A stretch of DNA of 49,139 nt from an uncultured Thiodictyon sp. (lineage in GTDB: Bacteria > Pseudomonadota > Gammaproteobacteria > Chromatiales > Chromatiaceae). Shown here in pieces: positions 1-49,139 of the stretch (its first letter is position 1; each line of letters opens with the position of its first letter). The position numbers and the translations under genes were made by a program. The notes below the pieces were generated by a model. It saw only the letters and a list, made by a program, of their open reading frames with translations. It ran no database searches and was not told the origin of the DNA. The stretch is from contig NZ_CAJAXH010000217.1 in the NCBI RefSeq assembly GCF_903946935.1, positions 1 through 49,139 of the forward strand. Reading direction: 5' to 3'.

Positions 1-1
1 A

Positions 2-124
2 TCCCGCGACACCGTCGCCGCCACCATCCAGCGCCTGGCACGCAACGTCCGCCTGGTGTTCGACTACCTGGGCATGACCGAAAATTCCCGCCGTCGGCGG
101 GGACGGCCAGCCACGGCGGGCTAG
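2..124 (+). CDS. C-terminal end of an unidentified protein (partial)
   Basis: An open frame enters from the left edge and stops at a TAG at 122-124, giving about 40 residues. The tail is Arg-rich (TENSRRRRGRPATAG) and preceded by an amphipathic stretch RLARNVRLVFDYLGM. I do not recognise the family. It ends just upstream of the hrcA promoter, so it is probably a separate transcription unit. No function can be assigned from so short a fragment. Confidence 0.45.
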   Translation, partial: SRDTVAATIQRLARNVRLVFDYLGMTENSRRRRGRPATAG

Positions 125-158
125 AACGGATTTGCCGTGGTCGCGGCCTCCCTGCGCC

Positions 159-187
159 TTGACAGTCCGGCGCCAAGCCCCTAGATT
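159..187 (+). promoter_or_regulatory. Sigma-70-type promoter of the hrcA operon
   Basis: TTGACA at 159-164 is a perfect -35 match and is followed after exactly 17 bp by TAGATT at 182-187 as the -10. The predicted start of transcription falls around 194, inside the CIRCE element, so a bound HrcA repressor would block initiation. Confidence 0.8.
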
Positions 188-193
188 GGCGGT

Positions 194-220
194 TTAGCAC
201 TCTCGGTGGGCGAGTGCTAA
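194..220 (+). promoter_or_regulatory. CIRCE operator (HrcA binding site)
   Basis: TTAGCACTC at 194-202 and GAGTGCTAA at 212-220 form a perfect 9-bp inverted repeat with a 9-bp spacer. This matches the CIRCE consensus exactly. CIRCE is the known operator of HrcA, encoded immediately downstream, so the operon is autoregulated. Its position over the predicted start site fits repression. Confidence 0.97.
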
Positions 221-289
221 CAGTGGCGGCGCCGGCCGATCAGCGACCGGCGCGTTACTCAACCACCAGAGAACTAGAGCAATTATCCA

Positions 290-1342
290 TTGGTATCCCA
301 GGCGAGACAGGTCGAAACCCCGGTGAGCGAGCGCGCCATGCACTTCCTCAAGGTGCTGGTGGAGCGCTATATCAAAGACGGTCAGCCGGTCGGCTCGCGG
401 ACCCTGTCGAAGGACGCGGGCCTGGATCTCAGCCCCGCGACCGTCCGCAATGTGATGGCGGACCTGGAGGACCTGGGGCTGGTCGTCTCCCCCCATACCT
501 CGGCCGGGCGGGTGCCGACGGCGGCCGGCTACCGGGTGTTCGTGGACTCGCTGCTGACGGTGCATCAGCCCTCGCCACAGGACCTGGAGGCCCTGCGGCA
601 GCGCTTCGCCGGTCCCATGGATGCCAAATCGCTGGTGGAGTCGACCTCGCGGCTGCTCTCAGGCATCACCCACCTGGCGGGGGTCGTGATGTTGCCGCGC
701 CATGAGCGCCATGCCTTTCGCCAGATCGAGCTGCTGCCCCTGTCGGGGGCGCGCGTCCTGGCGATTTTGATTACCAGCGAGGGTGAGGTCCACAACCGGA
801 TCATCACCACCGAGCGCAGTTTCACGCCCGCCCAATTGGAGGAGGCGACGAATTACCTCAACCGGGTATTCACCGGCCAGGACATCAAGGACGTGCGCAA
901 GCGCCTTCTGGAGGACTTGAAGGATACCCACCAGAATATGGACGCGCTCATGATGCGCGCCGTGACCCTGGCCCATGAGGTGGTGACGGCGGCCGAGGGG
1001 GCGGACGACTGCTTCATTGCCGGGCAGACCAATCTGATGGAGTTCGGGGAACTCGCCGGGATGGATCGTTTGAAGCAGTTGTTCGATGCCTTCAATCAGA
1101 AGCGCGAGATCCTGCATATCCTGGATCGCTGTATCGCCGCCGATGGTGTGCAGATCTTTATTGGCGACGAGTCCGGGTATGACCTGCTCGACGATTGCAG
1201 TCTGGTGACCACCGCCTATCGGGTGGACGACCAGGTGGTGGGGGTGCTCGGCGTCATCGGTCCCACCCGGATGGATTACCAGCGGGTGATACCGATCGTG
1301 GACGTCACCGCGCGGCTGCTCGCCGCCGCATTGCGGCAGTAG
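290..1342 (+). CDS. hrcA: Heat-inducible transcription repressor HrcA
   Basis: HrcA is the repressor that binds CIRCE and is kept active by GroE, so misfolded-protein load relieves repression. The N-terminal winged-helix part is recognisable by VERYIKDGQPVGSRTLS and by the segment SPATVRNVMADLEDLGLV, followed by PHTSAGRVPTAAGYRVFVD, which is typical of the family. The C-terminal part has the usual GAF-like dimerisation region ending in VDVTARLLAAALRQ. Length is about 350 residues, normal for the family. The start is uncertain: a TTG at 290 gives the longest product, a GTG at 323 begins at VSERAMHFL, and neither has a strong ribosome site. It is first in the hrcA-grpE-dnaK-dnaJ cluster and sits 70 bp after its own operator. 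Confidence 0.95.
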   Translation: MVSQARQVETPVSERAMHFLKVLVERYIKDGQPVGSRTLSKDAGLDLSPATVRNVMADLEDLGLVVSPHTSAGRVPTAAGYRVFVDSLLTVHQPSPQDLEALRQRFAGPMDAKSLVESTSRLLSGITHLAGVVMLPRHERHAFRQIELLPLSGARVLAILITSEGEVHNRIITTERSFTPAQLEEATNYLNRVFTGQDIKDVRKRLLEDLKDTHQNMDALMMRAVTLAHEVVTAAEGADDCFIAGQTNLMEFGELAGMDRLKQLFDAFNQKREILHILDRCIAADGVQIFIGDESGYDLLDDCSLVTTAYRVDDQVVGVLGVIGPTRMDYQRVIPIVDVTARLLAAALRQ

Positions 1343-1365
1343 CGATCGATTGGCCGGGGCCAGCG

Positions 1366-1385
1366 ACCGACCCGCGCGGGTCGGT
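1366..1385. other. 20-bp perfect palindrome between hrcA and grpE
   Basis: Two perfectly complementary 10-bp halves (ACCGACCCGC and GCGGGTCGGT) abut in the 121-bp gap after hrcA. In RNA this could form a GC-rich hairpin. No U-run follows, so it is more likely a processing or stability structure than an intrinsic terminator. Confidence 0.5.
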
Positions 1386-1463
1386 GCAGGCCCCGGGACC
1401 ATGCCGGGCCGGGGGCCGCTTTGCGGATCATCGGCGCGGCGATTTGCAGTTACGGAGGTCAAC

Positions 1464-2042
1464 ATGACACCAGAGTCTACGGACAAACAAACCCCAGATG
1501 TCGCCGCGGCGGCAGCGGATTCGGGCTCGTCGGCGGCGGAGTTAACGGCCATCGAGCAGCACGCGGCGACCCTGGCCGAACTCAATGCCGAACTGGAGGC
1601 GGCGCGTGCCAAGGCCGACGAGCATTGGGACCAACTGCTGCGGGCGCGGGCGGAGACCGAAAACCTGCGCCGTCGGCAGGCCGCGGAGTTGGAGAAGGCG
1701 CACAAATACGCGCTGGACAGTTTCGTGCGTGAGTTGCTCCAGGTCCACGACAGCCTGGAGCTGGGGGTGGCGGCCTCCTTGGACCCGGGCGCCGATCTCA
1801 CCAAGCTGCGCGAGGGCAACGAGCTGACCCTCAAGCTCTTGGGCGACGTGATGACCCGTTTCGGCGTGGCGCCGGTCGAGCCGGAGGGACTGCCCTTCAA
1901 TCCAGAATTTCACCAGGCCATGTCCGTGCAGCCGCGCGCCGACCTGGCACCCAATACGGTCACGGTCGTGCTGCAGAAGGGGTACACGCTTAACGGCCGA
2001 CTGGTGCGTCCGGCCCTGGTCATGGTGTCCGGCGCCGCCTGA
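1464..2042 (+). CDS. grpE: Nucleotide exchange factor GrpE
   Basis: GrpE releases ADP from DnaK and so drives substrate turnover in the DnaK-DnaJ chaperone cycle in the cytoplasm. The ATG at 1464 is chosen because GGAGG lies at 1454-1458 with a 5-nt spacer; the frame stays open further upstream but without a ribosome site. The product is about 192 residues, normal for GrpE. It has a variable acidic/Ala-rich N-terminus, a long coiled-coil helix (around HWDQLLRARAETENLRRR), and a beta-rich C-terminus with NPEFHQAMS and the ending NGRLVRPALVMVS, all family hallmarks. It lies between hrcA and dnaK in the standard heat-shock order. Confidence 0.97.
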   Translation: MTPESTDKQTPDVAAAAADSGSSAAELTAIEQHAATLAELNAELEAARAKADEHWDQLLRARAETENLRRRQAAELEKAHKYALDSFVRELLQVHDSLELGVAASLDPGADLTKLREGNELTLKLLGDVMTRFGVAPVEPEGLPFNPEFHQAMSVQPRADLAPNTVTVVLQKGYTLNGRLVRPALVMVSGAA

Positions 2043-2089
2043 GGCGGACCGACCCGGCACCCGCCACCGCGGCGCTATCAACAAACCGG

Positions 2090-2118
2090 CTTGAACGGCC
2101 GTCGCTTACCCCCCAACT
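2090..2118 (+). promoter_or_regulatory. Sigma-32-type heat-shock promoter upstream of dnaK
   Basis: CTTGAAC at 2090-2096 matches the sigma-32 -35 consensus (CTTGAAA) with one difference. After a 14-bp spacer, CCCCAACT at 2111-2118 matches the -10 form CCCCATNT well. Spacing and position, about 58 bp before the dnaK ATG, are right for RpoH control. This adds a second heat-shock input inside an operon that already has CIRCE at its head. Confidence 0.7.
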
Positions 2119-2175
2119 GAGGGGGCAATGCGGGACCGACATCCGCGAGATCATAGAGAATTCGGAGATAATTAA

Positions 2176-4116
2176 ATGGCAAAGATCATAGGCATCGACC
2201 TCGGCACCACCAACTCCTGCGTCGCCGTGATGGAGGGCGATACGGTCAAGGTCATCGAGAACGCCGAGGGCGACCGGACCACGCCGTCCATCGTCGCCTA
2301 TACGGGAGACGACGTGGTGGTGGGCCAGTCCGCCAAACGGCAGGCGGTGACCAACCCGCACAACACCCTGTACGCGATCAAGCGTCTGATCGGCCGCCGT
2401 TTTGAGGACAAGGTGGTGGCCAAGGACAAGGACATGGTGCCCTATAAGATCGTCAAGGCCGACAACGGCGACGCCTGGGTGGAGGTCAACGGCAAGAAGA
2501 TGGCGCCGCCGGAGATCTCGGCCAAGGTCCTGCAAAAGATGAAGAAGACCGCCGAGGACTACCTGGGCCACCCGGTTACCGAGGCGGTCATCACGGTGCC
2601 CGCCTACTTCAATGACTCCCAGCGACAGGCCACCAAGGACGCCGGACGCATCGCCGGGCTGGAGGTCAAGCGCATCATCAACGAGCCGACCGCCGCGGCC
2701 CTGGCCTACGGCATGGACAAGAAGCGCGGGGACCAGAAGATTGCCGTTTATGACCTGGGCGGCGGTACCTTCGACATCTCCATCATCGAGATTGCGGAGA
2801 TCGAGGGCGAGCACCAGTTCGAGGTCCTGTCCACCAACGGGGATACCTTCCTGGGTGGCGAAGACTTCGACATGCGCATCATCGATTTCCTGGTGGCCGA
2901 GTTCAAGAAGTCACAGGCGGTGGACCTGCGCAATGATCCGCTCGCCTTGCAGCGGCTCAAGGAGGCCGCGGAGAAGGCCAAGATCGAGCTGTCGAGCAGC
3001 CAGCAGACCGATATCAATCTGCCCTATATCACGGCCGACCAGACCGGTCCCAAGCATCTGAATGTCAAGCTCACCCGCGCCAAGCTCGAGTCCCTGGTCG
3101 AGGAGCTGGTGGATCGTACCATCGAGCCCTGCCGCATCGCGCTGAAGGACGCCGGTCTCACCGCCGGGCAGGTGGACGAGGTGATCCTGGTGGGCGGCCA
3201 GACCCGTATGCCCAAGGTGCAGGCCAAGGTCGAGGAGTTCTTCGGCAAGACGCCACGCCGTGACGTGAACCCGGACGAGGCGGTGGCCATCGGTGCCGCC
3301 ATCCAGGGCGGTGTGCTGGGCGGTCAGGTCAAGGACGTGCTGCTGCTGGACGTCACCCCGCTGTCGCTCGGCATCGAGACCCTGGGTGGGGTCATGACCA
3401 AGCTGATCGAGAAGAACACCACCATCCCGACCTCCGCCCAACAGGTCTTCTCCACGGCGGATGACCACCAGACCGCGGTCACTGTGCATGTGCTCCAGGG
3501 CGAGCGCGAGCGGGCGGTGGACAACAAGTCGCTGGGCCGGTTCGATCTGAGCGATATCCCGCTGGCCCCGCGCGGCGTGCCCCAGATCGAGGTCAAGTTC
3601 GACATCGACGCCAACGGCATCTTGAATGTCTCCGCCAAGGACAAGGCGACCGGTAAGCAGCAGTCCATCGTCATCAAGGCGTCTTCCGGGTTGTCGGACG
3701 CCGAGATCGCCAAGATGGTCAAGGACGCGGAGGCCCATGCCGAGGACGACAAGCGCTTCCACGAACTGGTTTCGGCCCGCAATCACGCCGACAGCATGAT
3801 CCACTCCTGCCGCAAGTCGATGGAGCAGCTCGGGGACAAGATGGAGGCCGGCGAGAAGTCCGGGATCGAGTCCGCCATCCGTGACCTGGAAGAGGCCATG
3901 AAGGGCGAGGACAAGGATCGCATCGAGTCCTTGACCAAGGCGTTGGGGGACTCCTCGGCCAAGATGGCCGAGCGTCTCTATGCCCAAGGCGCGGCGCCGG
4001 AGGGCGGTCAGGGCGGCCCGGGCGAGGGTACACCCCACGCCGAGCACGGGACCGGCGCCGGCAAGGACGACGTGGTCGATGCCGAGTTTGAAGAGGTCAA
4101 GGACGATAAGAAATAG
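2176..4116 (+). CDS. dnaK: Chaperone protein DnaK (Hsp70)
   Basis: DnaK is the ATP-dependent Hsp70 that binds exposed hydrophobic peptides, helped by DnaJ and GrpE. The product is 646 residues, the expected length. The ATPase domain begins with [17 protein letters not shown] (phosphate-binding loop 1), has [12 protein letters not shown] around residues 194-205 and the signature [14 protein letters not shown] near 335-350. The interdomain linker contains [16 protein letters not shown]. The lid is followed by a Gly-rich segment and the C-terminal [15 protein letters not shown], the conserved EEVKD tail. A GGAG lies about 9 nt before the ATG. A sigma-32-type promoter precedes it, and a strong hairpin separates it from dnaJ. 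Confidence 0.99.
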
Positions 4117-4138
4117 TGTTCAGCGGGCAGTGGTCGGT

Positions 4139-4177
4139 CGACGAAAGGCGCGTGCCTGTGGAACGCGCCTTTCGTCG
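4139..4177 (+). other. Long hairpin between dnaK and dnaJ
   Basis: Left arm 4139-4152 and right arm 4164-4177 are complementary over 14 bp, with ACGAAAGGCGCG and CGCGCCTTTCGT as the core and an 11-nt loop. There is no U-tract after it. Such structures between dnaK and dnaJ are plausible attenuation or RNA-processing points that lower DnaJ relative to DnaK. That role is inference. Confidence 0.65.
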
Positions 4178-4241
4178 TTACCGTCATCTGCCCAGAGGGA
4201 TCGTTCACTGACGACTAGACACCGATCATCGACCACAGCCC

Positions 4242-5378
4242 ATGCCCAAACGCGACTATTACGAGATCCTGGGGATCGCACGCAACGCCAGCGAGGCCGA
4301 CGTCAAGAAGGCCTTCCGGCGGCTCGCCATGAAGTTCCACCCGGATCGCAACACCGGCGATGCCAGTGCCGAGGCCAAGTTCAAGGAGGTCAAGCTGGCC
4401 TACGACGTACTGTCCGACGCCAAAAAGCGCTCCGCCTATGACCAATTCGGCCATGCCGGCGTGGAGGCCGGGGCGGGGGGCTTCGGCGCCGGTCCCGGCG
4501 ACTTTGGCGGGGGGTCCTTTCAAGACATCTTCGGCGATGTCTTCGGCGATATCTTTGGCGGGCGCGGCGGCCGCCGCGGCGCCGGGCGCGGTTCAGACCT
4601 CCGCTATGACCTGAGTCTGACGTTGGAGGAGGCGGTCGCCGGCAAGGATGTCAAGATCCGTATTCCCACCCTGGTGGAGTGCCAGTTCTGCGGCGGCTCC
4701 GGCGCCAAGCCCGGGACCAAGCCGAAGACCTGTCCGACCTGTAGCGGCACCGGGCAGGTGCGGATGCAGCAAGGGTTCTTTTCCATTCAGCAGGCCTGCC
4801 CGCAGTGCCGCGGCAAGGGCAACATCATCGAGGAGAGCTGTCCACACTGTCGCGGGCGCGGCCGTTTGCAGGAGGAAAAGACCTTGTCGGTCAAGGTGCC
4901 ACCGGGGGTGGACACCGGCGATCGCATTCGCCTGGCCGGGGAGGGCGAGCGCGGTGAGACGGGCGGCATTCCGGGCGATCTCTATGTCCAGGTCCAGGTC
5001 CAGGAACACCCCATCTTCACCCGCGAGGGCAGCCACCTCTACTGCGAGGTCCCCATCGGTTTCGTCGTCGCCGCCCTCGGCGGGGAGATGGAGGTGCCTA
5101 CGCTGGATGGTAAGGTCAGTCTGCGGATCCCCGCAGGGACCCAGACCGGCAAGATGTTCCGCGTCCGCGGCAAGGGCGTGAAGCCGGTGCGTGAGAGCGT
5201 CAACGGCGATCTCATCTGTCGCGTCCTGGTCGAGACCCCGATCAATTTGACCGAGCGCCAAAAGGAACTGCTGCGCGAGTTCGACGGCCACCTGCAGGAG
5301 GGCGGCTCCCGGCACAGTCCGCAGGCCTCCACCTGGGTGGATGGGGTCAAGAGCTTCTTTGAGAAGATGGGTTTCTGA
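4242..5378 (+). CDS. dnaJ: Chaperone protein DnaJ (Hsp40)
   Basis: DnaJ delivers substrates to DnaK and stimulates its ATPase. All class I elements are present in 378 residues. The J-domain (1-70) has the HPD motif within [11 protein letters not shown] Gly/Phe-rich linker occupies about 75-118. Four zinc-binding repeats follow ([24 protein letters not shown] and CPHCRGRG). The C-terminal substrate-binding barrels end with [17 protein letters not shown]. The ribosome site before the ATG is weak, so translation may depend on the dnaK transcript. It is the last gene of the hrcA-grpE-dnaK-dnaJ operon. Confidence 0.99.
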
Positions 5379-5381
5379 TCG

Positions 5382-5433
5382 TTTTTTTCGCCCGCTGGGC
5401 GAAAAAAACTCGTTCCCACGCTCCGCGTGGGAA
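5382..5433. other. Two hairpins after dnaJ
   Basis: 5382-5393 pairs with 5397-5408 (seven T plus CGCCC against GGGCG plus seven A, loop GCT). 5413-5433 forms a second stem (TTCCCACGC with GCGTGGGAA). Both are symmetric. The T-run lies on the 5' arm, so this is not a classical intrinsic terminator, though it is the likely 3' boundary of the operon. Confidence 0.5.
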
Positions 5434-5447
5434 TGCATCCGGGGCTC

Positions 5448-5665
5448 TTTTCTGGCTCCCACGCTCCAGCGTGGGAGCAAGTGCCGACGCTCCAGCGTCG
5501 CGAAATAAGGGCGATGACATCGCCCTGGGACTCGGCGGCGTTGGGCATCGTTCCGGCCACTCGCCCCAGAGACAAGCCAGATTTTACCGTTCTCTGCGTC
5601 TCGGCGCCTCTGCGTGAGGCATTATTGACTCACGCAGAGACGCGGAGGCGCAGAGGAAGATGAGA
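5448..5665. repeat. 218-bp dispersed repeat, copy 1
   Basis: This block recurs as a direct copy at 6583-6801 with roughly a dozen differences. It contains a short hairpin (CTCCCACGCTCCAGCGTGGGAG), then a large imperfect hairpin with 27-bp arms at 5592-5618 and 5629-5655 built on CTCTGCGTCTC-type sequence. In this copy only, a further perfect 14-bp inverted repeat (5546-5559 with 5677-5690, CATCGTTCCGGCCA) encloses the large hairpin, so 5546-5690 looks like a small non-autonomous palindromic element. Confidence 0.85.
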
Positions 5666-5712
5666 ATGGCGGCCGCTGGCCGGAACGATGACCAAGGCCG
5701 ACTAGGCTTTGC

Positions 5713-5733
5713 TGACACCGCTTCGCGGTGTCA
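5713..5733. other. Hairpin with TTCG loop
   Basis: TGACACCG at 5713-5720 pairs with CGGTGTCA at 5726-5733 around CTTCG. It sits about 70 bp beyond the stop codon of the minus-strand gene at 5802-6440, so it could stabilise that transcript's 3' end. No U-tract follows on either strand. Confidence 0.4.
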
Positions 5734-5801
5734 CCCATGTGTTAGCCGCTCTGCGGCTCATGGTCTTTTTTGCCAAGTGGAGCATTGGAAGCAAGTTGAA
5801 G

Positions 5802-6440
5802 CTATTTCTTTTCTTTAAGTTCTCCAACAACTCCTTTTAGAACCTTTTGTATTTCTCTTAATTTTGCTATTCTCTTGTCTGTTTCTGCTATTCTCTTGTC
5901 TGTTTCTGCTATTCTCTTGTCTGTTTCTGCTATTTCTTTTCTGTCTTCTGCTATTCTCTTGTCTGTTTCTGCTATTTCTTTCTCAAGCCGACTGTTTACA
6001 GCGTTTCCTCTTTCATCGGCTGTTGTTGCAGATGCCCTGTGTCGTTCCAACGCGGCGGCATAGCGTTCCGGAAAATATTTTCTTGTTTCCTGGATTGCGA
6101 AGTCTAAATTAACGACGGCCTTCCCTCTGAATCCTTGTGGATTATTGCCCATGGCCTTCATGGCAGTAATGAAGGAAAACGTTGCCTTTTTAGCGCCTTT
6201 GATCTTGGCTTGATCCGTGCCTGCTTCCTGCAATAGACTCCGGTAATAGGTCAATGCGGCCGACTGATCTGCGGGAGCCAGTTCTTTATACAAAGAAAGA
6301 CGCTCGAGTAGAGTGGCATTGTCGCCCGCTGCCACCTCCGCACGAGCGGGTTCTGCCGTGGCCGTGAGCGGCAAACCGTGCATCAGCAGCGACGCCGCCA
6401 GCACGATGCCCCCTGTCAGTTTGCGAGAGTTCTGCATCAT
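5802..6440 (-). CDS. Exported protein with IAETDKR heptad coiled coil
   Basis: The product is about 212 residues and I recognise no named family. The start ATG at 6440 (a second ATG follows directly) is preceded by GAGG and begins MMQNSRKL followed by a hydrophobic stretch GGIVLAASLLMHGLPLTATA, a typical Sec signal peptide. The frame remains open upstream but without support. The middle is globular and mostly helical. The last 55 residues are a charged coiled coil in which IAETDKR is repeated about five times with small variants, ending KLREIQKVLKGVVGELKEKK. Base composition is clearly lower in GC than its neighbours, and the gene sits between two copies of a 218-bp repeat. This suggests arrival as a unit. 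A periplasmic adaptor or structural role is possible but unproven. Confidence 0.7.
   Translation of the reverse strand: MMQNSRKLTGGIVLAASLLMHGLPLTATAEPARAEVAAGDNATLLERLSLYKELAPADQSAALTYYRSLLQEAGTDQAKIKGAKKATFSFITAMKAMGNNPQGFRGKAVVNLDFAIQETRKYFPERYAAALERHRASATTADERGNAVNSRLEKEIAETDKRIAEDRKEIAETDKRIAETDKRIAETDKRIAKLREIQKVLKGVVGELKEKK
5866..5970. repeat. 21-bp tandem repeat encoding the heptads
   Basis: Five consecutive 21-bp units: three identical ones from 5866, a diverged one at 5929-5949, then another identical one at 5950-5970. Each unit encodes one heptad on the minus strand. Copy number can change in frame, so coiled-coil length could vary between strains. Confidence 0.85.
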
Positions 6441-6582
6441 CGAATCGTTCCTCGTGATCGTTGAGTGGTTGCCCGGTCGCTTGGAAAATGGCCTGACTCG
6501 TGCCGTCACCGGGCGACTACGGCTTTCCGTCTGTTGCGCGGCACGGCGTGAGATTTATGGTCCCGCCGATCGCATGAGGTCT

Positions 6583-6801
6583 TTTTCTGGCTCCCACGCT
6601 CCAGCGTGGGAGCAAGCGACGACGCTCCAGCGTCGCGAAACTCAGGGCGATGACATCGCCCTGGGACTAGGCGGCGTTGGTTATCGTTCCGGCTACTCGC
6701 CCCATAGACAAGCCAGATTTTACCGTTCTCTGCGTCTCGGCGCCTCTGCGTGAGACATTATTGACTCACGCAGAGACGCGCAGGCGCAGAGGAAGATGAG
6801 A
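6583..6801. repeat. 218-bp dispersed repeat, copy 2
   Basis: Direct copy of 5448-5665 with about 94% identity by eye. It contains the same short hairpin and the same large imperfect hairpin, but lacks the outer 14-bp inverted repeat found around copy 1. It begins about 142 bp upstream of the start codon of the minus-strand coiled-coil gene. Confidence 0.85.
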
Positions 6802-6818
6802 TCGGTGCTCGGCGATTC

Positions 6819-6906
6819 ACCCGATGGGTGAGCTGGACACTCGACACATCGCATTGTCTTTCTTGGCGAGCGTTGCGCCTTGGCGTGAGCAATTGCCGTA
6901 TTTAAG
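6819..6906. repeat. Right-half remnant of the MITE-like element
   Basis: These 88 bp align without gaps to 24541-24628, the right half of the element inserted in the dsbD-type gene (about three quarters identical overall, the terminal 45 bp almost identical, sharing CTTGGCGTGAGCAATT). No left end is present, and the 218-bp repeat copy 2 lies where it should be. This is probably a truncated older copy. Confidence 0.7.
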
Positions 6907-6979
6907 ATCGTCGCTGTTGGCGGCCAACGTCATGCCAATTGGCGACCGAAGTCAGTTGAGGGGGGCGGCCGCAGGCTCA

Positions 6980-7372
6980 TCAGGTGGCCATCAGTGCGTC
7001 GCGTACCCGCTCCAGCCGTCCTTTGACCTCGGCGGCGAGCAGCGCGACCTCCGGTTTATCCACCAGTTTCAGGACCGCCTCAGGGTCCATGAAGGCGACG
7101 GTGATGGCGCCGTCCGCCTCTGTGCGAACGACCACGTTACAGGGCAGAAGCAGCCCGATGTCGGGATCGGCCTCCAGTGCCCGATGGGCTAGCGGCGGAT
7201 TGCAGGCACCGAGGATGCGGTAGGGTCGCTGCTCGATCCCCAGTTTGGCCTTGAGTGTGGCCTGTACGTCGATGTCAGTCAGGACACCAAAACCTTCGCC
7301 CTTCAGCGCCTCGGTCACCTGGGTGACGGCCTGGTCGAAGGGGCCCTTGAGTGTCGTGGAAAATCCGTACAT
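6980..7372 (-). CDS. DUF302 domain protein
   Basis: The product is 130 residues starting [20 protein letters not shown], with the ATG at 7372 preceded by a good GAGGAG site about 9 nt upstream; longer open frame upstream is unsupported. The pattern [23 protein letters not shown], then [15 protein letters not shown] and [11 protein letters not shown], is the DUF302 fold, a small alpha/beta domain found alone in many proteobacteria. Its biochemical role is unknown; some members lie near metal, thiol or sulfur metabolism genes. It has no signal peptide. It is divergent from the small periplasmic gene at 7844. Confidence 0.85.
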
Positions 7373-7843
7373 TACATCTTGCTCCTCGGGTTCTTGGGAG
7401 ATGGGCGCACCGCCCACCGGGTGCTGCGTCCGGTGGCGATCCAGTCCTGCTTCATTGCAGCCATCGCCGGCGATTTCAAGCCGCCAAGACGGGAGGCAGG
7501 ATCGTATGCCATCGACGCCAATACCATTGCGTTTATGATTTGCGCCATGCGGGAATCTTGCATTGCCGCCGGGCATCCCAAGATGAAGACGCAAACCCCA
7601 GCAGACCAGAGGTCTGAACAATCGGTCTGAACGAGCGGTCTGAACGAACGGTCTGAACAAAGGGCGCCGCGATCCATCGCAGGCCTCCCGATGAGGACAC
7701 CGACACGCCAGTGTTGCTCGTCCCGCGCCCCGATGGCGGTAAGCCACGGGGGTTCCAAATCGACCGCGATGACGCGGCCCAGGGTCGGGCATCGGCGGTA
7801 CTCCGGGGGCGAGAGCGCCCCCTATCCACACCGAGAATCGATC
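7373..7843. other. Intergenic region between divergent genes
   Basis: No convincing gene. Short open frames here have no ribosome site and cross the tandem repeat at 7611-7662. The region must hold the promoters of the DUF302 gene (minus) and the small periplasmic gene (plus), but I could not identify clear -35/-10 pairs. Confidence 0.4.
7611..7662. repeat. Four-copy 13-bp tandem repeat
   Basis: GGTCTGAAC recurs at 7611, 7624, 7637 and 7650, a strict 13-bp period, with short variable tails (AATC, GAGC, GAAC, AAAG). On the minus strand the core reads GTTCAGACC. The spacing is too short for CRISPR. It could be iterated protein-binding sites or a simple slippage repeat. Confidence 0.85.
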
Positions 7844-8195
7844 ATGAATCATTACAGAATGAACGTCCGTCTGGCGACGGCCAGCGGGCTGTCGCTTGGG
7901 CTGCTGCTTGCGGGCTCGCTGGCCAGCGCAGCGGAGGCCCCGGGCAATCAGCCCCAGGCGCCCGGCTATGGCCCAGGGATGATGTATAACCTGACCCCCG
8001 AGCAACGCCAGCAGCACTGGGAGCAGATGCAGCAGGGGGGGGTACGGCGCCGGGTCGAACCCGCCCCCCGAGCAGCGGCAGCAGCAATGGGAACAGATGC
8101 ATCAAGGTGGCAATGCCCCGGGGATGATGGGCTACGGCCAAGGGGGCATGATGGGCGGGCCGGCGGCTGCACCGCCGGCGACAAAATCACCATGA
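7844..8195 (+). pseudogene. Small Gln/Met-rich periplasmic protein, frameshifted at a G8 tract
   Basis: The ATG at 7844 opens a signal peptide ([22 protein letters not shown]) and a Gln-rich mature part with [17 protein letters not shown]. At 8035-8042 there is a run of eight G. After it the good protein continues only in another frame: [17 protein letters not shown], then Met/Gly-rich sequence to a TGA at 8193-8195. The two PEQRQQ-WEQM-QGG units are clearly a duplicated module, so the original reading frame needs six or nine G. In the present frame the product runs to 8218 with unrelated residues. The Met/Gly/Gln-rich composition could suit metal binding or a periplasmic chaperone, but that is a guess. 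Confidence 0.65.
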
Positions 8196-8290
8196 CAGCG
8201 CCTCTCGGCGATCAGTGATTCCCGTTCTTTCATGCTCGCCATGTGATACCCGATCCGCGCCGCCGGGGCCAAGTCACGTGTGGCATGCGG

Positions 8291-9547
8291 CTACGATGCC
8301 TTCTCGTAGCGCAGCCACTTGGTGATGGTGGTGGATCGCTTCAGTTCGGCCGTTCGCCGTGGGTCATTGGTCCAGAGTTGGAGTGCGCGGGGTGTCATTT
8401 GCACGATGATGATTCCCCAGCGTTTCACATACAGCCAATAGATGCCGGGATGGTCGATGGCGACCGTGAAATAATTGGCGATATGGCGGCGTGGTGGGAA
8501 TATCCGGTTGATCAGCAGCAACAGGCGCCCGCGTGCCGTCTTTTCCTTCGCCAGGTGTTCCACCGTGTGGCCCAGCATCTGCTTGGATTGCTGATGCAAA
8601 AACATGGCTTCGAGTGCGGCCTGACGGACGTCCTGCTCGTCCGCGTCCAGTGGTCGCAGCCCATCCAATACCGCCGGCGGCGGCAGCACCCCCAGATGTT
8701 CCCGCACCAGGTCCAACATCAGCCAGACACCCCGGCTCCAGCCCAGTTCATGGGCGCGCGCCAGGACATCGCTCCAGTCGATGGGGCGCGGCGGTCGCGT
8801 AATGAGTTGGGCAATATCGAGCAGCGCGCGCGGCCCGACATACGCAAAGCGATGGTGAATCGCCGCGTGGAAACAGAGCAGCAGCAAGTGATCCTCCAGA
8901 CACAGGCTGCGGCAGGGCTGGCCCGCCAGCGTCACGATGTCCGACCGCTGCCAGAATGGGTCCTCGTCAACCGCCGTTTCATCGATCGGGTGGGTCAAGG
9001 ACCAATGGATGTCGAAAAAGGCGCCCGACACCGGGTGAATGAGTTTAAATTCATTATTGGCCGTCGCGAGATCACGGATATCCGAGCAGTTGGGCGGGAT
9101 ATTGAAGCCCTGGGCCTGCGCCAGTTGAGTGAATCTTGGCATGTCCTGCGGACGCAGCAGCAGGTCGATGTCACAGGAGCCGCGGGCCTTGAGGTCGCGG
9201 TAGATCGTTTCCGCCAGCCACAGGCCCTTCATCAGCAGGAACGGTACTCCAGCCGACTCGCAGGCAGCGCGCATTTTCCGCAGCTGTGCCTGCCTTCGCA
9301 AGTTCTGCATGAGTGTTGAGCGCACGGTGTGATTCAGGCGCCGTAGGTCCCGTTCGCTCATCCGCGCACGCAGCCCCTCGTTGTTCTTGAGGTAGGCGTT
9401 GAACTCGAATGCCAGGCGGCATTGGATGGCATGACGGGCGAGACGATGCCAGTCGTCGGGGCTCAACGTCTCAAGCCGAACCCTGGTGGTCGGGGCGGGA
9501 TGCGTGTGGAGTATTTCTAATAGCAGACCGTAAAATGGGTTGAGCAT
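8291..9547 (-). CDS. Nucleotidyltransferase family protein (NTP_transf_5-like)
   Basis: The product is about 418 residues, starting MLNPFYGLLLEILHT at 9547. The key motif is GVPFLLMKGLWLAETIY followed by GSCDIDLLL, the paired-Asp active site of the minimal nucleotidyltransferase fold seen in the uncharacterised NTP_transf_5 family (PF14907). A later LEDHLLLLCFHAAIHHR fits the helical part of that family. Members often occur in polysaccharide or peptide-modification clusters, but substrates are unknown. It begins only 4 nt after the ROK kinase stop, so the two are translationally linked, and it ends the three-gene minus-strand operon. Confidence 0.8.
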   Translation of the reverse strand: MLNPFYGLLLEILHTHPAPTTRVRLETLSPDDWHRLARHAIQCRLAFEFNAYLKNNEGLRARMSERDLRRLNHTVRSTLMQNLRRQAQLRKMRAACESAGVPFLLMKGLWLAETIYRDLKARGSCDIDLLLRPQDMPRFTQLAQAQGFNIPPNCSDIRDLATANNEFKLIHPVSGAFFDIHWSLTHPIDETAVDEDPFWQRSDIVTLAGQPCRSLCLEDHLLLLCFHAAIHHRFAYVGPRALLDIAQLITRPPRPIDWSDVLARAHELGWSRGVWLMLDLVREHLGVLPPPAVLDGLRPLDADEQDVRQAALEAMFLHQQSKQMLGHTVEHLAKEKTARGRLLLLINRIFPPRRHIANYFTVAIDHPGIYWLYVKRWGIIIVQMTPRALQLWTNDPRRTAELKRSTTITKWLRYEKAS

Positions 9548-9551
9548 GATG

Positions 9552-10457
9552 TCAGGGCGATTCGCTTCCCCACAACCAGGCCGCGCCGCGCACGCCGCTC
9601 GCGTCGCCATGGACCGGCGGCAGGATGCGGGTGGCGAAGCCGTCGCAGAAGAGGTGGGGGCGGATCAGGCCGGGGAGTTGTGCGTAGAGATGTGGGAGAT
9701 TGGAGAGTCCTCCACCCAAGACGATCACCTCCGGGTCCAGCACATTGATGACGGTGGCCAGCCCGCGGGCGAGGCGGTCGGCATGGCGGTGCAGGGTTGC
9801 TTGCGCCGCCGGGTCGCCGCGGGCGGCCGCGGCCTGGATAGCGAGCGGGGTGAGGTCTGCGCCGGTGTGCCGCTGGTGGTCGGCGGCCAGTCGGGGACCG
9901 CTGAGGTAGGTCTCCAGGCAGCCGTGTTTGCCGCAGTAACAGGGCGGTCCGTTGCCCTCCTCGGGCGTGGGCCAGGGCAGGGGGTTGTGGCCCCATTCGC
10001 CGGCGATGGCATTGGGTCCGGCCAGGAGTCGGCCGGCGATCACGATCCCGCCGCCGGTGCCGGTGCCGATGATCACCCCGAAGACGCTGCCGGCCCCGCG
10101 GCCGGCCCCGTCGGTGGCCTCCGAGAGGGCGAAGCAGTCGGCGTCGTTGGCCAGGCGCACGGGGCGCCCCAGGCGCTGCGTCAGGTCCTGCCCCAGCGGC
10201 CGGTCGTTGAGCCAGATCGAGTTGGCGTTGCGCAGTCGCCCGCTGAAGGGCGAGATGGCCCCGGGGGTGCCGAGGCCGATGGACCCGCGCTGGCCGGTCT
10301 CGGACTCAATGGTGGCGATGAGGCTCGCGATCGCCCCCAGGGTTGCGCCATAGTCATCCCGCGGGGCCGGGATGCGGCGTCTGGCCAGGGTGGCGCCGGC
10401 GCCGTCGAGTGCAATGGCCTCGATCTTGGTGCCGCCCAGGTCGACCCCGATGCGCAT
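9552..10457 (-). CDS. ROK family sugar kinase (fructokinase-like)
   Basis: A 301-residue ROK kinase that should phosphorylate a hexose with ATP in the cytoplasm. The start at 10457 gives MRIGVDLGGTKIEAIALDG, the N-terminal phosphate loop. Further motifs are SIGLGTPGAISP, the catalytic region RLANDADCFALSEA (Asp in NDAD), IIGTGTGGGIVI, and the ROK zinc site GHNPLPW followed by CYCGKHGCLETYLSG (His plus three Cys). The closest functional class by pattern is fructokinase or N-acetylglucosamine/mannose kinase; specificity cannot be read off. It lies 4 nt after the dynamin-like gene and 4 nt before the nucleotidyltransferase. Confidence 0.92.
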   Translation of the reverse strand: MRIGVDLGGTKIEAIALDGAGATLARRRIPAPRDDYGATLGAIASLIATIESETGQRGSIGLGTPGAISPFSGRLRNANSIWLNDRPLGQDLTQRLGRPVRLANDADCFALSEATDGAGRGAGSVFGVIIGTGTGGGIVIAGRLLAGPNAIAGEWGHNPLPWPTPEEGNGPPCYCGKHGCLETYLSGPRLAADHQRHTGADLTPLAIQAAAARGDPAAQATLHRHADRLARGLATVINVLDPEVIVLGGGLSNLPHLYAQLPGLIRPHLFCDGFATRILPPVHGDASGVRGAAWLWGSESP

Positions 10458-10461
10458 CGCC

Positions 10462-11922
10462 TCAGGCCTCGGGTCCGTCGGGGCTCTCAACCCCGGAGGG
10501 GTTGGTGAAGCGGTCATTGAGGGTCTGGATGTAGATGTCGCAATTTTGCAACACCAGCTCCACCTGCCGTTGCGCGTCATTCCCCCAACCGGCCGGGGTG
10601 GTGAGCAGCATGGGCCGCACCGGGCGCGTGTTGCGCTGGAAGGCCCCGACCAGGTCGCCCGCCAGGTTCGACTCCGCGGCCCGCCCGCGCACCCAGCCCA
10701 GCAACCCCTTGGCGGCCAGGTGTCGGACGCCGAAATGGACGGCCACGGCCAGTAATGTCAGGAGGACGGTCAGGGCCGGGGGTGCCCATGACGATTGGGC
10801 GAACGCGTCCCACCAGGGGGGGTTGTAGCTCAGACCCTGCCAGTGGCCGGCGTTGATGCCCCAGAGCAGGAAGATGGCGATGGCCAGCGCAAACGCGGCG
10901 ACATCCATGAGCAGGACGCGTTGGCGCCAGCGCCCGAGGGCCTGGGTCAGCAGGGCCGCGGCGCCCTTGCCGATGGCCGTGGCGGTCTTGTCCAAGGCGC
11001 CGACGATACGATAGGCGCGCTCCACCTCCACCGAGTGCATGCGCCCATGGATCTCTTTGAGATCCGCGTCGCGTTTGGCCTCATAGCGACGGCGCTTGGC
11101 CTCGTCCTCGATCGGGCTAGCCGCGTCCGGGCTGTAGATGGTGTAGAAACGCCCGGCGGTCAGCCCCTCGTCGCTCAGTGCGCGTTGCCAGGCGGCTACC
11201 ACGTCCTCCGGATTGTCCTCGCGCGCGGTCATGTCGATCTGGTTTAGGATGAACATGAACTTGCCCGGGTCGATCCGGTTCATCGTCTTGCCGACCAGAT
11301 GGTGCAGGGTGTCGCGCATGGCGCCCGGCTCCGGGTGGCGGGCGTCGAAGAAAACCAGCACCAGGTCGGACAGATCGATGATGTGATCGACGATGCGCAA
11401 GGTGGCCGTGCGCTGCTTGTCTGCATCGAAGCCGGGGGAGTCGATCAGGATCTTGCCGCGCAGGGCCTCGCTGGGGCAGCCCTGGAGTTGCAGATAGGCG
11501 TCGATCCGTCCGCCCTCGCCGCTGGCTACCTCATTGATGCTATTTGAAATACGATATAGCGGGAAACGCGGGTCCGCGTCCAGGGCCACGCCGGGCAGGG
11601 CATGGGGCGTGGCGGCGCGGCTGTAGCAGATGACGGTGAAGCGATCGTCCACCGCCTGGTTGCCGGTGCGCTGCACCTTCTGTCCGAGGAAGTGGTTGAT
11701 GAAGGTTGACTTGCCGGAGGAGAAGGTCCCCAGGACCGCGATCAGGGGCCACCAGGGAATCTGGGTGGCATAGGACTCGCTGGCGGGCATCAGCCCCATG
11801 CCGTGCGCGACCCGGTCCAGTTCCCGGAAGCTCTGAATCGAACTGAGCAGCACTGGATTTTCTTGTTCCAAATGGCGTTCCAGGTTCCTCAGACGCTGGG
11901 AGACAACCTCTTCTGTCGGCAT
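10462..11922 (-). CDS. Dynamin-like GTPase with C-terminal membrane segments
   Basis: The product is 486 residues and belongs to the bacterial dynamin-related GTPases, which remodel or tether membranes. The GTPase domain has the P-loop GTFSSGKST (65-73), a G3 motif DSPGFD (161-166) and G4 NQID (227-230). A helical, charged region follows, then two hydrophobic segments: VLLMDVAAFALAIAIFLLWG (about 339-358) and ALTVLLTLLAVAVHFGV (about 390-410). The ATG at 11922 is close to the divergent intergenic region that presumably carries its promoter. It heads a tight operon with a sugar kinase and a nucleotidyltransferase, an odd partnership whose logic is unknown. Confidence 0.88.
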   Translation of the reverse strand: MPTEEVVSQRLRNLERHLEQENPVLLSSIQSFRELDRVAHGMGLMPASESYATQIPWWPLIAVLGTFSSGKSTFINHFLGQKVQRTGNQAVDDRFTVICYSRAATPHALPGVALDADPRFPLYRISNSINEVASGEGGRIDAYLQLQGCPSEALRGKILIDSPGFDADKQRTATLRIVDHIIDLSDLVLVFFDARHPEPGAMRDTLHHLVGKTMNRIDPGKFMFILNQIDMTAREDNPEDVVAAWQRALSDEGLTAGRFYTIYSPDAASPIEDEAKRRRYEAKRDADLKEIHGRMHSVEVERAYRIVGALDKTATAIGKGAAALLTQALGRWRQRVLLMDVAAFALAIAIFLLWGINAGHWQGLSYNPPWWDAFAQSSWAPPALTVLLTLLAVAVHFGVRHLAAKGLLGWVRGRAAESNLAGDLVGAFQRNTRPVRPMLLTTPAGWGNDAQRQVELVLQNCDIYIQTLNDRFTNPSGVESPDGPEA

Positions 11923-12311
11923 TTAGCGATTCCTTAAGGTTAGCAGCAAACGCCGCGTCGGGTGAGGGCCACCCAGGATCCGGATCGGGGTCCGCTTGGG
12001 AGGGCAGTATTCGGTCGTGACGCGTCGCCGCACGGCACGAAAATGACGGCAGATGGTATACCGATCAACCGTGGCGCGGTAGTCTGAAACCCTGGGGTGC
12101 GGCGCGGCGGTTGGTGGCGGCGCGTTGGGGTCGGCCCAGGGGGCTTGCTATCAGCCTGTTTTCTTTTGTGTTCCCGCGCGTTGCTTGAATCGACCCGGGG
12201 GGCGCGTGCATACTGAGCGGCCGGTGCGTCGTCGCGTTGCGTCGACCGTGAACCGGCGGGCCGGTGATCCGATTAAAAACCAATCGCTTAGTGTGCGAGC
12301 CGATGGGAACT
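11923..12311. other. Divergent intergenic region
   Basis: About 390 bp between the dynamin-like GTPase (minus) and the RND adaptor (plus). No supported gene; the short open frames inside lack ribosome sites. It must contain promoters in both directions, but I found no clear -35/-10 pair or operator. Confidence 0.4.
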
Positions 12312-13472
12312 ATGATGAGAAGCGCTGTTGGTATCTGCCTGTTGGTCCTTGCCGCCGGGGCCGTCCTGGCTGCCGGTCCCGGCGCCCCGGGGTCCAGGGA
12401 CTTGGGTGACTCGGTGGTGGTCCAGCAGGCTCAGGGGGTGCCTAGCGTGTCCTTGGGTGGGACCGTGGTCCCTTACAAAGAGGTCACGTTGGCCGCCCAG
12501 TTGCCGGGTCGAGTCGCCTGGCTCGCCGGTATCGAGGGCGACACCTTCAAAGAGTCCGACCTCTTGGTCGGGATCGACGACGCTGAACTGTTGGCCAGAC
12601 GCCGTGCCATGCTCGCGCAACTGGACAGCGCCGACGCCCAGTTGCGCAACGCCGGGGTGCAATATAATCGGGAGGTGTTCTCCCCGCGCTCCAACAATGC
12701 CCCAGGTGGCATGGGGATGCCAAATCTGTTCGACCAGATGTTCACCCGCCCGATGGAGAGCGTCATCGGCGACCGGGAGCGCGGGACCGAGCGCGGGGCG
12801 GACATCTTTGCGTCCCGCATCCAGGTCCAGGAGGCGCAAAACACCATCATGCGGCTGCAGGCCGAACTCCAGGGCCTGGATACCAAGATTCGCGACGCCC
12901 GCAGCATCGCCCCCTTCGCCGGGGTCATCGCCAAGAAGTTCGTCGAGGTGGGGGACACGGTCCAGCCGGGGCAGCCCCTGCTCAATTACGCCGATGTGGC
13001 CTACCTGCAAGTCGAGGTGGAGGTGCCGGCGCGTCTGCGCGCGGGGCTGCATGAGGGCATGATGGTCAAGGCGGAGTTGGACCAAGCCAATCGGCAGGTG
13101 CCGGTGCGGGTGGCCCAAATCTTTCCCGTGGCCGACAGTCAGCGGCACACGGTCAAGGTCAAGTTCGACCTGCCCGAAGGGGTGTCCCAGCCGGGCATGT
13201 ATGCCAAGGTACTGATCCCTGACCCGAGCGCCCCGGCCCGCGCCAATCCGGTGGTCCCGTCGAGCGCGATCCGTTACAACGGCAGTCTGCCCGGCGTCTA
13301 TGTGGTCAGCGAGAGCGGCGAGCCCCAATTGCGGCTGATTCGTATCGGCGAGGGGCTCAACGGTGGCTTCGTTACCGTGTTGAGCGGCCTCACGGCGGGT
13401 GAGCGGGTGCTGGTCAATCCGGGTCCGCGGGTCACCTCCGGTTGGGCCCAGGGGGCTGGCCGCGGTCAGTAG
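12312..13472 (+). CDS. RND efflux periplasmic adaptor subunit
   Basis: A membrane-fusion (HlyD/AcrA-type) adaptor of about 386 residues linking an inner-membrane RND pump to an outer-membrane channel. The start ATG at 12312 gives MMRSAVGICLLVLAAGAVLAAGPG, a signal peptide, with GGGA a few bases upstream; an alternative ATG at 12303 adds three residues. The barrel-sandwich halves are visible at VSLGGTVVPYKEVTLAAQLPG and at SIAPFAGVIAKKFVEVGD, separated by a helical hairpin of about 110 residues with an unusual Gly/Met-rich insertion (NNAPGGMGMPNLFDQMF). A beta-barrel and the membrane-proximal domain ending in GLTAGERVLVNPG follow. The partner pump starts 27 bp downstream. Confidence 0.9.
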   Translation: MMRSAVGICLLVLAAGAVLAAGPGAPGSRDLGDSVVVQQAQGVPSVSLGGTVVPYKEVTLAAQLPGRVAWLAGIEGDTFKESDLLVGIDDAELLARRRAMLAQLDSADAQLRNAGVQYNREVFSPRSNNAPGGMGMPNLFDQMFTRPMESVIGDRERGTERGADIFASRIQVQEAQNTIMRLQAELQGLDTKIRDARSIAPFAGVIAKKFVEVGDTVQPGQPLLNYADVAYLQVEVEVPARLRAGLHEGMMVKAELDQANRQVPVRVAQIFPVADSQRHTVKVKFDLPEGVSQPGMYAKVLIPDPSAPARANPVVPSSAIRYNGSLPGVYVVSESGEPQLRLIRIGEGLNGGFVTVLSGLTAGERVLVNPGPRVTSGWAQGAGRGQ

Positions 13473-13499
13473 GGCGATCCGCCATCCCGGCGTGCCGCA

Positions 13500-16400
13500 A
13501 TGGCGGAACCGCCTGTGGCGTTCCGCCCGACGCATACGAATAAACGGATAGTTGCCTGGAAGTCTCATGAGCCAAGAAGTGACCGCCCCCCCCCCACTGA
13601 GCCGCCGTCGCGCGAGGAAAATCTGGGAATCGCTGGGCGTAGCGCGCGGTTTTTTATCCGCTCGCCGCTCTCCCCGCTGTTCTATGTCGCCATGCTGCTC
13701 ATGGGGCTGCTGGGCTTGATCCTGACCCCGCGCCAGGAGGACCCCCAGATCTCGGTGCCCATGGTCGACATCATGGTGCAGTACCCGGGGGCCTCGGCCC
13801 AGCAGGTCGCCAATATGGCGATGCAGCCCCTGGAGCGGATCATGAGCGAGATCCCCGGGGTCAAACACGTCTACTCCGCCTCCCAACGCGGCCAGGGCTT
13901 CGTTACCGTGGAGTTCGACGTCGGCCAGCCGATGGGGCCGTCGCTGGTGAAGGTGAACGACAAGCTGGCCTCCAATATGGACAAGATCCCCCCCGGGGTC
14001 CTGCCGCCATTGGTCAAGAGCAAGGGCATCGACGATGTGCCCATCGTCACCCTCACCCTGTGGTCCAAGGACCTGGACGGCAACGGTATCCCGGACGTGG
14101 ACGACGGACAGTTGCGCCTCCTGGCCCAGGACGTACTCCAGGCCATCGGACAGGTCAAGAACACGGGCCCCGGCATGATCATCGGCGGTCGGCGCGAGCA
14201 GGTGACGGTCGATGTCCTGCCGGAGCGACTGTCCGGTTATCAGATCAGCCTGGACCAGGTGGCCCAGACGCTGAAGACCGCCAATGCCGAGACCTCGGCT
14301 GGCGCGTTGGAATCCAGCGGCTCACACTTTACCCTGACCAGCGGTGCCTTCCTGGCGGGCGTCGACGATATCAATCGGCTGGTGGTCGGGACCTTCAACA
14401 AGGCACCGGTCTACATCCGCGATGTGGCGCGGGTGGCCCTGGGACCGGAAGACGCCACTCAGCTGGTCGCCTATTACACCGGGCCGGCGGCAGAGCGCCA
14501 GGAGGCACCCGATGGCCGTCCGGCGGTGACCATCGCGGTGGCCAAGAAGGAGTTGACCAATGGCGTGACCGTGGCCAATGCCATCATCGAGCGGGTGACG
14601 GAGCTCAAGGGCAGCCGCATCCCCAATAACGTCGAGGTCAGTGTCACCCGCAATTATGGACAGACAGCGGACCAGAAGGTAAGTGAGCTGATCGGCAAGC
14701 TGATCAAGGCGACCTTCTTTGTCTTCGTGCTGGTGTTGCTGGCGTTTCGTGCGCTGCGCCCCGCCATCGTGGTCATGCTGGTGATCCCGGTCGTGCTCTT
14801 CATGACTGTCTTTGCCGCCTGGGTCTGGGGCATGACGATCGATCGGGTGAGTCTGTTCGCGCTGATCTTCTCCATCGGTATCCTGGTGGACGATGCCATC
14901 GTCGTGATTGAGAACATCTACCGGCGCTGGCTGGCGGAGGGTCGCACCGATGACGAGACCGCGGTGGACGCGGTACGCGAGGTGGGCAACCCGACCATCC
15001 TGGCTACCTTTACGGTGATTGCCGCGCTGCTGCCGATGGGCTTCGTGAGCGGCATGATGGGTCCCTATATGGCCCCGATCCCCAAGCTGGGGTCGGTGGC
15101 CATGTTTATCTCATTGTTTGCGGCCTTCGTCTTCACCCCGTATCTCGCCATCTCTAAGTGGCTGCGTCCATCGCTCAAATACCTGGCGGCGGCGGAGCGG
15201 CGTGAGCACCGGGACGCGGAACACATCGAGCGCTTTTTCCGCGCGATTCTTGTCCCCCTGATCGAGAGCCCGGGCAAGCGGCGCGTCTTTCGGCTGGTAT
15301 TATGGGGTTCATTCCTCTTCACCTGCTCCTTTTTCTATTTCAATTGGGTCGCGGTGAAGATGATGCCGCTCGACAACAAGCCTGAATTCTCGGTGGTCGT
15401 CGACCTGCCCGAGGGCACCGCCTTGCCGGTCACGGCGAACCTCGCCGACCGCCTGGCGGCGAACCTGCGGACCCTGCCCGAGGTGACTGCCCTCCAGGCC
15501 TATGTCGGGACCGCGCGGCCCTTCGACTTCAACGGGATGGTGCGGCACTACTATCTGCGCGCCGAACCCTGGGAGGCGGAGATCCAGGTCCAGCTCACCG
15601 ACAAGCACGCGCGCAAGCGCACCAGTCACGAGATTGCGGTGGCGGCGCGCGAGTCGCTGGAGCCGCTGCTCAAGGGCACCGGGGCCACGCTCGCCGTGGT
15701 GGAGATGCCCCCGGGTCCGCCGGTCCTGCAGTCGGTGGTGGCGGAGATCTATGGGCCGACACCCGCGTTGCGGCGTGCCTTCGCCCGCGATGTCACTCAC
15801 TATTTCCGCCAGGCGGAGAGTACCCGCGATGTCGACAATTATCTGCGCGCGCCTTACAGCTATTGGCGTTTCGACGTCGATGCAGAGAAGGCGGTTCGGC
15901 GCGGGATCTCGGTCGACACGATCAATCGCAACCTCTCCATGGCCTTGGGCAGTGCGCCCATCGGCGACATTAAGCAGGCGGCGGGCCAGCAGAGCGGTCA
16001 TGAGCCCACGGCGATCATTCTGCAGGTCCCGCTCGCGGAACGCTCGCAGGTCGATCGACTGGGCGACCTGCCGATCCAGTCCAACCAGGGCTTTACGGTC
16101 CCGTTGCGTGAGTTGGGCCAGTTTCGCTACGCCCAAGAGGAGGACCTGATCTATAACAAGGACCTGCGTGGGGTCGAGTTCGTGGTTGCCGATGTGGGCG
16201 GGCGCCTCGCCGCGCCGGTCTATGCCATGTTCCAGGTGCAGGACCTGATGGCGGCGGCCAACTATACCGCCCCGGACGGCACCCAGCCAGCGGTGGACGC
16301 GAATGCCTTTTATTGGTTGAAACCCCCGCCGACCACCGATCGGCTCGTCGTGCAATGGGGCGGGGAATGGACAGTCACCTTCGAGACCTTCCGTGACATG

Positions 16401-17465
16401 GGCGCGGCCTTCATGGTCGCCCTGGTGCTCATCTATATCCTATTGGTCTGGGAGTTCGGTCACTTCCGTATCCCGCTCGTGATCATGGCGCCAATCCCGC
16501 TGACGCTGCTCGGCATCATCCCGGCCCACTTCATCATGTTCCAATTGGGGTACGGGGGGGCGTTCACGGCCACCTCCATGATCGGTTGGATCGCGCTGGC
16601 CGGTATCATCGTGCGCAATTCCATCCTGTTGGTGGACTTCTCGCTGCACGAGATCCGGCGCGGCACGCCGGTGGCCGAGGCAGTGATTCGCGCCTGCAAG
16701 GTCCGCACGCGGCCCATCCTCATTACCGCCCTGGCCCTGGTCGCCGGCTCCAGCGTGATCATCACCGATCCGATCTTCCAGGGGATGGCCATCTCACTGC
16801 TGGCCGGCACCCTCGTCGCCACGGTCTTGACCCTGATCGTTATCCCCCTGGGCTGCGTGGCCCGCGCTGATGATATGTGTACAGTCGCCGCCGCCACGGC
16901 GCTGCACCTGCCGGCCTCCGGGCTGCCGTGCCAGGCGCAGATGGCCGCACGTGCGGCGGGGCCGGCGCAACCCACCGGTGGCGTACTGGCGAAGCTGTGG
17001 GAGGTGCTGACCCTGGTCTTCTATGCGCTGCGCGGCATCTTCATCCTGCTCTTTGACCTGGTGAAGAACGCCTTTAAGCCCAAGCCGCCACCCCGCCCGC
17101 GGCGGCCCACGACGCCCTCGCCGTCAACCCCGGGTGCCGATCATGATGCTGGCGCTGGCCCGCTCGCGGATGCCGGGGCGGCCAACGCGCCGCCGAGTGC
17201 GGCGGCGCCGGCGCAGACCGACGCCACCGCGACCGCCAAGCCGCGTTCGGCGTTGGTGATGCGACCGGCCCCCGCGGCGAGTGCGGACACGCCTGCTGCG
17301 GACGCTGCGTCGGTCGCGGGAGCGTCCCCGGACTCGGCCGCGCCGGCGGGTGCCCAGCCGGCCGAGGCGGCGCCGAAGGTCGCAAACCAGTCGCCGCCGA
17401 AGCGCTCGCCGCGCCGCGGCATCCGGCTAAAGGTCGATGATGATTCGGCGGGGGACAAGTCTTGA
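13500..17465 (+). CDS. RND efflux transporter permease with long C-terminal tail
   Basis: Proton-driven inner-membrane pump, 1321 residues as read from the ATG at 13500, longer than the usual 1020-1080. TM1 is FYVAMLLMGLLGLIL, the porter domain begins with DPQISVPMVDIMVQYPGAS, and the TM4 proton relay reads SIGILVDDAIVVIEN. The second half repeats the fold with GWIALAGIIVRNSILLVDF. After about residue 1120 comes an atypical region (CVARADDMC, then a hydrophobic segment) and a 200-residue Ala/Pro-rich disordered tail ending in basic residues. The N-terminus is suspect: a better start, ATG 13567 with GGAAG upstream (MSQEVTAPPP), is out of frame because of a C10 run at 13586-13595; nine C would fuse it to TEPPSREENLG. 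Confidence 0.9.
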   Translation: MAEPPVAFRPTHTNKRIVAWKSHEPRSDRPPPTEPPSREENLGIAGRSARFFIRSPLSPLFYVAMLLMGLLGLILTPRQEDPQISVPMVDIMVQYPGASAQQVANMAMQPLERIMSEIPGVKHVYSASQRGQGFVTVEFDVGQPMGPSLVKVNDKLASNMDKIPPGVLPPLVKSKGIDDVPIVTLTLWSKDLDGNGIPDVDDGQLRLLAQDVLQAIGQVKNTGPGMIIGGRREQVTVDVLPERLSGYQISLDQVAQTLKTANAETSAGALESSGSHFTLTSGAFLAGVDDINRLVVGTFNKAPVYIRDVARVALGPEDATQLVAYYTGPAAERQEAPDGRPAVTIAVAKKELTNGVTVANAIIERVTELKGSRIPNNVEVSVTRNYGQTADQKVSELIGKLIKATFFVFVLVLLAFRALRPAIVVMLVIPVVLFMTVFAAWVWGMTIDRVSLFALIFSIGILVDDAIVVIENIYRRWLAEGRTDDETAVDAVREVGNPTILATFTVIAALLPMGFVSGMMGPYMAPIPKLGSVAMFISLFAAFVFTPYLAISKWLRPSLKYLAAAERREHRDAEHIERFFRAILVPLIESPGKRRVFRLVLWGSFLFTCSFFYFNWVAVKMMPLDNKPEFSVVVDLPEGTALPVTANLADRLAANLRTLPEVTALQAYVGTARPFDFNGMVRHYYLRAEPWEAEIQVQLTDKHARKRTSHEIAVAARESLEPLLKGTGATLAVVEMPPGPPVLQSVVAEIYGPTPALRRAFARDVTHYFRQAESTRDVDNYLRAPYSYWRFDVDAEKAVRRGISVDTINRNLSMALGSAPIGDIKQAAGQQSGHEPTAIILQVPLAERSQVDRLGDLPIQSNQGFTVPLRELGQFRYAQEEDLIYNKDLRGVEFVVADVGGRLAAPVYAMFQVQDLMAAANYTAPDGTQPAVDANAFYWLKPPPTTDRLVVQWGGEWTVTFETFRDMGAAFMVALVLIYILLVWEFGHFRIPLVIMAPIPLTLLGIIPAHFIMFQLGYGGAFTATSMIGWIALAGIIVRNSILLVDFSLHEIRRGTPVAEAVIRACKVRTRPILITALALVAGSSVIITDPIFQGMAISLLAGTLVATVLTLIVIPLGCVARADDMCTVAAATALHLPASGLPCQAQMAARAAGPAQPTGGVLAKLWEVLTLVFYALRGIFILLFDLVKNAFKPKPPPRPRRPTTPSPSTPGADHDAGAGPLADAGAANAPPSAAAPAQTDATATAKPRSALVMRPAPAASADTPAADAASVAGASPDSAAPAGAQPAEAAPKVANQSPPKRSPRRGIRLKVDDDSAGDKS

Positions 17466-18124
17466 GCCGAGGGCGCCGGCCGCTGCTGCGCCCCGCCGTG
17501 CTCCGGTCGTCGCAGGCCGGCGCGCTGTCCCGGATACTGCCGCTGCTGGCGGGTGCCCTACTGGTCCAACCCGGGACGGCGGGGGCGAATCCCTGGGGCA
17601 TCCGTGACGACCAGGGCGCGGCCCAGCGGCCGGCCCCGGGTCCTGACTGGATTCAGGGTACTGCGGCCCCGGCGGCAGCCGATCGCGACTGGTCGTCTGG
17701 CGATGCGGTCGGGGCGAGTGACGGATCGCTCCCCGGGTGGCCTGACACGGGGAGCGCGCCGGCCTCGAACAGCGACTGGGGTCGCGGCGTTGCGGCCGGC
17801 GAGCCGCCGGGTCCAGCCTATCGGTTCCGCCCGGACACCGGCGACGCCGATCTACCGGTGCAACCCCAGGGAGCGGGGGCCCTGCGCTCTGTCGATACCC
17901 CGGCGATTCCCACCGCTGGCTATCGCTTTCGCGGTGATCCGCCAGGGTCGGTCGGGCCTGGTGCCGGCTCGCCGGACCCGGGTTCTTATCGTTTTCGTCC
18001 CCTGACTGAGCGGGAGGAGGAGCGCCGGGGAGCGGGTGCGCAGCCGCGACAGCGCCCGCGCCGCCCGCCACCGCCCCCGGACGCGCCCACCGAGGATGGC
18101 AGCGGGCGTTGGCCGTCATGGTGA
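17462..18124 (+). CDS. Exported Pro/Gly-rich protein with YRFR motifs
   Basis: The product is 220 residues, starting at a TTG that overlaps the RND pump stop by 4 nt (TTGA), so it is translationally coupled. The N-terminus is basic, then hydrophobic (ILPLLAGALLVQPGTAGANPWG), a likely signal peptide. The mature part is low complexity, rich in Gly, Pro, Asp and Trp, with three copies of a short motif: AYRFRPD, GYRFRGD and SYRFRPLTERE. It ends with Arg/Pro-rich sequence. I recognise no family. The motif spacing suggests a cell-envelope or scaffolding role, and coupling suggests it serves the pump. Confidence 0.65.
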   Translation: MSRGRRPLLRPAVLRSSQAGALSRILPLLAGALLVQPGTAGANPWGIRDDQGAAQRPAPGPDWIQGTAAPAAADRDWSSGDAVGASDGSLPGWPDTGSAPASNSDWGRGVAAGEPPGPAYRFRPDTGDADLPVQPQGAGALRSVDTPAIPTAGYRFRGDPPGSVGPGAGSPDPGSYRFRPLTEREEERRGAGAQPRQRPRRPPPPPDAPTEDGSGRWPSW

Positions 18125-18216
18125 GCGAGTCCGTTTGAACCCGGTCGCGCGGCCGTGGGGAACACGTTTTTTGAGGTCTAACCGAGTAACGAACTTAAAG
18201 GAGGCGCAAGGGCATC

Positions 18217-19044
18217 ATGAGCATACACACACGGGTGGTTTCGGCGGCATTGCTGGCCGTTGCGATGGCGGCGGCGGGGGCGGTGCGGGCCGATGGGACC
18301 GCCGTCCAGTTCGCCGCGGACATGGCGCGCAGCGCACCGGACGGTCAGACCGTCGGGGGCAAGCTGTTCGTGGGCGATGGGCGGACCCGGATGGAGCTGT
18401 CGCAACAGGGTCGGGACGTGGTGCGGATCAGCGATCAGCAGCGCGGCATGGAGTGGATGCTGTTCCCGGCCGATAAGACCTATCTGGAGCGCTCGGCACC
18501 CGCGGGGCGCCCCCCGGCGACGCCTTCGGCCGAGGCCGATCCCTGCGCGGCCCTCAAGGGGCTCACCTGCCGTCGGGTCGGTATCGAGGAGGTCAACGGG
18601 CGCCCCGCGGTGAAGTGGGAGATGTCGATGACCGACAAGGGCCAGGCCCTGACCGCCACCCAGTGGCTGGACGTGCAGCGGGGCCTGCCCTTGAAGAATG
18701 TATTGCCGAACGGTCAGACGATGGAGCTCAAACTGATCGGCAGCGAGACCCTCAACGGTCGCCCGGCGGAGAAGTGGGAGATGACCACCGCGCTACCCAA
18801 CCAGCCGCCGGCGAGCAGCATGCAATGGTATGACCCGGAACTGAAGCTGGCCGTGCGGGAGGAGTTTCGCGGCGGGGCGGTGAGCGAGCTCAAGAACATC
18901 AAGGTCGGTACCCAGCCGGACGACCTGTTTAAGATCCCTGACGGGTACACCAAGAAGACCCTGCCCCAGCCCGCGCAGCTCCCGGGTGCGCCGCCAGTGG
19001 ATGCAACGCCCCCGGCTGCACCGGCCCAACCGGACGGGAAATAG
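18217..19044 (+). CDS. Periplasmic DUF4412-like protein
   Basis: The product is 275 residues with a clear signal peptide (VVSAALLAVAMAAAGAVRA). A strong AAGGAGG site lies upstream at about 18197-18203, though its spacer to the ATG is long. The body has a pattern of beta strands seen in DUF4412-type proteins: GGKLFVGDGRTRMELS, MEWMLFPADKTYLE, then two related units GRPAVKWEMSMTDKG and GRPAEKWEMTTA, and WYDPELKLAVREEF. This fold resembles lipoprotein-carrier-like envelope proteins. The C-terminus is Pro-rich and disordered. It follows the YRFR protein by 92 bp and could be part of the same unit or have its own promoter. Confidence 0.75.
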   Translation: MSIHTRVVSAALLAVAMAAAGAVRADGTAVQFAADMARSAPDGQTVGGKLFVGDGRTRMELSQQGRDVVRISDQQRGMEWMLFPADKTYLERSAPAGRPPATPSAEADPCAALKGLTCRRVGIEEVNGRPAVKWEMSMTDKGQALTATQWLDVQRGLPLKNVLPNGQTMELKLIGSETLNGRPAEKWEMTTALPNQPPASSMQWYDPELKLAVREEFRGGAVSELKNIKVGTQPDDLFKIPDGYTKKTLPQPAQLPGAPPVDATPPAAPAQPDGK

Positions 19045-19051
19045 CGTGAGC

Positions 19052-19077
19052 GCACCGCCGCCTCCCTGCGGCGGTGC
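19052..19077 (+). terminator. GC-rich hairpin after the DUF4412-like gene
   Basis: A perfect 10-bp stem (GCACCGCCGC with GCGGCGGTGC) with a 6-nt loop begins 8 bp after the stop codon. There is no T-run, so termination, if any, may depend on other factors. Confidence 0.45.
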
Positions 19078-19155
19078 CTGCGCCGACCGTCTGGAGCCGC
19101 TGGGCGGCGGACGGTTGCGGACCAATGGATACCGACGCGGAGTCGCAAGCACGGC

Positions 19156-19788
19156 ATGATCACCCTGGTAGGCAGTCTCAAGGGCGGCTCGGGTAAGAGC
19201 ACGGTGGCATTCAATCTTGGGGTCTGGCTGGCGCTGGCGGACGTGGCCTGCCAGTTGGTGGATATCGATCCCCAGGCAACCCTCACCGACGTGATCGAGG
19301 TGCGTCAGGAGGAGGGGTTTGCCCCGCCATTGCGCGTACACGACAAGACTGGCCTGTCGCGCGAACACTTGCAGGGTGCGGGCGAGGTCCTCATCGACGC
19401 GGGCACGGCGGACATGGATAGCCTGCGCCTGGCGTTGGCACTGTGCGATCGGGTGGTCGTGCCGGTGCAGCCGTCCCAGGCGGACATCTGGTCGGCCCAG
19501 CGCTTCATCCGTCTGGTCGACTCGGTGGCGCGGGAGACGCCGCCCGAGGTGCTCGGCTTCATCAACCGCGGCGACACCCATCACGCGGTGCGCGAGACCG
19601 ATGAGGCCGCCGCCGCACTGGTGGCGCTCCCCGGCATCCGCCTCATCAGGCCGCGGCTGTCCCAGCGAACCGTGTTCCGGCGTTCGTTCAGCGAGGGGCT
19701 CGCGGTCTTTGAGCTGGAGCCTAAGGGTAAGGCCGCCCGCGAGTTTCTGGGGCTGGCGGCCCTGCTCTATGCCGACGAGTTGACTTGA
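19156..19788 (+). CDS. ParA/MinD-like P-loop ATPase
   Basis: The product is 210 residues. The deviant Walker A motif KGGSGKST lies at residues 9-16 (LVGSLKGGSGKSTVAFNLG), followed by VDIDPQAT and the Walker B-like strand VLIDAGTADMDSLRLAL and VVVPVQPSQADIW. This is the compact ParA group, whose members position plasmids, chromosomes or protein complexes. No ParB gene is adjacent, so an orphan positioning role is more likely than plasmid partition. The next gene encodes a single-pass membrane protein that could be its partner, but this is inference. Confidence 0.9.
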   Translation: MITLVGSLKGGSGKSTVAFNLGVWLALADVACQLVDIDPQATLTDVIEVRQEEGFAPPLRVHDKTGLSREHLQGAGEVLIDAGTADMDSLRLALALCDRVVVPVQPSQADIWSAQRFIRLVDSVARETPPEVLGFINRGDTHHAVRETDEAAAALVALPGIRLIRPRLSQRTVFRRSFSEGLAVFELEPKGKAAREFLGLAALLYADELT

Positions 19789-19896
19789 CCATGGCATGGG
19801 TGTGGGTAGCGGTGAAACGCCGTTTTGATCGGCCGTTTTCTGTTAAGCTCTTCCGACCAATGCAGTCAATTTTTTTACCCCGTGCGGTGATTACAC

Positions 19897-20451
19897 ATGG
19901 CGGCTCATGAGACCCCCACTGGCGCGCCGATCACTCCCGAAAACTCCGGGAATGGTCGTGGAGACGGCGTCGTTCCGATCGGTGACGCCGCTGGAGTCAC
20001 CGATGCGCGGCTCAATTTGGTCGCCATCGATCGCCTTTCTCATGCCTTTGAATCCAGTGTCAAGCGTTGGGAGTTGGTGGTCTATCCATCCCTCTTCGCC
20101 TTCATCATCCTGGCCACCTACGGCTTCTATCTGGTGTACAGTCTGGCCAAGGACGTCCATGTTTTGGCAATTACCGTGGATAAGAACATGACGGTGTTGG
20201 CCCAGAATATGCTGTCCGTGTCCAGCGACATGCGGCAGATCAGTACCGATGTCCGCGGCATGTCCGGGAGTGTGGCTGCCATGTCGGTGGACATGAAGAC
20301 CCTGCAGCCGATGCTCGCCAGCATGGCCAACATGGACAGGTCCATGCAGGACATGACGCTGAATACCACTGTCATGCGAGATGATATTGCCTCCATGAAC
20401 CGCACGATCGGCCGACCTATGCGGATGATGAACTCGTTCATGCCCTGGTAG
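19897..20451 (+). CDS. Single-pass membrane protein with Met-rich helical domain
   Basis: The product is 184 residues and I recognise no family. About 60 soluble residues precede one transmembrane helix (VVYPSLFAFIILATYGFYLVY). The rest is a long helical region rich in Met, Ser, Asp and Thr in a regular pattern (SSDMRQISTDVRGMSGSVAAM, then MKTLQPMLASMANMDRSMQDM), as in a coiled coil. It ends RPMRMMNSFMPW. The regular hydrophobic Met positions suggest self-association. It sits between a ParA-like ATPase and a 5'-nucleotidase. Confidence 0.75.
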   Translation: MAAHETPTGAPITPENSGNGRGDGVVPIGDAAGVTDARLNLVAIDRLSHAFESSVKRWELVVYPSLFAFIILATYGFYLVYSLAKDVHVLAITVDKNMTVLAQNMLSVSSDMRQISTDVRGMSGSVAAMSVDMKTLQPMLASMANMDRSMQDMTLNTTVMRDDIASMNRTIGRPMRMMNSFMPW

Positions 20452-20472
20452 CTGGGACCATCCGGGCGCGCG

Positions 20473-21405
20473 ATGAATCCCGCCGACCCCCAGCCGGTGC
20501 GTCTGATCGTCGCCATTTCATCGCGCGCGCTGTTCGATCTCAGCGAGTCCCATCGGGTCTTCGAGACCGCCGGGGTGGACGCCTATCGGGCCTATCAGGT
20601 GGCCCATGAGAACGCCACCCTGGAGCCCGGGGTCGCCTTTCCCCTGGTGCGCAAGCTGATGAATCTCAACGCCACCCTGGGCAGCCGCGGCCGCGTGGAG
20701 GTCATCCTGTTGTCGCGCAACAGTTCAGATACCGGCCTGCGGGTGCTGACCTCCGCCCACCGCCACGGGCTCGATATTACCCGTGCCGCCTTTACCGGCG
20801 GCGCCAGCCCGTACCGCTATGTCGCGGCCTTCGGGGCGCACCTGTTCCTGTCGACCGACCCGAATGACGTGCGACTGGCCCTGACGTGCGGGTGCGCCGC
20901 CGCCACCGTGTTGCCGGCGGCCTCGACCGACCGGGGGGGCGCGGACGACGGCCAGGTGCGTATTGCCTTCGACGGCGATGCGGTGCTGTTCTCCGACGAT
21001 GCCGAGCGACTCTATCGGGAGGAGGGATTGGCGGTGTTCAACGCCAGCGAGTCCGCGTCCGCCTATGAACCGCTCCCGGGCGGTCCATTCAAGGGGCTGC
21101 TGGTGGCGATCCAGCAACTCCAGGCGCTCTTCCCCCCGGATGACGCCTCGCCCCTGCGCACCGCGCTGGTGACCGCCCGCGGCGTCCCCTCCCACGAGCG
21201 CGTGGTGCGCACGCTGCGTGCCTGGGACATCCGCATCGACGAGGCCCTGTTTTTGGGCGGGCTCTCCAAGGCCAGCTTCCTTGCCGCCTTCGACGCCGAC
21301 ATCTTTTTCGACGACCAGGAGGTCCATTGCGACCAGGCCAGGTTGCATGTGGCGACCGGACATGTGCCGCACGGTGTCGCGAATGAAGTCGCGCTCTCTG
21401 GCTAG
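20473..21405 (+). CDS. Cytosolic 5'-nucleotidase
   Basis: The product is 310 residues, resembling the 5'-nucleotidase family related to animal cN-I, which dephosphorylates nucleoside monophosphates. Recognisable segments are IVAISSRALFDLSESHRVFE at the start (the Asp-containing nucleophile strand), VILLSRNSSDTGLRVLTSAH, ITRAAFTGGASPYRYV and VRIAFDGDAVLFSDDAERLY (a second Asp-rich HAD-type motif), and ADIFFDDQEVHC near the end. It lacks a signal peptide. It starts 21 bp after the membrane protein gene and is probably cotranscribed. Confidence 0.85.
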   Translation: MNPADPQPVRLIVAISSRALFDLSESHRVFETAGVDAYRAYQVAHENATLEPGVAFPLVRKLMNLNATLGSRGRVEVILLSRNSSDTGLRVLTSAHRHGLDITRAAFTGGASPYRYVAAFGAHLFLSTDPNDVRLALTCGCAAATVLPAASTDRGGADDGQVRIAFDGDAVLFSDDAERLYREEGLAVFNASESASAYEPLPGGPFKGLLVAIQQLQALFPPDDASPLRTALVTARGVPSHERVVRTLRAWDIRIDEALFLGGLSKASFLAAFDADIFFDDQEVHCDQARLHVATGHVPHGVANEVALSG

Positions 21406-21453
21406 TCGGCCTGGGTCATCACGGCCGGAACGCGGCAACTTAGGCAGCGTGTA

Positions 21454-22143
21454 ATGATGAATCTAACGCGCATGGCGCTCGCTGTGACCCTCCTGGCGAC
21501 GGTCGTCGGCTGTGCCGGCATCAATCGGCTGCGCTATCTTGGCGATCCCACCGTGAGCCCCAAGACGCTCGCCGTTGCGGTGTGCGCGAGCTGTCATGGC
21601 GTCGACGGTAACACCACCTCAGCCCGCTTCCCCCGACTCGCCGGTCAAACCAAGGACTATCTGCTCAATCAAATGGTGGCCTTCCAGGGGCGCGCCGGCA
21701 TGCAACTGAGTGCCAAGCGCTTGTGGGGGATGGCCGGTGGGCTGACGAACCTGGACGCCAGACGCATGTTGCGTGTCGCCGACGGGCTGACGACTGACCA
21801 GATGCGGGGCCTGGCCGATTACTATAGTAAGCAGTCGCCAACGCCGAACCCGATCGACTCCGGGGATGTGCCACGCCTCGAGCCGGGTCGGGCGATCTAC
21901 CAGACTGGAAACACTCGACTCGCCGTGGTGGCGTGCCAGACTTGTCATGGCCCCGCGGCCCACGGCAGCGGGCCGCTGCCGCGCCTCGCGAGTCAGCACA
22001 GTGGCTATACCGTCGCGCAGTTGGTGGCTTTTCAGGGTGGGCAGCGCGGCGGCCCGGCGGGGGTCGCGATGAAACAGAGCATTGCGCAGCTGACGCGCGA
22101 GCAGATGAACGAGGTTGCGCTGTTTCTCCAATCACTACCTTGA
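21454..22143 (+). CDS. Diheme cytochrome c (c4-like) lipoprotein
   Basis: The product is 229 residues with a lipoprotein signal peptide ending in the lipobox TVVGC (Cys about residue 20), so it is probably anchored in the envelope facing the periplasm. Two CXXCH heme sites are present: CASCHGVDGN and CQTCHGPAAHG. Each is followed by a typical class I cytochrome fold with PRLAGQTKDYL and PRLASQHSGYT, so the protein is two tandem c-type domains as in cytochrome c4. Such proteins pass electrons to terminal oxidases or photosynthetic chains. The start ATG overlaps a TAATG context. Confidence 0.9.
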   Translation: MMNLTRMALAVTLLATVVGCAGINRLRYLGDPTVSPKTLAVAVCASCHGVDGNTTSARFPRLAGQTKDYLLNQMVAFQGRAGMQLSAKRLWGMAGGLTNLDARRMLRVADGLTTDQMRGLADYYSKQSPTPNPIDSGDVPRLEPGRAIYQTGNTRLAVVACQTCHGPAAHGSGPLPRLASQHSGYTVAQLVAFQGGQRGGPAGVAMKQSIAQLTREQMNEVALFLQSLP

Positions 22144-22238
22144 TTGCCGCGTGCCTGGTCACCGTGTGCAATAGGGGCGGAGACGCGCGGCGCGGTCCAT
22201 CTGACAAACAAGAAAATCCAAGAGGTTGAGTAAATGCC

Positions 22239-23252
22239 ATGGCCGCCAAGATCGATGACCGTCAATTACGCGAGCTGCTGATCAAACGCTACGCCGGAAT
22301 AGACCGGAGTGCGCACCGCTATCTACTGAAGTTCTATCTGAAACGGATCGGTTGGACAGTCATCGTGCATGGCACAGCGGTCGTCAAGCGGGTGCTGGAC
22401 ATCGGCGCGTCGTCGCTGCTGCTCGTGCTGCTGCTACCGCTATTGCTGTTGGTCGCCCTGGCGATCTGGCTGGAAAACCCCGGGCCGGTCCTGGTCCAAC
22501 AGACCATGGTGGGACGCTGGGGTAAGCCGTTCGGCGTGTGGTCGTTTCGCTCGACCTTGTCCGACCGCTCTGACGACGGATCGGATCGGCCGGTGGCGCG
22601 CTCGGACGCCAGCACCGGCGATCTGCGCCTCACCCGAATCGGCGCCCTGATCCGCAAGCTGGGAATCGACGCGTTACCCAAGCTCGTGAATGTCTTCAAG
22701 GGCGAGATGTCGTTGGTGGGACCGCGCCCGGCATTGCCGCACGAGGTGGACCTGTACTCGCTGGCGGATCGTTGCCGCCTGGAAATCGCCCCCGGCATCT
22801 GGCAGAGCGCCAGCCAGCCCGAGGTCCGGATCGATCGGCTGGTGGAGTTGGACCTGCAATACAGCCAGTCGCAATCCTTGTGGACGGATCTCAAGGTGCT
22901 CGGGATGCTGACCGTCCTGATTTTTTCCGGAGGCGGTTACAGCGCCACGGTGTCGGCGTCGCTCGCCGACCCGCAAGCGAACGTCTTCAGCTACGATAAC
23001 AGTCGCTTGGTAGCGGCCGATATCGCCCTTGCCGCCACCGATGGCGGCCCGGCATTGTTGAGCTTCTACAGCGAGGGACCGAATGGGCTGCGGCTGCTGG
23101 AGAATGTCTTCACTGACGCCCAGGGCCGTTATACTGGCGACCTGCGCCTGCCGGCTCACTTGGAGCAGATTGTCGTGGTCGTGAGCACCGGCGAGCGGCA
23201 GGACACCCTCACCCTACCCATCGTCGATCAGTCGTTTACCTACGTTGAGTGA
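22239..23252 (+). CDS. Bacterial sugar transferase with extra C-terminal domain
   Basis: The product is 337 residues. Residues about 48-235 match the polyprenyl-phosphate sugar-phosphate transferase catalytic domain: KRVLDIGASSLLLVLLLPLL as membrane helix, ENPGPVLVQQTMVG, RLTRIGALIRKLGIDALPK, VFKGEMSLVGPRPALPHE and LDLQYSQSQSLWTDLKVLG. These enzymes attach the first sugar of an exopolysaccharide or O-unit to undecaprenyl phosphate. The family usually has Asp-Glu where this has Asp-Ala (GIDALPK), so activity may be altered. About 100 further residues contain ADIALAATDGGPALLSFYSEG and TDAQGRYTGDLRLPAHLEQI, resembling a beta-sandwich domain of extracellular proteins. No glycan cluster surrounds it. 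Confidence 0.8.
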   Translation: MAAKIDDRQLRELLIKRYAGIDRSAHRYLLKFYLKRIGWTVIVHGTAVVKRVLDIGASSLLLVLLLPLLLLVALAIWLENPGPVLVQQTMVGRWGKPFGVWSFRSTLSDRSDDGSDRPVARSDASTGDLRLTRIGALIRKLGIDALPKLVNVFKGEMSLVGPRPALPHEVDLYSLADRCRLEIAPGIWQSASQPEVRIDRLVELDLQYSQSQSLWTDLKVLGMLTVLIFSGGGYSATVSASLADPQANVFSYDNSRLVAADIALAATDGGPALLSFYSEGPNGLRLLENVFTDAQGRYTGDLRLPAHLEQIVVVVSTGERQDTLTLPIVDQSFTYVE

Positions 23253-23319
23253 GCCGGTCTGCGGCCCGACGAAAATGTTGCACCACATGCCCCAGTGATT
23301 TCAGGATCGACCGACGCCT

Positions 23320-23583
23320 ATGACATCCAAGCACCGTGGCTGGCAGGAGCGCTGGCAAATCAATCAGGAAGGCATAGCGACGCATGACACCGGCCTGCGC
23401 GTGCGCTGGGAAGACGGCCAGGGGGTGGCCGAGAATGCCGAAGAAGTCGTGCTGTCCCTGGTTCCAGAGCACGGCACGCACAACGCACCGGCGATGGTTC
23501 AGCGGCTGGTGCGTGAAGGCGCGCAGCTGCTCATTAATCCTAACTCCAGAGGCTGGCGCGACGGCCTCGATTCCGGCCGGTAG
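23320..23583 (+). CDS. Hypothetical protein, 87 residues
   Basis: A small soluble protein with even, plausible composition (GWQERWQINQEGIATHDTGL, then VQRLVREGAQLLINPN). It has no signal peptide or membrane segment and I recognise no family. The ATG at 23320 has no strong ribosome site. It lies just upstream of the broken dsbD-type gene. It could be a genuine conserved small protein or the tail of a longer lost gene. Confidence 0.5.
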   Translation: MTSKHRGWQERWQINQEGIATHDTGLRVRWEDGQGVAENAEEVVLSLVPEHGTHNAPAMVQRLVREGAQLLINPNSRGWRDGLDSGR

Positions 23584-23600
23584 GCTGTAATGAGGGATTG

Positions 23601-25105
23601 ATGCACCTGACGCTGCGCACCGCCGCGACGGCCGGTCCAAGCGACCCGCAGGCGGCAACGGCGTTCGCGCAGGCGCGTGCCGGACTCCCCGCGGGGATGC
23701 TCGGCGGCGCGGTGCTGGTGCAGTCGCCGGGCGGGTTGCGGCTGTCGCTGCCCAGCGCCGGGCTGGGACCGGCACCGTTCGCGGTCCGCTTCTTCCCCGG
23801 GGCCTGGGGGCTGATCGAGCCCGCGGCGGAGCAGCCCTGGCGGCTGGTCGGGGATCGGCTGGAGCTCGACCTGAGCCCGGGCGAGGCGGCCGCCACAGCG
23901 GACCCCGGCGGACTCCTGACGGTGCAGCGGGCTGACGGCAGCAGCCGATCCTTCGAGGTGAACGCCACGCGCGGGACACCGGATCACGCGCTCTCCCAAG
24001 CGGCCCCAGTGGCAGCGCCAACGCTGGGCCTGCCACTCGCCCTGGTGTTCGCCTTCCTGGGCGGGTTGATCCTGAACCTGATGCCGTGTGTGTTTCCCGT
24101 GCTGGCCATCAAGGCGCTCAGTCTGGCCGGGCAGGGGGGATTGGGCGCGCGGGGGCGCATCGCCCATGGGCTCGCCTACACCGCCGGGGTCCTGGTCTTC
24201 TTTGCCGTGCTGACCGCGATCCTGCTCGCCGTCCGGGCGGGCGGTAACGCGGTCGGGTGGGGCTTCCAACTCCAGTACCCGCCCTTCGTGGCGATCATGG
24301 CCGATGTCTTTCTGGTGTTGGGGCTGTCCCTGGCGGGCGCCGTCACGCTGGGCGGCCGGCTGATGGGGCTGGCCGGGGGGCGGGCGGGCGGCGGGGTTGC
24401 CGGTGCCTTCGGGACCGGTGCCTTGGCGGCGCTGGTGGCGGCGCCCTGCACCGCACCCTTCATCCTAGAAAGAGCGGTTGTCACGCCAAGGCGCCAAGCT
24501 AGCCAAGGCTTTTCAGTGCGTTATCAGCCCTGCGACAGTCACCCGGAGGGTGTTCTGGATAGTGGTTCTACCCGATTGTATTTCTTGGCGAGCTTGGCGC
24601 CTTGGCGTGAGCAATTCCCGGGTTTAGGTTCATGGGCGCCGCCTTGGGCTATGCATTGACCCTGGCCTGGCCCTTGGCGCTCGCCATCCTGCTCGCCCTG
24701 GGGCTCGGGCTGGCCGCCCCCTTTCTGGCGCTGTCGCTCGCCCCGGGCCTGGCCCGCCGACTGCCCCGGCCCGGGGCCTGGATGGAGCACCTGAAACAGC
24801 TCCTGGCCTTTCCCATGTTCGCCACCGCCGCCTGGTGCATCGCCTGTCTGGTCAACGAGCGGGTGGCGTTGACCCACGCCAGCGTCGTGGCGGCGTTCCA
24901 GGCCGCGGATGTGCGCTATCTCAAGGGTGATTGGACCAATCGCGACCCCGGGATCGGCGACTACTTGGCCGGTTTTGGACGCACCGGCGTCCCCCTCTAT
25001 GTCTACTATCCGCCGGGCGCCGAGCCGCGCGTGCTGCCCCAGATCCTGACCCCTGCCATGGTGCTCCAGGCACTGGGGAGCGCTCCCGTCGACCCCAGAT
25101 ACTGA
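23601..25105 (+). pseudogene. DsbD/ScsB-type disulfide reductase, three-way broken
   Basis: Intact relatives are about 600-750 residues: signal peptide, N-terminal periplasmic domain, eight-helix membrane domain and C-terminal thioredoxin domain, carrying electrons from cytoplasmic thioredoxin to the periplasm. Here the N-terminus begins inside the periplasmic domain (LTLRTAATAGPSDPQ), with no signal peptide. The membrane domain starts well (GLILNLMPCVFPVLAIKALS) and reaches AAPCTAPF at 24460. There a 165-bp element is inserted with a 5-bp target duplication, shifting the frame; the sequence resumes at 24632 with MGAALGYALTLAWPL. Finally the segment between FATAAW and CIACLVNERVAL has lost the rest of the membrane domain, fusing a transmembrane TAAW to the thioredoxin WCIAC motif. 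The C-terminal part (DWTNRDP, VPLYVYYPPG, LPQILTP) is normal. Confidence 0.9.
24464..24628. mobile_element. 165-bp MITE-like insertion with 5-bp target duplication
   Basis: The element begins CCTAGAAAG and ends GGGTTTAGG. Its ends are imperfect terminal inverted repeats of about 44 bp sharing CCTA and, further in, CACGCCAAGGCGCCAAGCT. TTCAT is present on both sides (24459-24463 and 24629-24633), and removing 170 bp restores the dsbD-type frame exactly. It encodes nothing. A partial relative is at 6819-6906. The transposase that moved it is not in this window. Confidence 0.88.
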
Positions 25106-25136
25106 GTCATCGAACATCCAACCGCCGGAGCGTCCA

Positions 25137-25476
25137 ATGACCCACATCGACCGTCCCTCACGCACACCCCGTCCCCTGGCGGCAACGACGCTCGCCCTGA
25201 TCGGGGTACTCTTGACCTGGGGGCTGGCCTGGGGCGCCGCCCCACCCCAGGTGGGGCAGCCGGCGCCGCCCTTTGCGGTTGCCGACACGGCCGGCAAGAC
25301 CTGGAACCTGGCTGACCTGAAGGGCAAGAAGGTCATCCTGGAGTGGACCAACGACGGTTGTCCTTACGTGCGCAAGCACTCGCAACTACGTCCGCCAGGC
25401 AATGGCCGACCTGGAGGCCGGCCGCCCCCTGGCCGCCCCGGTGACCCGACCCTATGGCTGCTCGGTTAAGTATTGA
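25137..25476 (+). pseudogene. Thioredoxin-fold redoxin (AhpC/TSA-like), internally deleted
   Basis: The start is well formed: a signal peptide (TTLALIGVLLTWGLAWGAAP) and a redoxin N-domain APPFAVADTAGKTWNLADLK, then VILEWTNDGCPYVRKH with the peroxidatic-type Cys. Immediately afterwards the frame becomes nonsense. The natural C-terminus is present in another frame, ARNYVRQAMADLEAGRPLAA and VTRPYGCSVKY, stopping at 25474-25476. About 100 residues between KH and the GARNYV region are missing. The annotatable product is therefore non-functional. It lies 31 bp after the broken dsbD-type gene, so both redox genes of one locus have decayed. Confidence 0.85.
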
Positions 25477-25491
25477 AGTGCCGGCGGGGGG

Positions 25492-27330
25492 CTACTCAGC
25501 CCCGCTCTCGGCCACGCCGTCCGCTCCGGGCTGGGCGGCGCACTCGCGGAAGATCCGCGCGGTGCAGGTGCGGCAAATCTGCGGGTCGAGTCGGGAGACG
25601 ACCGTGGCGATGGCCTCGGTCTTGCCGTTGAACAGATTCGCCCGGCCGATCTCCTCGACATAGCCGCCGCGATTGAGCGGCTCGCACACCGCGGGCTTGA
25701 GCCGGATCAGGTAGAGCCCACCGCCCTCGGCGTTGCGCCGGGTCGCCTCTTGGGCCAGGAACTCGGCCCCGGCCACGTCGATGAAGTTGATGCCGGTGGC
25801 TGAGATGACCAGATGGCGTTGCCCGGGGCGGGTCTCCTCCAGCCGGTGCAGGGTCTCGGCGACATAGTTGACCGCGCCGAAGAAGAGCGACCCGTCGAGC
25901 CGCGCAATCTTGACCTGTGGGCATTCAGGCAGGCTCGGGTCGGTCACAAAGTCGCGCCCCGGGGTGCGTGGGTCCGGCACCCGGCTGATCAGCTTGGGGC
26001 GCGAGGTGCGGTTGAGATACAGCCCCAGCGACAGCAGCACGCCGGCCATGATGGCAAATTCCAACTGGAGGAACAGGGTGCCGAAGAAGGTCACGCCCAG
26101 CACCGCGGTCTCGGAGCGGCTGGTGCGCAGGATGTTGCGTACGGCATGGAAGTCGATCAGGCCCCAGGCAACCAGGAACAGGATCGCCGCCATGGCGGCG
26201 TTGGGCAGATAGGCCGCCAGCGGGGCGACCAGCACCACCACGCCGACCAGCAGCAGGCCGGCCGCCACCGCGGCCAGCGGCGTGCGCGCGCCGGCCTGGA
26301 AGTTGAGCCCGCTGCGGTTGAATGAGCCGGTGGCCACATAGCCGGAGAAGAAGGCACCGCCGATGTTGGACAACCCCTGGCCGATGAACTCCTGGTTACC
26401 GTCGATGTGCTGATGGGCACGAGAGGCCAACGAGCGGGCGATGGAGACCGCCTCGGTGAGTGCAAACAGGGTGACCGCCAGGGCCGCCGGGGCGAGTTGC
26501 CGGATGGTCTCCAGCGAAAAGTCGGGCATGGACAGGGGCGGCAAGCCGGCCGGCAGGGCGCCGACGGTGCGGATGCCGGTCGTCTGCACCCCCAGCACCT
26601 GATTGAGCCCATAGGCGATGAGGCTGCCGCCCACCATGGCCGCGATCATATAGGGGAACTTAGGGAAGAAATAGCGCACCGCCAGTCCCAAAACCAGGGT
26701 CGCCACGGCCACCCCGGTCACAAAGGGATTGACGTGTGAGAGGTTCAAGAGCAAGGTCCCGACGACCTCATGCAGCCCCAGTCCGCGGGCGATGTCCAGC
26801 CCGAAGAAATTCTTGACCTGGTTGCCGGCGATCAGGAAGGCCGCCCCGGCGGTGAAGCCGACCACCACCGAGTGTGAAATGAAGTTGACCAGGGTTCCCA
26901 GCCGCGCGAGCCCCATGGCCAGCTCCAGGATACCGACCATGAAGGTCAGGGTCAGTGCCAGTCGCACATAGTCGGCGCTGCCGGGTTCGGCGAAGACGCT
27001 GAGGGTGGAGAACACGACGATGGACGCCGCTGTCGTCGGGCCGGAGACCAGGTGCCAGGACGAGCCCCACAGGGCGGCGATGACCGCCGGGACCATGCCC
27101 GCATAGAGCCCGTATTCAGGCGGCATCCCGGCGATGGTCGCGAAGGCCACACCCTGCGGCAGGACCACCACCGCGCCGGTCAGACCCGCCATCAGGTCGA
27201 GGCGCAGATTCTGCGGCGTGACCCGCCGCCACCAACGCAGAAAGGGGAACAGCATCAACAGCCAGGGTGGCAGGCCTGGGCCCTTGGGGTGATGGGCGGG
27301 GAGGGCGGCCGGGGCCGGGCGGGAAGACAT
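25492..27330 (-). CDS. SulP family anion transporter with STAS domain
   Basis: An inner-membrane anion permease (sulfate or bicarbonate class) of 612 residues. The SulP signature is seen at LRLDLMAGLTGAVVVLPQGV with IAGMPPEYGLYAGMVPA, followed by about 12 membrane segments. The conserved central part GNQEFIGQGLSNIGGAFFSG and GSFNRSGLNFQAGARTPL is intact. A cytoplasmic STAS domain covers roughly residues 475-565 (IARLDGSLFFGAVNYVAETL, HLVISATGINFIDVAGAEFL). The last 30 residues carry a CRTCTARIFREC cluster, an uncommon addition that could bind metal or respond to redox state. The ATG at 27330 is the first good start. Confidence 0.93.
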   Translation of the reverse strand: MSSRPAPAALPAHHPKGPGLPPWLLMLFPFLRWWRRVTPQNLRLDLMAGLTGAVVVLPQGVAFATIAGMPPEYGLYAGMVPAVIAALWGSSWHLVSGPTTAASIVVFSTLSVFAEPGSADYVRLALTLTFMVGILELAMGLARLGTLVNFISHSVVVGFTAGAAFLIAGNQVKNFFGLDIARGLGLHEVVGTLLLNLSHVNPFVTGVAVATLVLGLAVRYFFPKFPYMIAAMVGGSLIAYGLNQVLGVQTTGIRTVGALPAGLPPLSMPDFSLETIRQLAPAALAVTLFALTEAVSIARSLASRAHQHIDGNQEFIGQGLSNIGGAFFSGYVATGSFNRSGLNFQAGARTPLAAVAAGLLLVGVVVLVAPLAAYLPNAAMAAILFLVAWGLIDFHAVRNILRTSRSETAVLGVTFFGTLFLQLEFAIMAGVLLSLGLYLNRTSRPKLISRVPDPRTPGRDFVTDPSLPECPQVKIARLDGSLFFGAVNYVAETLHRLEETRPGQRHLVISATGINFIDVAGAEFLAQEATRRNAEGGGLYLIRLKPAVCEPLNRGGYVEEIGRANLFNGKTEAIATVVSRLDPQICRTCTARIFRECAAQPGADGVAESGAE

Positions 27331-27391
27331 CGCTGATACCTCTTGGCGGGTCTGACCCCGCTGGCGCGGGGCGGGTCGAGCTGTTAAAGAG

Positions 27392-27411
27392 ACGCCCTGA
27401 CGTCAGGGCGT
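27392..27411. promoter_or_regulatory. 20-bp perfect palindrome in a divergent promoter region
   Basis: ACGCCCTGAC and GTCAGGGCGT meet without spacer, 62 bp upstream of the sulP-type start and 53 bp upstream of the small winged-helix-like gene. Position and symmetry fit an operator for a dimeric regulator; a cruciform is also possible. The regulator is unknown. Confidence 0.5.
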
Positions 27412-27464
27412 GGCGTTCGTGACACAATCGCAATGCACTGTCGCAGGCAAACCGGAGCCGACCG

Positions 27465-27695
27465 ATGTCCATCGCCGTCCTTGACCCCCAGGAGATCGAC
27501 TGTCTCAAGACGTTGTCCGCGCGGGGCACCGATCGCCAGGACCCGTGCCCCCGGGCGGTCATGCGGCGGCTTTTGGAGCGGCGGCTGATCGAGTCGGCCC
27601 CCGGCACCTGGCTGCCGGTGCCGATCACCGGGCACGGGTATCGCCTGACGGCGGTGGGCCAGGCCGCCCTCGCCGCCTCTTTAAGCAAATGCTAA
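27465..27695 (+). CDS. Small winged-helix-like protein
   Basis: The product is 76 residues. The start ATG at 27465 has GGAG about 7 nt upstream. The sequence has the order expected of a minimal winged helix: DPQEIDCLKTLSARG, then PRAVMRRLLERRLIES as a helix pair, a strand-loop GTWLPVPITGHGYRLT, and TAVGQAALAAS. This resembles small DNA-binding or adaptor domains, but no family is recognised. It is divergent from the SulP gene, with a perfect palindrome between them, so it may act on that region. Confidence 0.65.
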   Translation: MSIAVLDPQEIDCLKTLSARGTDRQDPCPRAVMRRLLERRLIESAPGTWLPVPITGHGYRLTAVGQAALAASLSKC

Positions 27696-27792
27696 TATAT
27701 TTCATCGCCCGATTCCATCCCCGGGCGCCATCTTTTCTGCCGCGTCCTGTGCGATCATAAAGCCCCCTACAAACTGCGGAGACCCTCGACCC

Positions 27793-28341
27793 ATGAGCGA
27801 AAACCCATCTTTGAAGCGTTACAACCTGTTGGCGCAGCTCTTCCACTGGACGGTGGTGGTGCTGATGATCGGCCTGTTTGTCACCGATACCCTGCGTGAA
27901 GGGGCGCCGAAGGACACGCCCGAGCGCCTGGCGTTCCTCAATCTGCACATGTCGTTCGGTATCCTGCTGTTCGTAGTGGTGATTGGGCGCATCCTCTGGG
28001 CGCGCATCAGCGACCAGCCGGCGCCCGTCCCCGGTGCCCGCTGGACCCAGGTCAGCGCCAAGCTGACCCATCTGTTGCTCAATATCGCCACCCTCGTGGT
28101 GCCCGTGTTCGGCTATCTGCGCGCCGCCGCCAAGCCGCGTCCAATCGAGTTCTTCGGGACACAGGTCCCTAACTTCATCGGTGAATCTCCTGAGATCGCT
28201 CATTATATGCATAATTTTTTTCACGGTGAGCCCATGGCCATGTTCTTCTATGTGGTGATCGGCCTGCATGTGGTCGCCGCGCTCTGGCACCAATGGTACA
28301 AGCGCGACGGCGCACTCTCACGGATGCTGCCTTGGGGTTGA
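27793..28341 (+). CDS. Cytochrome b561 family membrane protein
   Basis: The product is 182 residues with four membrane helices and the heme-binding histidines of the b561/Ni-Fe hydrogenase b-type group: LFHWTVVVLMIGLFV in helix 1, LNLHMSFGILLFVVVIG in helix 2, THLLLNIATLVVPVFGYL in helix 3 and FFYVVIGLHVVAALWHQWY in helix 4. These proteins move electrons between quinone and periplasmic partners. No signal peptide is needed. It is likely monocistronic, and hairpins follow the stop codon. Confidence 0.9.
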   Translation: MSENPSLKRYNLLAQLFHWTVVVLMIGLFVTDTLREGAPKDTPERLAFLNLHMSFGILLFVVVIGRILWARISDQPAPVPGARWTQVSAKLTHLLLNIATLVVPVFGYLRAAAKPRPIEFFGTQVPNFIGESPEIAHYMHNFFHGEPMAMFFYVVIGLHVVAALWHQWYKRDGALSRMLPWG

Positions 28342-28386
28342 GACGCTAAAGGCATCGGGGCTTGCGGTAACCCGTCGCGGCCTGGG

Positions 28387-28445
28387 GGCCGGCTAACGAT
28401 CCGGCCACGCCCCCCTTCTCGTGCCACTGCTCAAGCGGTGGCACG
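28387..28445 (+). terminator. Two hairpins after the cytochrome b561 gene
   Basis: GGCCGG at 28387-28392 pairs with CCGGCC at 28401-28406. CGTGCCAC at 28420-28427 pairs with GTGGCACG at 28438-28445. They lie between cytochrome b561 and the next gene and could end the upstream transcript. No clear U-tract. Confidence 0.35.
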
Positions 28446-28497
28446 CATGTGTCGGATAATAGCGACCAGACCCTGAGAATAGGTTATCGATCCCCTT

Positions 28498-29220
28498 ATG
28501 AATATGAAAGAGAGCCATGGTCATGCCACTGCTATCATCTTGCTGATCGGTGCCTCGCTCTTTCCGCAAAGCCTATCTGCTGACGAGAGCGCAGGTAAGG
28601 GGTTGACCTGGGTGAAGCATCGGCATTCGCAAGAGCTGCGGATCGACTATGTGGGGTGTGGCGGCTGTAATGCTTACCAGGGCGACACGAGTTGCCGGGA
28701 GGCGCGCCCCATCCTTTGCCTGAAGGTCGACCATTCGCCGAGGCCGCCTTACGAGATTACCGGCGAAGATCATGCGATGCCGAAGGAGTATTATCAAGGT
28801 TGGGCGGCTGGGACCATCGCCTTAACCGCATCAGTCATTGGAATGACATTGGAAAGCCGAGGTTATGCCGATGCAATCTGCCGCGAACAACTGGGGGACG
28901 GTTATCGGATGGCGGAGTTCCACGATGGCAACGGCGGTTGGAATTTTTGGGCTTTCGGAAATGTGCCAAGCGATTCTCGGTTCTGGGTTGCGATCGACGA
29001 TCAGCCCGCCAACTGTTGGGACTATTATAAGAAACCGCTTAAGGCGCCGGATTACGTTAAGCCACTGGACAAGATGACGGCGCCTGACCACGCTAAGGCA
29101 TCGGCACCCATTTTCAAATGCCGCGACGTCGATGGGTCTATTATCTTTTCTGACAAACCCTGCATTGATGGAGCGCGCGACGGTGATGGTAAGTGGAATG
29201 GCGTAGACGATGATCGTTAG
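28498..29220 (+). CDS. Exported Cys-rich protein with DUF4124-like C-terminus
   Basis: The product is 240 residues. The N-terminus MNMKESHGHATAIILLIGAS has a hydrophobic core ending LFPQSLSADES, a likely signal peptide. The mature part has several Cys (VGCGGCNAYQGDTSCREARP, then LCLKVDHSP) that may form disulfides. The end, IFKCRDVDGSIIFSDKPCID, matches the short DUF4124 pattern, a small periplasmic disulfide motif common in gammaproteobacteria. Base composition is lower in GC than nearby housekeeping genes, suggesting acquisition. No function is known, and no gene is closely linked. Confidence 0.65.
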   Translation: MNMKESHGHATAIILLIGASLFPQSLSADESAGKGLTWVKHRHSQELRIDYVGCGGCNAYQGDTSCREARPILCLKVDHSPRPPYEITGEDHAMPKEYYQGWAAGTIALTASVIGMTLESRGYADAICREQLGDGYRMAEFHDGNGGWNFWAFGNVPSDSRFWVAIDDQPANCWDYYKKPLKAPDYVKPLDKMTAPDHAKASAPIFKCRDVDGSIIFSDKPCIDGARDGDGKWNGVDDDR

Positions 29221-29338
29221 TCAAGAGTCCATTAGGGACAGACCACGATCTTCTGTTTAAGCGACTTACCGTTTGCTAAGAAAGCGCCTGTCGGGAAAAT
29301 GCGGAGTAAAGTCGTTCCGGCCACACGATGTCGAGGCT

Positions 29339-29683
29339 TTAGCCGGTCGGGAGATTTACACAACGGAGGTATCGGCAAATCTCTGCATGGATGCGCTCGA
29401 ATGCAGCTTGCCGGAGTCGCCCGACCCGACGGACAATCAGGGATTGATTGAGGGTAAAGACCTTATCCGGCCGGACGATGCTGGCCTTCGGCAAGCGGCC
29501 AAGCTCGAAGTCGCTGTCGCTCAACGCCATCTGAACCGGATGATTCATCTGGGATGTCACTTGGGCGGCAATGAAATCGCCGTGGGCAGTCGGCTGCGTC
29601 AGGACCAGCACCGGTCGCTGCTTGGTGGCCGAGAGGTCGGTGAAAGGGAAATGCAGGACAACGATGTCACACGGCTGGGGCAT
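29339..29683 (-). CDS. PemK/MazF-type toxin
   Basis: The product is 114 residues from the ATG at 29683 (MPQPCDIVVLHFPFTDLSAT). Residues QRPVLVLTQPT and VTSQMNHP match the PemK/MazF barrel, which usually cleaves RNA at short motifs and is neutralised by its partner. The end, QSLIVRRVGRLRQAAFERI, fits the last helix. The start is chosen because it overlaps the antitoxin stop by 17 nt, a normal arrangement; the longer frame upstream is antitoxin-coding. Confidence 0.85.
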   Translation of the reverse strand: MPQPCDIVVLHFPFTDLSATKQRPVLVLTQPTAHGDFIAAQVTSQMNHPVQMALSDSDFELGRLPKASIVRPDKVFTLNQSLIVRRVGRLRQAAFERIHAEICRYLRCVNLPTG

Positions 29684-29870
29684 GGTTCCAGGCATCGTCT
29701 TCCTCATTGTCCCAATCGCCCAAGCTACTCTGTTGGCCGAGCATGAGTGCCCGATCCTCCCGCTTGGCCTCACGTTCAGCCAAAAAATTGGCGAAATCAA
29801 GAACTTCCTGCGCGGCGGGTGCGGGCAGTCCTTTGACCGACTCGTAAACTCGCTCGGCGATGGCCATCAC
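29667..29870 (-). CDS. Antitoxin (DUF2281-like)
   Basis: The product is 67 residues starting MMAIAERVYESVKGLPAPAA, then QEVLDFANFLAEREAKRED. This AERVYE..LP..AQEVLDF pattern is the DUF2281 antitoxin class often paired with MazF or VapC toxins. The C-terminus is acidic (DWDNEEDDAWNH), presumably the part that binds the toxin. It precedes the toxin with a 17-nt overlap, so the two are translated together. It probably binds its own promoter, which was not located. Confidence 0.8.
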   Translation of the reverse strand: MMAIAERVYESVKGLPAPAAQEVLDFANFLAEREAKREDRALMLGQQSSLGDWDNEEDDAWNHAPAV

Positions 29871-29883
29871 GGATATCCTCGAT

Positions 29884-30618
29884 CGACCCGCGCGGACTGC
29901 GCGGCCTCCGCTACGAGGTTAGCATCTCCCGGCCCGTAAACAAGAGCTGGCTTTCCAGCGCGGTGTCACGCCTGGGTTGGTCTGCACTCCGAGGCCCGCG
30001 GTCTGCGGCTGGAGTGACGATCAAGGCCAGTTTTCCGCTTGGGGCATGATTTCATATCTGGCGGTTGCACGGGCAGAAACCTTGATCGGCAGGCGGGCGA
30101 TTCCAGCAGCGAGCGAAGGCCTTAAGCGTCGCTCCGGCCAGTCCGCTCTATTCTGAGAGTCCGCGGCGGCCGAGGAGTTGCCGTCACTGGCCTGGATTCC
30201 GGCATCCCGGCCGGAATGACGATGAAGCTCGATGTCCTCGGCGAACAGGCAGAACAGGACGCGGATACCGCTCTTCCACAATCGCTGTGGTCGTCTCTGT
30301 GGATAATCTGTGCCGAAGCTGTGGCGGTGCCTTAACGGACAGTGGCTTGGCCCGGGTGGTCACGCAGTGTTCGCCACCCTTGGGCGGGGCTCATTATAGA
30401 GTCTTCTCGGTTGGGCACTTCTCCACATGCGCTGTGACCGCTTCGGTGGATAACCTGTGTCGAAGCTGTCAGGGCACTTTCCAAACAGTGGTTTGGCAGG
30501 TGCGGTCAGAAAATGATCGGACACGCGTTGCCGCCCGGCAGTCGGCACCTAGGCCAAACAAACGTTTGAAAGATTCAGTCAAAGGGGTAGACTGCCGGGC
30601 TACTTCCGGACCCACCGC
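29884..30618. other. Gene-free region with repeats and DnaA-box-like sites
   Basis: About 735 bp without a supported gene. Around 30185-30225 lies a common palindromic extragenic sequence (GGATTCCGGCATCCCGGCC). 30298-30322 and 30445-30469 form a direct repeat of 25 bp with three differences; each contains a DnaA-box-like sequence, the first being a perfect TGTGGATAA (30298-30306). TTCTCCACA at about 30419 is a one-mismatch box in the other orientation. Open frames crossing this region have no coding character. Confidence 0.6.
30559..30568. promoter_or_regulatory. Candidate TetR operator
   Basis: The palindrome CAAACGTTTG, about 60 bp before the TetR-family start, is symmetric and AT-richer than its surroundings. 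It fits autoregulation of the TetR gene and its efflux operon. This is inferred from position and symmetry only. Confidence 0.4.
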
Positions 30619-30630
30619 TTGCGCGTGTCT

Positions 30631-31362
30631 ATGCCCCCTCTCGATCAAGCCCTGTCCAGCCGCCTAACTGAGCCGCGCCCCTGCGAAACGCGCCAGCGCA
30701 TCATTGAGACCGCGCTGCGGCTCTTCGCGGAGAATGGCTTCCGCGGCGTCTCGGTGCGCGATCTGAGCGCCGAGGCCCAGGTGAATGTGGCCGCAGTCAA
30801 TTACCACTTCGGCAGTAAGCAGGGGCTCTATCACACCATCTTCGAAACCGTGCTGGACGAGGACGAGGCGCGCTTCGCGGCGCAAATCGATCAAGTCGCG
30901 ACCCTGCTCGGGCGCGCCGGGTCCGATCCGCTCCTGCTGACGACGGCGGTCGAGTCCCTGGCCCGCGGCCTGGTGGGGCGCCTGTCGACCTTTGAACATC
31001 TGCGTTGGTTCAGCGTGCTCGTGGCCCGGGAACTGGCCTTTCCGGGCGACCTGTTCGACCTGATCTATCGCCGTCGTGCCGAGCCGGTGCTGCGGCTTCT
31101 GGCGCGCCTGGTGGGCGCCGCCTGGGGCCTGCCGCCCACGTCCGAGGCCGTCCGCCTCACCGCCAATGTGTTGCACGGCAATCTGGCCAGCCTGGTGTTT
31201 TCGCGCCCCATCCTCGGGCGCCAGTTGGGCTGGGACCATTACACCCCCGAGCGCCTGGACCAGCTTACCCGCACCATCACCGACCTCATCTGCCGCGCCG
31301 TCGGACTGCCTGACCTCAAGGCGCTGCCGGGTCCGCGCGCCGCTACTGGAGAATCCGTATGA
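30631..31362 (+). CDS. TetR family regulator of the RND operon
   Basis: The product is about 243 residues. The N-terminal helix-turn-helix reads RIIETALRLFAENGFRGVSV and then VNVAAVNYHFGSKQGLYHTI, the TetR core. The C-terminal part (LVGRLSTFEHLRWFSVLVAR, then HGNLASLVF) resembles the ligand-binding domain of the CerR-type group (DUF1956). The ATG at 30631 is preferred, with a TTG at 30619 and a GTG at 30625 possible; no strong ribosome site. Its stop overlaps the following adaptor start (ATGA), so regulator and pump form one operon. It probably represses until a substrate binds. Confidence 0.9.
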   Translation: MPPLDQALSSRLTEPRPCETRQRIIETALRLFAENGFRGVSVRDLSAEAQVNVAAVNYHFGSKQGLYHTIFETVLDEDEARFAAQIDQVATLLGRAGSDPLLLTTAVESLARGLVGRLSTFEHLRWFSVLVARELAFPGDLFDLIYRRRAEPVLRLLARLVGAAWGLPPTSEAVRLTANVLHGNLASLVFSRPILGRQLGWDHYTPERLDQLTRTITDLICRAVGLPDLKALPGPRAATGESV

Positions 31363-32483
31363 AGGCGAAGACCGGTTTGACCCTGTTCGTGGTGGCCGCG
31401 TCCGGCCTACTGGCCGCCTTGGTGTCCTATGGCAAGGTCGGGGCCGACAGCGCCTCGGCCAAGGCCGCGCCCAAACCGCCGCCCCATCCTGCCCTAGCCG
31501 TCACCCTGGTGGCGCCGCGGGCGACTGACTGGCCGCGGGTGATTGAGGCCAGCGGCGGGCTGTTCGCCTGGCAGGAGGGGGTGATCGCGGCCGAGACCGG
31601 TGGCCTGCGGGTGGTGGAGGTGACGGTGGATGTGGGCGATCAGGTCAAGCGCGGTCAGGTCCTGGCGCGTCTGGACCAGGATACGGTGAAGGCGGACGTG
31701 GCCCAGCAGGAGGCGCGGGTGGCCCAGGTGCGCGCGGCCCTGGCCGAGGCGCGGGCCAACGGCGACCGGGCGCGCAACGTCAAGGACAAGGGGGCGATGT
31801 CCGAGCAGCAGGTCACCCAATACCTGATCGCGGAGGAGGGTGCCAAGGCCAATCTGGCGGCGGCGGAGGCGGCCATGGACATGCAGCGCATCCGGCTGGC
31901 TGAGACCCGTGTACTGGCGGTCGACGACGGGGTGATCGCGGCCCGTGCCGCGACCCTGGGAACCGTGGTGCAGCCGGGGACCGAACTCTTCCGCATCGTG
32001 CGTCAGGGGCGGGTGGAGTGGCGCGCCGAGGTGACCGCCGAGCAGCTCGCCCAAGTCCGCCCCGGCCAGGAGGCGGAGATCCGGTTGCCGGGCGGGACGT
32101 TGGTAACCGGCAAGGTGCGCATCCCATCCCCGACCCTGGATGCCACCACCCGCTATGGTCTGGTGTATGTGGAATTACCGACCGACAGTCCGGCGCGACC
32201 CGGGATGTTTGCCCAGGGCACGATCCGGTTGGGGGCGAGCCCGGCCTTGACCCTGCCCGAGTCCGCGGTGGTCCTGCGCGATGGATCGAGCTTTGTGTTC
32301 GAGGTCCTGGCCGATGAGCGGGTCGCCCAACGCAAGGTCGAGACCGGTCGCCGCACGGCTGGCCAGGTCGAGATCCTGTCCGGTCTGGACGCTGCCGCGC
32401 GGGTCGTGGAGAGCGGCGGGGCCTTCCTCACCGATGGCGATCTGGTGCGGGTTGAGTCATCTTCGGCGTTGTCCGGCGCTTAA
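31359..32483 (+). CDS. RND efflux periplasmic adaptor subunit
   Basis: A 374-residue membrane-fusion protein starting inside the TetR stop codon (ATGA overlap). The N-terminus is a hydrophobic anchor (LTLFVVAASGLLAALVSYG). The lipoyl half-motif VVEVTVDVGDQVKRGQVLAR is followed by a helical hairpin (AALAEARANGDRARNVKDKG) and the second half AVDDGVIAARAATLGTVVQPG. A beta-barrel (VEWRAEVTAEQLAQVRPGQ) and a membrane-proximal domain ending in GGAFLTDGDLVRVE follow. It serves the pump encoded from 32681, separated by an inverted-repeat element. Confidence 0.92.
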   Translation: MKAKTGLTLFVVAASGLLAALVSYGKVGADSASAKAAPKPPPHPALAVTLVAPRATDWPRVIEASGGLFAWQEGVIAAETGGLRVVEVTVDVGDQVKRGQVLARLDQDTVKADVAQQEARVAQVRAALAEARANGDRARNVKDKGAMSEQQVTQYLIAEEGAKANLAAAEAAMDMQRIRLAETRVLAVDDGVIAARAATLGTVVQPGTELFRIVRQGRVEWRAEVTAEQLAQVRPGQEAEIRLPGGTLVTGKVRIPSPTLDATTRYGLVYVELPTDSPARPGMFAQGTIRLGASPALTLPESAVVLRDGSSFVFEVLADERVAQRKVETGRRTAGQVEILSGLDAAARVVESGGAFLTDGDLVRVESSSALSGA

Positions 32484-32492
32484 GACCCGAAG

Positions 32493-32674
32493 ATTAGCCG
32501 CAAATGAACGCAAATAGACGCAAATGAAGATGACTGAGACAGGCAGCGACGGATAGCTGTTTTCTCGACGGTATTCTCATCAATCCGATATGCCACAAAG
32601 TCTCTTTGTTGATTTGCGTTCCTTTGCGTTTATTTGCGGCTAATTGTCTTTTTCAGTCTCTTTGTGGCGTATAG
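32493..32674. repeat. Large inverted-repeat element between adaptor and pump
   Basis: The left arm starting at 32493 (GATTAGCCGCAAATGAACGC and on) is imperfectly complementary to the right arm at 32611-32645 (ending TTTGCGGCTAATT). Within and beyond is a second short inverted pair (about 32589-32600 and 32661-32674, around GCCACAAAG / CTTTGTGGC). It encodes nothing and fills almost the whole gap between two genes of one operon. Confidence 0.75.
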
Positions 32675-32680
32675 ATCTCT

Positions 32681-35600
32681 ATGAACGTATCCGCCTGGTC
32701 CATTCGTCATCCTGTCCCCGCCATTCTGCTGTTCGGATTGCTGACGATCATCGGCATCATGGGTTTTCGCGCGCTGGGGATTCAGAACTTCCCGGATGTA
32801 GAACTCCCCACTATCGTGATCTCGGCCAACCTGGAGGGGGCGGACCCGACCCAACTGGAGACCGAGGTCGCGCGCAAGATCGAGGACCAGATCGCCTCGC
32901 TGGGCGGCATCGAGCATATCCGCACCACGCTGACCGACGGCACCGCCACGATCCGGGTCGAGTTCCAGATCGACAAGGATACCGAAGTGGCGCTCAACGA
33001 GGTGCGCAACGCGGTGGACAGCGTCCGCGCCGATCTGCCGCAGGACCTGACCGACCCGGTGGTTTCCAAGGTTACTACCTCCGGCTCACCGATTGCGACC
33101 TACACCGTCGCCTCCGAGCGGATGGATGAGCAGGCCCTGTCCTGGTTCGTCGACAACGAGATCGCCAAATCATTGCTGGCGGTCAAGGGGGTCGGCCGGG
33201 TGGCGCGCATCGGCGGCGTGGACCGGGAGGTCCATGTGGACCTGGAGAGTGCCAAAATGCAGTCGCTCGGGGTCACCGCCGAGGCGATCTCCGCCCAGTT
33301 GAAACGCGTCCAGCAGGACGCCTCCGGCGGGCGCGGGGACATCGGCGGGGCGGTGCAATCGGTGCGCAGCCTGGGCGCGGTGGACACCGTGGCCGGGATC
33401 GCGGAGCTGGATATCCCGCTGCCGGATGGGCGGCGGGTGCGCCTGGAGGACCTGGGGACGGTGAGCGACAGCTTTGCGGAGCGCAGTTCGCATGCACTGA
33501 TGGACGGGCGCCCGGTGGTTGCATTCGAGGTCACCCGCATCAAGGGGGCCAGCGAGGTGGCGGTGGCCAAGGCGGTCAAGGCGGCGGTGGACAAACTGGA
33601 GGTCCTCTTCCCGCAGGTGCAGATCCGGGAGGCCTACAATACCGTCGACCCGGTGCAGGACAATTACGTGGGCTCCATGGAACTGCTCTATGAGGGCGCG
33701 CTGCTGGCGATCTTGGTGGTCTTCTGGTTCCTGCGCGACTGGCGCGCCACGCTGATCGCGGCCATTGCGCTGCCGCTCTCGATCATCCCCACCTTCGCTG
33801 CCATGTTGTGGCTCGGGTTCAGCCTCAACATCCTCACCCTGCTGGCCATGGCGCTGGTGGTCGGCATCCTGGTGGACGACGCCATCGTCGAGATCGAGAA
33901 CATCGTGCGCCATCTGCGCATGGGCAAGCCCCCCTTCCGCGCGGCGATGGAGGCGGCGGACGAGATCGGGCTCGCGGTCATCGCCACCACCTTCACCCTG
34001 GTGGCGGTCTTTTTGCCGACTGCCTTCATGGGCGGGGTGCCGGGCAAGTTCTTTGTCCAGTTCGGGATCACCGCCGCGGTGGCGGTGGTCGCCTCGCTGA
34101 TGGTGGCGCGCCTGCTGACCCCGATGATGGCCGCCTATTTCCTCAAGGCCCACCCGGAGGGCAATACCGACGGGTTCATCATGACCCGCTATCTGGCCGC
34201 CGCCAGTTGGTGCCTCGACCATCGCAAGACCACCGCCGCTGCTGCCATCCTCTTCTTTGTCGGCTCCATGCAGCTGCTGCCCCTGCTGCCCAAGGGGTTC
34301 GTGCCTGCCGCCGATCGCAGCCTCACCAGCGTCAAACTGGAACTGCCACCCGGCAGTTCACTGGAAGACTCGCGCCTGGCGGCGGAACGGGCGCGGCTGC
34401 TGATCGCGCCGATGCACGATATCCTCGGGGTCTTCACCGCGGTGGGCAGTACCAGCGGCGCCGGTCCGATGGGTGAGGGCGGGGCCAAGGACGTGCGCCT
34501 GGCCAGCCTGCAACTCAAACTCGTCTATCGGCACGATCGCAGCCGCAGCCAGGCGCAGATCGAACAGGAGGTCCGCGAGCGCCTGCGCGCACTGCCCGGG
34601 GTGCGGGTCTCCATCGGCGCCGGTCAGACCGGCGAGAAGCTCCAAGTCTCGCTCGCCAGCGACGACCCCATCGCCCTGACCACCGCCGCCCAGGCGGTCG
34701 AGCGCGACCTGCGTACCCTGCAAGGGGTGGGCAACATCACCTCCGGGGCCAGTCTCCAGCGCCCGGAGATCCAGATCCGGCCGGACTTCGCCCGTGCCGC
34801 GGACCTGGGCGTGACCACCTCCGCCCTGGCCGGCGCGGTGCGGGTTGCCACCTCCGGCGATTTCAAGGTCAACCTGCCCAAGCTCAACCTGCCGCAGCGC
34901 CAGATCCCCATCCGGGTACGCCTGGATCGGGCCATGCGCACTGATCTTACTGCCATCGCCCAGTTGCGCGTCCCGGCCAAGATCGGCTCGGTGCCCCTGT
35001 CCGCGGTGGCCTCATTGAGCCTGGGGAGCGGGCCGGCGCAGATCGACCGGGTGGACCGGATGCGCAACGTCAGTATCGATGTCGAATTGAGTGGGCGTCT
35101 GATCGGCGCCGTCCTGGCGGAGGCCAACGCCCTGCCGTCGCTCAAGAACCTGCCGCCCGCGGTGACCCGGCTTCAGCAGGGGGACGCCCAGCGGATGGCC
35201 GAGCTCTTCTCCTCCTTCGGCACCGCCATGCTGATCGGGGTGCTTTGTATCTATGTGGTGCTGGTGTTGCTCTTCCATGACTTCCTGCAACCCATCACCA
35301 TCCTGACCGCCCTGCCGCTCTCGCTCGGGGGGGCCTTCATTGCGCTCCTGCTCACCCACAACAGCTTCTCCATGCCATCCATCATCGGCGTGCTGATGCT
35401 GATGGGGATCGTCACCAAGAATTCCATTCTATTGGTGGAATACGCCATCGTCGCCCGACGCGAACGCGGCATGGACCGCCGCCATGCGGTGCTGGACGCC
35501 TGTCATAAACGCGCCCGTCCCATCGTCATGACCACCATCGCCATGGGCGCCGGGATGTTTCCGGTGGCCCTGGGGCTCGGCGCCGAGCCCAGCTTCCGCT

Positions 35601-35821
35601 CACCCATGGCGATTGCAGTCATCGGCGGGCTCATCACCTCGACCTTCCTCAGCCTGCTGGTCATCCCGGTGGTCTTCACCTTTATCGACGACCTGCTGCG
35701 GCTGATCAAGCGGCTGGTGCCGCGAGGCAATGAGGCGCAGGGTGCGGCTGGCCAGACCCCGGCCCCGCTCGCGTTGCGGATGCTCCACGACCCGCGTGCC
35801 CGGGCGCAATCACCGTCATGA
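32681..35821 (+). CDS. RND efflux transporter permease (HAE1-type)
   Basis: A 1046-residue proton-driven pump of ordinary length. TM1 lies in IRHPVPAILLFGLLTIIGIM, the porter domain begins with NFPDVELPTIVISANLEGAD, and the relay in TM4 is LVVGILVDDAIVEIENIVRH. The second half carries TALPLSLGGAFIALLLTHNS and LMLMGIVTKNSILLVEYAIV. The C-terminal tail is short and Ala/Pro-rich. The ATG at 32681 has no evident Shine-Dalgarno, possibly because the inverted-repeat element lies just upstream. Its stop overlaps the next start by 4 nt. The substrate is unknown. Confidence 0.95.
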   Translation: MNVSAWSIRHPVPAILLFGLLTIIGIMGFRALGIQNFPDVELPTIVISANLEGADPTQLETEVARKIEDQIASLGGIEHIRTTLTDGTATIRVEFQIDKDTEVALNEVRNAVDSVRADLPQDLTDPVVSKVTTSGSPIATYTVASERMDEQALSWFVDNEIAKSLLAVKGVGRVARIGGVDREVHVDLESAKMQSLGVTAEAISAQLKRVQQDASGGRGDIGGAVQSVRSLGAVDTVAGIAELDIPLPDGRRVRLEDLGTVSDSFAERSSHALMDGRPVVAFEVTRIKGASEVAVAKAVKAAVDKLEVLFPQVQIREAYNTVDPVQDNYVGSMELLYEGALLAILVVFWFLRDWRATLIAAIALPLSIIPTFAAMLWLGFSLNILTLLAMALVVGILVDDAIVEIENIVRHLRMGKPPFRAAMEAADEIGLAVIATTFTLVAVFLPTAFMGGVPGKFFVQFGITAAVAVVASLMVARLLTPMMAAYFLKAHPEGNTDGFIMTRYLAAASWCLDHRKTTAAAAILFFVGSMQLLPLLPKGFVPAADRSLTSVKLELPPGSSLEDSRLAAERARLLIAPMHDILGVFTAVGSTSGAGPMGEGGAKDVRLASLQLKLVYRHDRSRSQAQIEQEVRERLRALPGVRVSIGAGQTGEKLQVSLASDDPIALTTAAQAVERDLRTLQGVGNITSGASLQRPEIQIRPDFARAADLGVTTSALAGAVRVATSGDFKVNLPKLNLPQRQIPIRVRLDRAMRTDLTAIAQLRVPAKIGSVPLSAVASLSLGSGPAQIDRVDRMRNVSIDVELSGRLIGAVLAEANALPSLKNLPPAVTRLQQGDAQRMAELFSSFGTAMLIGVLCIYVVLVLLFHDFLQPITILTALPLSLGGAFIALLLTHNSFSMPSIIGVLMLMGIVTKNSILLVEYAIVARRERGMDRRHAVLDACHKRARPIVMTTIAMGAGMFPVALGLGAEPSFRSPMAIAVIGGLITSTFLSLLVIPVVFTFIDDLLRLIKRLVPRGNEAQGAAGQTPAPLALRMLHDPRARAQSPS

Positions 35822-36789
35822 CCCGCCCCCGCCGCCTGATCAGTTTCGACTGGGCGATGAAGCGCCTGCTGCGCAGCAAGGCCCATTTTGGGATTCTCGA
35901 AGGATTTCTCAGCGAATTGCTGCGCGAGGAGATTCAAATCCTGGAGGTCCTGGAGAGCGAGAGCAACAAGGAGACGGCGCTCGAGAAACAGAACCGCGTG
36001 GATTTGAAGGCGCGCAATGCGGGCGGTGAGATCATCCTGATCGAGGTGCAGTACCAGCGGCAGTTCGATTACTTGCAGCGGATTCTGCACAGTACGGCCC
36101 GCACCGTGGTGGAGAACCTCCAGGAAGGCCAGCCCTATGGCGAGGTCGTCAAGGTTATCTCGGTCAGCATCCTGTATTTCGACCTGGGCCAGGGTCAGGA
36201 CTATGTGTATCATGGCGCTACCCGCTTTATCGGTCTGCATCGGCACGATGAATTGCAGTTGACTCAGGCGCAACGCGACCTGTATGGACGGGCCGAACCC
36301 CAGGCACTGTTCCCGGAATATTACCTGATCAAGGTCAACCAGTTTGATGACGTCGCACGCGACTGCTTGGACGAGTGGATTTATTTCCTTAAGAACGAAG
36401 AGGTTCCAGATGGCTTTCGGGCGCGGGGGCTGCAAGAGGCCAAGGAACAGTTGGACATACTGAAACTCCCGGAGGCGGAGCGGCGGGCCTACGAGCGTTA
36501 TCAGGACGATCTGCACCAGCAAGCGAGCATGGTGCAGTCATCCTATGGTTGGGGAATGCACCAGGGGCGGAAGCTGGGGCGCGAGGAAGGTCGCGAGGAA
36601 GGTCGCGAGGAAGGTCGCGAGGAAGGTCGGGAGGAAGGTCGGGAGGAGGGCCGAGATGAGGGTCAACGGCAGGAGCGCCTACGCATTGCCCAGAGCCTCC
36701 TGGATCTCATCGCCGATGACCGGCTGCTGGCCGAGAAGACCGGCTTGAGCGAGGCGCAGATACAGGCATTGCGGGGGGAGGGGAACTGA
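35818..36789 (+). CDS. Rpn family PD-(D/E)XK nuclease-like protein
   Basis: The product is 323 residues, starting MTRPRRLISFDWAMKRLLRS, the usual Rpn opening. The nuclease core is seen at NRVDLKARNAGGEIILIEVQ with Asp and Glu-Val-Gln as the active-site pattern, followed by QFDYLQRILHSTARTV. Rpn proteins (once called putative transposases) promote RecA-independent recombination, and some act in phage defence. Residues about 255-280 are a highly charged tract of REEG units, then a short C-terminal helix LLAEKTGLSEAQIQAL like a recombinase-helper tail. The ATG overlaps the RND pump stop (ATGA), an unusual coupling. Confidence 0.9.
   Translation: MTRPRRLISFDWAMKRLLRSKAHFGILEGFLSELLREEIQILEVLESESNKETALEKQNRVDLKARNAGGEIILIEVQYQRQFDYLQRILHSTARTVVENLQEGQPYGEVVKVISVSILYFDLGQGQDYVYHGATRFIGLHRHDELQLTQAQRDLYGRAEPQALFPEYYLIKVNQFDDVARDCLDEWIYFLKNEEVPDGFRARGLQEAKEQLDILKLPEAERRAYERYQDDLHQQASMVQSSYGWGMHQGRKLGREEGREEGREEGREEGREEGREEGRDEGQRQERLRIAQSLLDLIADDRLLAEKTGLSEAQIQALRGEGN
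36580..36663. repeat. 12-bp tandem repeat in the Rpn gene
   Basis: Seven consecutive 12-bp units based on CGCGAGGAAGGT; the first four are identical and later ones drift (CGGGAGGAAGGT, CGGGAGGAGGGC, CGAGATGAGGGT). Each encodes Arg-Glu-Glu-Gly or a close variant. Changes in copy number stay in frame. Confidence 0.9.
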
Positions 36790-36820
36790 GTGTGAGCGGT
36801 CGCGGCCGGGGTGGCCGCTC

Positions 36821-38197
36821 CTAAGCGTCGCGTCGACGCAGAAACGCGGCGCGCTGATCCGTAGCGTCGATATGGTTGGCCAAGAGGTCCCAGAACTCCT
36901 CTCGGCCGCGAGCCTGCGCCAAGGTGCGCTGCACCAGGACGCGGGCGATCGGTCCCAAGGTCGCCGCGAGTGCCTGCTGGGCCCGCGCGATCTCCTCCGG
37001 CGGGATGGCCGACGCAGGGCTTTCCTGCGACCGTCCGGCCCCCGTGGTCGGCGGCCGGCTGGTGGGTTGGTGTAGGCCGCTTTGGACCAGCTCGAGGGCC
37101 TCTGACATGAACCGGCGACGCTCCTCCGGACGATCGATGCGCTGCCCCAGGCTTTCGCAAAGGTCCTCCAGCGAGGCGGCGCTCCCGATTGATGTCTGCA
37201 CCAGATAGCGGGCGATGGGGCCGACATGGCTGGCGAGCTTGCGCTCGACGCTGCTCAATAGCGCCGAGTCGAGCTCGATCCCCGTCGCCGGGTCCGGGGC
37301 GCGGGCGGTGAATCTGGTCTGATCGGCGGACGCTGCGGCCGCGATGGTCGTCTGGGCGGCCGGCTCGCCGATCGCCAGCCGCAAGGCCTCGGCCATGGCG
37401 GCGGCGCTGGCGTAACGCTCCTCCGGCCGCTGGGCCAAGGCGCGCGCAATCGCCGCCTGTAAGGCGGGGCCGGCCACGCTCACTAGCTCGCTGTCACCCG
37501 TGGCTGTACCGCGTTGGAGGCCCTGGGCAATTTCAGTGAAGCTGCGGCCACTGAAGGGGCGCTTACCGATCAGCATCTCTTGCAGCACGGTGGCGGTGGA
37601 GAACAAATCGCTGCGCGCGTCGATCCCCTCGCCATAGGACTGCTCGGGCGACATATAGCTGGGGGTGCCGACCACCATGCCGACCTGGGTGAGTTCCGAG
37701 CTGTCGAGCCGCGCAATCCCGAAATCGGTGACCTTGATCCGGCCACCGTCCAGTAACAGGATGTTCGCCGGCTTGATGTCACGATGCACGATGCCGAGCG
37801 CGTGGGCGCAGGAGAGCGCGTCGAGCACCTGACCAATCAAATGAACCGCCGCGGTCGGGGCGAAGCGCTCGCCTTGTGCGAGCACGGTGTCGAGGCTCGC
37901 CCCCTCGACATACTCCATCGCGAGGAAGGGGTCGCCCTCGTGCAGCGCAAAGTCGAAGATCGTGACAATACACGGATGGTTGCAGCGCCCGGCCGCCTGC
38001 GCCTCCCGCTTGAAGCGTTCCACATAGTCTTGGCGCTCCTCGCCCTCCAAGAGGTGGGTGCGGACCAGCTTGATGGCGACCCGGCGCCCGATCACCGGGT
38101 CGTGTGCCTCGTAGACAACGCCCATGGCGCCGCGTCCGAGGGTCCGCACCACCTCGAAGCGGCCGATCGTCGCTGGTAGTGGTGCTTGGCCGTTAAT
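36821..38197 (-). CDS. Serine/threonine protein kinase with duplicated C-terminal module
   Basis: A Hanks-type kinase. From the GTG at 38152 the product is 443 residues, but that start removes the first kinase strand (IGRFEVV). An ATT at 38197, with GGAGG seven bases upstream and two bases after the previous stop, would give about 458. The kinase motifs are complete: GRGAMG loop, VAIKLV lysine, IVHRDIKPANILLL, KVTDFGIARL and GTPSYMSPEQ. After about residue 290 come two copies of a roughly 50-residue helical module: VGPIARYLVQTSIGSAASLE and LGPIARVLVQRTLAQARG. There is no transmembrane helix. It is the third gene of an operon with a heme sensor and a caspase-like protein. Confidence 0.93.
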   Translation of the reverse strand: MNGQAPLPATIGRFEVVRTLGRGAMGVVYEAHDPVIGRRVAIKLVRTHLLEGEERQDYVERFKREAQAAGRCNHPCIVTIFDFALHEGDPFLAMEYVEGASLDTVLAQGERFAPTAAVHLIGQVLDALSCAHALGIVHRDIKPANILLLDGGRIKVTDFGIARLDSSELTQVGMVVGTPSYMSPEQSYGEGIDARSDLFSTATVLQEMLIGKRPFSGRSFTEIAQGLQRGTATGDSELVSVAGPALQAAIARALAQRPEERYASAAAMAEALRLAIGEPAAQTTIAAAASADQTRFTARAPDPATGIELDSALLSSVERKLASHVGPIARYLVQTSIGSAASLEDLCESLGQRIDRPEERRRFMSEALELVQSGLHQPTSRPPTTGAGRSQESPASAIPPEEIARAQQALAATLGPIARVLVQRTLAQARGREEFWDLLANHIDATDQRAAFLRRRDA

Positions 38198-38199
38198 GG

Positions 38200-39075
38200 T
38201 CAGCCCTCCAGGAGCTTCAGCGCCTTCTCCAGACTGCGGCGCATGCGGTTGAACGAGCTGGCGAGTGAGGCGATCTCATCGCGGCCGGTGGGCACGATCT
38301 CCGGGGCCTCCATGTTACCCGTGCTGATCTCGTCGGCGACCACCGACATCCGGCGCACCGGACGCACGATCAGGGTCGTCAGCAGGATATTGAGCAACAA
38401 AATCACCAGGAGAAAGACGCCGGCCAACCCGCCCAGATAGATCTTGAGCGTCTTGTTGGCCTGGTCGATCGCGACCTGTAACGGGACAGTGACGACCTGT
38501 GCGGCGACGACATCGTTGAGCTTCCAGCCGAATCCGTTGGCGGTCCCGTAGAGGTCGATCATGGTCGCCGGTGCGGCCGCGGGTGTGGAGTGACAGGCGA
38601 GACAGCCCGGGTCCTTGAGCCGGATGGGCTTTGACAGTGACAGGGTGGGCCCGAGCGCGGAGTCGCGGGTACTGACGAACTCGGTCAAGTTTGGGTCGCG
38701 GGTGAACTCACCGATGATGTCCGCCTCCCAATCGGTGGCCCGATCCGCCGGATTGGTTGGGTTGAGTGAAGGCTCCTTGTAGGTGTAGCTCGGCAATTCC
38801 TTTTCCAGTACACGGCGCATGTTGGTTTGCGCCGCCCAGGACGGTATCGTGTGCGGGAGGAAGCGCAGCTTGCTCTGCTCGGCCAGCAGCGGGGTAATCT
38901 CGCTCACCGTATAGACGCGGATGGCGGAGGCCGCACTCATCAGTAGCGACGCCTCACGCATCACCTCCCGTCGGGCCTCCGCATTGGCGGCACGGTAGAT
39001 CAGGGTGGCGGCGAGCGTCAGCCCGATCACGAAGGCGACCAGCATCGCCAGATTGAACTTGGTCTTCAGGTTCAT
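38200..39075 (-). CDS. Membrane sensor with DUF3365 heme c domain and HAMP
   Basis: The product is 291 residues starting MNLKTKFNLAMLVAFVIGLT at 39075; the frame extends upstream but lacks support. TM1 is at about 9-30. The periplasmic part (about 30-210) is a DUF3365/Tll0287-type domain with a single heme c site CLACH in KDPGCLACHSTPAAAP. TM2 is LGGLAGVFLLVILLLNILLT, followed by a HAMP domain (VRPVRRMSVVADEISTGNME to RRSLEKALKLLEG). No output domain follows, so it probably signals through partner proteins. The kinase gene starts two bases after its stop in the suggested reading. It could sense redox state, light or gas. Confidence 0.88.
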   Translation of the reverse strand: MNLKTKFNLAMLVAFVIGLTLAATLIYRAANAEARREVMREASLLMSAASAIRVYTVSEITPLLAEQSKLRFLPHTIPSWAAQTNMRRVLEKELPSYTYKEPSLNPTNPADRATDWEADIIGEFTRDPNLTEFVSTRDSALGPTLSLSKPIRLKDPGCLACHSTPAAAPATMIDLYGTANGFGWKLNDVVAAQVVTVPLQVAIDQANKTLKIYLGGLAGVFLLVILLLNILLTTLIVRPVRRMSVVADEISTGNMEAPEIVPTGRDEIASLASSFNRMRRSLEKALKLLEG

Positions 39076-39124
39076 TGTCTTGTTTTCCCCTGTTTCCCGT
39101 GGCGGTTGATTCGGTCCCGGCCAG

Positions 39125-40159
39125 TCAACGCGACGGCCCGTTGAGGAGTCGACCCGCCTGCTCGCCGGTGAGCACACCGGTCAGCTCGGCGCCGATCTCG
39201 TGCTGAAAGCGTCTGATCGCCGCGCGTGATTCCGGTCCGAACTCGCCATCGATACGACCCGAGTAATAGCCTATTTCGGCGAGTGCGACCTGCACGCGTC
39301 GGCGCTCGCTCTGCGTCATCTCGCCCTCGGGCGGCAACGCGACCGCCGGGACGGTGGGCGTCGCGGCGGTTGGGGTTGGTGTCGGCGTGGCGGTTGGGAC
39401 GGCGGATGGGGCGGCCACGGCCTCATCCTCCGCCAGGCGGCGCGAGGATGCCGGCAGCCGCAGCATGGCGATCCGGGGGCTGCCCCCCAGCGTGGCCTCC
39501 AGTCCAGCCAGGAGGTCGGCGGTCTGGACCTGCGGATTCGTGAGCCCCGCTGTGAGCGCGGCGGCCAGCGGGGTGGGTCCGGTCGCGGGTGGCGGTGTGG
39601 TTACCGCCACCAAGCCAACGCCTTCGGGGATCGGCAGCTCGGCGAGTTGACTCAGCACGGGTTCCGGGACCCCGGCGGCCGGCACCAGGTCCAGTGCCAG
39701 CACGCCCCGACTGGGCTGGCCGCGGACCAGCACGTCCAGCAGGGCCTTCACCAGCAGGCCCTGGGTCATGACATCGGACGGCCGCTGGATGCGCGCGGAG
39801 GCCGGCAGCAGAAAGGGCCGGTCGTTCATGCCGGCCCCATAGCCGCAGACATAGACAAAGACGCTGGCGCCCGGCGCCGCCGCCATCCCCCGGCCGAAGG
39901 CATCGATGGCAGCCGCCATGCCTCCGCTGGTGACATCCGCGCGCTCCACCACCTGGAAGCCCAGCCCGCGCAGCCCCTTGGCCAGTGCTTGGGAGGATTC
40001 AAGGCAGGCCGGCAAGGCCGGCAAGACGATGTAGTTGCTGTCGCCGATGACGAGCGCGACCCGCGCCGGTTGCGCCAGCGCGGGGGCGCCGATGAGGAGC
40101 AGCGACAGCCCCGTAAGGGCCGATCGCGCGAAGGCGAAACCTGATTTTTGTTGACGCAT
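39125..40159 (-). CDS. Caspase-fold protein lacking the catalytic dyad, with peptidoglycan-binding domain
   Basis: The product is 344 residues with a signal peptide (ALTGLSLLLIGAPALAQ). The domain at about 30-240 is caspase-like by order: ARVALVIGDSNYIVLPALPA at the start, then LGFQVVERADVTSGGMAAAI, the strand SVFVYVCGYGAGMNDRPFLL and LALDLVPAAGVPEP. Active family members have His-Gly after the first strand and Asp-Ala-Cys after the second; here they read YG and DLV, so both catalytic residues appear to be missing. A Pro/Thr linker (PTATPTPTPTAATPTVP) leads to a PG_binding_1 domain, IGYYSGRIDGEFGPESRAAI, which should bind peptidoglycan. It is the first gene of the operon. Confidence 0.85.
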   Translation of the reverse strand: MRQQKSGFAFARSALTGLSLLLIGAPALAQPARVALVIGDSNYIVLPALPACLESSQALAKGLRGLGFQVVERADVTSGGMAAAIDAFGRGMAAAPGASVFVYVCGYGAGMNDRPFLLPASARIQRPSDVMTQGLLVKALLDVLVRGQPSRGVLALDLVPAAGVPEPVLSQLAELPIPEGVGLVAVTTPPPATGPTPLAAALTAGLTNPQVQTADLLAGLEATLGGSPRIAMLRLPASSRRLAEDEAVAAPSAVPTATPTPTPTAATPTVPAVALPPEGEMTQSERRRVQVALAEIGYYSGRIDGEFGPESRAAIRRFQHEIGAELTGVLTGEQAGRLLNGPSR

Positions 40160-40546
40160 CTTGTGCTGCCTCCCATGAACTCGAGCCGCGGGGAATGGGA
40201 CTCTGGGCGTTCGTCTGACCTGGAGAATCAGGTGGGTCCGTCCGGGGCGTGTTACCAGAGCGGCTGCGGATATTCATGCATCGGGTCGCCGACTGTTGGC
40301 ACGGGTCAGCAGATCCGACCGAACTGTTTCGGACGGGGCGAATGTCCCACGGCATTGGTCGCCGCGGGACGAGATATTTGCGCTTCCTGGCGGCTAGATT
40401 TGACGGCACAGCCGGGACGGATTAGGGTATTACCTGTTTTTTTCTTGCCGCTCGATTTCGTTAAGCTGCGGCGGGTTTGGGCAAAAAAGCAACTGTATAA
40501 GGCTCGAGAAAACACACGGGAAAGGGGCGAAAATTTTACATGGGGC
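40160..40546. other. Divergent intergenic region
   Basis: About 390 bp between the caspase-like gene (minus) and the low-GC gene (plus). It contains TTTCGGACGGGGCGAATG (about 40329), which recurs in diverged form at about 41015, and a possible -10 TATAAG at 40495 with only a weak -35. No gene is supported; open frames reading through are GC-biased noise. Confidence 0.4.
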
Positions 40547-40903
40547 ATGGTATGCGATCCAAAGCGGTGTAGGGTAATTCCTTCGGACGGCGCGAATGAG
40601 CTACGAGAACAAGTTCAGGAGTCATTTGCAAACATGCTGAAGAGCATCGCATACATACTTGTCGATCTCGACAACGAGCAGAAAGAAATCATTCTGCGGA
40701 AGGCATCATTTTTCGTGCAGGACGAGGTAACGGCGGAAGACTTGAATAATAGAAGAAAAAAGTGGATACGATTCAGCAAGGCGGCGATCACCGATGTTAT
40801 TGGCGAACTTTCATATCATTGCAACAGGAGTCGCAGCAACAGGGAATGTCTGTTCCTGGATGAGTTGATCACGCATCTGGAGTTTTATGAAAGAGCCGGT
40901 TAA
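40547..40903 (+). CDS. Low-GC orphan protein
   Basis: The product is about 118 residues from the ATG at 40547 (a GGGG stretch lies upstream; other in-frame starts further upstream lie in noncoding-looking DNA). It is mostly helical and charged: ELREQVQESFANMLKSIAYI, EIILRKASFFVQDEVT, then RRKKWIRFSKAAITDV and a Cys pair in YHCNRSRSNRECLF. I recognise no family. GC content is markedly below the neighbours and similar short sequences flank it on both sides, which suggests recent acquisition. Confidence 0.5.
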   Translation: MVCDPKRCRVIPSDGANELREQVQESFANMLKSIAYILVDLDNEQKEIILRKASFFVQDEVTAEDLNNRRKKWIRFSKAAITDVIGELSYHCNRSRSNRECLFLDELITHLEFYERAG

Positions 40904-41131
40904 CCCGCGTAGGCAGGAACCGGGCAGGAACCGGGTCGGAATGGGTCGAATACTCCCCCAACGTATATTCTGTCGCTGGCCATTTGGTGCGCGAGCCGGC
41001 GGGTCCGTGGAAAACGTTCCGGACTGGGCGAATGCCCCGTCTTGCAGGGTCAGCGATTGCTTCCCGCCGCCATCTGCATCGCAGCCTGCGGCCTTACCGT
41101 GATGAACCCGCCGGGCTAGCATCCAGCGCAA

Positions 41132-44100
41132 ATGGACTATTTCACCCCCGCCACCCGCCGCTGGTTTGACCAACACTTCGCCGGCCCCACGCCGGCCCAG
41201 GCGCGCGGCTGGCCGGTGATTGCCGCGGGGCACCACGCACTGATCACGGCCCCGACCGGCAGCGGTAAAACGCTGGCCGCTTTTTTGTGGGCCATCGATC
41301 GGCTGATGGCAGTGGGCGACGACGCCGCTCTGCGCCCCCCCGGTGTCCAGGTCCTCTACATCTCCCCGCTCAAAGCCCTGGTCTACGACATTGAGCGCAA
41401 CCTGCGTGCGCCCTTGGCCGGGGTCGCCCGGGTGGCGGCGGACCTGGGACTGACGGTCCAGCCCCCGCGGGTGGCCATCCGCACCGGGGACACGCCTGCG
41501 CAGGAGCGCGCCCGGCAGTTGCGGGCGCCGGCGGAGATCCTGGTCACGACGCCGGAGTCGCTCTATCTCCTGCTCGGCTCACGCGCGGCCGAGAACCTCA
41601 GAACCGTCCACACGGTGATCGTCGATGAGGTCCATGCACTGGCCCCCACCAAGCGGGGTGCGCATCTGGCCTTGTCTCTGGAGCGGCTGGCCGCCCGGTG
41701 CCTGCGCGATCCCCAGCGCATCGGGCTCTCGGCCACCGTGAGGCCGCTGGCGGAGGCGGCGCGCTTTCTGGGTGGCGAGCGGGCGGTGGAGATCGTGGAT
41801 GCCGCCGCTGCGCCGCGGCTGGACCTGAAGGTCTGTGTGCCGGTGCCGGATATGGAGCGTCCGCCGCCGGTCGTGCGCGGCCCCCTCCCGATTACCCCCG
41901 AGCGGGGCATCTGGTCGGCGCTCTATCCGGCCCTCTTGGAGGCTATTCGCACCCATCGCTCCACGATCATTTTCGTCAACAGCCGGGGGCTGGCTGAGCG
42001 CCTGTGCCGGCGCCTGAATGAACTGGCGGCCGACGGCGACCCGCCCCCGGTCCCCGATCTGGTTCGCGCCCACCATGGCAGCGTCAGCCACGAGCGTCGC
42101 ACCGCCATCGAGGAGGCCCTGAAGCGCGGCGACCTCAAGGCCATCGTCGCGACCAGCTCGCTGGAGATGGGCATTGATATGGGCGCGGTGGACCAGGTGT
42201 TGCTGGTGGAGTCTCCGGGCTCGGTCGCCCGCGGCCTGCAACGGGTGGGGCGCGCCGGGCATGGGGTGGGGGAGGTGAGCAGCGGGCGCATCTTCCCCAA
42301 ATTCCGGGGCGACCTGCTGGAGTGCGCCGTGGTCGCGGCGCGGATGTTGACCGGCGAACTGGAACCCTTCCGCATGCCCCGCAATGCGCTGGATGTGCTG
42401 GCGCAGCAGGTCGCCGCGCACTGTGCGACCGGCGACCGGACGGTCGGCGAACTCCACGCGCTGGTGACCCGCGCGGGACCCTATCGGGAACTGTCCCGGG
42501 CGGCGTTGGAGGCGGTGCTGGAGATGCTTTCGGGCGGCTTTCCCGGGGGCGAACTGGCCGACTTGAAGCCGCTGCTGGCCTGGGACCGGGCGACCGATAC
42601 CCTGAGCGCGCGCCGGGGCACGGCCCTGATCGCCCGGCTCAACGCCGGCACCATCCCCGACCGGGGCTATTACAGTGTGTACCTGGGGGCGGATGGCCCC
42701 CGGATCGGTGAGCTGGACGAGGAGATGGTCTTTGAGAGCAAGGCCGGGGACTGCATCCTGCTCGGCGCCACCAGTTGGCGGGTGGAGCAGATTACCCGGG
42801 ATCGGGTCATCGTCTCACCCGCTCCCGGTGAGCCGGGCCGGCTCCCCTTCTGGCATGGCGACGGACCGGGTCGGCCGCTGGCGCTGGGGCGGGCGGTCGG
42901 GGCCTTCTGCCGGCAGGCGGCGGGGCTCAAGGGTGAGGCGGCGGCGGCCTGGGTCCAGGGGCAGGCGCCGCTGGACGACCTGGCGGCAGTCAACCTGGCC
43001 GCCTACATCCAAGCGCAGCGCGAGGCGACCGGTCAGGTCCCGAGCGACCGCACCATCGTCGTGGAGCGCTTCCGCGACGAGTTGGGGGATTGGCGCGTCT
43101 GCATCCTGAGCCCCTTCGGCGCGCCGATTCATGCCCCCTGGGCCATGGCCCTGCAGGCCCGGCTCGGTCGACGGTCCGGGGTCGCCGTTCAGGTCATGTA
43201 CGCCGACGACGGCATCGTCCTGCGCCTGGCGGACGGGGAGGACCTGCCGACGCTGGACGACCTGCTGCCGGACCGGGCAGAGGTCGAGGACCAGGTCACC
43301 GAGCAACTCGCCGACACGGCGCTCTTCGCCGGCCTGTTCCGGGAGAACGCCGCGCGGGCGCTGCTCACGCCGCGCCGTCAGGCCAAGGGCCGCCAGCCCC
43401 TGTGGGCGCAGCGGCTGCGCGCCCAGACCCTGCTGGCCACGGTGCGCCGCTACCCGCGCTTTCCGCTGGTGATCGAGACCTATCGGCAGGCACTGGGCGA
43501 CGTCTTCGACCTGCCCGGGCTCAAGGAGGTCCTGACCTTGGTGCAGTCCCGGTCCATCCGCGTCCATCCGGTGGAGACCGCGCACGCCTCACCCTTCGCC
43601 CGGTCGCTGGTCTTCGCCTATGTGGCCGCCTATCTCTATGAGCAGGATGCCCCGCTGCCCGAGCGCCGCGCCCAGGCACTCACGCTCGACCGCGGCCTGC
43701 TGGCCGAATTGCTGGGCCAGGCCGAGCTGCGTGAGCTGATCGACCCGGTGGTGCTCGCCGACCTGGAGGCCGAGCTCCAGCACCGCACGGACGGGCGCCG
43801 CGCCCGCGACCCCGACGAACTCCACGACCTGCTGCGCCGTCTGGGCGACCTCACCGCGCCCGAAATCGCCGAGCGGTGTGTTGTGGGATCGCCGGGCATC
43901 AGCTCGGCGAGTGCCCCAAGCGCCTGGCTGGCCGCTTTGCAGGCCCAGCGCCGCGCCGCCCCCATCGCCATCGCTGGCGAATCGCGCTGGATCGCCAGCG
44001 AAGACGCCGGCCTCTACCGCGATGCACTGGGCCTGCTCCCGCCCCCTGATCTCCCCGCGTCCTGCCTCGCCCCAACGGCCGCCCCCTTGGAGTACCTGAT

Positions 44101-45181
44101 CCGCCGCTACGCCCGCACCCGCGGCCCCTTCCTCACCCGCGAACCCGCCGCCCGGCTGGGTCTGCGACCGGCCCAGGTGGAACCGGTCCTGCGCCTGTTC
44201 GAATCCGAGGGCGCCCTGGTGCGCGGCGAACTGCGTCCGACGGGCACCGAGCCCGAGTGGTGCGACGCGCAGATCCTGCAACGCCTGCGCCGCCGCACCC
44301 TGGCGTGCGCCCGCGACGCCGTCGCCCCGGTCGACGCGGCCGCCCTGGGGCGCTTCCTCCCCGCCTGGCACGGCATTGGCGAGGACCTCAAGGGACCGGA
44401 TCGGCTCCTGGAGGTCGTCCAGCAACTCGCCGGTCTGAGTCTGCCCTGGTCCCAGCTCGACCGAGTGTTGCTGCCCGCGCGGGTCCCCGGCTACCGCTCC
44501 CAGGACCTGGACCTGCTGGCCGCCACCGGCCACATCGTCTGGATTGGGCGCGGGGCCTTGGGGCCGAAAGATGGCAAGATCGCGTTGTACCCCCGGGCCG
44601 GCGGGGAGTGGCGTGGGGCGAGCGGCAGTGCAGGGGAGCCGCCGGCCGATGCCTTGCATCAGGTCCTGATCGACCACCTGCGGGAACGGGGCGCCTGCTT
44701 CCTGATGGAACTGACGACGGCGGCCGAGCAGGCGGGACTCAAGGTTGAGCGCGACGCCTTCGCGTCCGCCGTCTGGGACCTGGTCTGGGCCGGGCTGATC
44801 ACCAACGACACCTTCGCCCCGCTGCGCAGCCTGGCCGCGGCGGTCCCCACGCGGCACCGCGGTCGGGAACCGGCCCTGGCTGGCGGGCGCTGGTCGCTGG
44901 TCGCTGGTGGCGGACCTCGGCGGTCGCGGTGTGCCTGCGCCGAGCGATACCGAGCGCCTCCTCGTCCATGCCCGCATGCTGCTCGATCGCTATGGCGTGG
45001 TGAGCCGGGAGGCGGTCCAGTCGGAGGGCCTGCCCGGTGGTTTCGCGCCGCTCTATCGGGTCCTGAAACAGATGGAGGAGTCCGGCCGGGTGCGTCGCGG
45101 CTGGTTTGTCGAAGGGCTCTCCGGCGCCCAGTTTGCGGCCCCCGGCGCGCTGGAGCGGCTACGCGCCGCGCGTCTGGATGA
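41132..45181 (+). CDS. lhr: Large helicase Lhr, core intact, frameshifted near the 3' end
   Basis: Lhr is a large superfamily 2 DNA helicase. The product read here is 1349 residues. Motifs: QARGWPVIAAGHHALITAPT with GSGKT (Walker A), VIVDEVHALAPTKRG (DEVH box), IGLSATVRPL, IIFVNSRGLAERL, SSLEMGIDMGAVDQV and GLQRVGRAGHGVGEV. The Lhr-specific C-terminal body follows. At 44888-44908 the 7-mer CGCTGGT occurs three times, and from there the frame is wrong: the product ends in Arg/Cys-rich nonsense at 45181. The normal continuation is in the frame of the next entry. Intact length would be about 1483 residues, close to other bacterial Lhr. Confidence 0.95.
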   Translation: MDYFTPATRRWFDQHFAGPTPAQARGWPVIAAGHHALITAPTGSGKTLAAFLWAIDRLMAVGDDAALRPPGVQVLYISPLKALVYDIERNLRAPLAGVARVAADLGLTVQPPRVAIRTGDTPAQERARQLRAPAEILVTTPESLYLLLGSRAAENLRTVHTVIVDEVHALAPTKRGAHLALSLERLAARCLRDPQRIGLSATVRPLAEAARFLGGERAVEIVDAAAAPRLDLKVCVPVPDMERPPPVVRGPLPITPERGIWSALYPALLEAIRTHRSTIIFVNSRGLAERLCRRLNELAADGDPPPVPDLVRAHHGSVSHERRTAIEEALKRGDLKAIVATSSLEMGIDMGAVDQVLLVESPGSVARGLQRVGRAGHGVGEVSSGRIFPKFRGDLLECAVVAARMLTGELEPFRMPRNALDVLAQQVAAHCATGDRTVGELHALVTRAGPYRELSRAALEAVLEMLSGGFPGGELADLKPLLAWDRATDTLSARRGTALIARLNAGTIPDRGYYSVYLGADGPRIGELDEEMVFESKAGDCILLGATSWRVEQITRDRVIVSPAPGEPGRLPFWHGDGPGRPLALGRAVGAFCRQAAGLKGEAAAAWVQGQAPLDDLAAVNLAAYIQAQREATGQVPSDRTIVVERFRDELGDWRVCILSPFGAPIHAPWAMALQARLGRRSGVAVQVMYADDGIVLRLADGEDLPTLDDLLPDRAEVEDQVTEQLADTALFAGLFRENAARALLTPRRQAKGRQPLWAQRLRAQTLLATVRRYPRFPLVIETYRQALGDVFDLPGLKEVLTLVQSRSIRVHPVETAHASPFARSLVFAYVAAYLYEQDAPLPERRAQALTLDRGLLAELLGQAELRELIDPVVLADLEAELQHRTDGRRARDPDELHDLLRRLGDLTAPEIAERCVVGSPGISSASAPSAWLAALQAQRRAAPIAIAGESRWIASEDAGLYRDALGLLPPPDLPASCLAPTAAPLEYLIRRYARTRGPFLTREPAARLGLRPAQVEPVLRLFESEGALVRGELRPTGTEPEWCDAQILQRLRRRTLACARDAVAPVDAAALGRFLPAWHGIGEDLKGPDRLLEVVQQLAGLSLPWSQLDRVLLPARVPGYRSQDLDLLAATGHIVWIGRGALGPKDGKIALYPRAGGEWRGASGSAGEPPADALHQVLIDHLRERGACFLMELTTAAEQAGLKVERDAFASAVWDLVWAGLITNDTFAPLRSLAAAVPTRHRGREPALAGGRWSLVAGGGPRRSRCACAERYRAPPRPCPHAARSLWRGEPGGGPVGGPARWFRAALSGPETDGGVRPGASRLVCRRALRRPVCGPRRAGAATRRASG
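44888..44908 (+). repeat. Triplicated 7-mer causing the lhr frameshift
   Basis: CGCTGGT three times in tandem. With two copies the frame reads RWSLVADLGG and continues into the proper C-terminus. The third copy adds 7 bp and shifts the frame. This is a classic slippage site. Confidence 0.92.
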
Positions 45182-45590
45182 GCCGCCGATCGATGGATTT
45201 ACCGCGGGCGACGTGCGCGTCCTGGCGGCACTGGACCCCGCCAACCCCTATGGTGCCCTGCTGCCCTGGCCCGCCACCGCGGCTGAATGCGGCCCGGCCC
45301 CGCGCCGGGTGAGCGGCGCCTGGGTCATTCTGGTGGCCGGCAAGCCGGTCCTGTATCTCGGCAGCAGCGCACGGCAGTTGTCGAGCTTCCCGTCGTCCAT
45401 GACCGCGGACGGCGGCGAACTCCACCTCGCCCTGGTCGCCCTGGCCCGCCTGTCCGGCGGCGGCCGGCGACGGCTTCTGATCCAGACCATCGACGGCCAG
45501 CCGGCGCTCCAGTCCCCCCTGCGCGAGGCCATGCTCGCCGCCAGCTTCGCGTCGGACTACGATGCACTGGTCCCCGGTCACTACGCGTGA
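44907..45590 (+). pseudogene. lhr: C-terminal part of Lhr, out of frame
   Basis: About 227 residues from VADLGGRGVPAPSDTERLLV to DYDALVPGHYA. It contains HARMLLDRYGVVSREAVQSE and YRVLKQMEESGRVRRGWFVE, the winged-helix C-terminal domain of Lhr, and ends with the usual family tail. It joins in frame to the upstream gene if one of the three CGCTGGT units is removed. A GTG within the third unit could in theory start translation, but no ribosome site supports an independent protein. It is therefore the lost end of Lhr, not a separate gene. Confidence 0.85.
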
Positions 45591-45637
45591 CACCGCTGCG
45601 AGACTGGGGAAGCATTTGCCGACACCAAAACCCGCGC

Positions 45638-45781
45638 CGCGCCTGGGAGCGCCGACATTCTGTCGGCGACGGCGCGAAGCGCCGTTGGGTCCTCGTGAAA
45701 CAATAGCCCTTTGCGATTCACCGCGAAACCGCGAACCGCCTGCGGCGGTTGGCCGACAGAATGTCGGCGCTCCCAGGCGCG
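45638..45781. repeat. 30-bp perfect inverted repeat element
   Basis: 45638-45667 and 45752-45781 are perfect reverse complements over 30 bp, beginning CGCGCCTGGGAGCGCCGAC, with 84 bp between. The inside holds further short hairpins (ACGGCGCGAAGCGCCGT; AACCGCCTGCGGCGGTT). It encodes nothing and looks like a MITE or REP-type element in the lhr-rnhB gap. Apart from it the 320-bp gap shows nothing notable. Confidence 0.85.
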
Positions 45782-45910
45782 AACGCCCGCGACCCGGCAG
45801 CGACTCTTGGTATGTCGCGCCCCTTCGGGGCTTAGGCGGGTCGCGAGCCCGGGCGGAACACCCGACTGGGTTCGCTGCGACGCGCACCCCATCAAGAGCC
45901 TTATACCCAA

Positions 45911-46507
45911 ATGAAATCAAAGATCCCCACCGCCGACCTAGCGCTCCTGATCGCCGGTGTCGACGAGGCTGGCCGCGGCCCCCTGGCCGGTCCGGTGTGC
46001 GCCGCCGCGGTCATCCTGGACCCGGCGCGTCCCATCCCCGGGCTCGGCGACTCCAAGAAGATCACTGCCAAACGGCGCGATGCTCTGGAAACCGTTATCC
46101 AAGAGCACTCACTCGCCTGGGCCGTCGCCTGGGCAAGCGCCGCTGAGATCGATGACATCAACATCCTTCAGGCCAGCCTGCTCGCCATGACCCGCGCCGT
46201 GGCGGCCCTTGGGCACCGGCCCGACCGGGTGCTGGTGGACGGCAACCGCGCCCCGGACTGCGGTTATCCGGTGGAGACCATCATCGGCGGCGATGGCCTC
46301 ATCCCCGCCATCGGCGCCGCCTCCATCCTCGCCAAGGTCGCCCGCGACCGGCTCATGTGCCAACTGGAGCAGGAATATCCCGGCTATGGCTTCGCCGTCC
46401 ACAAGGGCTATCCCACGGCCGCGCACCGGGCGGCCCTGATCAGCCTCGGACCCTGCCCGGAGCATCGGCGCAGTTTTGGGCCGGTGCGGGTGTTGTGCGG
46501 GGGTTAG
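45911..46507 (+). CDS. rnhB: Ribonuclease HII
   Basis: The product is 198 residues. RNase HII cuts the RNA strand of RNA-DNA hybrids and single ribonucleotides in DNA. The catalytic set is complete: D18 and E19 in [16 protein letters not shown]109 in VLVDGN and D127 in GGDGLIPAI. The signature [16 protein letters not shown] and the region [19 protein letters not shown] are also typical. The ATG at 45911 follows directly after the inverted-repeat region, and no clear ribosome site is visible. It is convergent with the HEPN gene. Confidence 0.97.
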
Positions 46508-46577
46508 TCAAGCGACTCGCCTTCGCGCGCCTCGGTCGTGGCCACGAAGCCGAGCAGGGCGGCCAATTGCAATGCTG

Positions 46578-46958
46578 TTACTCCTGCAAGAGCGACTCGC
46601 AGAAGGTCACGAAAGCCAGGGCCTCATTCCGCAGGTTCTCAGCGGCTTCGGCCAAGTCGTCGTAAGTCACGCCGTAATCCGCGCGCAGGCGAAGGTCCTC
46701 CGCCCGATTCAGTGCCCGGCCGTGCCGGCGGGCCGATTCGTCGAGGTCTTTGGTCAATCGTCCGAAGGCGCCGATCAGTCCCGAATGGGTGATCGCGACG
46801 GATGCGCGGTGACGCAGCAGCACGGCAGTGGCCGCGTGGAACATGGCGTAGTAACTCAGATGCACGACGCTCTCTGGTGCATCCGCCGGGTTCATCGCCT
46901 GTGCTTGAGCCAGCATCCGATGGGCCTTGGTCAGGTAATCGGCCTCGTTGGCGCTCAT
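46578..46958 (-). CDS. HEPN domain protein (UPF0332-type), toxin candidate
   Basis: The product is 126 residues. The motif VVHLSYYAMFHAATAVLLRH, then ITHSGLIGAFGRL and RAEDLRLRADYGVTYDDLAE, is the UPF0332 group of HEPN proteins. Many HEPN proteins are RNases in toxin-antitoxin pairs with MNT nucleotidyltransferases. The classic Arg-x4-6-His pair is not obvious here. The gene starts inside the MNT stop codon (4-nt overlap), so the two are made together. Confidence 0.88.
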   Translation of the reverse strand: MSANEADYLTKAHRMLAQAQAMNPADAPESVVHLSYYAMFHAATAVLLRHRASVAITHSGLIGAFGRLTKDLDESARRHGRALNRAEDLRLRADYGVTYDDLAEAAENLRNEALAFVTFCESLLQE

Positions 46959-47272
46959 AGCCGAATCCCTTCGGCCGCGATGCGGTCCAGCAGCAGCGGG
47001 CTGACGCCTTCTCCATCCTCGGACAGGGCGACGGGATGGATGGTTTCGCCGGTCTCGACGATCAGGTCATAGGCGGCGTCGGCCAGTTCCAGTGTGTCCC
47101 GGCTGGATGCGCGCCCGCTGACGAACACCGCCACATCCCAATCCGACCCCGGGCGGGCGTCCGCGCGGGTGCGCGATCCGAATAGCACGACGCGCTTCGT
47201 GCGCCCGGGCAAGGCCCGTTCGGCGCTTTCCCGGAAGCGGTGCATCAAGGTCAGGTCGATCTTGGGAGGCAT
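46955..47272 (-). CDS. MNT family minimal nucleotidyltransferase, antitoxin candidate
   Basis: The product is 105 residues starting MPPKIDLTLMHRFRESAERA at 47272, with GGAGG-like sequence a few bases upstream. The motif VVLFGSRTRADARPGSDWDV is the GS...DxD active site of the MNT/polymerase-beta fold. MNT proteins partnered with HEPN toxins can AMPylate and silence them. A longer frame upstream is not supported. It follows the repeat protein gene by 23 bp on the same strand. Confidence 0.88.
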   Translation of the reverse strand: MPPKIDLTLMHRFRESAERALPGRTKRVVLFGSRTRADARPGSDWDVAVFVSGRASSRDTLELADAAYDLIVETGETIHPVALSEDGEGVSPLLLDRIAAEGIRL

Positions 47273-47295
47273 TTGTTGGGTCTCCGGTTTGGCGG

Positions 47296-48909
47296 TCAGG
47301 CTTCGTCCGCCGCTGTCTGATCGGTCCTGACGGGCGGCTGCTGCGCGTGGGCGGCGCAGTGGGCGGCGTAGGCTATGCATTCGTCTACGTCGAATTCGAG
47401 GGCCTTGAGTAGGGCCAGGGCGTCCCGGAATTCCTCTGGGTCTTTTTTGGTCTCCACACAACGGTAGGCCATGTCCAGAGGGTCCAAGTATTGTTCGTCC
47501 CAGTCGATTTCGCCATTCAAGAACCCGAGGCTTTGAATGACCGCCCGGTCTTCCAGCCACCGTTCCGCTTCCGGCGGCATGGCCGACAATTCGACGCCCT
47601 TGGCTACAAGTGGTTTGGCGAGTTTCGCGACCTCGCCAAGCGGTAGTGTCCATTCCGCGGCGGCGCGAGCGAGCCGGGCGGGCACGATGGTATCCAGCCA
47701 GTCGCCCTCGCCGTCCAGTTGCCAAGAGAGTAGCCGTCGCTCCTGATCGGTTAAGACCGGATCGGGGAAAGTTGCGTCCAGGTCCGGCAACTCGATGCCC
47801 AAAACGGAGAGTGGACGGGCCAAGTCCGCGACCTCCCTAAATGGCATGGACCATACGGCAGCGGCGCGTATGAGATGCGCGGGCATGATGCCGTCCAGCC
47901 ATGGGGAAAGACCAGTCAAATGCCGCGAAAGCAGTTCAATCTGAGTTTCGTTGAAGCGGAGATCTGGAGGGATATGGCCGAGATCCGGTATCTTCACGCC
48001 GAGGTCTGCGAGTGGCCGCGCCAAAAATATGACTTCGCCGATTGTAAGGGACCACTTGGCAGCCGCGAGCGCGAGCTGGACCGGTGTAATGGTATCAAGC
48101 CATGGACCCACGCTGCCCAAGTTCGGCGAGAGCAGCGATAGCTGGCGTTCGGTCAGTGCCGGAGTGGGCGACACGTCGTGTGGAAGTGGCAGTTCAGCGC
48201 CAAGGGCTCCGAGGGCCCGGGCCAACTCATCCACTTTGCCGACTAGATGAGTCGGGCGCGCCGCAGCCATTGCGATTTGGGCCGGCGCAATAGCGTCCAA
48301 CCATGGGGCCTTGCCGTCGAAGTCCCTCGACAAAATCCGCAACTCGTGTGTCCCGACGGTTAGAATGGGCAGGGTAGAATTCGAGTCTGGCAGCTTCGCG
48401 GCAAGGTTCACGAACGGCTGGGCTAGTGCGACGACCTCTCGAATCGGCATCGAGCACTTGAGCGAGAATGCCACGAGTCCGGCAGCGACGCCAACAGCCA
48501 AGTCACCCGATTCCGCCGATATGACCGACTCCGGATCGGTAGGAAGGTAGTCCTTCAAGAGCGTCCAAGTGCCAGCTAAAGGGGCGCCTTCCCTGGTCAC
48601 TGGGTACAGTTCAATTAGCCGGGTCAACGGGGATGGAGCCGAAAGTCCCGCGCTTATCAAAGCGCCAAGACGAGCACGTTTGAGCCCGGACCACTCCTTG
48701 AGCGTCTGCCGCCGGCCACTTATCAAACGATGGGAATCCCGTTCAAAGCAAAGGTCCTGATCCCATTCAAACAATCCAACTCCGCTCGTTGATAGCGACT
48801 GCATTCCCGGACCCCAGGGTAGATTACGAGGGCCGCAGTTTCCCCGGCGTAGTGCGACGTCCAAGCAAATAATCGGCCCCGGGTGCGCATGGAACAGCTC
48901 GCCAAGCAT
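47296..48909 (-). CDS. Unrecognised protein with five ~67-residue helical repeats
   Basis: The product is 537 residues from the ATG at 48909. The first about 130 residues (LKEWSGLKRARLGALISAGL is one clear stretch) match nothing I know. Then come five related units: a degenerate one (LVAFSLKCSMPIREVVALAQ), followed by four with a pattern like LLS..L.G..PWLD.I.PA.LA.AAA.WS.P..EV..LARPL..LG..LPDL. Examples are PWLDTITPVQLALAAAKWSL, PWLDGIMPAHLIRAAAVWSM and DWLDTIVPARLARAAAEWTL. The last about 80 residues include WDEQYLDPLDMAYRC and an Ala-rich tail. The repeats are probably helical hairpins forming a superhelix, as in binding scaffolds. It heads the operon with MNT and HEPN genes. No signal peptide. 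Confidence 0.75.
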   Translation of the reverse strand: MLGELFHAHPGPIICLDVALRRGNCGPRNLPWGPGMQSLSTSGVGLFEWDQDLCFERDSHRLISGRRQTLKEWSGLKRARLGALISAGLSAPSPLTRLIELYPVTREGAPLAGTWTLLKDYLPTDPESVISAESGDLAVGVAAGLVAFSLKCSMPIREVVALAQPFVNLAAKLPDSNSTLPILTVGTHELRILSRDFDGKAPWLDAIAPAQIAMAAARPTHLVGKVDELARALGALGAELPLPHDVSPTPALTERQLSLLSPNLGSVGPWLDTITPVQLALAAAKWSLTIGEVIFLARPLADLGVKIPDLGHIPPDLRFNETQIELLSRHLTGLSPWLDGIMPAHLIRAAAVWSMPFREVADLARPLSVLGIELPDLDATFPDPVLTDQERRLLSWQLDGEGDWLDTIVPARLARAAAEWTLPLGEVAKLAKPLVAKGVELSAMPPEAERWLEDRAVIQSLGFLNGEIDWDEQYLDPLDMAYRCVETKKDPEEFRDALALLKALEFDVDECIAYAAHCAAHAQQPPVRTDQTAADEA

Positions 48910-49139
48910 GTCCAGACGAATGTTCGGCCTTGATCATAAATCCGGCCAAGACCTAGCGTAGGGCTTGGTGAATCACCGCAGGAGAGCGGCAGGACCCGTG
49001 AAATTGTGTACCCTTGGAAGTGCAAACAAACCGAGGGTGAAGCACCATGTTCGAAGGTCCTGCCGGGATCGACTTTAGCGCAGACATCGGGTCGATGCCA
49101 TCGGACGTGGCACGGCGATCGGCCGGCGGTTGGTCGTGA
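48910..49139. other. Right-edge region with a short inverted repeat and small open frame
   Basis: CGGCAGGACC at 48987-48996 and GGTCCTGCCG at 49056-49065 form a 10-bp inverted pair. An ATG at 49047 opens a 30-residue frame (MFEGPAGIDFSADIGSMPSD) that stops exactly at the window end, 49137-49139. It could be the beginning of a broken gene or an insertion-sequence end, but nothing is recognisable. Confidence 0.35.

Follow-up and report, generated by a model that had tools for sequence, protein, structure and literature searches.

A HAMP-terminal heme-type sensor and a Ser/Thr kinase with a STAC-like tandem module: a probable split transmembrane receptor in Thiodictyon

Introduction

Among the relays of bacterial signalling, HAMP domains have been studied extensively, with Af1503 as a model. 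The described system closest to the locus presented here is the archaeal pair Af1503/Af1502, composed, in the part of PMC4834066 that treats it, of a HAMP-only receptor and a stand-alone STAC protein. On the sensor side, the DUF3365/Tll0287 domain was given the name sCache_heme in a 2026 preprint, sections of which describe a HAMP-only protein of P. azotoformans that lacks the axial cysteine, from which NO dissociates slowly and which does not bind oxygen in a stable complex (PMC12889525). Pseudo-orthocaspases are a third relevant group, in which tyrosine is the residue most common at the histidine site and which, in the portion of the survey drawn on here, occur mostly in Alphaproteobacteria and cyanobacteria, none being reported in photosynthetic Chromatiales (PMC6426788). 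In the literature searched (subscription papers lie largely outside it, and the 2015 paper in J Mol Biol that introduced STAC may cover some enzyme fusions), neither the pairing of such receptors with enzymes nor the trio of genes considered below is described, and no account was found of how a HAMP-terminal receptor signals.

The trio lies in a contig of an uncultured Thiodictyon sp. (NZ_CAJAXH010000217.1), the whole analysed stretch of which, 49,139 nucleotides, is referred to as the window. An earlier note, made from the letters of this DNA, had proposed that a wall-bound, catalytically dead caspase-like protein and a heme sensor detect an envelope or redox state and pass it to a Ser/Thr kinase. 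The observation of the three proteins was confirmed and the interpretation is supported in part; the statement that no such system was known stands for the trio in the literature searched, although its parts do have relatives in sCache_heme proteins, pseudo-orthocaspases and Af1503/Af1502. In our reading, the operon probably encodes a split transmembrane receptor, in which a HAMP-only sensor would act on a separate kinase through a docking module, with the pseudo-caspase as an accessory.

The operon and its products

The three genes are all located on the minus strand and are transcribed in the order caspase-like gene, sensor, kinase:

39125..40159, minus strand: caspase-fold pseudoenzyme, 344 aa (Pfam Peptidase_C14 and PG_binding_1)
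38200..39075, minus strand: membrane sensor, 291 aa from its ATG (Pfam Tll0287-like, i.e., DUF3365, and HAMP)
36821..38197, minus strand: Ser/Thr kinase (Pfam Pkinase) with a C-terminal tandem STAC-like GPIA module
37088..37273, minus strand: GPIA (STAC-like) repeat 1 of the kinase
36824..37006, minus strand: GPIA (STAC-like) repeat 2 of the kinase

The caspase-like gene and the sensor gene are separated by 49 nt. The first ATG, GTG or TTG of the kinase frame is found at 38152, and the codons upstream of this position, which read LPATIGRFEVVRTLGRG, resemble the starts of related kinases, including the similar start region of the kinase of a congener (G142). To judge from these sequences, translation of the kinase likely begins at a non-standard codon around 38197, directly at the stop of the sensor.

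The caspase-like protein has Tyr107 at the histidine site and Val159 at the cysteine site of the catalytic dyad. Among aligned full-length family members, the histidine is present in 0 of 19 and the cysteine in 0 of 19, as the earlier note had said of the window protein, a count that includes two family members (Rhodovulum L278 and L301) in which the dyad columns are less sure, both lacking a Pfam Peptidase_C14 hit and being assigned by a family profile that includes the peptidoglycan-binding tail. The possibility of an intact dyad elsewhere in the domain was ruled out: Cys52 and Cys105 are the sole cysteines of the protein, and Asp157 is followed by Leu-Val. The His-Cys dyad of active caspases and orthocaspases is absent, and what is found is the caspase fold with a substituted dyad that defines pseudo-orthocaspases. 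The N-terminus, judged by eye, looks like a signal peptide, and the peptidoglycan-binding tail previously noticed corresponds to a C-terminal PG_binding_1 match at residues 283-334.

The sensor consists of a first transmembrane helix, a periplasmic sCache_heme domain with a CLACH motif, a second transmembrane helix and a HAMP domain, after which the protein ends (helices were placed by hydropathy). Its Tll0287-like match has a Pfam E-value of 1.1e-33, and the HAMP profile match stops 1 aa short of the C-terminus, in agreement with the claim that an output domain is missing. Among the 13 HAMP hits assessed of the 14 in this genome (two being on wrong ORFs), none but the window sensor terminates at HAMP, the next shortest post-HAMP tail of a plausible ORF being 44 aa. 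The CxxCH motif occurs in 83 of 83 aligned sensors, and 71 of them, the window sensor included, have no further cysteine in the stretch kept. The closest PDB match to the sensor HAMP is the HAMP domain of Af1503. By analogy with the P. azotoformans relative, the window protein may respond to NO or to redox state.

In the kinase, all catalytic motifs are present (VAIK at 25, HRDIK at 123 and DFG at 143 of the 443-aa frame), hydropathy indicates no transmembrane helix, and an NCBIfam model for PASTA kinases covers the kinase part only. A PADLOC search matched the kinase to PD-T4-6 (E 3.7e-90) over residues 3-300, i.e., in the kinase domain only; the caspase-like protein and the sensor gave no PADLOC hits. 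Anti-phage defence is a possible role.

The GPIA module

In 50 repeats of the GPIA motif, glycine and proline are invariant and alanine is nearly so, which conforms to the LGPx(x)A pattern that STAC domains have between their first and second helices; among 153 repeats a few motif positions vary, and the residue preceding GP is I, V, L, M, T, F or Q. In profile searches against the PDB, STAC came up with E-values of no more than 0.58 and 0.41, and an hhalign comparison with eight presumed SLC5-STAC sequences gave an E-value of 0.0014 at a probability of 17.6%; a profile of these presumed SLC5-STAC sequences found no STAC hit in the PDB. The GPIA profile weakly matches 4 of 11 SSF-type ORFs of related genomes just past the transporter part, the STAC site there being assigned by position and motif. 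No Pfam family matches the window module, and 55 members give scattered weak hits only. The module resembles STAC and is likely the part that docks on the receptor. The duplicated helical module of the earlier note is real as a tandem, but this description understated it, as the module likely has this docking function and carries other enzymes as well.

Pairing of receptor and module across genomes

A 12-sensor profile run against GTDB genomes matched at least 590 stretches, of which 558 were confirmed. An ORF with GPIA repeats was found in 77 of the best 80 loci (of at least 558), lying downstream on the same strand in 74 and upstream in three (L093, L095 and L120, with a further ORF intervening in L095). 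This supports the earlier link between a heme-type sensor and the kinase. In the 74 downstream cases from these best 80 of at least 558 loci, the gap between the two genes has a median of 15 nt, is at most 53 nt in 67 and reaches 466 nt at its largest. The module was not found in L104 and L106, where a contig end is near on one side, nor in L090, whose flanks are complete and which is a genuine exception to the pairing.

The reverse search, with only the GPIA repeat as its query, gave matches in 22 of the 274 genomes from the class, among them the window genome, and 22 loci from the other 21 were examined, at least three of which (L259, L260 and L269) overlap the forward set. In 21 of these 22 loci an adjacent ORF carries a HAMP domain that ends 0-10 aa before the C-terminus; 18 of these ORFs have CxxCH, L257 is full-length without it, and L266 and L275 are short and of the sensor type without it. 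Within the reverse set, L255 is cut by a contig start, and L263, the one locus of the 22 without such a neighbour, has just 144 nt of contig upstream. In a control of 41 loci picked for an unrelated transporter, with sizes unmatched, no HAMP ORF was found. Of the 83 sensors, 59 have a HAMP-end signature of the RMRxSLxxA type, as do 13 of the 22 HAMP ORFs from the reverse search; the other 12 HAMP rows assessed in the window genome lack it. This signature is too loose to define the class.

A phylum-wide sample gave matches in five of 398 genomes, the window genome being one. In the other four, a protein matching the sensor profile, with HAMP near its C-terminus, adjoins the GPIA gene, three of these matches being cut by the locus edge; for L301 the Tll0287-like and HAMP domains were confirmed by Pfam. 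Of the 194 genomes of the family, 12 have a close sensor and 13 the tandem module. All 12 with the sensor also have the module, in each case in an adjacent gene; in the thirteenth (G115) the locus is cut by a contig end. The pairing is not tied to heme, since in L218-L223 a protein that matches the sensor profile without CxxCH adjoins a short protein with a single GPIA copy. Five of these receptors end just past HAMP, and L218 has dCache_1 and HAMP. The N-terminus of the short GPIA proteins, which we take to be PATAN-like, resembles DUF4388 in the one scanned (Pfam E 0.014, below the cut-off). In a further nine loci, L058-L066, whose heme-type sensors are distant, a GPIA ORF again adjoins the sensor, but six of these ORFs run on the other strand, which means that the two genes do not form one operon there. 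In all, the pair of receptor and GPIA protein is the core of the system and recurs widely.

The enzyme attached to the module varies. By script rules, the outputs at 83 sensor loci are a kinase in 51, a kinase ORF of more than 600 aa in 19, a cyclase in eight, an unassigned protein in two and none in three. Pfam identifies a kinase together with Guanylate_cyc in the long ORFs of L096 and L088 and Guanylate_cyc in L111, the match in L103 being slightly below the cut-off, while the long kinase ORF of L079 is probably over-extended. A TIR domain with a tandem GPIA module occurs in two genomes of one genus (L057 by Pfam, L225 by eye). The pair of receptor and docking module appears to work with interchangeable enzymes.

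Distribution of the trio

Sixteen of the best 80 loci (of at least 558) have the caspase-like gene, which is partial in L071 and L122 and divergently oriented in L080; it also occurs in the genomes G142 and G127. A single branch of the sensor tree separates the 19 caspase-associated sensors, i.e., these 18 and that of the window, from the rest, except that five loci without a caspase label, among them L067 with its upstream part cut off, fall on the same side. Conservation of the trio, proposed earlier as a check, was thus found in other genera and classes, which rules out a local chance arrangement, but the wall-binding protein is confined to one sensor clade and is not part of the core. In the sensor tree, alphaproteobacterial sequences surround those of the window and its two congeners (support 95/88), and all three genes are missing, at the thresholds used, from five of eight members of the genus. 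Transfer is the probable origin of the trio.

In other clades the upstream slot is occupied by a secreted protein with a WPTWP motif (17 of the best 80 of at least 558 loci) or, elsewhere, by FecR-like proteins (L138 by Pfam, below the cut-off, others by eye), and 47 of the same best 80 loci have neither the caspase nor the WPTWP type. Because the content of this slot varies by clade, the caspase-like protein looks like one of several periplasmic accessories.

Discussion

In the split receptor that we consider probable, a ligand at the c-type heme, which from the characterised HAMP-only relative would be NO or a redox change, would shift the conformation of the HAMP domain. The tandem STAC-like module of the kinase would dock on HAMP, or on the HAMP end, and relay the shift to the kinase domain, taking in trans the role that normally falls, in cis, to an output domain fused behind HAMP. 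Held near the wall, the caspase-like protein may act in the periplasm as a co-receptor or tether peculiar to its clade, one that binds but does not cleave; the conserved pair Cys52/Cys105 is a candidate disulfide or redox element.

The docking step would fall if the GPIA module were no STAC homologue and made no contact with HAMP, serving as a dimerisation or adaptor domain for another partner while the sensor relies on a component from another locus. We regard this as unlikely: the neighbourhood holds in both search directions and for both heme-type and non-heme receptors, the intergenic gaps are short, and Af1502, the known neighbour of a HAMP-only receptor, has the same GPIA motif. A different assignment of signal and target would make the kinase a type VI secretion (T6SS) regulator of the threonine-phosphorylation kind, to which the sensor and the pseudo-caspase report envelope damage and not NO or redox state. 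Sensor-kinase pairs are indeed located in or beside annotated T6SS genes on plasmids of Skermanella and Caballeronia, homologues of TagF/TssM lie near the pair in L113 and L141 and a TssH/ClpB-type ATPase near that of L140, and the whole trio of L301 (heme-type sensor, peptidoglycan-binding caspase-like protein and kinase) is found near TssF and a T6SS FHA protein. Because these few relatives adjoin T6SS genes, T6SS is suggested as one possible target pathway of the kinase. As an account of the system as a whole it is nonetheless quite improbable, as five T6SS query proteins matched in only three of 113 loci, an undercount given the few queries and short flanks, and no T6SS family was detected in the subset of window ORFs scanned.

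That the caspase-like protein is no signalling partner, having a structural wall-binding or other activity and travelling with the pair by descent in one clade, is a serious possibility, if one that we tend to disfavour. It accords with the single branch side to which the gene is limited and with the WPTWP-type or FecR-like proteins that other clades carry instead. Against it, in alphaproteobacteria and Chromatiaceae alike the protein remains a neighbour of the sensor, although its identity to the window protein is 27-43%, a Rhodovulum plasmid has a recognisable trio, and the upstream slot often holds a secreted protein, as a periplasmic accessory would predict.

A wider proposal, to which we give even chances, is that bacteria have a general plug-and-socket signalling class made up of HAMP-only receptors and STAC-like modules, in which any HAMP-terminal Cache sensor, with or without heme, would drive any module-bearing enzyme (Ser/Thr kinase, cyclase, kinase-cyclase fusion, TIR or PATAN-like adaptor), with a wall-bound pseudo-caspase as co-receptor in one clade. 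If true, output-less HAMP receptors, Af1503 included, would gain the output mechanism that they have been missing. The arrangement is available at scale in bacteria, and the question of whether HAMP drives an enzyme in trans is testable, because the outputs (kinase, cyclase and TIR) are assayable and the sensor type has a known NO chemistry. The window operon itself is a candidate for the path by which periplasmic heme chemistry reaches Ser/Thr phosphorylation, and it also gives a context in which some pseudo-orthocaspases can be placed.

Compared with known systems, the kinase resembles PknB-type Ser/Thr kinases in its domain with all catalytic motifs, but has no transmembrane helix and carries the tandem GPIA module in place of a PASTA match. 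In the SLC5-STAC histidine kinases CbrA and CrbS, STAC likewise stands between a membrane part and a signalling enzyme, but there in cis, as a single copy after the transporter domain, whereas here the STAC-like module is in trans, in tandem and C-terminal to the enzyme. The caspase-like protein shares the p20 fold, the substituted dyad and the tyrosine at the histidine site with the pseudo-orthocaspases as characterised in part of PMC6426788; it differs in its peptidoglycan-binding tail and, across its family, in having V, M, F, A and other residues, not serine, at the cysteine site. The sensor matches the HAMP-only sCache_heme protein of P. azotoformans in its two transmembrane helices, CxxCH Cache domain, cytoplasmic HAMP and absence of an extra cysteine, but whereas the Results and Discussion of PMC12889525 name no partner for that protein, a kinase with a docking module is encoded alongside here. 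The closest likeness is to Af1503/Af1502, in which, by the relevant part of PMC4834066, a HAMP-terminal receptor without effector is likewise adjacent to a small helical module with a GPxA motif; the window receptor ends at HAMP and its gene is coupled to such a module, as for a HAMP-only receptor, but in contrast to the archaeal pair two copies of the module are joined to an enzyme in one protein, the sensor is a heme-type Cache protein and the system is bacterial.

In the window, the kinase gene appears to begin at a non-standard start codon (in the region 38152-38202, minus strand), either ATT or a CTG overlapping the stop codon of the heme-type sensor gene. The start region of the kinase gene in the congener genome G142 resembles it, and this shared feature suggests that sensor and kinase genes are translationally coupled. 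Among loci from other genomes (L-numbers), the kinases of L073, L076, L078 and L079 carry HQD in place of HRD and retain VAIK and DFG, and that of L075 does not match the HRDxK pattern either. Elsewhere in the window, a gene unrelated to the trio (47296-48909) encodes a protein in which the Pfam family wHTH-HSP90_Na-assoc matches four separate stretches.

An unnamed, secreted-looking domain with an FWPTWP motif, without matches in a Pfam scan of two members, is encoded 5' of the sensor, in gammaproteobacteria among other groups, by ORFs at
L087:3661-4995
L092:3822-4955
L134:3699-4970
and 14 further loci.

In two pairs of loci, L098/L099 and L116/L124, the sensors are identical within the pair, and the record titles differ (Bordetella parapertussis and Betaproteobacteria for the first pair, Anaerolineae and Alphaproteobacteria for the second), probably reflecting mislabelled or contaminated metagenome bins.

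The receptor/GPIA pairing has a second branch, L218-L223, in which receptors lacking CxxCH and ending at HAMP (dCache_1 in the one checked) are paired with short PATAN-like proteins bearing a single GPIA module. Tandem GPIA is also found on TIR-domain proteins (L057:2293-3249, L225:2385-3407); at L057 the gene adjoins a heme-type HAMP-only sensor. TIR may thus be a receptor output. At L301 (with L297), L276, L277, L113, L140 and L141, a relative of the sensor-kinase pair or trio is located within or close to type VI secretion (T6SS) genes (TssF, TssM, TagF, a TssH/ClpB-type ATPase and T6SS FHA), which suggests the T6SS as a possible target of the kinase.
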